Source: Gemmatimonadales bacterium (GTDB lineage: Bacteria > Gemmatimonadota > Gemmatimonadetes > Gemmatimonadales > GWC2-71-9). Taken from it: 47,734 nt of DNA. Below, one piece after another: positions 1 to 47,734 of this stretch; within the stretch, counting starts at the first letter, position 1, and every line of letters begins with the position of its first letter. The notes under the pieces are model-generated. The model was not told where the DNA came from. It was given only the letters and a program-made list of their open reading frames with translations, and made no database searches. The stretch spans positions 1 through 47,734 of the forward strand of contig JAICJD010000007.1 of assembly GCA_025928645.1 (NCBI GenBank), read 5' to 3'. The position numbers were made by a program, and so were the translations under genes.

Positions 1-585
1 CACGCCGAACACGGTCGACACCCAGCCGGGCTCGAGCGACATGAGCCAGTCGAACGCCGCGAACGTGAGCGAGAGCCCGAGCATCGGCAGGGCGACCGCG
101 GCCAGCGCGCGCTCCCGTGCCGATGGCGCTCCCGACGCCGCATCGGGCGCCGCCCCGGCTCCCCGGCGAAACAGAGCGCTCAGCGCGATCCAGATCGCGA
201 AATAGACGGCCGCGCGTACCAGGAACCAGGGCACGTTGAGCCAGGCCGGGTTGGGTGATCCGCCCGGATGCGCCCACGGGTAGAGTCGGCCCAGGCCGGG
301 CAGCAGCACGATGAACAGCAGGCCGAACAGTGGCACCGTGCCGGCCAGCTCGAGCGCGAGCCCGCGGAGCGGATCGAACCAGCGGGCACCCGACACGTAG
401 GCGATCGCGATCAGGAGCAGGATGCCGAGCGCGGTGCTGAGCCCGGTCGCCAGGGCCGCGAGCCAGGACGCGTACGCCTGCCGCGGATCGACCAGGAAGC
501 CGATGCCGGAGAGCAGGAGGCCGGCGAGGCCGATCGCCGGCCCGATCCGCCAGGGTCGCCGGCTCTCCGCCGCTACCGCCGTCAT
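1..585 (-). CDS. actF: Alternative complex III subunit ActF (NrfD-like quinol:acceptor oxidoreductase membrane subunit), partial
   Basis: This is the N-terminal 195 residues of an integral membrane protein; the gene continues beyond the left edge. In alternative complex III (ACIII), ActF is one of two NrfD-like subunits sitting in the cytoplasmic membrane beside ActC. The visible part begins MTAVAAESRR, has hydrophobic segments near residues 15-30, 40-65, 75-100 and 130-150, and ends in the motif FDWLMSLEP, which is typical of ActF. The start ATG overlaps the actE stop as ATGA, and gene order matches actABCDEF. Identity rests on the motif, the hydrophobicity and the operon position; the missing C-terminus cannot be judged. 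Confidence 0.86.
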   Translation of the reverse strand, partial: MTAVAAESRRPWRIGPAIGLAGLLLSGIGFLVDPRQAYASWLAALATGLSTALGILLLIAIAYVSGARWFDPLRGLALELAGTVPLFGLLFIVLLPGLGRLYPWAHPGGSPNPAWLNVPWFLVRAAVYFAIWIALSALFRRGAGAAPDAASGAPSARERALAAVALPMLGLSLTFAAFDWLMSLEPGWVSTVFGV

Positions 586-1208
586 GGCTCAACCACCGGG
601 CCTAGCGAGTCGCGCCGGGCCAGTGCGGCGGCGCGCCTAGCGTCATCCCGTTCCGCGGAGTCGGCAGGCTCCCGCCCGCGGAAGCTGAGCGCGTAGGCCA
701 CGACCGCCCAGCGGTCGGACGCCGTCAGGTCCGCGGCGTAGGACGGCATCCGGCCGAACCCGTCGCGCACGGCTTCGTACACTCTCCCGGGAGGAAGCGC
801 GGCGGCCGGCCCGGCGCGAAGCGACGGCGGCCTGGGCGGCTCCCAGTTCTCCGCGACCACGCTGCCGCCGAAGCCGCCCGCGCCATGGCAGGCGGCGCAC
901 AGCACCCGGAACCGCTCCCGGCCGCGAGCCAGCAGGTCGGCCGTGACCACGAGCGGCACGCTGGCGGCATACCCGCCGCTCGAGTCCCGGCCCACACCGG
1001 ACGACGGTTCGAGCACATCCTCGCGAGCGATGGTGCCCGTGGGCGGCGACTGCATCACCTTGCCATCCGGGAACGCCGCGCTGGCGCCATAGGCGCCGGC
1101 TTTCGGCTGGTCGTGCATCCGCTGCAGCCAGCGGTCTACGTCGGTCTGGGCCCGCCCGCACCCGGCGAGCGCCAGCGACATCATGACCAGCCGGAGGGCC
1201 GTGCTCAT
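582..1208 (-). CDS. actE: Alternative complex III subunit ActE, monohaem cytochrome c lipoprotein
   Basis: A 208-residue c-type cytochrome expected to pass electrons from ACIII toward a terminal oxidase on the periplasmic side. The N-terminus ([17 protein letters not shown]) is a lipoprotein-type signal ending in an LAGC lipobox, so the protein is probably membrane-tethered by lipid. One haem motif, CAACH, lies in the middle of the protein, and a methionine in FGRMPSYA downstream is a plausible axial ligand. It overlaps actD (ATGA) upstream and actF (ATGA) downstream, implying translational coupling. The family call follows from the single CXXCH, the size and the position between actD and actF. 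Confidence 0.88.
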   Translation of the reverse strand: MSTALRLVMMSLALAGCGRAQTDVDRWLQRMHDQPKAGAYGASAAFPDGKVMQSPPTGTIAREDVLEPSSGVGRDSSGGYAASVPLVVTADLLARGRERFRVLCAACHGAGGFGGSVVAENWEPPRPPSLRAGPAAALPPGRVYEAVRDGFGRMPSYAADLTASDRWAVVAYALSFRGREPADSAERDDARRAAALARRDSLGPVVEP

Positions 1209-1744
1209 CGGGGCGGTTCCGGGACCGGGACGATGCGGAGCGGGTGCAGCGCGGCGAGGTCCTCGCGGGTCCGCCGGCGGTCGAACAACGGGTCGTCCTC
1301 GCCGACTCCGATCCAGAATCGATCGGCCGACGCGCGCTCGAACCCATCGATCTCGAACACCGGGTGCCACAGCTCGGGCAACCGAAGCGTCACGAACACG
1401 CCGAGGAAGGCGACGAACGCGGCGACCAGCACCGTCGCCTCGAAGGTCGCCGGGATGAAGGCCGGCGCCGCGTGCAGCGGCCGGCCGCCGACCCGGAGCG
1501 GAAAGACCCAGACGTCGGCATACCACTGGATGCCGTAGCCGAGAATGGCGCCCGCCAGACCGCCCAGGAAGGCGTACGGGCCGAGCCGGCTCCGCCGGAG
1601 CCCGAGCCGCTCCTCGACCTCGGGCAACGGCAGCGGGGTCCAGGTGTCGAGCGCGCGGTAGCCGAGCGCGTGGAGCGCGTCGGCCGCGGCGGCGACCGCG
1701 CCGGCCGAGTCCAGCTCCGCGAGCAGCCCGCGCCGGATGCTCAT
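1205..1744 (-). CDS. actD: Alternative complex III subunit ActD (DUF3341 membrane protein)
   Basis: A 179-residue protein of the DUF3341 family, the small membrane subunit ActD of alternative complex III. It has a soluble N-terminal part (about residues 1-55, beginning [15 protein letters not shown]), then two hydrophobic helices around residues 56-80 and 100-125, and a charged C-terminus. The helical hairpin includes [11 protein letters not shown], followed by proline- and tryptophan-containing loops typical of the family. The ATG overlaps the actC stop codon (ATGA), and the stop overlaps the actE start in the same way. It has no known cofactor; its role is structural within the complex as far as the family is understood. 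Confidence 0.88.
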
Positions 1745-3128
1745 GGCGCGCGCTCTCCGCCGGCCAGCTCGTGGCGGAGCTCGCGCAGCTCGCTGATCGG
1801 AATGAACGGCGCGAAGCGCACGAACAGCAGGAAGAGAAACACGAAGAAGCTGATGCTGCCGCCGAGGATGGTGAGATCCACCCAGGTGGGCTTGTAGATG
1901 TGCCAGCTCGACGGGAGAAAGTCACGGTTCAGCGAGGCGACGATGATGACGAACCGCTCGAGCCACATGCCCGCGAGGATCAGCAGCGAGCCGCCGACCA
2001 GCACCGGCGTCCGGGTGCGGAGCCGGGCCGACCAGAAGAGCTGCGGCGTGAGCACGTTGCACGCGATCATCAGCCAGAACAGCCAGGCGTAAGGCCCGAG
2101 CGGGCGGGCGACGAGCAGGGCGTACCGCTCATACAGGCTGCCGCCGTACCATGCGACGAACGCCTCGACGATGTAGGCGTAGGCCATGAGCCAGCCCATC
2201 GCGAGGAGGAGCTTCGCCATGTTGTCGAGGTGCCGGGTGGTGATGAGGTCTTCGAGACCGTAGAGCCGCCGGATCGGGATCACCAGCAGCAGCACCATCG
2301 CGAACCCGGAGTAGATGGCGCCGACGACGAAGTAGGGCGGAAAGATGGTCGAGTGCCAGCCGGGCAGCTGGGCGATCGCGAAGTCCAGGCTCACGATGCT
2401 GTGCACCGAGATCACCAGCGGCGTGGCGAGCCCGGCGAGGAGGAGGTACCCCATCCGATACTCGCGCCACTGCCGGGCCCCGCCGCGCCAGCCGAGCGCG
2501 AGGACCCCGTAGATGCGTCGCCGGAGCCGCCCCGGCAGGCGGTCCCGGGCGCTGGCCAGATCGGGCACCAGGCCGAGATACCAGAACAGCAGCGACACAG
2601 TGAAGTAGGTGGCGACCGCCGCGGCGTCCCACGGCAGCGCGCTCCGGAACTGCGGCCAGATGCCGAAGCGCGTGGGGTAGGGGAGCAGCCAGTAGAAGAA
2701 CCAGGGGCGGCCGAGGTGGAGCAGGGGGAACATCGCCGCGTTGGTCAGCGCGAACAGCGTCATCGCCTCGGCCACCCGGTTGACCGAGGCGCGCCAGCGC
2801 TGGTTCAGCAGCAGCAGGAACGCGGAGATGAACGTGCCCGCGTGCCCGATCCCGATCCACCAGACGAAGTTGATGATCGCGAACGCCCAGGCGACCGGGA
2901 TGTTGTTGCCCCAGACGCCGATGCCGCGCGCGACCGTGTAGCCCATCGCGCCGAACATCGCGAGCGCGCCGAGCCCCGACAGCAGGAGCAGCCAGCCCCA
3001 GCCGCGCGGGGCACGCAGCAGTGGGGCGAGGAGCCGGTCGGTGAGCGTCGCGTCGCCCGGACGGCCCACCATCAGCGGGTGAGACCCGGCCGTTCGCTCG
3101 CGGGGGATGGCGGCGGCGGCGCCGGCCG

Positions 3129-3132
<4 letters not shown>
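1741..3132 (-). CDS. actC: Alternative complex III subunit ActC (NrfD-like, quinol-binding membrane subunit)
   Basis: A polytopic NrfD/PsrC-family membrane protein with about ten hydrophobic segments, expected to bind and oxidise quinol in the membrane part of ACIII next to the ActB iron-sulfur subunit. Recognisable stretches include [18 protein letters not shown] and the [20 protein letters not shown] region near the middle, both typical of ActC/NrfD proteins. I chose the GTG at 3132, which overlaps the actB stop as GTGA and gives 463 residues. An internal ATG at 3072 would give 443 residues and start at MVGRPGD. That segment aligns with the conserved amphipathic start of the family, so the upstream GTG seems more likely. 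Confidence 0.88.
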
Positions 3133-6077
<2,945 letters not shown>

Positions 6078-6084
6078 GCTGGGG

Positions 6085-6729
6085 TTACCGGTGGCATGCG
6101 GTACAGGTCGTGATCGCCGCGCGGCGGGCGGGGCTCAGCGGCACAGGGTGGTCGGGCTCGGGGTCGGAGTGCCAGCCCATGGCGGTGACCGCCGCCGCGG
6201 GGCGGCGCCGCGGCTCGGGATTCCGGTGGCAGTCGAGGCACCAGCTCATGGTGAGCGGCGCGGCCTGACGCACCTCCGCCATCCGGTCCACGCGGCCATG
6301 GCAGCTCTCGCACGCGACGCCGCCCTTCAGGTGGATCGCGTGGTTGAAGTACACGAAGTCGGGGAGCCGATCGACCCGCTGCCACGGGATCGGACGATCG
6401 GTCGCGAGGCTCCGGCGGACCGGCGCGAACAGCGGTCCGGAGAGCCACAAGGCGCTGTGGCACGACACGCAGGTCGTCGTGGCGGGGAGGCCGGCGGAAG
6501 CCTCGCGCTCGACAGTGTTGTGGCAGTAGCGGCAGTCGATCCTGAGTCCGGTGACGTGAATGCGGTGGTCGAAGGGTATCGGCTGCTTCGCGCCGCGTCC
6601 CCGGCCGGTCACCGCCGGCGTGCGCACCCAGACCATGATCCCGATCGGGATGGCGACCACGAGCACGGCGGCGACGAGGAGCGCGCCGCGAAAAAGCCGA
6701 TTGCTCCGGGGGGAGAAGAGTGCGGCCAT
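6085..6729 (-). CDS. actA: Alternative complex III subunit ActA, pentahaem cytochrome c
   Basis: A 214-residue multihaem cytochrome c, the ActA subunit of ACIII. One hydrophobic helix (about residues 12-35) serves as an uncleaved membrane anchor. Five CXXCH haem motifs follow: C66-H70 (CRYCH), C87-H91 (CVSCH), C140-H144 (CESCH), C164-H168 (CLDCH) and C209-H213 (CTACH), the last almost at the C-terminus. Five haems is the usual number for ActA. The ATG directly abuts the stop codon of the upstream oxidase gene (TGAATG), so it is probably co-transcribed with that gene. It heads the actABCDEF series. Confidence 0.92.
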   Translation of the reverse strand: MAALFSPRSNRLFRGALLVAAVLVVAIPIGIMVWVRTPAVTGRGRGAKQPIPFDHRIHVTGLRIDCRYCHNTVEREASAGLPATTTCVSCHSALWLSGPLFAPVRRSLATDRPIPWQRVDRLPDFVYFNHAIHLKGGVACESCHGRVDRMAEVRQAAPLTMSWCLDCHRNPEPRRRPAAAVTAMGWHSDPEPDHPVPLSPARRAAITTCTACHR

Positions 6730-9700
6730 TCACCAACCGCGCCTCCGCAGCGCCAGCGCCGCGCCGCCCGCGGCCGCCGCGCCGACGAGGAGGCCGGCCC
6801 GCACCGCCGCCCGACGCGACGCCTTCCGGCGTTCCTCTACCAGCGAGTGCTCCGGCGGGCGTTCGAGGGTCGTGCCGTCCTCATTTTTCAGGGCGAGCTC
6901 GAGCACCTGGGCCAGATGGAGCGCGCGGCGCTGCGTGCCCTGCGCGATCTGCTCCCGGCAGCTGAAGCCGTCGGCGACGATCAAGGTGGCTTCGTCGGCC
7001 CGGCGCACGGCGGGCAGCAGCGCCCGCTCGCCGCATGTCTTCGAGACGTCGTAGTGGGCGCCGGTCTCGAACCCGAACGCGCCCGCCATGCCGCAGCAGC
7101 CGGCCTCGGGCGCCTCGAGATCGAGCCCGATCCGCTCGAGGAGCGCACGCTCGCCGTCGAACCCGAGCACCGACTTGTGATGACAGTGCCCCTGGATGAC
7201 CGCGCGGCCCCGGAGGGTCGGCCAGCGGAAATCCGGCGCGTGACGCGCCAGCGCTTCGTCGAGGGTGCAGGTCTGATTCGAGAGCCGCCGCGCGTCCTCG
7301 TAGTTCGGCAGCAGGTTGGTGAGCTCGTCGCGAAACACCGACGCGCAGCTCGGCTCGAGCACCACGAGGGGCAGGCCGGCCTGAATCGCCGGCCGGAGCG
7401 TGCGCAGGATGCGGCGGAGCCGCCGCTTTGCCATGCCGAGGAAGCCGTAGTCGTACAGCGGACGGCCGCAGCAGAGCTCCTGCCGCGGCACGATCACGCG
7501 GAAGCCCGCCCGCTCGAGGACGTGCACCGCCGCCTGCGCGGTCTCCGGGTGAAAGAAGTCGTTGAACGTGTCGGCCCACAGGACGACGGACCGGCGCGCG
7601 CCCGCGGGCGCCTGGTGGCGCCGGAACCAGTGCTTGAACCGCTCGGGGGCAAAGGCCGGCGCGTGCCGCTCGGGCGCCATGCCGATCGCCCGGCCGGCCA
7701 GCGTGCCCAGCACCGGCGCGTGGGTCACGGCGTTCGCAACCGCCGGCATCGCGCCCGCCAGCCGGGCCCAGCCATGAATCCAGCCGAACGCGTACGCGTG
7801 GCGCGGGCGCAGCCGTCCAGCGTAGTAGTGAGACAGAAACTCGGCCTTGTAGGTGGCCATGTCCACGTTGACGGGGCAGTCGTGCTTGCAGCCCTTGCAG
7901 GCGAGGCACAGGTCGAGCGCCTCCTTCACGGGCTCGCTCCGCCAGCCGTCGCCGATCACCTCTCCGTTCAGCATCTCCCACAGGAGCCGCGCGCGGCCCC
8001 GGGTGGAGTGCATCTCCTCGCGGGTGGCCATGTAGCTCGGGCACATCACGCCCCCGCTCTCGCGCCGGCATTCGCCTACGCCCACGCACCGGAGCGCCGC
8101 GCGCGCGAAGGTGCCGCGGTCGCCCGGATAGCGGAAATGGGTGGCGGGGTTCGGCGGGTTGTAGTCGGGGCCGAGCCGGAGGTTCGAGGTGATGGCGTGC
8201 GGGTCGATCACCTTGCCCGGGTTCATGCGGCCCATCGGGTCCCAGATCGCCTTGAACTCCCGGAACGCCTGCATGAGCTCGGGCCCAAACATCTTGGGCA
8301 GCAGCTCGGCGCGCGATTGCCCGTCGCCGTGCTCGCCGGAGAGCGACCCGCCGAACTCGAGCACCAGGTCGCTGGCCTCGTCGAGGAAGGCGCGGAACGT
8401 GCGCACGCCGTCGGCCGTGTAGAGGTCGAACGGGATGCGGCAGTGGACGCAGCCCTGGCCGAAGTGGCCGTACAGGGCAGTCTCGTAGCCATAGCGCGTA
8501 AGGAGCTCGTTGAACCGGCGCAGGTAGCCGCCGATCCGCTCGGGCGGTACGGCCGAATCCTCCCAGCCTTCCCAGGTATCGGGGTGTCCCGGCACCCAGG
8601 CCGTACTGCCGAGCCCGCCCTCGCGCACCTTCCAGATACGCCGCTCGTCGGCCGGGTCGTCGAACAGCTTCATCGCCGGAGGGTTGCCGCCGCGCCCGAG
8701 CTGGTCCATCAGCGCGTGCGCCTGACGGTCGCTGTCCTCCTTCGAGTCGCCCCCGAACTCGACCAGCAGCCAGCCGCCGCCCGGCGGAAGCAGGGAAATG
8801 TCGGCGTTCTCGTCGCCTTTGGCGCGGACCCAGTCGAACAGGCAGCGGTCCATGCCTTCGAGACCGGTCGGCTTGAGCGGGAGGATCTCGCCGACGCGAT
8901 CCGCCGCGTCGTACACGTTGGCGAAGCCGAGCACGACCAGCGTGCGCGCCTTCGGGTCGGGCACCAGCCGCAGCGTCGCTTCCAAAATCGTGACGCAGGT
9001 GCTCTCGCTGCCCACCAGCGCGCGGGCGACGTTGAACCCGTGTTCGGGCAGGAGCTCGTCCAGGTTGTAGCCCGACACGCGGCGGGGAAGATGGGGCATG
9101 CGGTGCCGGAGCTCGGTCTCGTAGCGGTCGCGCAGCGCGAGCAGCCTGCCGTAGATCTCACCCCGGCGTCCGCCGCCCTTGGCCAGTGCCTCGAGCTCGC
9201 GATCGGACGTCGCGCCCACCCGGAGCCCGACGCCGTCGTACGTGAGCACCGTGAGCGCCTCGGTGTTGTCCGACGTGCGCAGCCCGAGGCCGTGCTTCGC
9301 CGCCAGGAGCGAGTGAACGCCGCACGAGTTGTTGCCGAGCATCCCGCCGAGCGTGCAATGCGTATGGGTGGCCGGGTCAGGGGCGAACGTGAGCCCGTGC
9401 GCCTGCGCGGCGTTCCGGAGGTCGTCGAGCACGCAGCCGGGCTCGACCCGGGCCAGACGGCGCGACGGATCGATCTCCAGGACCCGGTGCATGTACTTCG
9501 AGAAGTCCATCACCACCGCGACGTTGCAGCACTGGCCCGCCAGGCTGGTGCCGCCGCCCCGCGAGAGGATCGGGGCGCCGAACTCCCGCGCGAGCGCCAC
9601 CGTGTGCACCACGTCCTCGACGTCTCGGGGCAGCACGACGCCGATGGGCGCCTGCCGGTAGTTCGAGCCATCGGTCGCGTAGAGCGCCCGGCTGCCATCG

Positions 9701-9849
9701 TCGAACCGGACCTCGCCGCGCACCCGCTCGGCGAGCGCGCGGGCGAGGCCGTCGCGATCGACCGGGCCGCCCGCCGGCCGGTCGATGGCGCGAAGCCGCT
9801 CGAACCGCGCCGACTCGCGCTGAACCCGCTCGATCGTCAGGCCGGCCAT
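6730..9849 (-). CDS. FAD-linked oxidase with C-terminal Fe-S/CCG domains (D-lactate or 2-hydroxyacid dehydrogenase type)
   Basis: A 1039-residue fusion of a GlcD-like FAD-binding oxidase with a GlpC/LldE-like iron-sulfur reductase. The FAD-binding PCMH region (about residues 70-250) includes the loop RGGGTSLAG. The FAD-oxidase C-terminal domain runs to about residue 560. A cysteine set begins at C588, and C648/C651/C654/C658 (CLACKGCKHDCP) is a classic 4Fe-4S motif. Cysteine-rich CCG-type motifs follow, including C918-C919 in CCGMAGAFG. The C-terminus has a short hydrophobic stretch ending in RRRGW, a possible membrane tail. Overlap of 13 bases with the larA-like gene suggests D-lactate or a related 2-hydroxyacid as substrate, with quinone as acceptor. 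The substrate itself is inference; D-2-hydroxyglutarate is an alternative. Confidence 0.85.
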   Translation of the reverse strand: MAGLTIERVQRESARFERLRAIDRPAGGPVDRDGLARALAERVRGEVRFDDGSRALYATDGSNYRQAPIGVVLPRDVEDVVHTVALAREFGAPILSRGGGTSLAGQCCNVAVVMDFSKYMHRVLEIDPSRRLARVEPGCVLDDLRNAAQAHGLTFAPDPATHTHCTLGGMLGNNSCGVHSLLAAKHGLGLRTSDNTEALTVLTYDGVGLRVGATSDRELEALAKGGGRRGEIYGRLLALRDRYETELRHRMPHLPRRVSGYNLDELLPEHGFNVARALVGSESTCVTILEATLRLVPDPKARTLVVLGFANVYDAADRVGEILPLKPTGLEGMDRCLFDWVRAKGDENADISLLPPGGGWLLVEFGGDSKEDSDRQAHALMDQLGRGGNPPAMKLFDDPADERRIWKVREGGLGSTAWVPGHPDTWEGWEDSAVPPERIGGYLRRFNELLTRYGYETALYGHFGQGCVHCRIPFDLYTADGVRTFRAFLDEASDLVLEFGGSLSGEHGDGQSRAELLPKMFGPELMQAFREFKAIWDPMGRMNPGKVIDPHAITSNLRLGPDYNPPNPATHFRYPGDRGTFARAALRCVGVGECRRESGGVMCPSYMATREEMHSTRGRARLLWEMLNGEVIGDGWRSEPVKEALDLCLACKGCKHDCPVNVDMATYKAEFLSHYYAGRLRPRHAYAFGWIHGWARLAGAMPAVANAVTHAPVLGTLAGRAIGMAPERHAPAFAPERFKHWFRRHQAPAGARRSVVLWADTFNDFFHPETAQAAVHVLERAGFRVIVPRQELCCGRPLYDYGFLGMAKRRLRRILRTLRPAIQAGLPLVVLEPSCASVFRDELTNLLPNYEDARRLSNQTCTLDEALARHAPDFRWPTLRGRAVIQGHCHHKSVLGFDGERALLERIGLDLEAPEAGCCGMAGAFGFETGAHYDVSKTCGERALLPAVRRADEATLIVADGFSCREQIAQGTQRRALHLAQVLELALKNEDGTTLERPPEHSLVEERRKASRRAAVRAGLLVGAAAAGGAALALRRRGW

Positions 9850-11159
9850 GCCGCCTCCCGCGCGCCGGCGGCCGCGCCCAGCTCCGCCGCCTCGTCGTCC
9901 ACGATCGGCAGCACGTGGCCGCCGTATCTGAGCACCGCGATCGACGCCTTCGGCCCCTGCCGCTCGCGCGCCATGCGGAGGGCCTCGGCGGCGCTCGCCG
10001 CGTGGCGGAACCCCAGCCGGCGCGCCTCTTCCGGCTTCACGCCCGGCGACACCATGATGCAGTCGGCGCGGTCGACGATCTGCGCCACGTCGGCCAGGAT
10101 CGCGATGCCGACCAGATCCTCCATGCCGCCTGCCTGCACCAGGCTCACCAGCTCCGCGTGCGGCCGGTAGCCGATCTCGAGCACGTTCTTGTGATTGCTC
10201 GCGACGCCCTCGGGGTTGGGCGCCACCAGAATGAGCGAGCCGCCGGTCTTCACGGCCACGTCGCCGGCATAGGCGCCTTTGGCCGATTGCCAGAAGTCGC
10301 GGTCGGCAGAGTGGGAATCGATGAGCACGATGTCCGCCCGGGTGGGAAGGTGGGCGCCGTAGACTTCGCGGGCCCGCGCGCAGCCCGCCCGGTGGGCCGC
10401 GACGACGTCGCCGGTGACGCAGCCGACGGCGCGGCGCTCGATGTCGTACACGACGTTGACGATGTAGCGGAGCCCCGCCAGCGCGGCCGCCTCCTCCATG
10501 CGGAGCCGCATCGGGTTCTCCGCGACGCCCATGACCGTGACCGACATGTGCATCGAGGCCTCCCACTGGTTCCGGTCCATCATCTCGGGGCCGGAGACGC
10601 CGGGAAAGGCGATCTTGGCGCCGCCGGAGAAGCCCTTGACCCGGTGCGGCAGGATGGCGCCGACGCCGAGCACGAAGTCGGCGTCGCGGAGGAGGCGGTT
10701 GGCGGTGACCGGGGTGCCGTCGCGCGTCCGGCCGAAATCGTGGAGCGCGGAGCGGTCCTGGTAGCGGTGTTCGTGCACGCGATAGCGGCCGTAGCACTTG
10801 CCGAGCTTGCCGCGCAGCTCGGCGTCGCTCATCGGGCGGTGGGTGCCGGGCGCCTGAAGGAGCTCGATCCGGTCGTCGGGCACGCCGGCGGCGTGCAGCT
10901 CGTCCAGCACGAGCGGGAGGATTCGGTCCGTCGGCGTGGCGCGGGTCGCGTCGTCGATCAGGATCAGGACGCGGTCGCGCGCCCGGACGGCCTCGCGGAG
11001 GGGCGGGGCCTCGATCGGATGCTGGAAGCCTTCGCGCAGCACTGCCGCTTCGTCCGTGTCGTGCCAGGCGCGGGGGCCGAAGACGCCCATGAGCTGCGCG
11101 TCGGGCACCTCGACGGGGGCAATGTTCTCGTAACCTGGGTAGGGAAAGTCGATCTTCAC
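9837..11159 (-). CDS. larA: LarA-like nickel-pincer-dependent 2-hydroxyacid racemase
   Basis: A 440-residue homologue of LarA (lactate racemase family), which uses a covalently bound nickel-pincer nucleotide. Visible family hallmarks are DDATRATP near residue 70, GTHRPM with H107, and PHRVKGFSGGAKIAFPG with H172 and K182. These correspond closely to the LarA residues His108, His174 and Lys184, the last being the cofactor-attached lysine. Larger LarA homologues racemise or epimerise other 2-hydroxyacids, so lactate is not assured. The gene overlaps the downstream oxidase by 13 bases, pointing to racemase-plus-oxidase teamwork. The larB, larC and larE genes for cofactor synthesis are not in the window. 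The ATG at 11159 is the natural start (MKIDFPYPGY). Confidence 0.82.
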   Translation of the reverse strand: MKIDFPYPGYENIAPVEVPDAQLMGVFGPRAWHDTDEAAVLREGFQHPIEAPPLREAVRARDRVLILIDDATRATPTDRILPLVLDELHAAGVPDDRIELLQAPGTHRPMSDAELRGKLGKCYGRYRVHEHRYQDRSALHDFGRTRDGTPVTANRLLRDADFVLGVGAILPHRVKGFSGGAKIAFPGVSGPEMMDRNQWEASMHMSVTVMGVAENPMRLRMEEAAALAGLRYIVNVVYDIERRAVGCVTGDVVAAHRAGCARAREVYGAHLPTRADIVLIDSHSADRDFWQSAKGAYAGDVAVKTGGSLILVAPNPEGVASNHKNVLEIGYRPHAELVSLVQAGGMEDLVGIAILADVAQIVDRADCIMVSPGVKPEEARRLGFRHAASAAEALRMARERQGPKASIAVLRYGGHVLPIVDDEAAELGAAAGAREAAWPA

Positions 11160-11171
11160 TGTCGGTTCACT

Positions 11172-11217
11172 TTCGGAGCGCCTCTTGTGTCAGCTTCGGA
11201 GCGCCTCTTGTGTCAGC
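11172..11217. repeat. Perfect tandem duplication, 23-base unit
   Basis: Two identical adjacent 23-base units (11172-11194 and 11195-11217), each beginning TTCGGAGCGCC and ending GTGTCAGC. They lie just upstream of the larA-like start and before a palindromic element. Two copies only; it may be a slippage duplication or paired binding sites upstream of the larA/oxidase/act unit. Confidence 0.9.
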
Positions 11218-11232
11218 GGGAGCCTGTCCAGT

Positions 11233-11298
11233 GTCATCCTGAGCGAAGCTAAGGAGGGATGCGTCTGCTCTGGGCTCCTTCGCTTCGCTCAGGATGAC
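11233..11298. repeat. Dispersed palindromic element, copy 1
   Basis: Inverted repeat of 24 bases (11233-11256 with 11275-11298, one mismatch) around an 18-base loop. The left arm begins GTCATCCTGAGCGAAGC. It sits between the 5' side of the larA-like gene and the 3' end of the TPP enzyme gene, so in RNA it could terminate the TPP-enzyme transcript. The same arm sequence recurs at three other intergenic sites in this window. Confidence 0.85.
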
Positions 11299-11329
11299 TC
11301 CCAGGGCGACTCGGTACCCCACCACCACC

Positions 11330-13120
11330 TCATCCACGGTGCGGGAGATACCGCTCGGCCAGGTCCCGGAACGAGCGCCGGATCACGTCGCCACGATCCG
11401 GGTCACCCTTCACCATCGACTCCATGAACTCCCTGGCCTGATGCAGCGTGATGTGCGGCGGCAGCGGCGGGACGCTCGGATCGGTGACCGCTTCGAGCAC
11501 GAACGGCCGGTCCGCCGAGAGCGCCTGGTCCCATGCCGCGCCGACCGCGCCAGGCTCCTCCACACGGATGCCGTCGAGACCGAGCGACTTGGCGTAGTCG
11601 GCGTAGGGGAAGTCCGGCAGGTCCTGCGACGCCTCGAACTTGGGATCGCCCTCGAAGACGCGCTGCTCCCAGGTGACCTGGTTCAGGTCGCGGTTGTTGA
11701 GCACGAGGACGATGAGCCGCGGGTCGGACCAGCGCATCCAGTACTTGGCGATCGTGATCAGCTCGTTGATGCCGTTCATTTGCATGGCGCCGTCGCCGAC
11801 GCACGCGATGACGGGCCGGCCGGGGTGCGCGAACTTGGCGGCGATCGCGTACGGGACCCCCGGCCCCATCGTGGCCAGGTTGCCGGAGAGCGACGCCATC
11901 ATGCCGCGCCGCAGCTTGAGGTCCCGGGCGAACCAGTCGGCCGAGGAGCCGGAATCGGATGTGATGATGCAGCCGTCGGGGAGCCGGGGGGACAGCTCCC
12001 AGAAGACCCACTGCGGGTTGATCGGGTCGGCGGGGTTCCGCGCGCGGGCCTCGAGCACCTTCCACCACTCGGTGAGCCAGCCCTCGATGTCCTTGCGCCA
12101 GCCGCGGTCCTCCTTGCGCTGGAGCAGCGGGAGCAGCGCGCGCAGTGTCGCCCGGCTGTCGCCTACGAGACTCACTTCCATGGGATAGCGGATGCTGAGC
12201 ATGCGCCCATCGATGTCGATCTGCACCCCGCGCGCCGCGCCTTCCTTGGGCAGAAACTCCGAGTACGGGAAGCTCGAGCCCACCATGAGCAGCGTGTCGC
12301 AGTCGCTCATGAGCTTCCAGCTCGGCAGCGTGCCGATGAGCCCGATCGAGCCGGTGACGAACGGGAGATCGTCGGGCACGACCGCCCGGCCGAGCAGCGC
12401 CTTGGCCACGCCGGCGCCGAGGCGGTCGGCGGTCTCGATCACTTCGTCGGCGGCGTCCAGCGCGCCCTGCCCCACGAGCATCGCGACCCGCTCGCCGGCG
12501 TTGAGGACGTCGGCCGCGCGGCGGAGGTCCGCTGCCTCCGGCACGATGCGCGCCGGCGTGTAGCCGATGCCGGAGTGGATCGTGCCGTGAGCGCGGGGCG
12601 GCTCGGGCACCGCGTCCTCGTTCTGGAGGTCGCCCGGGAAGATGAGGCAGGTCACCGTGCGCTGATCCATGGCGATGCGCATCGCCCGGTCCACCAGGTG
12701 GCGCACCTGGGCCGGCACGCTCGCCTGCTGCACGTACTCGCCGGCCACGTCCTTGAAGAGCGTGGTGAGGTCGACCTCCTGCTGGAACGACCCGCCGATC
12801 GCGGGCCGGGCCGCCTGGCCCACGATGGCCAGTACCGGCTGGTGGTCCATCCGCGCGTCGTAGAGGCCGTTCAGCAGATGGATGGCGCCGGGACCGGAGG
12901 TCGCGAGGCAGACGCCTACCTGGCCGGTGAACTTGGCGTGGGCGCAGGCCATGAACGCGGCCATCTCCTCGTGGCGGACCTGGATGAACTCCGGGTCGCC
13001 GTCGGCGCGGTTGAGCGCGCCCATGATGCCGTTGATGCCGTCGCCCGGGTACCCGTAGATCCGGTGCACGCCCCAGGCGCGAAGGCGCTCGAGCAGGAAA
13101 TCGCTGACAGTGTCGGCCAT
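11330..13120 (-). CDS. Thiamine-pyrophosphate enzyme, pyruvate oxidase / acetolactate synthase-like
   Basis: A 596-residue TPP-dependent enzyme of the pyruvate oxidase/pyruvate:quinone dehydrogenase/acetolactate synthase superfamily. The N-terminal PYR domain carries YPGDGINGIMG and VRHEEMAAFMA with the activating glutamate (about E51). A central domain (about residues 195-330) follows. The C-terminal PP domain carries the TPP-Mg motif starting GDGAMQMNG at residue 442. A purine-rich ribosome site (GGAGAAG) precedes the ATG at 13120. It is 18 bases downstream of an SDR gene on the same strand. The sequence resembles POXB-type pyruvate oxidases more than biosynthetic acetolactate synthases, and no small ALS subunit is adjacent. 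Exact substrate is not decidable from sequence. Confidence 0.83.
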   Translation of the reverse strand: MADTVSDFLLERLRAWGVHRIYGYPGDGINGIMGALNRADGDPEFIQVRHEEMAAFMACAHAKFTGQVGVCLATSGPGAIHLLNGLYDARMDHQPVLAIVGQAARPAIGGSFQQEVDLTTLFKDVAGEYVQQASVPAQVRHLVDRAMRIAMDQRTVTCLIFPGDLQNEDAVPEPPRAHGTIHSGIGYTPARIVPEAADLRRAADVLNAGERVAMLVGQGALDAADEVIETADRLGAGVAKALLGRAVVPDDLPFVTGSIGLIGTLPSWKLMSDCDTLLMVGSSFPYSEFLPKEGAARGVQIDIDGRMLSIRYPMEVSLVGDSRATLRALLPLLQRKEDRGWRKDIEGWLTEWWKVLEARARNPADPINPQWVFWELSPRLPDGCIITSDSGSSADWFARDLKLRRGMMASLSGNLATMGPGVPYAIAAKFAHPGRPVIACVGDGAMQMNGINELITIAKYWMRWSDPRLIVLVLNNRDLNQVTWEQRVFEGDPKFEASQDLPDFPYADYAKSLGLDGIRVEEPGAVGAAWDQALSADRPFVLEAVTDPSVPPLPPHITLHQAREFMESMVKGDPDRGDVIRRSFRDLAERYLPHRG

Positions 13121-13138
13121 GCTGCTTCTCCGTTCTTC

Positions 13139-14143
13139 TCAGTGGCGGCGCGGCCGCCGGGCCCGCGCCGCCGCCATGCCGCCCGCGAGGGCCAGGCCCG
13201 CCAGGCCGAGCGCGCGGCGATGCTCGGACAGCCAGATCTGCGGGCTCCAGCGGCGGGAGATGGCGTCGAACCGGCCGTGCGCGCCCACGTCCGCGCGCAC
13301 CGGCTGCCACAGGTTGTCGGGACGCCCGGGCCGCTCGGGCTGGTCGGTCTGCTGCGAGGCGTATCCGGTGCGGCCGAGATACCGGTCGAGGAGCCGGGGC
13401 ACGATGCGGTTGGCCACGATCGCCTTGACCGCCGGAAACCCGAGATACATCTCGTTGCGCTGATGCTCGACGGCCCACACCACGGCGTCGGCGATGACTT
13501 CGGGCTGGTACACCGGTGGAACCGGCTGCGCGCGATAGGCCAGCCGGCTCTTCACCCAATCGAACTGCGGCGTGTTCACGGCGGGCAGCTGCAGCATGGT
13601 GACCCGCACGTGGCTCCCGTCGTGGTCAAGCTCGCTGCGCAGCGACTCGGTGAACCCCTGGATGGCGTGCTTGGCGCCGCAGTAGGCGGACTGCAGGGGG
13701 ATCCCGCGGTACGCCAGCGCCGAGCCGATCTGGATGATCACGCCGCGGTCGCGCGGCAGCATCCGCTCGAGCGCCGCGAGCGTGCCGTACACCGTGCCGA
13801 GGTAGGTGACCTCGGTGACCCGGCGGTATTCCTCCGCCCGCATCTGCTTCACCGGCGAGAATACCGACACCATCGCGTTGTTCACCCACACGTCGATCGG
13901 GCCGAACCGCGATTCGACCGCCTCGGCTGCCGCTTCGACCGCGCTGTGGCGGGCCACGTCGGTCGGCAGCACGAGCGCCTCGCCGCCGAGCGCCTCGACC
14001 TCGGCGCGCGCCTGCCGGAGCCGCGTCTCGTCGCGCGCGAGGAGGCCGATGCGGTCGCCGCGGCGGGCGAAGGCGCGGACGATGCTCCGTCCGAGGCCGG
14101 CCGAAGCGCCGGTCACCACGACGACGCGCCCGTCGCCCGTCAT
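13139..14143 (-). CDS. Short-chain dehydrogenase/reductase with C-terminal hydrophobic tail
   Basis: A 334-residue classical-type SDR. The NAD(P)-binding Rossmann motif TGASAGLG is at residues 11-18, the NNA motif at 88-90, and the catalytic Ser/Tyr/Lys at S141, Y154 and K158 (SAYCGAKHA). An arginine-containing TGASAGLGRS start with acidic/basic residues downstream does not settle NADH versus NADPH. Beyond the normal ~250-residue fold is an extension ending in a hydrophobic run (LGLAGLALAGG) and RARRPRRH, which looks like a tail anchor with positive residues inside. The ATG overlaps the stop of the amylo-glucosidase gene (ATGA). Substrate unknown. Confidence 0.85.
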   Translation of the reverse strand: MTGDGRVVVVTGASAGLGRSIVRAFARRGDRIGLLARDETRLRQARAEVEALGGEALVLPTDVARHSAVEAAAEAVESRFGPIDVWVNNAMVSVFSPVKQMRAEEYRRVTEVTYLGTVYGTLAALERMLPRDRGVIIQIGSALAYRGIPLQSAYCGAKHAIQGFTESLRSELDHDGSHVRVTMLQLPAVNTPQFDWVKSRLAYRAQPVPPVYQPEVIADAVVWAVEHQRNEMYLGFPAVKAIVANRIVPRLLDRYLGRTGYASQQTDQPERPGRPDNLWQPVRADVGAHGRFDAISRRWSPQIWLSEHRRALGLAGLALAGGMAAARARRPRRH

Positions 14144-16425
14144 GACGCGATGCCCGCCATGCGGCCGGGCCCGGTCTCGATCTGGACCTCCAGATCCCCA
14201 TGCACCGCCAGGACGTCCACCCGGGCGGTGTCCTCGGCTTTCGCGGCCGTGCGCTCGAACCGCAGGTCGGCCGAGGCTTCTCCGACGCGCACGCCGCGGA
14301 GCTCGATCCACGTGCCGAGCCCCGGCATGGTCGGCTCGGTAATGCGCAGCCGGTGGTCGAGCGCGTTGGCCTCGAGTCCGAGCAGGTGCTGGAGCAGGAA
14401 AGGCATGGAGCCCGCCGCCCAGGCCTGCGGGTGACACGCGACCGGATAGCGGATGGGGGTGGGGTAGCGCTCCCGGGAGAAACCCGTCCACAGCTCCGGC
14501 AGGCGGCGGTGGTCGAAGTCTCGCGCCGCCGAGGCGATGCCGTCGAAGATCCGGCGTGCCTGCGTGGCGAGGCCGTAGCGCTTGAGCCCGGCGGCGATGA
14601 GCGCGTTGTCGTGCGGCCACACCGTGCCCAGGTGATAGGCCACCGGATTGTAAGCCGCGCTCGACTCCGACAGCGTCCGCACCCCCCAGCCGCTGAACAT
14701 CTCCGAGTCCATGAGCCGCTCCGCCGTCCGCCGGGCCTTCGTCGGGTCGGCGATGCCGCACCACAGGGCCTGGCCCGCGTTCGAGCTCACCACGCGCAAG
14801 GGCTCCTTCCGGGCTTCGAGCGCCAGGGCGTAACAGCCGAGCTGTTCCACCCAGAAGTCACGATCGAAGGACGCCTTGAGCTGCGCTGCCTGCCGGCGAA
14901 GCCCCTCGGCCGCGGCGCCTTCGCCGCGGCGGCTGTAGAGCTCGGCGATCGCGAGCCGGGCCGCATAGACGTAGCCCTGCACCTCCACCAGGGCGATCGG
15001 CGGGGTGGCGATTCGCCCGTGCTCGTCCACGATCGCGTTCCCCGAGTCCTTCCAGCCCTGGTTGATGAGCCCATGCTCGGAGACGCTGCGGTACTCGACG
15101 TATCCGTCGCCGTCAGCGTCGCCGTAGCGGTCGATCCACTCCAGCGCGCGCCGCACGTTGTCGCGCAGCTCATCGAACAGGGCGAGATCGCCGGACCAGG
15201 TGACGTACTGCCCGAGCACGATGAGAAACAACGGGGTGGCGTCCACCGTGCCGTAGTAGGGGCTGTGCGGGATCGCGCCCGTCCGCGCCATCTCCCCGAG
15301 CCGCAGCTCGTGGAGAATCTTGCCGGGCGCCGCGTCCCGCCATTCGTCGACGTGGTCCGCCTGATAGGTCGCGAGCAGCCGCAGCGTGTCGCGCGCCACC
15401 TCGGGCGCGTAGGGCAGCAGTTGCAGGGCGGCGATGAGACTGTCCCGTCCGAACAGGGTGGCGAACCAGGGAATCCCGGCGGCCACGAAGGTCCGCTCGC
15501 GGAGCGTGCTGCGGAGCAGTCCGAGGTCGGCGAAGGAGCGCGCGAACACGTCGTCGAGGGAGAGACTGTCGCTGGCGAAGGTGGCGCCATCGGGCCAGCG
15601 GCGCGGCGAGGGAGGGGTCTCGTGGGAATCCTGGCGGTCCGGTGGCGGCTTGGACTCCGAGGAGGCGTCATCGGCTCCCGAAGGGCGCTCGCGGACGAGG
15701 ACGCGCAGCTCCAGCCGGTGCTCTCCCCGCGGCTCGAGGCGCACGGTCCCGCCCAACGTGGCGGGCCCGCGGGAGGTGAACTCGGACGGTGGTACGATGG
15801 TGACGGTCCGATCGAGTCGGTCGCGCCCGTGATACTGGAACGTCAGCCTGGTCCCGTCCCAGTCGGGGGCATCCAACCGGCCACGCTTCTCGTCGAGCAG
15901 CCCGCGCACTTCGAACACGTCCTCGAATCCCGCCGCGAAATCGAACTGGAGTGTCGGCTGGACGGGTTGGCGGCCCCAATTCCGGAGCGTGAGCACATCG
16001 GTCAGGCTCAGCGCTCGGCCGTCGATGGTACGGGCCCACTCGATCGACAGCGTGTCCCTGGGCAGCTCATCCCCCGACTGTTCCAGCTCGGGGTTGGTGA
16101 GCTGGATATGGCCGTGGTCACCGGCCGAAGTGGTCACGCCCAGCGCCGTCGGGATCTTTCCGTCCAGGCGCAGCTCGTAGGTCCGGAGGTAGCGACAATC
16201 GTGATAGTAGAGGCCGAGCCCGTGGCCCCGGCTGGCGGGAAGCCGACCATCGGGCTCGGTGACGAGAAAAAGGTCGCCGTCCTTGAGCACGACCGCGTCC
16301 GCGATCGTCCGGGTCACCGATGGAAGCCCTTGGGAGAGGACCTGATGCTTGCGTTGGCGGGCGCCGCCGGACTGGGACGAGGACGTGCTCTCGGGCGACG
16401 GCTGAACGCGAGTCATACTACCCAT
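14140..16425 (-). CDS. Amylo-alpha-1,6-glucosidase / glycogen-debranching-like glycoside hydrolase
   Basis: A 761-residue protein with an N-terminal beta-rich glycogen-debranching N-domain (about residues 40-230, starting TIADAVVLKDGDLFLV) and a C-terminal (alpha/alpha)6-barrel with GH63/GH15-like motifs. Examples are WFATLFGRDSLIAALQLLP, RYGDADGDGYVEY and GTVWPHDNALIAAGLKRYG. It probably hydrolyses alpha-1,6-branched or other alpha-glucans in the cytoplasm; no signal peptide is visible. The Ser/Gln-rich first 35 residues are low-complexity. Two ATGs are possible (16425, or 16416 at MTRVQPSPE) and neither has a clear ribosome site. It is the first gene of a three-gene minus-strand unit, overlapping the SDR by ATGA. 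Confidence 0.82.
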   Translation of the reverse strand: MGSMTRVQPSPESTSSSQSGGARQRKHQVLSQGLPSVTRTIADAVVLKDGDLFLVTEPDGRLPASRGHGLGLYYHDCRYLRTYELRLDGKIPTALGVTTSAGDHGHIQLTNPELEQSGDELPRDTLSIEWARTIDGRALSLTDVLTLRNWGRQPVQPTLQFDFAAGFEDVFEVRGLLDEKRGRLDAPDWDGTRLTFQYHGRDRLDRTVTIVPPSEFTSRGPATLGGTVRLEPRGEHRLELRVLVRERPSGADDASSESKPPPDRQDSHETPPSPRRWPDGATFASDSLSLDDVFARSFADLGLLRSTLRERTFVAAGIPWFATLFGRDSLIAALQLLPYAPEVARDTLRLLATYQADHVDEWRDAAPGKILHELRLGEMARTGAIPHSPYYGTVDATPLFLIVLGQYVTWSGDLALFDELRDNVRRALEWIDRYGDADGDGYVEYRSVSEHGLINQGWKDSGNAIVDEHGRIATPPIALVEVQGYVYAARLAIAELYSRRGEGAAAEGLRRQAAQLKASFDRDFWVEQLGCYALALEARKEPLRVVSSNAGQALWCGIADPTKARRTAERLMDSEMFSGWGVRTLSESSAAYNPVAYHLGTVWPHDNALIAAGLKRYGLATQARRIFDGIASAARDFDHRRLPELWTGFSRERYPTPIRYPVACHPQAWAAGSMPFLLQHLLGLEANALDHRLRITEPTMPGLGTWIELRGVRVGEASADLRFERTAAKAEDTARVDVLAVHGDLEVQIETGPGRMAGIAS

Positions 16426-16678
16426 GACCGCACTCGCGGCGCGGGTTTTCCGTGATGCCGCTCACGTTGCTCCGCGAGGGTCGCCAACCGTCGCGTGGCC
16501 GGTCACGCTGTCCCGCAGGCTACCGATGGGCCGGACACACCTACGCACCGCATCCGGCCTGGGTGACCCGGGGAGTTTCACATTCGCGGGGTGCCTGTGG
16601 TCACATCATTCCCCGTGCGCGCGGCGTAACATCTCGAGCGAGACAAGATGAACACCAACTCCTGCAAGGAGTGTCGAG
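16426..16678. promoter_or_regulatory. Divergent intergenic region between the debranching enzyme and DUF4142 genes
   Basis: A 253-base gap that must hold promoters for both flanking, divergently transcribed genes. A TTCACA hexamer at 16577-16582 resembles a -35 box for the plus gene, but no well-spaced -10 follows it, so I do not claim a specific promoter. Apart from the ribosome site near its right end I see no operator or hairpin of note. Confidence 0.35.
16666..16671 (+). promoter_or_regulatory. Ribosome binding site of the DUF4142 gene
   Basis: AAGGAG seven bases before the ATG at 16679. It selects this ATG over the nearby out-of-frame ATG at 16648. Confidence 0.75.
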
Positions 16679-17890
16679 ATGCTCCCGCTCAGACTCATGG
16701 CCGCCGCCGGCACGCTTTCGGCCTTCCTGGCGGTCACGCCCATGAGCGCGCTGAACGCGCAGACGCCGCAGCAGGACTCGGCCGGCCGGACGACATGGCC
16801 GTCAGTGCCTCGGCTGCCCACCCGCGGCAGCCCGTCCACGACCACCACGACCTCGACGAGCACGCCCACCACGGCTGACACCGGCCGGCTCGCGGTCGCC
16901 GCCGACAGCGGCGTCGTCCGCGACATGAGCCTGTCCAACCTGTGGGAAGTGCGGCTGGGCAACCTGGCTCAGCAGAAGGCGTCCAACGCCGCGGTGAAGG
17001 ATTTCGCCAAGCGCATGGTCGCCGACCACACGTCCATGTGGGGCCAGTGGACCTCGCTGGCCAAGCAGAACGGCCTTCCGGTCACCTCGACGCTCGGAAC
17101 GGAGCAGCTGCAGTCGGTGAGCTCGCTCCAGGCGGCGTCCGGGGCCGAGTTCGACCGCGCCTACATGAGCGCGATGGTTCAGGCGCACCAGCGTGACGCC
17201 GGGATGCTGCAGCAGGTCGCCTCGTCCGCGCAGTCCGCGGCCGTTCGCCAGCTCGCTTCGAGCGGGGTCGCGACGGTCCAGCAGCACCTGACGATGGCCG
17301 AGCAGGTATCGAGCCAAATCGGAGCGCCCACCACGGTGGCGACGAATCCGACGGCCCCGGCTCCCACGACGCCGACCACTCCGAACCCCACGCCGGACAA
17401 CAATCCCAACCGGCGCACCACCAACGGTAATGGGGCCAATCCGAACCTTCGCGCGGACGGGAAGTACGTCACCGAGGTGTCCTACGGGCACATCATGGAG
17501 ACGCGCCTGGCCCAGATGGCGCAGACCAAAGCGACCGATCCTCAGGTGAAGCAGTTCGCCAACCAGATGTACGACGACTTCAACAGCTGGATGGGGCGGT
17601 GGTCGGACCTGGCATCGAAGAGCGGCTACTCCTTCAACCCGAACATGGGTCCGAAGCACCAGGAGAAGATCAGCCGGCTCAAGAAAGCCTCGCACAACCA
17701 GTTCGACCGCACCTACCTCGAGATCGTCATCGAGAACCTGAACTCGATGATCCCCTACTTCCAGAAGGAAGGCCACCAGGCGCACACGGCGCGGGTGCGG
17801 AGCATGGTGGACCAGGAGCTGCCGATCCTGCGGCAGCACTTGCAGGTTGCTGAGCGCCTGAATCGATCGTCGCAGGCGAGCGCCAAGTAG
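16679..17890 (+). CDS. Secreted protein with two tandem DUF4142 domains
   Basis: A 403-residue exported protein. The signal peptide covers about residues 1-27 (MLPLRLMAAAGTLSAFL, cleavage likely after ALNA). A Thr/Ser/Pro-rich spacer (about 50-68) leads into a first DUF4142 domain (about 78-215). A second Pro/Thr/Asn-rich linker (about 220-260) precedes a second DUF4142 domain (about 262-395). Both domains share the helical pattern E-x-R-L-x-x-x-A-x-x-K, then VK-x-FA, then later a four-helix-like stretch with FDR-x-Y. DUF4142 is a ferritin-like helical fold of unknown function, usually one domain per protein, so the internal duplication is unusual. Strong ribosome site; monocistronic, followed by a palindromic element. 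Confidence 0.86.
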   Translation: MLPLRLMAAAGTLSAFLAVTPMSALNAQTPQQDSAGRTTWPSVPRLPTRGSPSTTTTTSTSTPTTADTGRLAVAADSGVVRDMSLSNLWEVRLGNLAQQKASNAAVKDFAKRMVADHTSMWGQWTSLAKQNGLPVTSTLGTEQLQSVSSLQAASGAEFDRAYMSAMVQAHQRDAGMLQQVASSAQSAAVRQLASSGVATVQQHLTMAEQVSSQIGAPTTVATNPTAPAPTTPTTPNPTPDNNPNRRTTNGNGANPNLRADGKYVTEVSYGHIMETRLAQMAQTKATDPQVKQFANQMYDDFNSWMGRWSDLASKSGYSFNPNMGPKHQEKISRLKKASHNQFDRTYLEIVIENLNSMIPYFQKEGHQAHTARVRSMVDQELPILRQHLQVAERLNRSSQASAK

Positions 17891-17914
17891 CGGGTGAGCT
17901 ACCCTGAACGAGGA

Positions 17915-17980
17915 GTCCACCTGAACCGAGCGAAGGGGGCATGCGTTACGGCATGCCCCCTTCACTTCGTTCAGGGTGAC
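17915..17980. terminator. Dispersed palindromic element, copy 2; probable bidirectional terminator
   Basis: A long hairpin between two convergent genes. The inner 13 bases are perfect (17932-17944 pairing with 17951-17963, GAAGGGGGCATGC, loop of 6), and the outer arms continue imperfectly to GTCC/GTGAC. The stem is GC-rich and each strand lacks a clear U-run, so intrinsic termination is suggested by position rather than proven. An extra unpaired arm-like piece (ACCCTGAACGAGG) lies at 17901. Confidence 0.75.
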
Positions 17981-18007
17981 TCTACAAGGCCGCTATGAAC
18001 GTCCGCG

Positions 18008-21000
18008 TCAGCCCTGGTGCGCCGCCACGCCCGCCAAGCTCCGAGCCGATACCGGCGCTTCCCAGCGGCCCGGCCCGCGCGGGGGCCGGTGGACCGGATC
18101 CGCGCCGATCGTGCCGACCAGCGCCGTGAGATAGCTCGGCGCCGTCACCCGATCCAGCTCGGCGCGGGCGCGCTCGAGCCGCGCCGGAATGCCCAGCCGA
18201 CGCGCCTCCTCGCGGTGGCCGGGGCTCGCCAGGAACTCGCGAAGGCTCCGGACGTGCCGCTCCCAGAGCGCGATGTCGCGCTGCTGCTTCACGGTCAGGC
18301 GGTCGCGGTACCAGTCGCTCGAAAGCAGGGCCTCGCGGGTGAACATGCCGCGGATCGCCGGATCGCTCGCGTCCATTCCTTCATATTGGCCGTGAGCCAT
18401 GATGTGCAGCAGGGCGCGCAGCGGCGGGCAGGCGTCGTCGATCGTTCCGTCCTCGAAGTAGGCGCTCGCCACCCGCCGCTGCGCCTCCACGACGTTGGCC
18501 ACGCCGTCGGCGAAGACCGCCGGGTCCTGCAGCTCGGGCCGGAGGATCTCATCGGTGAATACGGCGCTCGGCGTATCGAACACGCGGCCCAGATATGTCT
18601 GCACGAACTTGGCCGTGATCCGCCAGCCCAGCCGGCTCGCCAGGACCCGGGCGCCCTCGTACTCGTAGTCCTCCAGCCGCTCCAGGTGCCCCTCCGCGAT
18701 CAGGTGCTTCGGGTCCCGCTCGTGCGGGAACAGGCGACACCAGATTTCCGGAATCAGCAGGCTGATGTCGTGGTCCACGCGGTAGCGCGGCCCGATGAAC
18801 CCCGCGGCCGAGCTGAGGCCGGCATACCCGGTGAGCAGCAGGCTGACGAGGGCGTTGTTGAGGTCCGCCGTCGCCGCGAGGGCGTTGAACGGCCCCTTCG
18901 TCAGCGCGCCCTCGGAGCCTGCGCCGGTCGTGCTGGGCGACGTGCCGGTGAGCGAGCAGATGTAGTCCATGAACAGCTCGGGCAGCTCCTGATAGTGGAT
19001 CGGCCCGTAGACGCACAGCGGCCGGATGCCCGGCTCGGGCGGGTTGTTGCGGCGGCCCGAGAGCACGCTGATCACGGGGAACAGCACCGGCATGTGGAGC
19101 GGGAGCCGGCGATAGAGCCGCGCGCCCATCTCGGCCACGTAGCGGTCGCGCGGACGGGCGAGGTCGGGCCGGAGCTGCAGGTAACGCGGGTTCTTCGTCC
19201 GTTTCCCGTCGATCACCCGAGGCTCGGCCGAGCAGACGGAGTAGCCCTGGTCGGTGCGCGCGGCGTTGCGTTCGACGTGCGCCCGCATCGGCGCGGTGAA
19301 GGCGTCGTGAACGGCCACATCCTCGGCGATGCTCAGGACGTCGGCCGCCTGGAGCGGCCGGAAATTGGAGCAGAACAGGCCGGGGCTCGCGATGTCGCGC
19401 TCGGCCTGGCGGTCGAGACCGGGATGGACGGCATCGTCCGGGCGCTGGAACAGACGGAACTCGCAGTTCTCGGCCAGCTTGAGACTCGGGTGCCCGTCGT
19501 ACTCGCCGGGAAGACCGACCAGCCGCCGGGCGGGGACCACCACCGAGGCGGTGATGTCGTCCTCCATCTGCACCTTGTCGGCCGCGACGAAGTCCTGGCG
19601 CAGCTTGTAGGTGCGCCAGGCGCCGTGCTCCTCGCGTCCGATGCGGAGGTAGTTGGCCACCAGCCGGCGCCCCTGATACTTGAGCTCGTGGCCGGGAGCG
19701 CCGTTGATGATGTCCACGCTGAAGTGAGGCTTCCAGTCGTCGCCCCACTCCGGGCGGTAGAACCGCTTGACCACGAACACCAGCGCGCGCAGGTGGCTCG
19801 GGACGCTCTCGACCCAGGCGTTGTGCTCCGCGGTGAACTCCGCGGGGCTGGGCGTGAGCAGCTTGATGACCGAGCCGAGCGAGCGGTCGGGCGCGAGGAT
19901 CGGCCGGCCGCGGTTCTCGCCACGGCGGAGCTCGGGCAGGCGGGCGTCTTCCCAGGTCCGGTCGAAGATGGCCTGCAGCATCGCCATGTCTTCGTCGAAG
20001 TCGCGCACGTGGAACGACCCCGGCAGCACGGCGTCCACCAGGCTCTTGCTGATCTCCGACTTGCCGCCGCCGGAGACGGTACAGGGTTTGTGGCAGAACG
20101 CGCCTTCGGGCACCGTGCCTACCAGCCGCCAGCTCGGCGCGGCGTGGTGCTTGGCCATCCGGACCTTGTAGCCGCTCGGGTGGATGTAGATGCGGCCCGG
20201 CAGGAGCTTGAGGTGCTGCTCCACGCCGTTCCTGGTCCAGCGGATGTCCTGCCGGCGGATGTCGATCTGCATGTCCTCCGGCATGTAGTGGATCTCGGGG
20301 TAGATCACGTCGGTGGCGTAGCCGGAGGGGTGCACCGTCGCGCGCTGTCCCACCAGCGCGAGCGCCTCGGCGAACCGATGGCTGGCGCTCACGATCCGCA
20401 CCTGTTCCGGCGAGAACGTGTCGCCCAGGTTGAAGGTGGCGAACGCCAGCGCCCCGCCCGCGTGCTCCTCCTCGGCCAGGCCGAACAGGTTGGCGCTGTA
20501 ACCGATCTGGGTCTTCACTTCCTTCTTGCAGTAGCCGAAGTAGTTGTCGGCGATCAGCGTCACCATGACGCCGCGGATGTCGCGTGAGGTGAGCTTGAAC
20601 GGCCGGCCATCGTTGTACAGCTCCGCCTCGTCCTCCCAGCACATGCCGGCCGCGCGCTGCGTCTCGGTGGCCTCGCCGGCGTGCGGCAGGCCGACGTCGC
20701 GCTTCCGGAGCCGGGTCAGGTGCGGCGCCAGGATGACGCAGCCGCTGTGGCCGGTCCAGCCGTCGGCGTCGAGGCCCGCGTCGTTGGCCGGGAGGTGCGG
20801 ATCGCCGGCGTTGCCGAAGATGCTCTCGACAAAGTCGAGGTTGGCCACGAGGCCGCCGGGAACAAAGAACCGGACCTCCATCCGCTTCTCGGGCGACACC
20901 TTGGGCACCGCGGGGCAGACCAGCGGCCGGAGGAGCAGCGAGACCATGATCTCTACCGGCGCGTGCCAGCCCGCCGTGAACGGCAGGCGGAGCAGCTCCG

Positions 21001-21544
21001 GCGGCGGCCGCAGCGCTTCTTCCAGGAGACGGAGGAACGTCACCGGCGGCACCCGCCGCTTGTCCGCGGGGATCGGCAGGCCGCCTTCGGCCACGTGAAA
21101 ACTGCCCTGCGTCGTGCGGCGGTCGTTGATCGGGTTGTGCAGCACCCCGTTGTCCAGCCGATAGCTCGAGACCAGCCCGTTCTCGTATCGGTCGCCGTCC
21201 ACCGGCAGGCTCAGCTCGCGGGCGAGCCCATACTGGTCGAGGATGAGCGTCTCGCCGGGGAGCCGGACGGGTTGCGGGAGGCCCGCGGCCACGCACAGCG
21301 CGTCGAGATATTGCTGCACGCGGCGGTCGGCGGGGCAGAGATGGTCGGCCAGGAGCCGCGCCTGCTCGCGGTAGCGGGCGAACAGGTTGCCGGCGAGGTG
21401 GAACACGCTCGCGTCTCCCGCGCCGGCCGGCACCTCGAAGCCGAGCGCCGCGAGCTTGAGGAAGATGGAGCCGGTCGAGGTTCGCCGGTCAGGCGGACAG
21501 ACCGATCCATCCGGCCTCAGTCCAACGGTGCGCTCCAGCTCCAT
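18008..21544 (-). CDS. Large cytoplasmic protein, candidate diphosphate-dependent PEP carboxykinase homologue
   Basis: A 1178-residue soluble protein with no signal peptide or membrane helices. I think it belongs to the PPi-type phosphoenolpyruvate carboxykinases, which interconvert PEP plus CO2 plus phosphate and oxaloacetate plus PPi, and which are about this long. Supporting points are the length, an N-terminal LKLAALGFEVP segment, a conserved-looking central block (IADNYFGYCKKEVKTQIGY), and a P-loop-like CTVSGGGKSEISKS with K495, set centrally as the kinase-type motif of PEPCKs would be. I am matching from memory of the family and cannot align it. A large conserved hypothetical protein is the fallback. 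A strong GGGAGGA ribosome site supports the ATG at 21544. It stands alone, flanked on both sides by palindromic elements. Confidence 0.6.
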   Translation of the reverse strand: MELERTVGLRPDGSVCPPDRRTSTGSIFLKLAALGFEVPAGAGDASVFHLAGNLFARYREQARLLADHLCPADRRVQQYLDALCVAAGLPQPVRLPGETLILDQYGLARELSLPVDGDRYENGLVSSYRLDNGVLHNPINDRRTTQGSFHVAEGGLPIPADKRRVPPVTFLRLLEEALRPPPELLRLPFTAGWHAPVEIMVSLLLRPLVCPAVPKVSPEKRMEVRFFVPGGLVANLDFVESIFGNAGDPHLPANDAGLDADGWTGHSGCVILAPHLTRLRKRDVGLPHAGEATETQRAAGMCWEDEAELYNDGRPFKLTSRDIRGVMVTLIADNYFGYCKKEVKTQIGYSANLFGLAEEEHAGGALAFATFNLGDTFSPEQVRIVSASHRFAEALALVGQRATVHPSGYATDVIYPEIHYMPEDMQIDIRRQDIRWTRNGVEQHLKLLPGRIYIHPSGYKVRMAKHHAAPSWRLVGTVPEGAFCHKPCTVSGGGKSEISKSLVDAVLPGSFHVRDFDEDMAMLQAIFDRTWEDARLPELRRGENRGRPILAPDRSLGSVIKLLTPSPAEFTAEHNAWVESVPSHLRALVFVVKRFYRPEWGDDWKPHFSVDIINGAPGHELKYQGRRLVANYLRIGREEHGAWRTYKLRQDFVAADKVQMEDDITASVVVPARRLVGLPGEYDGHPSLKLAENCEFRLFQRPDDAVHPGLDRQAERDIASPGLFCSNFRPLQAADVLSIAEDVAVHDAFTAPMRAHVERNAARTDQGYSVCSAEPRVIDGKRTKNPRYLQLRPDLARPRDRYVAEMGARLYRRLPLHMPVLFPVISVLSGRRNNPPEPGIRPLCVYGPIHYQELPELFMDYICSLTGTSPSTTGAGSEGALTKGPFNALAATADLNNALVSLLLTGYAGLSSAAGFIGPRYRVDHDISLLIPEIWCRLFPHERDPKHLIAEGHLERLEDYEYEGARVLASRLGWRITAKFVQTYLGRVFDTPSAVFTDEILRPELQDPAVFADGVANVVEAQRRVASAYFEDGTIDDACPPLRALLHIMAHGQYEGMDASDPAIRGMFTREALLSSDWYRDRLTVKQQRDIALWERHVRSLREFLASPGHREEARRLGIPARLERARAELDRVTAPSYLTALVGTIGADPVHRPPRGPGRWEAPVSARSLAGVAAHQG

Positions 21545-21548
21545 GCGT

Positions 21549-21555
21549 TCCTCCC
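21549..21555 (-). promoter_or_regulatory. Ribosome binding site of the 1178-residue protein gene
   Basis: GGGAGGA on the minus strand, four bases before the ATG at 21544; one of the strongest Shine-Dalgarno matches in the window, suggesting high translation. Confidence 0.75.
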
Positions 21556-21630
21556 AACGTGCTGAACAGCGGCAACCTTCGAGGTCTCAAGATCAACGTT
21601 CCACCCGACGGAGGTTTCGTCAACCTCCCT

Positions 21631-21703
21631 GGAGTCATCCTGAGCGAAGCGAAGGAGCCCTGACCTGACGCATGCCCCCTTCCGCTTCGCTCAGGGTGAC
21701 TCC
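21631..21703. repeat. Dispersed palindromic element, copy 3
   Basis: Inverted arms: the left begins GGAGTCATCCTGAGCGAAGC at 21631, and the right ends CAGGGTGACTCC at 21703. About 25 paired bases with a few mismatches surround a loop containing GCATGCCCCC-like sequence shared with copy 2. It lies between the 5' side of the 1178-residue gene and the 3' end of the patatin gene. Confidence 0.8.
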
Positions 21704-21729
21704 GGGACGATCCGCATCGCAGCGCGCAC

Positions 21730-24714
21730 TCACCTCCGACCCGGGAGCAGGCCGATGATGGAGTCGAGCGTGGCGACGTTGTGGGCGCGGCACGGCGCGC
21801 CGACCACCCGGGCCGCATCGGCGGGACCAGGGGAGCGCCGCCCGCCCGCTGTGAGCGAGGCATCCATCCAGTCCCGCGCCAGCCGTGAGAGCTGCCAGCC
21901 GAGCGGAGGATTCACCACCCGGTCGCGCACCATTCTGGCTCGGGCTGAATCGGCCGGCGCCGTGCCCGCGTACAGGCTGTCGCAGACGTTGAGCTGGAAG
22001 AAGCGGGCCCCGGGCACCGACGCCGCATCGGCTCGGGCGAGCGAGCCGCGCGCCGTCCGCGCGTTGAGCAGCGCCAGCAGCGGGGACAGCCACTCGCCCT
22101 CGAGACTCGGGTGCGCCGCCAGGCTGCTGTCCACCGCCAGGTCTCGCCGGCAGGCGATCGGGTCGTTGCAGAGGTAGATCACGGCGACCTTGAGCGGGCG
22201 CGCGGCGGCGCGGGTCGTGATCGCGCGGCGCACATCCCCTGCGGTCGTGAGCCCCGAATTCTCGAAGTAGCCGCCGTCCACCAGCGAGCCACGCGCGACC
22301 CCGTCGTGCCGCTCGATCCGGCCCGCGGGGCTCACGTAGGTGAACCGCGCGCTGTTGTGCACGGCCGTGGAGAGACGCAGATCGGCGCCGAGCGCCTCGA
22401 GCACGCCGCGCGCGTCGAGGAAGACGGTCGCGTCGCCGAAAGGCGCCGTCACGTATCGGCGGCCGGTCTGCACGTGCGTGGTGTTGAGCAGCAGGAGCGG
22501 GGTGTCCGGCGCGCCCGGCGCGTCGGCAAGGGTGAGATACCCCGACGCGAGCGTGTTCGACCCCGTCGCCGAGTCGTACGAGACTTCCCACGACTGCTCC
22601 AGCGCCGTGGCGCGGTCGAAGGCGCGGATGGGGAACGGCAGGAACCACTGCAGGAAGTCCGGCGCCACCAGCTTTGCCAGGACCGGCGACAGAAAGTCGT
22701 CCGCCATGAAGCGGCGCACGCAGCCCGAGACGGCGCCCGACCAGCGCCGGGCCGTCGTGTCCGGACGGCCGAGCACGCCGGGCGCGCGCCGCCGGCAGGT
22801 CATGGCCCCGGCCCCGCCGCCGAGATCGCGCACCATCCCCGCGAACACGGCCGCGCCCAGGCTGCCGCCGGACACGCCGGAGATGGCGAAGACGTGCCGG
22901 GCGAAGGCGGGGTCGCGATCCTGCAGCGTGCCGAGCGTGACCGCGGTCCAGTAGGCCGCACGCAGGCCGCCACCGGACGCGGCGACCAGCAGGACGGGAA
23001 CGGTGTCCGGATCCTCTCGCGCGCGCGCCTCGAGCCATCGGTCGAACCGGCGGGTGAGGCCGCTGTCCCTCGGCCCGAAGGCCGCCGGAAGCGGCGGGTC
23101 GAGGGTTCGGATCTCGTGGTTGTCGTTCCACCGGCTGAACGCAACGGCCAGCGCGAGGAACAGCGCCACGAGCGGCAGGCGGAACCGGCGCCCAAGATAG
23201 GCCAGCACGCTGCCGGCGTACACCGCGTTGGCGACCGCCAGGGCCACGAGCACGAGCGGTCCCAGGGCGCGCGCGAACGGCACCGTCCACCAGGTGAACC
23301 CGACGAAGAAGGCCGCGCTCACCAGGCCGGCCACCAGCGCCGCGCGCCTGGGCGCGAGCGGCACGGCGTCCTCGCCGTAACCTTCGGCGAGCTCGGCTTG
23401 GAGCCGCTCGCGTCCGCCGGGGCCGCCGTTGGTCGGGAACAGGTCCCGCCGATGATAGACGAAGAGGTAGAGCGCCCAGGCCAGCCCGAGCGACAGCCAC
23501 GCGGCGACGCGGAGCTCCATCTGGTCCGGATCCATCGCGCCGACGCCGGGCGCGCGCGACGGGGTTCCTCCGGGCCACACGATCAGCGCGCCCAACGGAA
23601 TCGCGACCAGCGCGCGGCCGACCCGCTGGCAGAGGCGGACGTCCGACTCGAGCCGGGCGGGGAGCCCCACGCGGCCGATCCGGGCCAGCACGCTTCCGTC
23701 CCGCCAGTGCGCCAGCAGGACGGTGAGCAGATATGACCCGGCCGCGACCCCGACGAAACGACCGGTCGTCAGCGCGGCCCGAGCGAAGGCGAGCCCGGCG
23801 AGCGCCAGGACCGCCACGCCGAGCATGCGCGGAATGTGGACCTCGAAGAATCCCAACCACGCGTCCGGGTACGGCCGCGCGTCCCGCGCGAGGCGCACGA
23901 GCGCCAGCACGCGGGCCGAATACCAGACCACGAGCGCGGTGCCGGTGAGCGCGGCGAGCGCGCCTGCGATGCGCCAGTACGGGTGGGCGCCCTCGACCAG
24001 CCGCTGGAGGATATCCTGCCCCTGTGGCACGACCAGCACCGCCAGCGAACCTCCGAGCACCGCGAGCACGCTGTAACGGAGCCGCCAGAGCACGATGCCG
24101 CGCGGACCGCGCAGCAACATGAGGACGAAGCCGAGCGCGTAGACGGCGAGCGACGTCCACTTGAGCGCCGCCGCGACCGAGCCGGCCAGCACGGCGGCCG
24201 GGGCCGGCGCCCCACCCATGGCCGCGACGACGGCCGCATGGTGCAGTGGGACGTTCTCGCCGATGACGTCGAGCGCGGCGGCCGCGAGCGGCAGCAGCGC
24301 GATCGCCGAGGAGAGGGCCGATGGAGGAGCCGGGGCGCGGCGGGCGGCCTCCAGGCTTGCCGGGTCCTCCGGTGGAAATCGGCGGAACCGCTCGGCCCAG
24401 AGATAGAACGCGCACAGGAAGGGGGCGTAGCAGAGCGCGAACAGCAGGTCGGCGAAGCCGAAGGCGCGCGCCACGTCGCACCCCTGCGCGCCGGCGGACC
24501 GCGTCATGGCAGCGAACGACTCGGGCGAGAAGCTGAGCTCGAGATCGAGCAGCGAGAACGGCGGGCTGGGACAGCCGGCGAAGGCCACCGAGGCCACGTG
24601 CAGGCCGGACCACGCGGCGAGCGCGCCCAGCCCGGCGACAAGCAGGACCGGCGGAAGCCGGCGGGTGAGCCGGTCGAAGGTGCCGCGGCTATAGGCGGCC
24701 AGGCGCTGAATCAT
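21730..24714 (-). CDS. Membrane-embedded patatin-like phospholipase
   Basis: A 994-residue protein whose N-terminal half (about residues 1-530) is strongly hydrophobic with roughly ten or more predicted membrane segments, and whose C-terminal half is a patatin-like hydrolase. The catalytic pair is visible: the nucleophile S615 in GVSGGS and the aspartate D813 in LVDGGYFENSG. A glycine-rich oxyanion-type loop (ASGGGLRAAYW) lies upstream at about residue 580. Patatins hydrolyse acyl esters of phospholipids. Fusing the hydrolase to a large membrane domain suggests action at the inner membrane, but the side of the membrane is not clear. The ATG at 24714 is preceded by AGGGGGC. It is divergent from the DUF5916 gene with only 71 bases between them. 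Confidence 0.83.
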   Translation of the reverse strand: MIQRLAAYSRGTFDRLTRRLPPVLLVAGLGALAAWSGLHVASVAFAGCPSPPFSLLDLELSFSPESFAAMTRSAGAQGCDVARAFGFADLLFALCYAPFLCAFYLWAERFRRFPPEDPASLEAARRAPAPPSALSSAIALLPLAAAALDVIGENVPLHHAAVVAAMGGAPAPAAVLAGSVAAALKWTSLAVYALGFVLMLLRGPRGIVLWRLRYSVLAVLGGSLAVLVVPQGQDILQRLVEGAHPYWRIAGALAALTGTALVVWYSARVLALVRLARDARPYPDAWLGFFEVHIPRMLGVAVLALAGLAFARAALTTGRFVGVAAGSYLLTVLLAHWRDGSVLARIGRVGLPARLESDVRLCQRVGRALVAIPLGALIVWPGGTPSRAPGVGAMDPDQMELRVAAWLSLGLAWALYLFVYHRRDLFPTNGGPGGRERLQAELAEGYGEDAVPLAPRRAALVAGLVSAAFFVGFTWWTVPFARALGPLVLVALAVANAVYAGSVLAYLGRRFRLPLVALFLALAVAFSRWNDNHEIRTLDPPLPAAFGPRDSGLTRRFDRWLEARAREDPDTVPVLLVAASGGGLRAAYWTAVTLGTLQDRDPAFARHVFAISGVSGGSLGAAVFAGMVRDLGGGAGAMTCRRRAPGVLGRPDTTARRWSGAVSGCVRRFMADDFLSPVLAKLVAPDFLQWFLPFPIRAFDRATALEQSWEVSYDSATGSNTLASGYLTLADAPGAPDTPLLLLNTTHVQTGRRYVTAPFGDATVFLDARGVLEALGADLRLSTAVHNSARFTYVSPAGRIERHDGVARGSLVDGGYFENSGLTTAGDVRRAITTRAAARPLKVAVIYLCNDPIACRRDLAVDSSLAAHPSLEGEWLSPLLALLNARTARGSLARADAASVPGARFFQLNVCDSLYAGTAPADSARARMVRDRVVNPPLGWQLSRLARDWMDASLTAGGRRSPGPADAARVVGAPCRAHNVATLDSIIGLLPGRR

Positions 24715-24785
24715 GGACGTGCCCCCTGTGCAACCCTTCGCTCGCCGCGGGTGTCCAAGGGCCGAACGCTTCCCGGATCACCCAC

Positions 24786-27335
24786 GTGACGACTGTGTTC
24801 GCCATGCTGCTCGCGGTCCAGGCTTCGAGCACCGGATCATCGCCCCAGCTCCCCGTGGTCGGCTCGGCCAGTACGGTCAAGGCCACGCGAACGGCCGAGC
24901 CGCCAGTGCTGGACGGCCAGGACAGCGACCTCGTCTGGCGGTCGGCGCCGGCGATCGACGGATTCCTCGAGGCGAAGCCCACGGAGGGCGCGCCGCCGAT
25001 GTTCCGGACCGAAGCCAGGGTCGCCTACGACGAGCGCAATCTGTACGTGTTCGTGCGCGCGTTCGATCCCCACCCGGACAGCATCGTGCGGCTGCTGTCG
25101 CGGCGGGACGACCAGACCGCCTCCGACTACGTCACCCTGATGCTCGACCCCTACCACGACCGCCGCACCGGCTACGAGTTCTCGGTGAATCCGGCCGGCG
25201 TAAAGTCCGACTACGCGATCTACAAGGATGGTGACGAAGACGTGGCGTGGGATGCCATCTGGGACGCGGCGACGCGGGTCGACTCGCTGGGGTGGACCGC
25301 GGAGTATCGGATCCCGCTGAGCCAGCTCCACTACTCCTCGCGGGGCGGCGGGACCTTCGGGCTGCTCATCTGGCGGGTCATCCAGCGTCATACCGCTACC
25401 GTCACCTGGCCGCTCTACCGGGTGAGCCGCTCCGGACTGCCCTCGCAGTTCGGCACGCTCACGGGCCTCGAGGGGCTCGGCAGCCCGGGCCGCGCGGAGA
25501 TCACGCCGTATGTGGTCACCAAGAACTCGCCGTCGACCACGCCCGACGGCCTCGAGCAGAGCCAGGACCTCTCGGTGGGCGGCGACTTCCGCTACCGGCT
25601 CGCGTCCAATCTTCTCCTCAATGCGACCGTGAACCCGGACTTCGGGCAAGTCGAGGCCGACCCGTCCGAGCTCAACCTTTCCGCGTTCGAGACCTTCTTC
25701 GACGAGCGCCGGCCGTTCTTCGTGGAAGGGAAGGGACTCTTCACGTTCACGGTGAATTGCGTGGTCGTGCTCGACTGCAACACGGGCGAAGGGCTGTTCT
25801 ACTCCCGCCGGATCGGCCGCGCGCCCCAGCTCACCGACATCTACGGGAGCGACGGCGCGCCGCCCGCCACCAAGATCCTCGGCGCCGCCAAGATCACGGG
25901 CCGGCTCCCGGGCGGGTTCTCGCTCGGCGTGCTCGACGCGGTGACCGACCACGAGACCGCGCCCGGCCGCGGCCCGACCCTCGAGCCGGCGAGCAACTAC
26001 GCGGTGGTGCGCGGGAACCAGGATTTCCGGGGAGGCGAGGGGAGCGTCGGCTTCATCGCGACGGCAGTCAACCGTTCGCTGGACGACGCCAGCGCGGCGT
26101 TCCTCCACCGGGGGGCGTACAGTGGCGGCATCGACGCGCGCTGGCGATTCAACGGGCGCTACGAGGTGTCGGGGTCGCTCGACCTGAGCCGGGTCGAGGG
26201 GGACACGGCCGTAATCGCGCGGACCCAGCGCGACCCGGTGCACCTGTACCAGCGCCCCGACGGCGGGCTCGACTACGACCCCACCCGCACGTCGCTCGGC
26301 GGAAGCAATCAGGAGATCCGGTTCGCCAAGGTCGGCGGGCGGCGGCTCCACTTCGAGACGGCCTACCAGCGGCGCTCGGCCGGGTTCGAGATCAACGACA
26401 TCGGATTTCTCCGCCAGGCCGACCAGCAGGAGTGGACCAGCTGGGCCAATCTCGTCTTCAGCACGCCCAACCGGATCTTCCAGCAGCTGCGCTGGAACTT
26501 CAATAACTGGGAGTACTGGACCAGCGACGGCCTGCCCACCGAGCGGGCGTTCAACACCAACGTCCACGTCCAGTTCACCAACCGGTGGTGGCTGCACCTG
26601 GGCGGCACGCTGGGCCAGGTCGGCGCCACCTATTGCGACCGGTGCGCGCGGGGCGGGCCCGCGGTACGGCAGGATGCGTACCTCTCCCCCTGGATGACCA
26701 TCGAGGGCGACGACCGGCGCCCGCTCAAGCCCATCCTCTCCCTCAACTACACGACCGGCGACGGCGGCCGCTCGGAGACGATCGAGGTCAAGCCCGAGCT
26801 CGATCTCAAGATCGCGAGCCGCTTCACCACCTCGCTCAGCGCCGACTACACGCACAACCGGAACGACATCCAGTACTTCGGCACGTTCACCGACGCGGCC
26901 GGCGCCGATCACTTCACCTTCGCCCATCTGGCGCAGCAGACGTTGAGCCTCACCTGGCGCCTGGGCTACACCTTCACACCGACCACGTCGCTCCAGATCT
27001 ACGCCTCGCCGTTCGTGTCGAAGGGGACGTACAGCAACATCCGCGAGATCGCCGACGCGCGGGCGAGCGACTACGACGCGCGATATCGGTCGTATACCGA
27101 CTCCAGTGTGGCCGCGCAGCCTACCGGCTTCAACTTCCAGCAGTTCCGGTCGAACGTCGTCTTCCGCTGGGAGTATCGGCCGGGCTCGACGCTGTTCCTG
27201 GTCTGGAGCCAGGGCCGGGAAGGATCGGCGGACATCGAAGGTCGCAGTTCGTTCCGCGGCGACATCGGCGACCTCTTCGCGCGGCGGGCGAACGATACGT
27301 TTCTGGTGAAGGTGTCGTACTGGTTGGCGAGGTAG
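24786..27335 (+). CDS. CBM9-like / DUF5916 outer-membrane-type protein
   Basis: An 849-residue protein of the carbohydrate-binding family 9-like plus DUF5916 architecture. Residues about 30-215 form the CBM9-like sandwich (PPVLDGQDSDLVWRSAP ... GYEFSVNPAGVKSDYAIYK). The DUF5916 region follows, with the typical NPDFGQVEADPSELNLSAFE and FFDERRPFFVEG motifs. The C-terminal 500 residues are rich in alternating Tyr/Phe/Arg strands, consistent with a beta-barrel, and end in an aromatic-plus-Arg run (VSYWLAR). The start is GTG at 24786; an ATG at 24804 would shorten the weak signal sequence. Function in the family is unknown, presumably outer-membrane ligand binding or transport. No TonB-type partner is adjacent. 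Confidence 0.83.
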   Translation: MTTVFAMLLAVQASSTGSSPQLPVVGSASTVKATRTAEPPVLDGQDSDLVWRSAPAIDGFLEAKPTEGAPPMFRTEARVAYDERNLYVFVRAFDPHPDSIVRLLSRRDDQTASDYVTLMLDPYHDRRTGYEFSVNPAGVKSDYAIYKDGDEDVAWDAIWDAATRVDSLGWTAEYRIPLSQLHYSSRGGGTFGLLIWRVIQRHTATVTWPLYRVSRSGLPSQFGTLTGLEGLGSPGRAEITPYVVTKNSPSTTPDGLEQSQDLSVGGDFRYRLASNLLLNATVNPDFGQVEADPSELNLSAFETFFDERRPFFVEGKGLFTFTVNCVVVLDCNTGEGLFYSRRIGRAPQLTDIYGSDGAPPATKILGAAKITGRLPGGFSLGVLDAVTDHETAPGRGPTLEPASNYAVVRGNQDFRGGEGSVGFIATAVNRSLDDASAAFLHRGAYSGGIDARWRFNGRYEVSGSLDLSRVEGDTAVIARTQRDPVHLYQRPDGGLDYDPTRTSLGGSNQEIRFAKVGGRRLHFETAYQRRSAGFEINDIGFLRQADQQEWTSWANLVFSTPNRIFQQLRWNFNNWEYWTSDGLPTERAFNTNVHVQFTNRWWLHLGGTLGQVGATYCDRCARGGPAVRQDAYLSPWMTIEGDDRRPLKPILSLNYTTGDGGRSETIEVKPELDLKIASRFTTSLSADYTHNRNDIQYFGTFTDAAGADHFTFAHLAQQTLSLTWRLGYTFTPTTSLQIYASPFVSKGTYSNIREIADARASDYDARYRSYTDSSVAAQPTGFNFQQFRSNVVFRWEYRPGSTLFLVWSQGREGSADIEGRSSFRGDIGDLFARRANDTFLVKVSYWLAR

Positions 27336-27380
27336 GCGGACAGGCGGTCGGGGCTCGCGATGAGCGGAATGGCGCATGCG

Positions 27381-27465
27381 CTTCATCCCGAGCGGAGCGA
27401 GGGACCTTGCGCGGGAATGGCTCGAACTGGGCCCGGCTAGGTCCCGCGCGCCGCTCGGGGTGAAG
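27381..27465. terminator. Dispersed palindromic element, copy 4; probable bidirectional terminator
   Basis: Inverted repeat of 27 bases with three mismatches (27381-27407 with 27439-27465) around a 31-base loop. Arms begin CTTCATCCCGAGCGGAGCG, a diverged form of the arms in copies 1-3. It lies between the convergent ends of the DUF5916 and DUF1772-like genes. Confidence 0.75.
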
Positions 27466-27493
27466 GTGCCCGTGCACCCCGACCGCCGCTCGC

Positions 27494-27988
27494 CTACCCG
27501 CCCACCTGTCCGCCCACTCGCCCGCCCGCCTGTCCCTCAGTCGCCCCAATCGCCAGCGCCGCGAACGCCACCAGCTTGAGCGCCGCGATCACGGCGTGGC
27601 AGAGTTCCCAGCGGTCGCGCCACCGGGTCCAGTCCGCTGGGACCGTGTCGGGAGTCCAGGTGGCGAACACGCTGTTGATCGGGGCGACGAAACCGACCCA
27701 GACCACCACGAATGCCACGGTGAGCAGCACCGCGGCCGTCAGGGCCCAGCGGAAGTCGCCGGAGCGCCGGAGCATCCACGCCAGCCACCAGGTCACCAGG
27801 ATCGCGGCGATGTCCACGGGGCCGCCGATGATGGCGTAGTCCCGGTAGAGAGATTCCATCGCCGCCCGCCAGAAGGAGCCGGACCACGGCGCCTTGCCCC
27901 GGATCTGCAGCACGTGGGACCACGAGGACCCGAGGCTCAGGGCGGTGATCACGAGGGTCACGACGTAGCCGTTCACGCGCTTCTTCAC
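27494..27988 (-). CDS. DUF1772-like four-helix membrane protein
   Basis: A small integral membrane protein of about 164 residues with four hydrophobic segments. The last loop reads FVAPINSVFATWTP and then WTRWRDRWELCHAV. That asparagine/tryptophan-rich pattern before the final helix is typical of the DUF1772 (anthrone-oxygenase-like) family, whose function in bacteria is unknown. I start it at the GTG at 27988 (VKKRVNGYVV). A GTG at 28036 would add 16 residues (MTRLTVRLAGHGDVAP) that do not resemble the family. The last 14 residues (GQAGGRVGGQVGG) are translated from a degenerate 12-base repeat, so the original C-terminus was probably shorter and the frame has run into low-complexity sequence. 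Confidence 0.68.
   Translation of the reverse strand: MKKRVNGYVVTLVITALSLGSSWSHVLQIRGKAPWSGSFWRAAMESLYRDYAIIGGPVDIAAILVTWWLAWMLRRSGDFRWALTAAVLLTVAFVVVWVGFVAPINSVFATWTPDTVPADWTRWRDRWELCHAVIAALKLVAFAALAIGATEGQAGGRVGGQVGG
27499..27534. repeat. Degenerate 12-base tandem repeat
   Basis: Three consecutive 12-base units (CGCCCACCTGTC, CGCCCACTCGCC, CGCCCGCCTGTC). They encode the Gly/Val/Gln-rich C-terminus of the DUF1772-like protein on the minus strand. Confidence 0.6.
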
Positions 27989-28110
27989 GGGGGCAACATC
28001 CCCGTGCCCTGCCAGCCGGACCGTGAGCCGGGTCACGCGCCGTCTCGGGCGCGCGGATTACCGTGGTGTGGTCAGGGCCGCCGGGCGGGCCGGCGGTCGA
28101 GGGTCAAGCC

Positions 28111-28116
28111 GAGGAG
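28111..28116 (+). promoter_or_regulatory. Ribosome binding site deciding the VOC gene start
   Basis: GAGGAG six bases before the ATG at 28123. It selects MLGDNDAIATIP as the N-terminus over an in-frame upstream GTG at 28063 that would add 20 unrelated residues. Confidence 0.8.
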
Positions 28117-28122
28117 AGCCAT

Positions 28123-28497
28123 ATGCTTGGAGACAACGACGCCATCGCGACCATCCCGGTCAAGGACATCGAGGCGGCGCGGAAATTCTACCACGACACG
28201 CTCGGTTTGATGGCCGGGCCGAGCCGCCAGGAAGGGGTGCTCACGTGCAAGAGCGGGAGCACGTCCGTGCTGGTGTACCAGTCTGACTTCGCCGGAACCA
28301 ACGAGGCCACCGCCGCGACCTGGGCGGTCGATGACGTGGACGGCACGGTGCGGTCGCTCAAGCAGAAAGGAGTGACCTTCGAGCACTACCACTTCCCCGA
28401 CATGACCCTCAAGGGCGATGTACACGTGGCGGGCGAGATGAAGGCCGCGTGGTTCAAGGACCCGGATGGGAATATTCTCGCGGTAGTGAGCCGGTAG
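28123..28497 (+). CDS. VOC (glyoxalase/bleomycin-resistance-fold) family protein
   Basis: A 124-residue single-unit vicinal-oxygen-chelate fold protein. It starts with the usual beta strand and helix (IATIPVKDIEAARKFYHDTLGL). It ends with the hallmark FKDPDGNILAVVSR, and the second beta-alpha-beta unit begins at ATWAVDDVDG. These small proteins usually act as dimers; substrate and metal use cannot be told from sequence. Clear GAGGAG ribosome site. The last 44 bases overlap, tail to tail, the 3' end of the Ser/Thr kinase gene on the other strand. Confidence 0.87.
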   Translation: MLGDNDAIATIPVKDIEAARKFYHDTLGLMAGPSRQEGVLTCKSGSTSVLVYQSDFAGTNEATAATWAVDDVDGTVRSLKQKGVTFEHYHFPDMTLKGDVHVAGEMKAAWFKDPDGNILAVVSR

Positions 28498-30055
28498 GCG
28501 TCGGGCGGCCGCTCTCCTCGCCGCCCTCCGGCACGGCGGCGAGCAGGGCGGCCAGCTCCGAGGCGCTCCGGGGGCGGTCCTCGGGCCGCTTGGCCAGGCA
28601 GGACAGAATCACCCTCTCGAGCGCCGGCGAGATCGGATTGCCGGTCCGTGCGGCCGGCCGGACCGGCTCCTGCTGCACGTGGAGCAGCACGGTCTGCATG
28701 GCGTTCGCGCCCTCGAACACCAGTCGTGCCGTCAGCAGGTAGTACGCGACGCAGCCGAGGGAGTACAGGTCCGCCCGCCCGTCCACCACCTCTCCGTGCA
28801 CCATCTCCGGCGCCATGTATGCCGGGGTGCCCACGGCGAGCCCCGCCATCGTCGCCAGCGAATCCGCGTCATCGGCGCCCGCGACCGACTTGACCAGCCC
28901 GAAGTCGAGCACCTTCGCGAAGTCGTGCTGCCGCCCCACCCGTCCGAGATGGATGTTGGCCGGCTTGATGTCCCGATGCACCAGGCCCACGTCGTGGGCT
29001 TCCTCCAGTGATTCGCACACCTGCCGGAGGATGCGCACCACCCGCGGCGCCGGCAGCGGACCCTCGGCCGTCACGAGCTGATCGAGCGTGATCCCCTCCA
29101 GCAGCTCCATCACCAGGTAGAGGCGCCCCTGGTCCGTCACCCCGAAATCGTAGAGCTGCACGGTGTGGGGTGACTTGAGCCGCGCCGCGGCTTCGGCCTC
29201 GCGACGGAAGCGGGTAGCGGCGAGCCCGGGCTTGCCGGCGTCGTCGCCCGCCAGCGCCTCGGGCCGGATCAGCTTGATGGCCGCCGGACGCGCCAGCATA
29301 CGGTGGTGCGCGAGGTACACCTCGCCCATGCCGCCGCTTCCGATCCGCGCGCCGAGTCGGTAGCTGCCCATCTCCCTGGCCTTGGTCACCTGCTGCCCGA
29401 GCCGGGTCACCACGCCCGAGATGACGACGGCGACGCCCGCCATCAGGTAGTTCGGGTAGTGCATCAGGAACGCGGTGGCCACCGAGTGGAAATGGTAGAC
29501 GCCCGCCGCGCGGGCGATCAGCATCCCGATCGGATCCATCGAGGCCGCGAGCAGCCCTGCCACCAGCATCTTCCACGGCTGCGCCGGCACGATGGCCGCC
29601 GTCATGAGGATGACCGGCCCGATCCAGGTGATCATCGGCTCGCCGGCGCTCGGCGTCGTCGAGACCGGGCCCCAGTGGATCATGACCCCGAGATCGATCG
29701 CCGTGAGGACCAGGTAGACCAGCGCCAGGTCGAGGACGAAGCCGGGACTCCGGCGGGTCGTGCGGAGATAGAAGAACAGGGCCAGCGAGGTCGCGAGCCC
29801 GACCAGCGCGACACCGTCGATGAACCGGAAGTTCGTGGCGCGTGGGTCGGCAGGCGACGCGAAGTGCAGCGCGAGGTGTCCGAGCAGTGGCCCGAGAAAC
29901 CAGAGGCCGGCGGCTACCAGCGCCAGGATCTGGAACCGGTGGCTGGCCTGGCGCAGCAGGTCGTCGGGCAGACGCCGCGGCCGGCCGGGATCCGTCTGCA
30001 GGTCGGCGGGTGTCTCGGAGGGCATCCGCTCGACCACCTGGGTCTCTGCCACCAT
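28454..30055 (-). CDS. Membrane Ser/Thr protein kinase with N-terminal multi-helix domain
   Basis: A 533-residue Hanks-type kinase. Residues about 40-215 hold six hydrophobic segments forming a MASE-like membrane domain. The kinase domain spans about 231-510, with the glycine loop RIGSGGMGEVY, catalytic-site lysine K261 (AAIKLI), HRDIKPANIHL with H360-R361-D362, DFG at 384-386, and the APE-type motif in GTPAYMAPEMVHG. All catalytic residues are present, so it should be active. Having the membrane sensor in front of the kinase is the reverse of PknB-like proteins. The substrate is unknown; a PP2C phosphatase gene lies 14 kb away. The start ATG at 30055 is divergent from the cyclic glucan synthase gene. 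Confidence 0.88.
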   Translation of the reverse strand: MVAETQVVERMPSETPADLQTDPGRPRRLPDDLLRQASHRFQILALVAAGLWFLGPLLGHLALHFASPADPRATNFRFIDGVALVGLATSLALFFYLRTTRRSPGFVLDLALVYLVLTAIDLGVMIHWGPVSTTPSAGEPMITWIGPVILMTAAIVPAQPWKMLVAGLLAASMDPIGMLIARAAGVYHFHSVATAFLMHYPNYLMAGVAVVISGVVTRLGQQVTKAREMGSYRLGARIGSGGMGEVYLAHHRMLARPAAIKLIRPEALAGDDAGKPGLAATRFRREAEAAARLKSPHTVQLYDFGVTDQGRLYLVMELLEGITLDQLVTAEGPLPAPRVVRILRQVCESLEEAHDVGLVHRDIKPANIHLGRVGRQHDFAKVLDFGLVKSVAGADDADSLATMAGLAVGTPAYMAPEMVHGEVVDGRADLYSLGCVAYYLLTARLVFEGANAMQTVLLHVQQEPVRPAARTGNPISPALERVILSCLAKRPEDRPRSASELAALLAAVPEGGEESGRPTPTGSLPREYSHPGP

Positions 30056-30326
30056 GACGGCATCGTAGCGCCATGGAGCCCGGACGTCGAGGGCGGTACA
30101 TTACGGCCGCAGCACGTTCGCCTGTGGTCGATGGTCCACCCGCCGCGCCGCCCCAGTCCGGCTCGCGGCCCAGCCTCAGCCCGCCCTGACGTCGCACCCG
30201 CTTTCCCGACTGTTCTCCCGTGCCAGCGCCGGCCCCGACGATCTGCTCGCGGGTCCGATCCGCGGCGAGCTGCTCGGCGCCGAGCACCTGGCCGAGCGGG
30301 CCCGGGCGCTCGCCCGCGCGCAGCGG
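30056..30326 (+). other. Upstream region with probable unannotated 5' coding sequence of the glucan synthase
   Basis: A 271-base gap between the divergent kinase and glucan synthase genes. In the synthase frame, translation from about 30189 reads TSHPLSRLFSRASAG, then PIRGELLGAEHLAERARAL. That looks like genuine N-terminal coding sequence of this enzyme family. No ATG, GTG or TTG occurs in that frame between the stop at 30066 and the GTG at 30327. An ATG at 30131 and a GTG at 30124 exist in the other two frames. Either a rare start (CTG at 30186 or 30210) or a one-base indel near 30140-30190 is implied. Promoters for both flanking genes must also lie here. Confidence 0.55.
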
Positions 30327-33300
30327 GTGCCCGCGCGCCCGGCGCGCCGCCGGGCCCGTCTGCTCGAGCGGCTGGACGAGACCCGCCGCCTGCTCGACGA
30401 TGCCCACGATCGGCTGGCCGCCGCGGCGGACCGCGAGCTCAACGTGAGTCCCGCCGGCGAGTGGCTGCTGGACAATCTGCACGTCGTGCAGGAGCACATC
30501 CGGGAGGTCCGCGAGAGCCTGCCGCGCGGCTACTACCGCGAGCTGCCCGAGCTCGCGGGCGGCGCGCTCGCGGGCTACCCGCGGGTGTACGAGATCGCGA
30601 TCACGCTGATCTCGCACACCGAGGCGAAGATCGAGCTCGAGAGCGTGGACCTGTTCCTCGGCGCCTTCCAGCAGGTGCAGCCGCTCGCGATCGGAGAGCT
30701 GTGGGCCATCCCCGCCATGCTCCGGCTCGGCTTGATCGAGAGCGTGCGGCGCATGGCGCTCCGGACGGTGCGGCGGCTGGAGGAGCTGGAGAGCGCCGAC
30801 GCGTGGGCGGCGCTGCTGGTGGACCCCGCGGGCGAGCGCGTCGCCGAGACCACCGCCGCGCTGCACCAGTTCGTGAGCAACCCGCCGCCGCTCACGCCGA
30901 CGTTCGTCGCGCGGTTGCTCGTCCAGCTCCGGGCCGGCGGCGGCGCGCAGCCGCCGCTGTTCAGGCTGGAGCACTGGATCGCCGACCAGGGCATGCAGGC
31001 GGAAGAAGCGTCGGCGCGGGCCAACGAGCGGGTCGCGCTGACCCAGCTCACCATGGCGAACAGCATCACCAGCCTGCGCGGCATCGCGCGGATGGACTGG
31101 GACGCGTTCGTCGAGCGGCAGAGCGCCATGGAGGCCGTGCTCCGCCGGGACCCCGCCGCGGTGTACCCCCGGATGACGTTCGAGACCCGCGACCAGTACC
31201 GCCACGTGGTCGAGCGCATCGCCAAGCGCACCCGCCGCGATGAGGCCGAGGTGGCGCGGGTCGCGCTCGGGCTCGCGGAAGCGGCGCCCTCCGACGGCGC
31301 CGGCGACGCGGATCGGCGCCGCCACGTCGGGTACTACCTGGTGGACCAGGGTCTCCGCGAGGTCGAGGCGCGGTGCGCCTACCGCGCGCCGCCCCGCCTC
31401 GCGCTCTATCGCTGGATCCTGCGCCATCCGAACGTGGTCTACGTCGGCGGTGTGCTGACCGGGACGCTCGCCGCCCTCGCGGCGGTGCTCTGGCTCGGCG
31501 GACCCGAGGCGCGGGCCGTGTGGCCGCTCGTCCTCCTGTTCGCGCTCATTCCGGCCAACGACATCGCCGTGAGCGCGATGAACCAGCTGGTGACGACCTT
31601 CCTGCCGCCCCGCCGGCTGCCGAAGCTGGATCTCGCCCGGCACGGCGGCGTCCCGGAGGAGTTCCGCACCGTCGTGGTGGTGCCGACCCTGTTTGGCAGC
31701 GTCGAGGCGGTGCGCGAGGCGCTGGAGCACCTCGAGGTCCAGTACCTGGCCAACCGCGAGCCCCACCTGCAGTTCGCCATCCTGAGCGACTTCACCGACG
31801 CCCCGACCGAGACCCGTGAGAGCGACGCCGCCATTCTCGCCGCGGCGGAGGACGGCACCCGCGCGCTCAACGCGCGCTACGGCGCCGAGGGCGAGGACGC
31901 CTTCTACCTGTTCCACCGGCCCCGGCGCTGGAACCCGAATCAGGGCGTGTGGATGGGCTGGGAGCGCAAGCGCGGCAAGCTGGCGGAGTTCAACCGCTAC
32001 CTCCGCGGGGCCGACGCGGGCGCCTTCTCGAGCATCGTGGGCGACCCCGCGCCGCTTCGCCGTGTGCGCTACGTCATCACCCTCGACGCCGACACGCTGC
32101 TGCCGCCGGACACCGCGGCCCTGCTGATCGGCGCGCTCGCCCACCCGCTCAACCGGGCGGTCTACGACGAGCAGCGGGGCCGCGTGGTGCAGGGCTACGG
32201 GATCCTGCAGCCGCGCGTGGGCGTGTCCCTCCCCAGCGCGCACCGGTCCCAGTTCGCCGCGGTGCACTCGGGCCACCCAGGCGTCGATCCCTACACCACG
32301 GCGGTGTCCGACGTCTATCAGGACCTGTTCGGCGAGGGGAGCTTTACCGGGAAGGGCATCTATGACGTGGACGCGTTCGAGCGCGCCACGCACGGCCGCT
32401 TTCCCGAGAACACGCTGCTGTCGCACGACCTGATCGAGGGCAACTACGCCCGCGCGGGCCTCGCCAGCGACATCGTGGTCTACGACGACTACCCGCCGCG
32501 GTATCTCACCTACACCCGCCGCAAGCATCGCTGGATCCGGGGCGACTGGCAGCTCCTCCGCTGGCTCACCGCGCGGGTGCCCGGCCCGGACGGCCCCGAG
32601 CCCAACCGGCTGTCACTGCTCTCGCGCTGGAAGATTCTCGACAACCTGCGCCGCAGCCTGGTCGAGCCGGCGCAGCTCGCGCTGCTCATCGCGGGCTGGA
32701 CCGTGCTCCCGGGCGGGCCGCTGCGCTGGACCCTGCTCGGCCTCGGCGCGATCGCCGCGTCACACGTGGCGGCGCTGCTCCTGGCCCTGCTCCAGCCGCC
32801 GATGGACAAGTCGTGGCGGGCCTACTACGCGGTGGCGGGCCACGACGCGGCGACCAGCATGCAGCAGGTCGCGCTGGCCGTCACCTTCCTGCCGCACCAG
32901 GCGTGGGTGTCGGTGGACGCCATCCTTCGGACGCTCTGGCGCCTGTGGGTGACGCGGCGGCAGCTCCTGGAATGGCAGACCGCATCGCAGACCGAGCGCC
33001 TCCTCGCCGGGGGCGCGGGACCCGCGTGGCGGACCATGTGGCCGGCCGTGGCGCTGCCGTACGGGCTGCTCGCGGCGGCGGCCGGCGCGGTGATCGCGGC
33101 CGGGGGATCGGTCGCCGGCCCGCCGCTCCTCGGCGCCGCGGCGCCGCTCCTCCTCCTGTGGTCGATCTCGCCGTCCATCGCGCACGCGATCAGCGCGCCC
33201 GCGGTCCGGCGCGAGCGGCGCCTGCCGGCCGCGAGTCGGACGGCGGCCATGCGCTACGCGCTGCTCCACTGGCGCTATTTCGACCGGTTTGTCTCCGCCG

Positions 33301-36300
33301 AGACCCACTGGCTCGCGCCCGACAACTTCCAGGAGGATCCGGCGCCGGTCGTCGCGATGCGGACCTCGCCCACCAACATCGGGCTCCAGCTGCTGGCGAC
33401 GGTGAGCGCCTGCGACCTCGGCTTCATTACCGCCGAGGATATGGTGGGCCGGCTCGAGCGCGCCTTCGCCTCGCTCGAGGCGATGCGGCGGTTCCGGGGC
33501 CACTGGTACAACTGGTACGACCTGCGCGACCTCCAGGTGCTGGAGCCTGCCTACGTCTCGACCGTGGACAGCGGCAACCTGGCCGGCCATCTCGTCGCGC
33601 TGCAGCAGGCCTGCCTCGAGCTGGCCGACGAGCCGGTGTTCGACGCGCGCACCTGGCGCGCGCTCCGGGCCGGCGTCATGCTCGCGGCGGAACAGCTCCG
33701 CCGCCGGGACGGCGCCGGCGATCCGGCGGAGGCCGCCGACGCGGCGCGGGGACGCGAGGCGGCGGCGGCCGCGCTCAAGGAGGCGGAGACCACACTGAGC
33801 GGCGCGGAGGCGCTGGCGCCCGCGGCCGTGCTCGAGGCGGTCACGCCGGCGCTCGAGCGCGCGCTCACCGCGCTGGCCCCGGTGCCGGCGCCCTCCGACG
33901 GCGGCGAGCCGCCCGGGGAGTGGATCCGCTGGTGTCTCCGGCTCGCCAACGAGCAGGAGGCCCGGCTCAAGGGGCTCGAGCTGCTGCCCGCGTCGGGGCG
34001 CGTCGCGCGGCCGGTCGCCCGCTCCGAGTCGTGGCGGTCGGCGGCGCCGCGATCCCCGGCCGCCGCGGATCTGCTGGCGCGGCTCGCCGCGCTCGCCGAG
34101 CGCGCCTCGGCGTACATGCAGGCGATGGACTTCGCCTTCCTCTATGACCGGAGCCGGAGCCTCTTCGCCATCGGCTACCAGGCCGGCTCGCCGGCGCTCG
34201 ACGGCTCGCACTACGATCTGCTCGCCTCCGAGGCGCGGCTGGCGAGCTATCTCGCGGTCGCGCGCAACCAGGTGCCGGTCGAGCACTGGTTCCGGCTCGG
34301 CCGGACGCTCACGCGGGCCGCCGGGGCGACGGCGCTGGTGTCGTGGAGCGGCAGCATGTTCGAGTACCTGATGCCGAGCCTGGTCATGCGCTCGTTCCCC
34401 TACACGGTGCTCGACCAGACATTCATCGGCGCCGTGCGGCGGCACATCGCCTACGCCGGCGAGCGGCGGGTGCCGTGGGGCATCAGCGAGAGCGCCTACA
34501 ACCTGCGGGACCGCTGGCAGACCTATCAGTACCGGGCGTTCGGCGTGCCCAACCTGGCGCTCAAGCGCGGCCTCGGACGGGACCTGGTGATCGCGCCCTA
34601 CGCCACGGCGCTGGCGGCGATGATCTCGCCGCAGCGCGCCATCGCGAACCTCGCGGTGCTCGAGAAGCTGGGCTCGGTTGGCCGCTACGGGTTCTACGAG
34701 GCCCTCGACTACACCCGGCCGGACCCGGGCCGTCCGTTCGGGCTGGTGCGCGCCTACATGGCGCACCACGTCGGCATGAGTCTCGTCGCGCTCACCAACG
34801 CGCTCACCGCGCAGCTCTGGCAGCGCCGCTTCCACACCGACTCCATGGTCAAGTCGGTGGAGCTCCTGCTCCACGAGCAGGCACCGCGCCGGCTCGAGCT
34901 GCAGGAGCCGCAGTCGAGCCGCGCCGACGAGGCGCTGCCCGATCCGGAGCTCCAGCGTCCCGTGGTGCGCGAGGTGGCGAGCCCCGACACGCCGGCGCCG
35001 CACGTGGCGCTGCTGGGCTACCTGCCCTACACCGTGATGGTGAGCCACTGCGGCGCCGGCTACAGCCGGTTCGAGGAGCTCGCGGTCACCCGGTGGCGCG
35101 CCGACGGCACCCGCGACGCCTTCGGCCAGTTCTGCTACCTGCGGGACGTCACCGAGGGACGGGTCTGGTCGGCGACGCATCAGCCGCTGGCCGCCCCCGC
35201 CGACCGCTACCGCGCCTACCTGGCGACCGACCGCGTGACGGTCCACCGCACCGACGGGCCCATTGAAACGCGCACGGAGATCGCCGTGGTGCCCGCGGAC
35301 GCCGCGGAGGTGCGGCGCATCACGCTCACCAACTACGGCAGCGTCCCGCGCGAGATCGAGCTCACGAGCTACGGCGAGATCGTTCTCGCCCCGCCCGACG
35401 CCGACCGCGCCCATCCCGCGTTCGGCAACCTGTTCGTCGAGACCGAGTACCACGAATGGTGCTCGGCCATCACCGCGACCCGGCGGCCCCGCTCGGCGGA
35501 CGAGCGGAGGCTGTGGTGCGTGCACGTGGTGGACGCCGGGCGCGAACGCATCGGCTCGCCGAGCTGCGAAACCGACCGCGCCCGGTTCCTCGGCCGCGGG
35601 CGGGGCCCGCGCGACCCGGTGGCCATCGAGCATTCGGGACCGTTGGCGGGAACGACGGGCGCGGTGCTCGATCCGATCTTCGCCCTCCGGACCCGGGTGC
35701 GGCTGGAGCCGCGGCAATCGGCGTCGGTCGCGTTCACCACGCTGGTCGCCGCCACCCGCGAGGGCGCCTTCGAGCTGGCGGACCGGTATCACCACCCCCG
35801 CGCCGCCCAGCGCGCCCTCGATCTGGCCTGGACCTCGGCCCAGGTCGAGCTGCGCGAGCTCGACGTGTCCCCCGCCGACGCGGGCGTCTTTCAGGAGCTC
35901 GCCGGCCACCTGTTCTACTCCAGCGCGGCGCTCCGCGCGCCCGAAGACGAGCTGCGCCGGAATGTCGGCTCTCAGCCGATGCTCTGGACGCTCGGCGTGT
36001 CCGGCGACTGGCCCATCCTGCTCGCGAGCATCGATTCCGAGGAGGGATTGCCGACGCTCCGCCAGCTGCTCGCCGCCCACCACTACTGGCGGCGGCGGGG
36101 GATGATGGTCGACCTCGTCGTGCTCAACCTGCGTCCCACGAGCTACCTGCAGGATCTCGCGCAGAGCGTCATGACCGCGATCCACGCCTCGCATGCCGGC
36201 GCCATCGTGGATCAGCCGGGCGGCGTCTTCGTGCGCCGGCGGGACACGCTCGGGCCCGACGTGCTGGCGATGCTGCGGGGAACGGCGCGCGTGCACATCG

Positions 36301-38939
36301 TATGCGACGGGCGGCCGCTGGGCCGCGTGCTCGTGACCGCGGCGGCAAAGGAAGACGTGGTCACCGAAGATCTGGTCGGGCAGCAGCAGCCGACCCGCGC
36401 CGCCCACCACGCAGGGCCGCGCGGCCTGCTGCGCCTGCTGAGCGCCGGGGCGGTGGAGACGGCACGGAGCGCGCTCGGCACGGCCGCGACGACGCTGACC
36501 GCGCCGGTCCGGCACCGCGCGGCAGAGGGCGACGAGGGCCCGCTGGCCGCGTGGGTGAACGGGTTCGGCCGGATGGCGGCGGACGGAGCCTACGAGATCC
36601 GGGTGTCGGGAGACCGGCTGCCGCCGATGCCGTGGGCCAACGTGATCGCCAACCCGCTGGGCGGCTTTCTCGTCACCGAGCGGGGCAGTGGGTTCGCCTG
36701 GGCGGGAAGCAGCTACTTCTATCGGCTCACGCCGTGGCACAACGACCCGGTCTCGGACCCGCCGGGCGAAGTGCTGTACCTGCGCGACGACGAGACCGGC
36801 GAGGTCTGGTGCCCGACGCCCGCGCCGGTGCGGACGGCGGGCGAGTACACGGTCCGGCATGCGGCGGGGGCCACGGTCTTCGAGCACCGCCACGACGGCA
36901 TCGCGAGCGAGCTCACCCTCGGCCTGGCCGAGGACGCGCCCGTCAAGCTCTCGATCCTCCGCCTCACCAACCACGGCGACCGGCCCCGGCGGCTCGCGCT
37001 CACGGCCTACGTCGAATGGTGCCTCGGCGCGCTGCGCGAGCATACGCAGCATCAGGTGCACACCCGCTACGATGTCGAGCGCCGGGCGATCCTGGCGCGC
37101 AACACCTTCGACCCGCAGTTCGCCGGCACCGTGGCCTTCTGCGCCCTCACCGATCCGCTGGCCGGATACACCGCCGACCGGCGCGAGTTTCTCGGGCGGA
37201 ACGGCACGGTGGACGCGCCCGTGGCGCTCGGCTCGCCGCTCGGCGGCGCGACCGGGGCGGCGATGGACCCGTGCGCCGTGCTGCGCTGCCTGATCGAGCT
37301 CAAGCCCGGCGCCTCGCACGAGGTTGCGGTGGTGCTCGGGGCCGCGGACGGCGAGGAGGCCGCGCGCGCGGCGCTCGAGCGGTTCGCCGACGCCCGCCAC
37401 GCCGCCGAGGCCGCGCGACGCCACGCGGAGCGCTGGACCGCCCGGCTCACCACGATCGTCGTCCGCACCCCCGACCCCGCGTTCGACGCCATGCTCAACG
37501 GGTGGCTGCTCTACCAGGCGCTCGCCTGCCGCATGTGGGCCCGGTCGGCGTTGTACCAGAGCAGCGGCGCCTACGGGTTCCGCGATCAGCTCCAGGACGC
37601 CATGGCGTTGGTGTACACGGAGCCGGCGCTCGCCCGCGAGCACATCCTGCGCGCCGCCGGGCGCCAGTTCGTGGAGGGCGACGTGCAGCACTGGTGGCAC
37701 GCGCCCTCCGGCCGCGGGGTCCGGACCCGGTTCTCGGACGACATGGCCTGGCTGCCCTACGTCGTCGACCAGTACGTCGGGGTCACGGGCGACGCGTCGG
37801 TGCTCGATGAGGCCGTGCCGTTCATCGCCATGCGCCAGCTCGAGCCGCACGAGCACGAGGTGTACGACCAGCCGTCGCCGGCCGACCAGGTCCGCCCGGT
37901 GTACGAGCACTGCGTGCGCGCGCTCCGCCGGGCGTCCACCGTGGGCGCGCACGGACTCCCGCTCATCGGGAGCGGCGACTGGAACGACGGCATGAACCGG
38001 GTCGGCGTGGAGGGGCGCGGCGAGAGCGTCTGGCTGGCGTGGTTCCTGATCGCGACGCTGCGCGGGTTCGCGGCGCACGCCGAGCAGCGGGGCGACGCGG
38101 CGACCGCCTCTGAGTTCCGCCGGCAGGCCGACGGCTATGCTCGCGCCGCCGAGACGGCCGGCTGGGACGGCAAGTGGTACCGCCGAGCCTACTTCGATGA
38201 CGGCGCCCCGCTCGGCTCGGCGTCGAGCGACGAATGCCAGATCGATTCCATCGCCCAGAGCTGGAGCGTGATCTCCGGCGCAGGCGAGCCGGCGCACCGG
38301 ACGGAGGCCATGGCCTCGCTCGAGCGCCGCCTGGTGCAGAGCGACGTCCGCATCCTGCCGCTGCTCACCCCGCCGTTCGACAAGACCCCGAAGGACCCGG
38401 GCTACATCAAGGGCTATCTCCCCGGCGTGCGGGAGAACGGCGCCCAGTACACCCACGCGGCGCTCTGGGCCGTCCTCGCCACCGCGCTCCAGGGCGACGG
38501 CGACCGCGCCTTCGAGCTGTTCCAGATGATCAACCCGCTCACGAGAACGCGGTCGCCCGAGGAGGTGGCCATCTACCAGGTGGAGCCCTACGTCGTGGCG
38601 GCCGACGTCTACACCGCGGCGGGCCACGTGGGCCGGGGCGGATGGACCTGGTACACCGGATCGGCGAGCTGGATGTACCGCGTGGGTCTGGAGGCGGTGC
38701 TCGGCTTCGTGAAGCGCGGCGACCGGCTGACCTTCGACCCGCGCGTGCCGGGGTCGTGGCCGTCGTTCGCGATCACCTACCGCTACGGGAACAGCCGCTA
38801 CGAGATCGTGGTGGAGCGGCCGCATGCCGCGAGGGCGGGACACCAGGTGGTGACGCTGGACGGGACGACGCTGGAGACGGAGGCCGTTCCGCTGGTGGAC
38901 GACGGCGCCGCGCACCGCGTCCTGATCCGCCCGGCCTAG
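30327..38939 (+). CDS. ndvB: Cyclic beta-1,2-glucan synthase (NdvB/Cgs type; GT84 with GH94-like C-terminus)
   Basis: A membrane enzyme of at least 2870 residues that polymerises, cyclises and trims beta-1,2-glucan from UDP-glucose for export to the periplasm; rhizobial and Brucella versions are near 2830-2870 residues. The order is an N-terminal region with membrane helices near 380-430, then a GT84 domain with DAD at 587-589 and RRKHRW at 731-736, then further helices about 790-960. A central GH189-like cyclisation region (YDLRDLQVLEPAYVSTVDSG, about 1065) follows. Paired GT36-associated beta domains (about 1550 and 2080) and a GH94 phosphorylase-like barrel with GSGDWNDGMN (D2551, D2554) complete it. 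The given GTG is the first canonical start in frame, but coding probably begins about 45 residues earlier. Confidence 0.87.
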   Translation: MPARPARRRARLLERLDETRRLLDDAHDRLAAAADRELNVSPAGEWLLDNLHVVQEHIREVRESLPRGYYRELPELAGGALAGYPRVYEIAITLISHTEAKIELESVDLFLGAFQQVQPLAIGELWAIPAMLRLGLIESVRRMALRTVRRLEELESADAWAALLVDPAGERVAETTAALHQFVSNPPPLTPTFVARLLVQLRAGGGAQPPLFRLEHWIADQGMQAEEASARANERVALTQLTMANSITSLRGIARMDWDAFVERQSAMEAVLRRDPAAVYPRMTFETRDQYRHVVERIAKRTRRDEAEVARVALGLAEAAPSDGAGDADRRRHVGYYLVDQGLREVEARCAYRAPPRLALYRWILRHPNVVYVGGVLTGTLAALAAVLWLGGPEARAVWPLVLLFALIPANDIAVSAMNQLVTTFLPPRRLPKLDLARHGGVPEEFRTVVVVPTLFGSVEAVREALEHLEVQYLANREPHLQFAILSDFTDAPTETRESDAAILAAAEDGTRALNARYGAEGEDAFYLFHRPRRWNPNQGVWMGWERKRGKLAEFNRYLRGADAGAFSSIVGDPAPLRRVRYVITLDADTLLPPDTAALLIGALAHPLNRAVYDEQRGRVVQGYGILQPRVGVSLPSAHRSQFAAVHSGHPGVDPYTTAVSDVYQDLFGEGSFTGKGIYDVDAFERATHGRFPENTLLSHDLIEGNYARAGLASDIVVYDDYPPRYLTYTRRKHRWIRGDWQLLRWLTARVPGPDGPEPNRLSLLSRWKILDNLRRSLVEPAQLALLIAGWTVLPGGPLRWTLLGLGAIAASHVAALLLALLQPPMDKSWRAYYAVAGHDAATSMQQVALAVTFLPHQAWVSVDAILRTLWRLWVTRRQLLEWQTASQTERLLAGGAGPAWRTMWPAVALPYGLLAAAAGAVIAAGGSVAGPPLLGAAAPLLLLWSISPSIAHAISAPAVRRERRLPAASRTAAMRYALLHWRYFDRFVSAETHWLAPDNFQEDPAPVVAMRTSPTNIGLQLLATVSACDLGFITAEDMVGRLERAFASLEAMRRFRGHWYNWYDLRDLQVLEPAYVSTVDSGNLAGHLVALQQACLELADEPVFDARTWRALRAGVMLAAEQLRRRDGAGDPAEAADAARGREAAAAALKEAETTLSGAEALAPAAVLEAVTPALERALTALAPVPAPSDGGEPPGEWIRWCLRLANEQEARLKGLELLPASGRVARPVARSESWRSAAPRSPAAADLLARLAALAERASAYMQAMDFAFLYDRSRSLFAIGYQAGSPALDGSHYDLLASEARLASYLAVARNQVPVEHWFRLGRTLTRAAGATALVSWSGSMFEYLMPSLVMRSFPYTVLDQTFIGAVRRHIAYAGERRVPWGISESAYNLRDRWQTYQYRAFGVPNLALKRGLGRDLVIAPYATALAAMISPQRAIANLAVLEKLGSVGRYGFYEALDYTRPDPGRPFGLVRAYMAHHVGMSLVALTNALTAQLWQRRFHTDSMVKSVELLLHEQAPRRLELQEPQSSRADEALPDPELQRPVVREVASPDTPAPHVALLGYLPYTVMVSHCGAGYSRFEELAVTRWRADGTRDAFGQFCYLRDVTEGRVWSATHQPLAAPADRYRAYLATDRVTVHRTDGPIETRTEIAVVPADAAEVRRITLTNYGSVPREIELTSYGEIVLAPPDADRAHPAFGNLFVETEYHEWCSAITATRRPRSADERRLWCVHVVDAGRERIGSPSCETDRARFLGRGRGPRDPVAIEHSGPLAGTTGAVLDPIFALRTRVRLEPRQSASVAFTTLVAATREGAFELADRYHHPRAAQRALDLAWTSAQVELRELDVSPADAGVFQELAGHLFYSSAALRAPEDELRRNVGSQPMLWTLGVSGDWPILLASIDSEEGLPTLRQLLAAHHYWRRRGMMVDLVVLNLRPTSYLQDLAQSVMTAIHASHAGAIVDQPGGVFVRRRDTLGPDVLAMLRGTARVHIVCDGRPLGRVLVTAAAKEDVVTEDLVGQQQPTRAAHHAGPRGLLRLLSAGAVETARSALGTAATTLTAPVRHRAAEGDEGPLAAWVNGFGRMAADGAYEIRVSGDRLPPMPWANVIANPLGGFLVTERGSGFAWAGSSYFYRLTPWHNDPVSDPPGEVLYLRDDETGEVWCPTPAPVRTAGEYTVRHAAGATVFEHRHDGIASELTLGLAEDAPVKLSILRLTNHGDRPRRLALTAYVEWCLGALREHTQHQVHTRYDVERRAILARNTFDPQFAGTVAFCALTDPLAGYTADRREFLGRNGTVDAPVALGSPLGGATGAAMDPCAVLRCLIELKPGASHEVAVVLGAADGEEAARAALERFADARHAAEAARRHAERWTARLTTIVVRTPDPAFDAMLNGWLLYQALACRMWARSALYQSSGAYGFRDQLQDAMALVYTEPALAREHILRAAGRQFVEGDVQHWWHAPSGRGVRTRFSDDMAWLPYVVDQYVGVTGDASVLDEAVPFIAMRQLEPHEHEVYDQPSPADQVRPVYEHCVRALRRASTVGAHGLPLIGSGDWNDGMNRVGVEGRGESVWLAWFLIATLRGFAAHAEQRGDAATASEFRRQADGYARAAETAGWDGKWYRRAYFDDGAPLGSASSDECQIDSIAQSWSVISGAGEPAHRTEAMASLERRLVQSDVRILPLLTPPFDKTPKDPGYIKGYLPGVRENGAQYTHAALWAVLATALQGDGDRAFELFQMINPLTRTRSPEEVAIYQVEPYVVAADVYTAAGHVGRGGWTWYTGSASWMYRVGLEAVLGFVKRGDRLTFDPRVPGSWPSFAITYRYGNSRYEIVVERPHAARAGHQVVTLDGTTLETEAVPLVDDGAAHRVLIRPA

Positions 38940-39961
38940 CCCGGCACCTCGTTGTTCCGCTCGGCGGCCTCGTCGCCCAGCCGCGTGAGCAGGCTCGGCG
39001 ACCAGCGCGACTCGCTCTGCGACCCGGGCCGCGCTTCGGTGCCGATGCCGCCCGGGCCCGGCAGCGCGCGGTCGGCCAGGCTCAGCGCGTCGGCGCCCAG
39101 GCCCGGCGCGAGCGCGTGGAGCTTCACGGCGAGCCACGTGGGCAGCGGCATGACCAGCTCCGCGTCGCCGTGGCGGCACGCGTCCACGATGCGCGCCGCC
39201 GCCCGCCCGGCGCGCATGCTCGCGAGCGGCAGCGAGTCCGCGATGCTGAACCAGGCGAACTCGTCGCGGTGCTGCCCCTTGAACGAGGCGTTGCGCGGGC
39301 TGCCGGTCCGCATGAGGCCCGGGCACACCGTGGTCACGTAGATCCCCTCGCGGGCGAGCGCCGCGCGCAGCCCGGAGGAAAATCCCACCAGCGCGAACTT
39401 GCTCGTCGAATACGGCAGCAGGTGCGCGACGCTGATCTTGCCCCCGACCGACGCGATGTTCACGATCCGGCCTTCGCCACGGCGCCGCATGTCGGGGAGC
39501 ACGCCGAACGTGGTGAGCAGCGGCCCGCGGAGGTGGACCCGCAGCGCCTGCTCGTAGTCGCCGAGCGTCATCACGTCCGCCGGACCGACCTGGATCATGC
39601 CGGCATTGTTGATGAGGATCTCGACCTGCCCGAGCCGCTGCCGCACGTGGCCCAGCATCTCGCGCACCTGGGACTCGTCGGTCACGTCGCACGGGATGGC
39701 GACGGCGTCCGCGCCACGCCGGACCAAGTCCACCCGGGCGCGCGCCAGCTCCGCCTCGTCGCGCGCGCAGATCACGACGCGGGCGCCCTGCGCCGCGAGC
39801 TCGCGGGCGAGGACCAGCCCCAGCCCGCGCGAGCCGCCGGTGACCAGCGCGACCCGGCCGGCGAGGTCGATGCGCCGGCGGCGCCGGGCCGTCGCCCGGG
39901 CCATCGCGGTCGCGCCGACCAGGGCGCCGGCCAGGAACAGGGGTCGGGAGAGCGTTGCCAT
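38936..39961 (-). CDS. Short-chain dehydrogenase/reductase with N-terminal membrane anchor
   Basis: A 341-residue classical SDR. It opens with a hydrophobic segment (LFLAGALVGATAMA, residues 8-21) and a run of arginines, a likely signal anchor. Then come the Rossmann motif TGGSRGLG at 41-48, NNAG at 118-121, and the catalytic S171, Y184 and K188 in the YSTSK context. The domain resembles Dhrs7/11-beta-HSD-like membrane SDRs in layout; the substrate is unknown. An extension of about 70 residues beyond the fold is rich in Gly/Ser/Arg. The stop codon overlaps the glucan synthase stop by four bases, tail to tail (shared CTAG). A GAGG ribosome site lies just upstream of the ATG at 39961. Confidence 0.86.
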   Translation of the reverse strand: MATLSRPLFLAGALVGATAMARATARRRRRIDLAGRVALVTGGSRGLGLVLARELAAQGARVVICARDEAELARARVDLVRRGADAVAIPCDVTDESQVREMLGHVRQRLGQVEILINNAGMIQVGPADVMTLGDYEQALRVHLRGPLLTTFGVLPDMRRRGEGRIVNIASVGGKISVAHLLPYSTSKFALVGFSSGLRAALAREGIYVTTVCPGLMRTGSPRNASFKGQHRDEFAWFSIADSLPLASMRAGRAAARIVDACRHGDAELVMPLPTWLAVKLHALAPGLGADALSLADRALPGPGGIGTEARPGSQSESRWSPSLLTRLGDEAAERNNEVPG

Positions 39962-40024
39962 GGGCCTCTACGTACCGCCGGCCGGCGGTCGCTGCCGTGA
40001 CTCGGCGCACATAGCTTTGCAGGC

Positions 40025-40531
40025 ATGACCGACGCCACCGCCACCCTCCTGCTCGTCGCCGCTTCGCTGGTCGGCCTCGCGCTCATTCCGCTCGGGCTGC
40101 CGGGCCTCTGGGTCATCGTGCTCGGCATCCTCGGCTACGGCTGGCTCACGGATTTCCGCACGGTGAGCGGCGGGTTCCTCGCTCTCGTGCTCGGGCTCGC
40201 TCTGGCGGGCGAGCTGCTGGAGAGCTGGATCGGATTCCGCTTCGCGCAGCGTTACGGCGGGTCGAGCCGCGCGGGGTGGGGCGCGCTGATCGGGGGGCTG
40301 ATCGGCGCGGTGGTGGGCGTGCCGGTGCCCATCGTGGGCTCGGTGATCGGCGGGTTCGCCGGCGCCTTCCTCGGCGCCGCGGTGTTCGAGTACTCGCTGG
40401 CCCGCCGGTCGGGCGCGGCGGCCCGGGCCGGGTGGGGAGCGGTGCTCGGCCGGGCCGCCGCGGCGGCCATCAAGCTCGGACTGGGCCTGGCAATGGCCGC
40501 GGCGGCGATCTGGCTGGCGGTGCGAGGCTGA
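40025..40531 (+). CDS. DUF456 family membrane protein
   Basis: A 168-residue hydrophobic protein of the DUF456 family. It has three or four membrane segments: residues about 8-40, 50-68, 88-125 (a glycine-rich GALIGGLIGAVVGVPVPIVG stretch) and 140-165. The family's conserved core is visible in LPGLW near residue 30 and in the GxxxG-rich central helix pair. Function is unknown. It is divergent from the SDR at 38936-39961 with 63 bases between starts. Just downstream, on the opposite strand, is the vestigial SDR start. Confidence 0.82.
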   Translation: MTDATATLLLVAASLVGLALIPLGLPGLWVIVLGILGYGWLTDFRTVSGGFLALVLGLALAGELLESWIGFRFAQRYGGSSRAGWGALIGGLIGAVVGVPVPIVGSVIGGFAGAFLGAAVFEYSLARRSGAAARAGWGAVLGRAAAAAIKLGLGLAMAAAAIWLAVRG

Positions 40532-40568
40532 GGAGGCTGTTGCGCAGCCGCTACGTCGTCACCGCCCC

Positions 40569-40670
40569 GCCCGCGCTCGCGCCTTCGGCCGCGAACCGGC
40601 GGGCGATCGCCGCGCCGATGCCGCGCGAGCTTCCCGTCACCAGCGCGACCCGCCCGTCGAGCGCGGCCAT
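40569..40670 (-). pseudogene. Vestigial N-terminus of an SDR gene
   Basis: On the minus strand an ATG at 40670 opens a frame reading MAALDGRVALVTGSSRGIG, then AAIARRFAAEGA. That is an unmistakable first beta-alpha-beta of a classical SDR with the TGSSRGIG nucleotide motif. After about 32 residues the similarity stops, and the frame drifts into sequence antisense to the DUF456 gene, ending at 40470. The NNAG motif and catalytic Tyr/Lys are absent, so this is a 3'-truncated remnant. It differs from the two intact SDRs in this window, so it is not a simple duplicate of either end. It sits eight bases beyond the receiver gene's stop. Confidence 0.7.
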
Positions 40671-40677
40671 CCGCCGG

Positions 40678-41094
40678 CTACTCGTGCGCGCCGCCGCGGC
40701 GGCGGGTAGGCCGTTCCGAGCCGCGCCGGGACGCGTCCAGGGCCGCGGCCACCGCGTCGAGCAGCTGTGACCTGACGAACGGCTTCGGCAGCAGCCTCGT
40801 AACGCCGCGGGACGGGTCGTCGCGCTCGATCCGGCTCCCGACGCTCATATCACCTGACATCAGGATCACCGGCAGGTGCGGCGCCTCCGTCCGGAGCTGG
40901 GCCAGGATGGTGAGACCGTCCATGTCCGCCATCCGCACGTCCGTGATGACGAGATCCGCGCCCCGCTCGTGCCACAGGCCGAGGCCGCTGGCGCCGTCCT
41001 TCGCGGTGAACGCCTCGTAGCCGGCGCCCGCGAGCACGCGGCGGGTCACGTCGCGAACCGCCTGATCGTCGTCGATCACCAGTACCCGCAACAT
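40678..41094 (-). CDS. Stand-alone response-regulator receiver protein
   Basis: A 138-residue CheY-like receiver without an output domain. The acidic pair is D8-D9 (VIDDD), the phospho-acceptor is D52 (LVITDVRMADMDG), the switch Ser is S80 (VILMSGD), and the conserved lysine is K104 (LLPKPF). A basic tail of about 18 residues (RRGSERPTRRRGGAHE) follows the fold. No partner kinase is adjacent. It lies 48 bases downstream of the M1 aminopeptidase gene on the same strand and might be co-transcribed with it. The hybrid kinase at the right end of the window carries its own receiver. Confidence 0.87.
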   Translation of the reverse strand: MLRVLVIDDDQAVRDVTRRVLAGAGYEAFTAKDGASGLGLWHERGADLVITDVRMADMDGLTILAQLRTEAPHLPVILMSGDMSVGSRIERDDPSRGVTRLLPKPFVRSQLLDAVAAALDASRRGSERPTRRRGGAHE

Positions 41095-41142
41095 GTGGTC
41101 TAAGGTGCTGCCCCCGGCGTAGCCGCGAAAGCCCCCGTCACC

Positions 41143-43812
41143 TCACGGCTCGTCGCCGGCGGTCCGGATCCGCACCGTGCGCTCGAGCTCGTCCGCGTGC
41201 TGCAGCACCTTCCGCCGGAGGTCCAGCGGCAGCCCGGGGTGCTCCGCCAGCCAGCCGCGCACCGTCTCCAGCGCCGGCTGCCCCGTCTGGCCCCGCAGAA
41301 ACGCGGCGAGCCAGCTCTCGAGAAAGAAGATGCGGCGATGCGCCTGGATGAACGGCAGCGAATCCAGCGCCGGACGCAGGTATGGAAGCGTGAGCGTCTG
41401 CTGATCCAGGCTATTGAACGGGCCCAGGCTGCCTGAGGCCCACTGCTCGTTGAGCGACGAGTCGGCGAACCAGCGCGTGAAGTAGTCGCGCTTGGTGGCG
41501 GCGCTGGGCCGGGCCGCGGCGGCGACGAAGGCGCGGCGCCGTCCGTCCGCGGTCGTGTCGCGCCGCGACTGCTCGGCGTAGAGCCGGTCGGCGCCGGCCG
41601 CACCCAGCTCGAGCAGTCGGGTGACGATGTCCCAGCGGGTCGGATCGCGCAGCGGCTCGCCGGCCACCGAGTCGGCGGCGAGCAAGCCCTCGAGCCGGTG
41701 CACGCCGTCCGGGCTGGCGGCGAGCTCGATGAACGCGTCGATGCAGGCCTTGCGGAGGCCGTAGGGCCGAGCCGAATCTCCGGCTTCGCTCCAGAGGACG
41801 CGCTCGAGCGCGGGCTGAATCGCCGCACGGCGTTCGGGCGCGAGATAGGCCGCCGCGGCCCGCCCGAGCCGTGCCAGAAGCACGGGGACGATCTGCTCGT
41901 CGGTTTCCCCGGGCAGCTCGCGCAGCACCAGTCGCGCGAACCGGTCGGGTGGCAGCCGGCCGGCGCGAACCTGATCCCACAGGGCACCCCAGAGCATCGC
42001 GCGGAGGAGCCCATCCCGCACGCGGCCGAGTGCACCCGACTCGAGCGCGCGGACGCTCGCCGAGTCCAGCAGGAGGAGGTAGTAGCCGTAGTCGCCGGCG
42101 TTGGCGAAGACGTACTCAGGGGCGGGCCGGCCTGCCGCGGCGCGCACGACGGTCAGGGTGTCGCTGAGCTCGACGGGGATGCGCACCGGCGGCCGGTCGT
42201 GATAGGCGAGCAACACCTCGGTGCGCTCGGTCCACGGCCGGTCCGATGCGTCGATCGCTGGAGCCGCGCCGCCGAGCGCCGCGTCCAGCAGCAGGCGGGG
42301 CACCGCGGGCTTCTGCGCGAGCTCGAGGCGTGCGATCCGCCCCTCCCGCACCGACAGTCGCTGTTCCACGACCGGCATCCCCCCGCGCAGCATGAAGTCC
42401 CGCCCGAACCGGTCGAGCGGGCGCCCGGCCGCCGAGCCGATGGCGCCGAGCAGGTCGCGCCAGTCCGCGCTGCCATAGGCGTGCAGCCCGAGGAACCGGC
42501 GCACGCCCGACTGAAACGCCGAGTCGCCGACCAGATACTCGAGCTGCTTGAGCACCGACGGCGCCTTGTTGTACACGATCGCTCCGTAGTTGCTCTTCGC
42601 CTGGTCGAGATTGTCGAGTGCCTGCCAGAGCGGCTGAGTCCCCGGGGTCTGATCCACCGCATAGGCCGGCGGCTTGTTGCCCAGGTAGAAAGTCTTCCAG
42701 GCTTCAGCCTCGGGCTCGAGGTCGGCCAGGGCCTTGGTCGCCATGAAGGTGGCGAACCCCTCCTTGAGCCAGAGATCGTCGAACCAGCGCATGGTGACCA
42801 GGTCGCCGAACCACTGGTGCGCGACCTCGTGAAGGATGGTCGAGAAGCGCGCCAGGCGGCGGGGAAGGGTGGGCCGCTCGCGGAAGATGAACCCGTCCTC
42901 CGAGTAGAAGACGGCGCCCGGATGCTCCATGCCGCCGAACGGGAAGGCGGGCGCGAGCACGAAGTCGAACTTGCCGAACGGGTAGGGCCGGCCGAACCAG
43001 CGCTCCATCCACTGGAGCGCGCGGCCATTGAGCGCGAGCAGCGTGTCGAGATCGGCTTCGCCGGCGCGGGACCGCCGCACGTATGCCGTGATCGTTCGCC
43101 CCGCCACGGAGGCGCTCGCCCGTTGCCACGGCCCCGCGGCGAACGCGATGAGATAGGTGCTGATCGGGTGGGTCTCGGCGAAGCGGGTCGTGACCCGCCG
43201 GCCCCCGGTATTGGTCGATGCCGCTGCGCCATTGGAGACCACCGTCCAGCCCGCCGGCGCCGTCACCGCCAGCCGGACGCGCGCTTTGAGATCCGGCTGG
43301 TCGAAGCAGGGGAAGAGCTGGCTGGCGTCGGCCGGTACCAGCAGCGTATACAGGTAGTCCCGGTTGTCGGTGGGGTCGTGGCTCCGGATGATGCTCGCGC
43401 CGCTCGGCGCGACGTCCGCGATGAAGTCGAGCCGAACCAGGTTCTCACCCGGGCGGAGCAGGGCGGACGGAACGACGAGGTGCCCGTCTCGGGCAGCGTT
43501 CGCCGGCAGCGGACGGCCGTTCACCTCGGCGCTCACGAGCCGCCGCCCGCGGTAGTCCAGGATCGCGTCCCCCTGGTCGAGGCGGCGGAAGCGCACCGCC
43601 ACCCGCCCGATGGCGCTGTCGAGCGGGACCAGGTCGAGCGCCAGATCGTAGCGGACGTCTCGGAGCGTCCGCGCCCGGTGCCGGGCGAGCGCGTGACTGA
43701 CGCCCGGCGCGAGCAACGAGTCGCCCGCGGCGGCCGCCATGGCGGGGGCAGGCAGGAGGAGCGGCGCAAGCAGGAGGGCGGCAACGCGGCCTTGGGCCCA
43801 TATTTCCCGCAT
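41143..43812 (-). CDS. Exported M1-family zinc aminopeptidase
   Basis: An 889-residue metallopeptidase of family M1. Residues 1-26 form a signal peptide (MREIWAQGRVAALLLAPLLL, cleavage near AMA). The N-terminal beta domain is followed by the exopeptidase motif GGMEH. The zinc site is HEVAH (H328, E329, H332) with the third ligand E351 in WLKEGFATF, exactly the HExxH-x18-E spacing. A helical C-terminal domain (about 570-880) follows, as in ERAP/aminopeptidase N-like enzymes. It should trim N-terminal residues from peptides in the periplasm. The chosen ATG overlaps the start codon of the divergent methyltransferase-like gene; an in-frame ATG at 43830 would deepen that overlap. Confidence 0.9.
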   Translation of the reverse strand: MREIWAQGRVAALLLAPLLLPAPAMAAAAGDSLLAPGVSHALARHRARTLRDVRYDLALDLVPLDSAIGRVAVRFRRLDQGDAILDYRGRRLVSAEVNGRPLPANAARDGHLVVPSALLRPGENLVRLDFIADVAPSGASIIRSHDPTDNRDYLYTLLVPADASQLFPCFDQPDLKARVRLAVTAPAGWTVVSNGAAASTNTGGRRVTTRFAETHPISTYLIAFAAGPWQRASASVAGRTITAYVRRSRAGEADLDTLLALNGRALQWMERWFGRPYPFGKFDFVLAPAFPFGGMEHPGAVFYSEDGFIFRERPTLPRRLARFSTILHEVAHQWFGDLVTMRWFDDLWLKEGFATFMATKALADLEPEAEAWKTFYLGNKPPAYAVDQTPGTQPLWQALDNLDQAKSNYGAIVYNKAPSVLKQLEYLVGDSAFQSGVRRFLGLHAYGSADWRDLLGAIGSAAGRPLDRFGRDFMLRGGMPVVEQRLSVREGRIARLELAQKPAVPRLLLDAALGGAAPAIDASDRPWTERTEVLLAYHDRPPVRIPVELSDTLTVVRAAAGRPAPEYVFANAGDYGYYLLLLDSASVRALESGALGRVRDGLLRAMLWGALWDQVRAGRLPPDRFARLVLRELPGETDEQIVPVLLARLGRAAAAYLAPERRAAIQPALERVLWSEAGDSARPYGLRKACIDAFIELAASPDGVHRLEGLLAADSVAGEPLRDPTRWDIVTRLLELGAAGADRLYAEQSRRDTTADGRRRAFVAAAARPSAATKRDYFTRWFADSSLNEQWASGSLGPFNSLDQQTLTLPYLRPALDSLPFIQAHRRIFFLESWLAAFLRGQTGQPALETVRGWLAEHPGLPLDLRRKVLQHADELERTVRIRTAGDEP

Positions 43813-44389
43813 GACGACGATACACCTCATCGTAAGCCTCGCCATCCCGGCGCTCTGGCTGGTGTGGCTGGGATACTGGTGGTACAGCGCGCGGGACGTG
43901 AAAAGGACCCGACAGCGCGAGCCGTTCAGCTCGCAGATCCGCCATCGGGCCCCGATCATCGTGGGCGTCCTGCTGTTCGCGGCGCCCCGGCTCCTGCCCC
44001 CTGTGCTGAACCGGCGGTTCGTGCCGCCCGGTCCCGTGTTCCCCGTGCTCGGCACGGTCCTGCTCGCCTTCGGGCTCGGCATCTCCGTCTGGGCGCGGCG
44101 TCACCTGGGACGGAACTGGAGCGTGCACGTCGTCGTGAAGGAGGACCATGCCCTGGTGCGGACCGGGCCGTATCGCTTCGTGCGCCATCCCATCTACACG
44201 GGCATCCTGCTCGGCTTCCTCGGGATGGCGCTCGCGATCGGCCAGTGGCGCGCGCTCGCCGGACTTCTGTGCTTCGTCGTCTCCTTCGTGGTGAAGAGCC
44301 GCCTCGAGGAGGCCCGCATGCGCGAGACGTTCCCTGCCTACGAGCAGTATCGGCGCGACACCGCGGCGCTGATTCCCTTCGTGTACTAG
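43811..44389 (+). CDS. Isoprenylcysteine carboxyl methyltransferase-family membrane protein
   Basis: A 192-residue membrane protein of the ICMT/PEMT-like family. It has membrane segments near residues 5-25, 40-60, 70-90 and 130-155. The signature is intact: VRTGPYRFVRHPIYTGIL followed by SRLEEARMRETFPAYEQYRRDT, the SAM-binding and catalytic C-terminal motif of these methyltransferases. In bacteria the substrates are mostly unknown; methylation of lipids or small molecules is possible. The ATG at 43811 shares CATG with the M1 peptidase start on the other strand. The 3' end is nine bases from the convergent PP2C gene. Confidence 0.86.
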   Translation: MTTIHLIVSLAIPALWLVWLGYWWYSARDVKRTRQREPFSSQIRHRAPIIVGVLLFAAPRLLPPVLNRRFVPPGPVFPVLGTVLLAFGLGISVWARRHLGRNWSVHVVVKEDHALVRTGPYRFVRHPIYTGILLGFLGMALAIGQWRALAGLLCFVVSFVVKSRLEEARMRETFPAYEQYRRDTAALIPFVY

Positions 44390-44398
44390 GCGGGGCGG

Positions 44399-45274
44399 TC
44401 AGCCCTGCGGAACCGCCCGGCCCACGACGACCGTGATATTGTCGCTGCCGCCGCCGTCGAGCGCCTCCTGCAGCAGCGTCTCGCACGCCTGGCGCGCGGA
44501 GGTCATCGTGCGGAGCACGTCGCGGATCCGGTCATCCGAGACGTGGCGCGTGAGGCCGTCGCTGCAGAGCAGCAGCACGTGGCCCCAATCCATGTCGAAC
44601 CGGCTGATCTTCGGGTCGTTCTGGCTTCCGCCGATCGCGCTGGTGAGCGTATGGGCGAGACGCGTCCCCGCCGCATCCTCGGCCTTCATGACTCCCAGGT
44701 CGACCATGTCCTGCGCCATGGTCTGGTCGCGGCTGACCTGGGTCAGCTCCCCGCGGCGGAGCAGGTAGCAGCGGCTGTCGCCCACCTGGAGGAGATAGCC
44801 GTGCGGCCACACGCCGAGGTACAGGGTGAGCGTCGTGGCCATGCCGCGGTAGTCGAAGTTCTCGTCGCCCCGGCGCAGCAGCTCGGCGTGACACTCCCGG
44901 GCGCCGGCGCGGAGGGCCTCCTCGAGGTCGGCGCCGTCCCCGTCGCCCGAGCCGTAGTAGCAGCGCATGGTGCGGGTGACGTACTTGGTGACGGCCTGGA
45001 GCGCGAGCCGACTCGCGGTCTCGCCCTGGGCGGCGCCGCCAACGCCGTCCGCCACCATGGCGATCGAGGCGAGCCGCTCCGGCTGCTCCCTGATGCCGTC
45101 GACGTCGGGAATGCTGGAGAGGCGTATGACGAGCTGCTTCCGCAGCGAGCAGAGCAGAAAGTGGTCCTGGTTGTCCTTTCGCACCTTGCCCGGGTGAGTG
45201 ACGCCGTGGGCGTCGATCTCCTCTTCCCGGGGCTTGCGGGCGGGCGCGGCGAGGGCGGCAGACTTGGGGGACAT
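44399..45274 (-). CDS. PP2C-type Ser/Thr protein phosphatase
   Basis: A 291-residue cytoplasmic phosphatase of the PPM/PP2C family, expected to remove phosphate from Ser/Thr targets of Hanks-type kinases with two Mn/Mg ions. Motifs in order are VRKDNQDHF (D34, D37), MVADGVGGAAQGE (D76, G77), GMATTLT, VGDSRCYLLR, LLCSDGLTRHV and GGSDNITVVV, all present, so it should be active. Start ATG at 45274 with AGGAG six bases upstream. Residues 1-20 are a short Ala/Lys-rich lead. The Ser/Thr kinase at 28454-30055 is the only kinase of that type in the window, but nothing in the sequence links the two. Confidence 0.9.
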   Translation of the reverse strand: MSPKSAALAAPARKPREEEIDAHGVTHPGKVRKDNQDHFLLCSLRKQLVIRLSSIPDVDGIREQPERLASIAMVADGVGGAAQGETASRLALQAVTKYVTRTMRCYYGSGDGDGADLEEALRAGARECHAELLRRGDENFDYRGMATTLTLYLGVWPHGYLLQVGDSRCYLLRRGELTQVSRDQTMAQDMVDLGVMKAEDAAGTRLAHTLTSAIGGSQNDPKISRFDMDWGHVLLLCSDGLTRHVSDDRIRDVLRTMTSARQACETLLQEALDGGGSDNITVVVGRAVPQG

Positions 45275-45280
45275 CGGGGG

Positions 45281-45285
45281 CTCCT
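45281..45285 (-). promoter_or_regulatory. Ribosome binding site of the PP2C gene
   Basis: AGGAG on the minus strand, six bases before the ATG at 45274. It rules out longer in-frame starts reaching toward 45622. Confidence 0.7.
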
Positions 45286-45392
45286 GAGGCCGGACGACAC
45301 CACCAATCTGAGCCAAGTGGGCTTCCTTTGCCACCAGAGATCGAGCCGACCCTCGTGCCCATGACGGAGCTGTTGGACCAATCCTCAGCCTC

Positions 45393-45932
45393 TCACCGAA
45401 GTCCGCCCCCGCCTCCTCCATGCCTCCCGCCGCGGCCGCCGCAGCTCCCGCCATGACCGCCGCCGCGAACGGAGGCGCCGCCGAGCCCGTCAGCCGGAGC
45501 TCTTGATTCGATCCCGGGGGCGGCGTCGCTCGACCCTGCATTGCTGACCGGCAGCACGGTGATCGTCTGGCCCGGCGCGAGCGCATAGGGATCGGGCGGC
45601 TCGGCTGGTGCGGCGGCCGCAACCTTCGCCGCCGGCTGGCTCGCCGGAGCCGGCGCCGCAGTGGCGGCGGGACGGACGGTCTCCCCGGCGCGCGCCGGTG
45701 CCGCGGTCGGCCGGCGAGTGCGCCGGACCTCGTGGTGCGACGCCTGATCGACCGGCGGCTGTTTCAGCTCGACCGACGACGCGACGTCGAGGCCGGGCAC
45801 CTCGGTCTGTTGCAGGGTGAGATCGCGTTTCGGCACCTGAAACGCGGCCTGCTCGCTGCGATCGGAAGCGTGGGTGCACGCGCCGGCGATCAGCGCGATC
45901 AAGGCGACAGGCAACAGCGTGGCGGGGCGCAT
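45393..45932 (-). CDS. Hypothetical lipoprotein, Pro/Ala-rich with Gly/His-rich tail
   Basis: A 179-residue protein of unknown family. The N-terminus MRPATLLPVALIALIAGAC is a lipoprotein signal with lipobox IAGAC. A short region (AAFQVPKRDLTLQQTEVPGL) may be the only folded motif. The middle is Ala/Pro-rich and disordered-looking (residues about 75-120), and PPDPYALAPGQTITVLPVSN resembles a short strand-forming stretch. The tail is Gly-rich with a few His, Arg and Ser residues. Start at the ATG at 45932 with GGAG eight bases upstream. It is in the same orientation as the PP2C gene and 118 bases before it. No function can be given; a cell-envelope attachment role is a guess. Confidence 0.6.
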   Translation of the reverse strand: MRPATLLPVALIALIAGACTHASDRSEQAAFQVPKRDLTLQQTEVPGLDVASSVELKQPPVDQASHHEVRRTRRPTAAPARAGETVRPAATAAPAPASQPAAKVAAAAPAEPPDPYALAPGQTITVLPVSNAGSSDAAPGIESRAPADGLGGASVRGGGHGGSCGGRGGRHGGGGGGLR

Positions 45933-46061
45933 CGGCAACTCCGGACGGATCGGCGGGACGAGGTGACTCGAAGCAGATGGGAGACGACGCGGCGGCACTC
46001 GGCTGCACGACACGCGGCGTCGCGGGTGAGTCGCGTCACGCCTGCGCGAGTCCGCGCGTCC

Positions 46062-46067
46062 TATGAT
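46062..46067 (+). promoter_or_regulatory. Possible -10 box upstream of the MBL-fold remnant
   Basis: TATGAT, matching the sigma-70 -10 consensus at five of six positions, followed 15 bases later by GGAG (46083-46086), which is a good ribosome-site distance from the GTG at 46094. No convincing -35 hexamer is visible. Confidence 0.35.
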
Positions 46068-46093
46068 GCGGTCCCATCCTCCGGAGTCGCAAC

Positions 46094-46452
46094 GTGCGCG
46101 TCCGAAAGTTCGGGAGCGCGCACGCGCCGCTGCTCGGCGGGGCGATGCCGGCCCACGTCGCCTGCCTGGTCAATGGGCGGCTGCTCAATCCCGGCGACTC
46201 GTTCGATGGGACGCTGGACCGGTTCCGCGGCGTCGCGGCGCTCGCGCTGCCGGTTACCGCGCCATGGATGACCGATCTCGATGCGGCGGCGTTCGTCGAG
46301 CGCGTGGCGCCCGCGCGCGTCATCCCGGTGCATGACGGCTACGTGAAGGACTTCTTCCGCTCCCGGCGCAACGATGCCTTTCGGGCGTATTTCACCCGGA
46401 GCCGATCGGCTTGGACGAGGTCGCAGACCCTTCGGCCGGGCGCGAGGTCTGA
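46094..46452 (+). pseudogene. Truncated and frameshifted metallo-beta-lactamase-fold hydrolase
   Basis: From a GTG at 46094 the frame reads FGSAHAPLLGG, then ACLVNGRLLNPGDSFDG, then VIPVHDGYVKDFF. That is the C-terminal half of an MBL-fold hydrolase of the kind with a histidine after GS and an IPVHDG near the end. The N-terminal half with the HxHxDH metal motif is missing; 80 bases upstream show nothing like it. Near 46385-46393 (the TTT run after GCGTA) a shift of one base would restore a sensible ending, PEPIGLDEVADPSAGREV, with a stop at 46450-46452. In the original frame the sequence continues open only because it is antisense to the PilZ gene. Both defects point to a decayed gene. Confidence 0.65.
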
Positions 46453-46465
46453 AGGCGGGGCGCGC

Positions 46466-47116
46466 TCAGCTGGGGAAGAACCGCTGGTGGAGCACGGCCA
46501 GCACCTGCGCGTCGAGCCCCGGAGGATCGAAGGCCACCGCGATCTCCCGGCCGATGTGCCGCACCACCCGCCCGCGCACGTCGATCACCGTCTCGGCGTC
46601 GAGCTGAAGCGCCCCCTCGATGCGGCTGCCCGCCGCCGGCGCACGCTCGGCATGGGTGAGCATGTAGCGGAGACCGCTGGCGCTGACGTCGCGCAGCCCG
46701 GTCCGCGACCCGGGCGGCGTGCCGGGAGGGAAGGGGATGGGCAGCCGGGGCGCCGAGCGGCGCTCCCGGTGGCGCTGCAGCAGGGTCGTGCGCTCCAGCT
46801 CGACGGCTGCCGGGGTCGGCCAGCCGCCGCCGTCGGGAACGATGGCCAGCCCGGAGCGGTCCACCCGGCCGATGATCCCCTCGATTGGCACGCGCTCGCC
46901 GGTTCGGAGCACGAGGCTCCCGCCCACCTGCTCTCCCGCCTGCCACACCCGGCCGGCCGGCGCCGGCTCCACGCGAAGCCCGCCGTGGCCCAGGTCGCGC
47001 ACCGCGCAGCGATAGCCTTCGAGCTCGAGCAGGCCGGGCGCGGTCCGGCGGTATTCGGCGCGCGGCAGCGTACGGCGGTCAAGCTGCGCCATCCTCCAGC
47101 GGTCGAGTGGGCTCAT
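46466..47116 (-). CDS. Double PilZ-domain protein
   Basis: A 216-residue soluble protein with two PilZ-like units. The second (about residues 112-205) has the full c-di-GMP signature: R120-x3-R124 (RSAPR) and D143-x-S-x-x-G148 (DVSASG). The first (about 12-100) has R15-x3-R19 and DLGHGG at 41-46, in which the Ser is replaced by Gly, so it probably binds c-di-GMP weakly or serves as a YcgR-N-like partner domain. It should act as a cyclic-di-GMP receptor; the controlled process is unknown. It converges on the MBL remnant with 13 bases between them and follows the hybrid kinase gene on the same strand, 45 bases downstream. Confidence 0.82.
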   Translation of the reverse strand: MSPLDRWRMAQLDRRTLPRAEYRRTAPGLLELEGYRCAVRDLGHGGLRVEPAPAGRVWQAGEQVGGSLVLRTGERVPIEGIIGRVDRSGLAIVPDGGGWPTPAAVELERTTLLQRHRERRSAPRLPIPFPPGTPPGSRTGLRDVSASGLRYMLTHAERAPAAGSRIEGALQLDAETVIDVRGRVVRHIGREIAVAFDPPGLDAQVLAVLHQRFFPS

Positions 47117-47161
47117 GCGACCTCGTTGGGGGCGTGGGGAGCGTAGGGGTACTGAAGCAGA

Positions 47162-47734
47162 TCAGGACGAGCCGACGCGGTCAACCCCGCCCGTCGTGCG
47201 CGCCTGCACGGCGCGCACCAGGGCGTCCGGAGAGAACGGTTTGGCCAGGAACGCCGCTCCGGGCGCCAGCAACCCGCGTCGCAGGATCTCGCCGTCGGGA
47301 TACCCCGAGGTGAACAGCACCGGCGTGCCGGGCGCGACGCGCGCCACGGCCGACGCCAGCTCCGAGCCGCTCATCTCCGGCATCACGAGGTCGGTGAGCA
47401 CGAGCGCCGGGCGCTCCGTGTGGCGGTCGAGCAGCTCGAGCGCGTGCCGGCCGTTCTCCGCCACGAGCACGCGGTAGCCGCCTTCCTCCAGGGCGCGGGC
47501 GGCGATGTCACGGACCGGCGCGTCGTCCTCGACCACCAGGACCAACTCACCCCGGCCGGTCGTGATCACCGCCTCATCGCCCGTCGCAGTCTCCGCCGCG
47601 GTCTCGGTGACCGGCAGATAGACCTTGAGGGTGGTGCCCTGCCCGGGCTCGCTGTAGGCCCAGAGATATCCCTCCGACTGCTTCACGATGCCGTACACCG
47701 TCGAAAGCCCGAGTCCGGTGCCCTGGCCCACGCC
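47162..47734 (-). CDS. Hybrid sensor histidine kinase, C-terminal part
   Basis: The last 190 residues of a larger protein that continues past the right edge. It starts inside the histidine-kinase ATPase domain at the G2 box (GVGQGTGLGLSTVYGIVKQS). The end of that domain (WAYSEPGQGTTLKVYLP) follows, then a linker, then a complete C-terminal receiver. The receiver has EDD for the acidic cluster, the acceptor aspartate in LVLTDLVMPEMSG, a Ser in LFTSGYPDG and the lysine in LAKPFSPD. This is a typical PAS-type hybrid kinase tail. Sensor domains and the H-box are outside the window. Confidence 0.88.
   Translation of the reverse strand, partial: GVGQGTGLGLSTVYGIVKQSEGYLWAYSEPGQGTTLKVYLPVTETAAETATGDEAVITTGRGELVLVVEDDAPVRDIAARALEEGGYRVLVAENGRHALELLDRHTERPALVLTDLVMPEMSGSELASAVARVAPGTPVLFTSGYPDGEILRRGLLAPGAAFLAKPFSPDALVRAVQARTTGGVDRVGSS

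Follow-up and report, generated by a model that had tools for sequence, protein, structure and literature searches.

Two divergent genes in the genome of a Gemmatimonadales bacterium begin within the same four nucleotides. The window analysed here is a stretch of 47,734 nucleotides (contig JAICJD010000007.1), and the palindrome CATG at 43810-43813, read directly, contains both start codons: the ATG of an M1 aminopeptidase on the minus strand (43812-43810) and the ATG of a PEMT/ICMT-family methyltransferase on the plus strand (43811-43813), giving a head-to-head overlap of 2 nt. The arrangement that we favour, with moderate confidence and on sequence evidence, is one in which a lineage-specific juxtaposition was followed by the embedding of crossed promoters, each within the first codons of the other gene.

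Identity and start codons of the overlapping genes

The overlap involves the following features:

41143..43812, minus strand: M1-family aminopeptidase, 889 aa, with a signal-peptide-like N-terminus (by eye); Pfam, TIGR02412 and homologues.
43811..44389, plus strand: PEMT/ICMT-family membrane methyltransferase, 192 aa; Pfam, NF040696 and a homologue in genome G008.
43810..43813, both strands: CATG palindrome with both start codons; read directly, both starts being picked by an overlap-penalised gene caller.

The peptidase matches Peptidase_M1 (7.8e-52), ERAP1_C (2.8e-30) and Peptidase_M1_N (2.4e-14), has homologues of up to 72% identity and scores 561.7 bits against TIGR02412, under the cut-off of 591.2. 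The methyltransferase matches PEMT (3e-17, 63.4 bits) and ICMT (5e-14, 52.9 bits), scores 86.3 bits against NF040696, under the cut-off of 160, and has a 60% identical homologue in G008. Scores in the genome's own codon model are high for both genes (332.6 for the peptidase and 78.6 for the methyltransferase). With Pfam matches for both and starts at 43812 and 43811, they are a true divergent overlapping gene pair; the first-pass annotation had described two divergent ATGs sharing this CATG, and its coordinates were exact.

A start further downstream in either gene could have left a normal gap, and both genes were checked for one that does; none was found. For the peptidase, the next ATG in frame comes at codon 25, and starting there would delete nearly all of the putative signal peptide (read by eye); for the methyltransferase, the next start (ATG, GTG or TTG) is a GTG at codon 18, within the first hydrophobic stretch. 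The N-termini of methyltransferase homologues fall close to that given by 43811, the 60% relative at locus L003 starting two codons later, and the peptidase start is within the length range of its homologues, which argues that the overlap does not arise from misannotation of a start codon. A DUF456 gene is also located near the peptidase gene in the window; in locus L074 it lies divergently upstream of the peptidase gene, a placement suggestive of an inversion.

A leaderless gene class and the predicted methyltransferase promoter

A scan for consensus sigma-70 promoters within 43500-44150 returned none, and a mixture model was then trained on the genome's own gene starts. The model learned a leaderless class of about 8% of starts, with a -10 motif TAnnTT about 12 nt upstream. 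TANNNT was found at 12 nt for 22 of 715 starts, versus 0-9 at every other distance, and the motif at 12 nt was present at 17 of the 364 starts with a gap above 60 nt and at 7 of 120 unambiguous starts. The same peak was observed in 55 other Gemmatimonadota loci (6/217 starts at 12 nt, 5/217 at 11 nt). Among the 51 best leaderless cases T, T and G are raised at -23, -22 and -21 before the -10 (17, 17 and 26 of 51), where a -35 element belongs, and this enrichment is a sign that the -10 motifs of the class are promoters. False positives of the model are substantial, with a posterior above 0.5 in 13-21 of 715 shifted controls versus 55 real starts. A search of an open-access library returned no paper on Gemmatimonas transcription start sites and leaderless genes, and "gemmatimon" does not occur in the main text of PMC3160421.

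For the methyltransferase the model predicts the following element:

43799..43804, plus strand: predicted -10 CATATT of the methyltransferase, 12 nt before its ATG, in peptidase codons 3-5 (mixture model, pair left out).

When the pair was left out, the methyltransferase start was assigned to the leaderless class with a posterior of 0.95 (rank 19 of 714). Among the 713 other starts, 18 scored at its level or better, as did 11 of 181440 antisense positions within the first 300 nt of genes; between 18 and 39 nt upstream of starts, 0.4-0.7% of positions scored equally well. The element has no -35-like hexamer, GGG standing where the model has raised TTG, and by eye there is no SD sequence within 20 nt upstream of the ATG. 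A -10-like element about 12 nt upstream and the lack of an SD sequence give the gene the sequence features of a leaderless gene, and its mRNA is probably leaderless. The element resembles that of bacterial leaderless genes as described in PMC3160421 (TANNNT about 12 nt before the start), differing in that the -10 here lies inside an opposing gene.

Start and promoter candidates of the peptidase

On the minus strand, the sites relevant to the peptidase are:

43817..43822, minus strand: candidate -10 TATCGT, 10 nt before the ATG, in methyltransferase codons 3-4 (ACG ATA); 5.9 bits.
43829..43834, minus strand: candidate -10 TACGAT, 22 nt before the ATG, in methyltransferase codons 7-8 (ATC GTA); 5.4 bits, second best.
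43823..43828, minus strand: SD-like GAGGTG, 10 nt before the peptidase ATG at 43812 (read directly).
43828..43830, minus strand: alternative upstream peptidase start ATG, which adds MRCIVV; GAGG at 43837-43840, 6 nt before this ATG.

The peptidase does not have the features of a leaderless gene: there is no -10 at about 12 nt, the SD-like GAGGTG lies 10 nt before the ATG, a rare spacing in this genome (2/715 starts), and the posterior in the leaderless model is 0.016 (rank 117 of 714). Of the first-pass suggestion that each mRNA may be leaderless, the methyltransferase half is supported by this model and the peptidase half is not. TATCGT is the top-scoring minus-strand -10 site inside the methyltransferase gene, at a distance of 10 that is not favoured in this genome, and TACGAT would yield a peptidase leader of about 10 nt; minus-strand sites deeper in the gene are weaker (4.5 bits at 95 nt and 3.4 bits at 384 nt). 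Opposing -10-like elements are present inside both genes, one strong on the plus strand and two weak candidates on the minus strand, consistent with the claim that the promoter of each gene lies within the other, provided that the starts are right. The peptidase would be leaderless or short-leadered, or would have its start codon 18 nt upstream.

A start 18 nt upstream forms part of an asymmetric alternative that we regard as unlikely, in which the methyltransferase is leaderless from the CATG and the peptidase is SD-led from the in-frame ATG at 43830-43828, with a promoter deeper in the methyltransferase gene. The overlap would then be larger, 20 nt, and the peptidase leader would be antisense to the methyltransferase mRNA, resembling a small excludon. 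The GAGG at a spacing of 6 favours this start, being better placed than the SD-like sequence of 43812 (spacing 6 is found at 19 of 715 starts, and at 4 of 120 unambiguous ones), as does the failure of the peptidase in the leaderless model. The distance from the start to the GVS motif is 36 aa from 43812 and 42 aa from 43830. Across 22 homologues with a unique start it is 21-50 aa, a range that includes 42 and whose middle is nearer 36; in L033, the closest homologue, the sole plausible start lies 43 aa from the motif, nearer 42. However, an RNA started from either -10 candidate would be expected to begin downstream of the ATG at 43830, and the methyltransferase gene holds no better -10 further in.

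Rare ATA codons within candidate -10 elements

Each gene contains a single ATA codon, and both coincide with a candidate promoter element of the opposing gene:

43801..43803, minus strand: sole ATA codon of the peptidase (codon 4), within the methyltransferase -10 (codon counts).
43820..43822, plus strand: sole ATA codon of the methyltransferase (codon 4), within the peptidase candidate -10 TATCGT (codon counts).

In 755 other genes ATA accounts for 76 of 247420 codons and for 2 of 6795 codons at positions 2-10. Only 2 of these 755 genes carry ATA in codons 2-10, giving about 7e-6 for both members of the pair if independent, in an argument that is post hoc, the codons having been spotted after the fact. 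The 60% methyltransferase relative, which lacks the overlap, has neither ATA nor GTA among its first 12 codons. With crossed promoters, each -10 would have introduced rare AT-rich codons (ATA, GTA) into its host gene.

Rarity of the overlap and conservation of the pairing

An 888 kb sample of this Gemmatimonadota genome holds 78 divergent pairs, of which the peptidase/methyltransferase pair alone overlaps, and the next-smallest gaps are 9, 20 and 33 nt; none of 36 divergent pairs overlaps in 55 other Gemmatimonadota loci. These counts come from a simple purpose-made gene caller that penalises overlaps, using dynamic programming; a version without overlap handling ran the peptidase on to 43959 and lost the methyltransferase. 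A head-to-head overlap of two true genes is rare. CATG by itself is ordinary in this genome and no signal: C precedes 209 of 409 ATG starts, and by default 52 of those 209 face an opposing frame that is 100 codons or longer. Across the class, no enrichment was seen for a strict symmetric dual-leaderless CATG pattern: it occurs at 11 places in 10 of 295 genomes, compared with 17 places in 16 genomes for the reversed pattern, and a wider-spaced control, whose different codon phase makes the comparison rough, turns up in 49 of the 295. The window pair itself fails the strict pattern.

Conservation of the CATG overlap, a check proposed in the first-pass annotation, gave a negative answer, as no relative examined showed the pairing. 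Of 141 loci, 3 contained both peptidase and methyltransferase, and each of these was the window's own locus; the peptidase was present in none of 12 closely inspected methyltransferase loci (of 36); the methyltransferase loci of the 61-genome search beyond these 12 were covered by the 141-locus comparison. The peptidase-based search took in 61 genomes (own included), 10 of the genus, plus contig records, for which the best 80 of 247 loci were kept and near records were possibly missed, and the methyltransferase-based searches took in 61, 102 and 394 genomes, own included, the 394 being an even draw from a larger group. All pairing searches were confined to the loci of best matches with flanks of about 1.5-3 kb or less. 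In the loci examined the two genes are not a conserved regulatory pair, and the lack of the pairing in these relatives argues against a long-selected coupling of the two enzymes. We infer that two unrelated genes were put side by side by a lineage-specific rearrangement.

The same rearrangement could have been a neutral accident in which the nearest usable ATGs coincided, whatever promoter was present gave weak expression, and the overlap has no regulatory meaning. The absence of the pairing from the relatives examined fits this explanation, a C precedes half of ATG starts in any case, and divergent overlaps are known and rare in the available text of PMC2174442 and PMC2478687. However, a -10 at the exact leaderless distance together with the double ATA anomaly is unexpected from a bare accident, and we consider it quite improbable. 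The origin of the overlap may be neutral even so; where this explanation and crossed promoters differ is on functional embedded promoters. An assembly artefact fusing two unrelated fragments is very improbable: although the draft genome consists of 294 contigs and the genes are not neighbours in any relative examined, both are complete and high in the genome's own codon model, their starts fall within 2 nt with N-termini consistent with homologues, and a random join is unlikely to hit two start codons.

Proposed arrangement and comparison with known systems

In the crossed-promoter arrangement, unrelated genes joined head-to-head in this lineage would now have a common CATG and face-to-face promoters. 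The rightward promoter, with its -10 in peptidase codons 3-5, would start the methyltransferase RNA at or beside the A of its ATG, making it leaderless. The leftward promoter, with TATCGT or TACGAT as its -10, would lie within methyltransferase codons 1-8, producing a peptidase mRNA that is leaderless or has a leader of about 10 nt. Two polymerases could presumably not bind simultaneously, each would transcribe through the opposing promoter, and the mRNAs would overlap by only about 0-12 nt; any coupling would thus be promoter competition and not long antisense RNA. The transcript start sites, the peptidase promoter and the interference are, like the rearrangement, inferred.

Mutual exclusion between the two genes is plausible. 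The first-pass statement that coordinate or mutually exclusive expression follows naturally is unsupported as it stands: in the available text of PMC12825309, all five of the E. coli bidirectional promoters tested had basal transcription at levels too low to produce competition, and repression appeared only when one direction was substantially activated. Here too, competition would be strong only with strong activation of one side. A fuller version, in which the first ~8 codons encode an N-terminus and the opposing -10, both mRNAs begin at or next to one CATG, a polymerase bound in one direction shuts out the other and direction is chosen at a single ~40 bp site, is possible but doubtful.

Bidirectional promoters in the same text have one common -10 with start sites either side or within; they share with the arrangement proposed here overlapping polymerase sites without joint occupancy, and differ in that the start sites here would be crossed and the DNA is coding. 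A shared symmetric -10 driving both genes (in the sense of Warman and Grainger) is scarcely credible and was rejected on geometry, since although such promoters typically have divergent start sites close together (PMC12825309, available text), RNA made from CATATT read in reverse would, from its position, begin within the peptidase gene, beyond the ATG, and the separate candidate -10s, with the predicted start sites between them, have centres 18 or 30 nt apart. The overlapping divergent promoters of EcoRV/CfrBI, in the available text of PMC5333194, likewise have overlapping polymerase sites; the EcoRV elements are intergenic, and the candidates here are in coding DNA.

In the available text of two surveys of overlapping genes, divergent overlaps number 331 in 58 species (PMC2174442) and 457 out of a total of 42055 overlaps (PMC2478687), the latter survey judging all 75 divergent overlaps above 60 bp to be start misannotations. 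The present pair has the same 5'-end overlap on opposite strands, in a 2-nt form whose starts are backed by homologues. No title among the literature records returned dealt with start-codon-sharing divergent genes, and the available text of PMC2174442, PMC2478687 and PMC3848588 holds no CATG case.

Control regions of the argECBH and bio operon type contain face-to-face promoters with operators, each RNA crossing the other promoter. The same facing promoters are proposed here, with each RNA passing through the other's promoter; the difference is that the candidate promoters are inside the partner's coding sequence, with no operator known.

The analysis yielded sequence evidence of leaderless mRNAs in Gemmatimonadota and suggests misplaced rare codons as flags for promoters hidden within genes. 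Should both embedded promoters work, two N-termini, two start codons and two -10s would occupy about 40 bp, a very compact form of divergent control in which it could be cleanly tested whether competing polymerases at crossed promoters make an either-or choice. If the reciprocal coding of N-termini and promoters were true, embedded promoters in GC-rich genomes could be searched for by their signature, rare ATA and GTA codons at the very start of a gene.

Two start codons within one palindrome

The aminopeptidase and methyltransferase genes open head to head, overlapping by 2 nt:

43810-43813: CATG palindrome with both ATGs (direct reading)
43812-43810, minus strand: ATG opening the 889 codons of the M1 aminopeptidase
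43811-43813, plus strand: ATG opening the 192 codons of the PEMT/ICMT-family protein

This confirms the overlap of the two ATGs in CATG proposed by the first-pass annotation. The window is contig C260 of a 3.89 Mb draft genome (294 contigs), with 66-75% GC along 2-kb steps; among the best 80 of 247 peptidase loci in other records, the nearest named relatives are Gemmatimonadota. A PP2C-family phosphatase gene (44399-45274) converges on the methyltransferase, their stop ends lying 9 nt apart.

Genes in a sample of the same genome (81 sequences, 888,238 bases, 757 genes) were called with a simple dynamic-programming caller that penalises overlaps, and among 78 divergent adjacent pairs only the peptidase/methyltransferase pair overlapped. 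The next-smallest gaps were 9, 20 and 33 nt. The 60 divergent pairs called at peptidase loci of other genomes had a minimum gap of 24 nt, and no overlap was found in the 36 pairs from 55 such loci titled Gemmatimonadota. This rarity agrees with published surveys, which report 457 divergent among 42,055 overlaps (PMC2478687) and 331 divergent versus 12,737 codirectional and 1,890 convergent overlaps (PMC2174442). The palindrome by itself is no signal, because a C precedes 209 of the 409 sampled ATG starts and gives an opposing ATG by default; in 52 of these 209 the opposing frame runs for 100 codons or more.

Neither gene has a downstream start that would restore a normal gap, since the methyltransferase homologue starts agree and the next peptidase ATG (codon 25) would cost nearly all of the signal-peptide-like stretch. 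Relative to the window, methyltransferase homologues start at +2 (L003, the 60% identical relative), +3 (L223) and +4 codons (L224), with ambiguous positions in L226 and L227; the first in-frame ATG/GTG/TTG after the start is a GTG at codon 18. A single plausible start exists in 22/91 peptidase homologues, 21-50 aa ahead of a conserved GVS motif. The distance to this motif is 36 aa from 43812, 42 from an alternative ATG at 43830 and 43 in the closest homologue (L033). For the alternative ATG the spacing to GAGG is 6 nt, which is favoured (19/715 starts; 4/120 unambiguous starts); for the ATG at 43812 the spacing to GAGGTG is 10 nt, which is not (2/715). The alternative peptidase start is a live one, and it would enlarge the overlap to 20 nt.

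A predicted leaderless class of genes

Counted from its first T, TANNNT stood 12 nt upstream of 22/715 gene starts; every other distance gave 0-9. This sharp peak was stronger with an upstream gap >60 nt (17/364), and starts lacking a nearby alternative gave 7/120. A mixture model seeded with TATAAT assigned 8% of starts to a class with the motif T-A-n-n-T-T, most commonly at distance 12; posteriors exceeded 0.5 at 55 real starts versus 13-21/715 in shifted controls. Ahead of the motif, T, T and G were enriched at -23 to -21 (17, 17 and 26 of the 51 best cases), where a -35 element would lie. The same -10 peak appeared in 55 other Gemmatimonadota loci (out of the best 80), with 6 of 217 starts at 12 nt and 5 at 11 nt. 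By the criterion of PMC3160421, in whose main text the phylum goes unmentioned, this -10 peak marks leaderless genes. PMC10783764 reports a Shine-Dalgarno (SD) sequence in 22% of mRNAs in class Gemmatimonadetes (consensus AGGAGGUGA); our search of open-access literature on Gemmatimonas transcription start sites and leaderless mRNAs found no paper.

Candidate promoters within the opposing genes

Three candidate -10 elements flank the shared codons:

43799-43804: CATATT, distance 12 from the methyltransferase ATG, within peptidase codons 3-5 (GAA ATA TGG)
minus strand: TATCGT, distance 10 from the peptidase ATG, 5.9 bits
minus strand: TACGAT, distance 22 from the peptidase ATG, 5.4 bits

With both genes excluded from training, the methyltransferase reached a leaderless posterior of 0.95 (rank 19/714), equalled or bettered by 18/713 other starts. 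Upstream of starts, scores as high occurred at 10/1,372 positions in the 18-19 nt interval, 61/13,720 in the 20-39 nt interval and 0-0.3% of those more distant; antisense to gene starts, 11/181,440 positions reached them. By eye, no SD was present within 20 nt upstream. These results support a leaderless methyltransferase mRNA with a putative promoter embedded in the peptidase gene; the absence of a -35 element and the shifted controls that exceed 0.5 weaken the case.

The peptidase obtained a posterior of 0.016 (rank 117/714) in the same model. On its strand, however, every other -10-like site in the methyltransferase gene scores below the two that lie closest to the peptidase: with TATCGT, transcription would begin at the ATG or inside it, and with TACGAT the leader would be about 10 nt long. 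Of the two leaderless mRNAs suggested by the first-pass annotation, the model supports that of the methyltransferase but not that of the peptidase.

A single ATA occurs in the peptidase and a single one in the methyltransferase, in each case as codon 4. In 755 other genes ATA makes up 76/247,420 codons, and 2/6,795 at positions 2-10 (2/755 genes); the chance of both genes carrying one there is ~7e-6 if independent. The peptidase ATA forms the core of CATATT, and the methyltransferase ATA completes TATCGT on the peptidase strand. The sole methyltransferase GTA (codon 8; 22/6,795 early codons) completes TACGAT. Neither ATA nor GTA occurs among the first 12 codons of the 60% identical relative, where the overlap is absent. 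The double ATA lends strong support to embedded promoters, short of proof, because the pattern was spotted post hoc and local AT-richness of whatever origin would yield it too.

Conservation of the pair

Both genes occurred together at 3/141 loci, all the window's own locus, and no peptidase match was found in DNA flanking the methyltransferase at 12 loci inspected closely. The searched flanks spanned about 1.5-3 kb, some ended by contig ends, sufficient for a head-to-head neighbour in most. As far as searched, the pairing appears limited to this genome. Methyltransferase close homologues are scarce (3/102 family genomes at 1e-22; 7/394 class genomes at 1e-30; own included). The peptidase may have undergone horizontal transfer or repeated loss, because at E <=1e-60 the window's own genome was the only one of 10 in the genus to yield it, yet homologues in other genera and families reach 72% identity; those in Sphingomonas show about 50-53%. 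A DUF456 membrane protein lies near the peptidase both here (40025-40531) and at L074 (about 2300-2764), where it is divergently upstream; the two are 47% identical and differ in orientation, hinting at an inversion.

Across 295 class genomes there was no sign of recurrence of a dual-leaderless CATG module. A strict, symmetric search pattern, with a leaderless -10 element on either side of a single CATG, gave 11 places in 10 genomes, below a reversed-pattern control (17 places in 16) and a wider-spaced control of differing codon phase (49 genomes). Owing to its deviating leftward -10 candidates, the window pair does not itself fit the symmetric pattern.

Implications for regulation

The opposing candidate -10 elements would face one another with the predicted start sites in between, so both promoters would share the same DNA; each RNA would be synthesised through the partner's promoter, and on steric grounds one polymerase would shut out the other. 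The bidirectional promoters of PMC12825309 share a -10, with start sites either side or within, whereas this pair has separate facing candidates. At all 5 promoters tested there, basal transcription was too weak for the two directions to compete, with repression once one direction was activated. The first-pass annotation held that coordinate or mutually exclusive expression follows naturally; because those promoters showed no basal competition, mutual exclusion is a possibility rather than an automatic consequence. EcoRV and CfrBI provide examples of two genes coupled by overlapping divergent promoters (PMC5333194). Taken together, the sequence data partly support the earlier interpretation, with regulatory coupling no more than plausible. 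Overlaps of this sort are known and rare, and the fresh feature of this pair is its putative reciprocal traces of promoters within codons.
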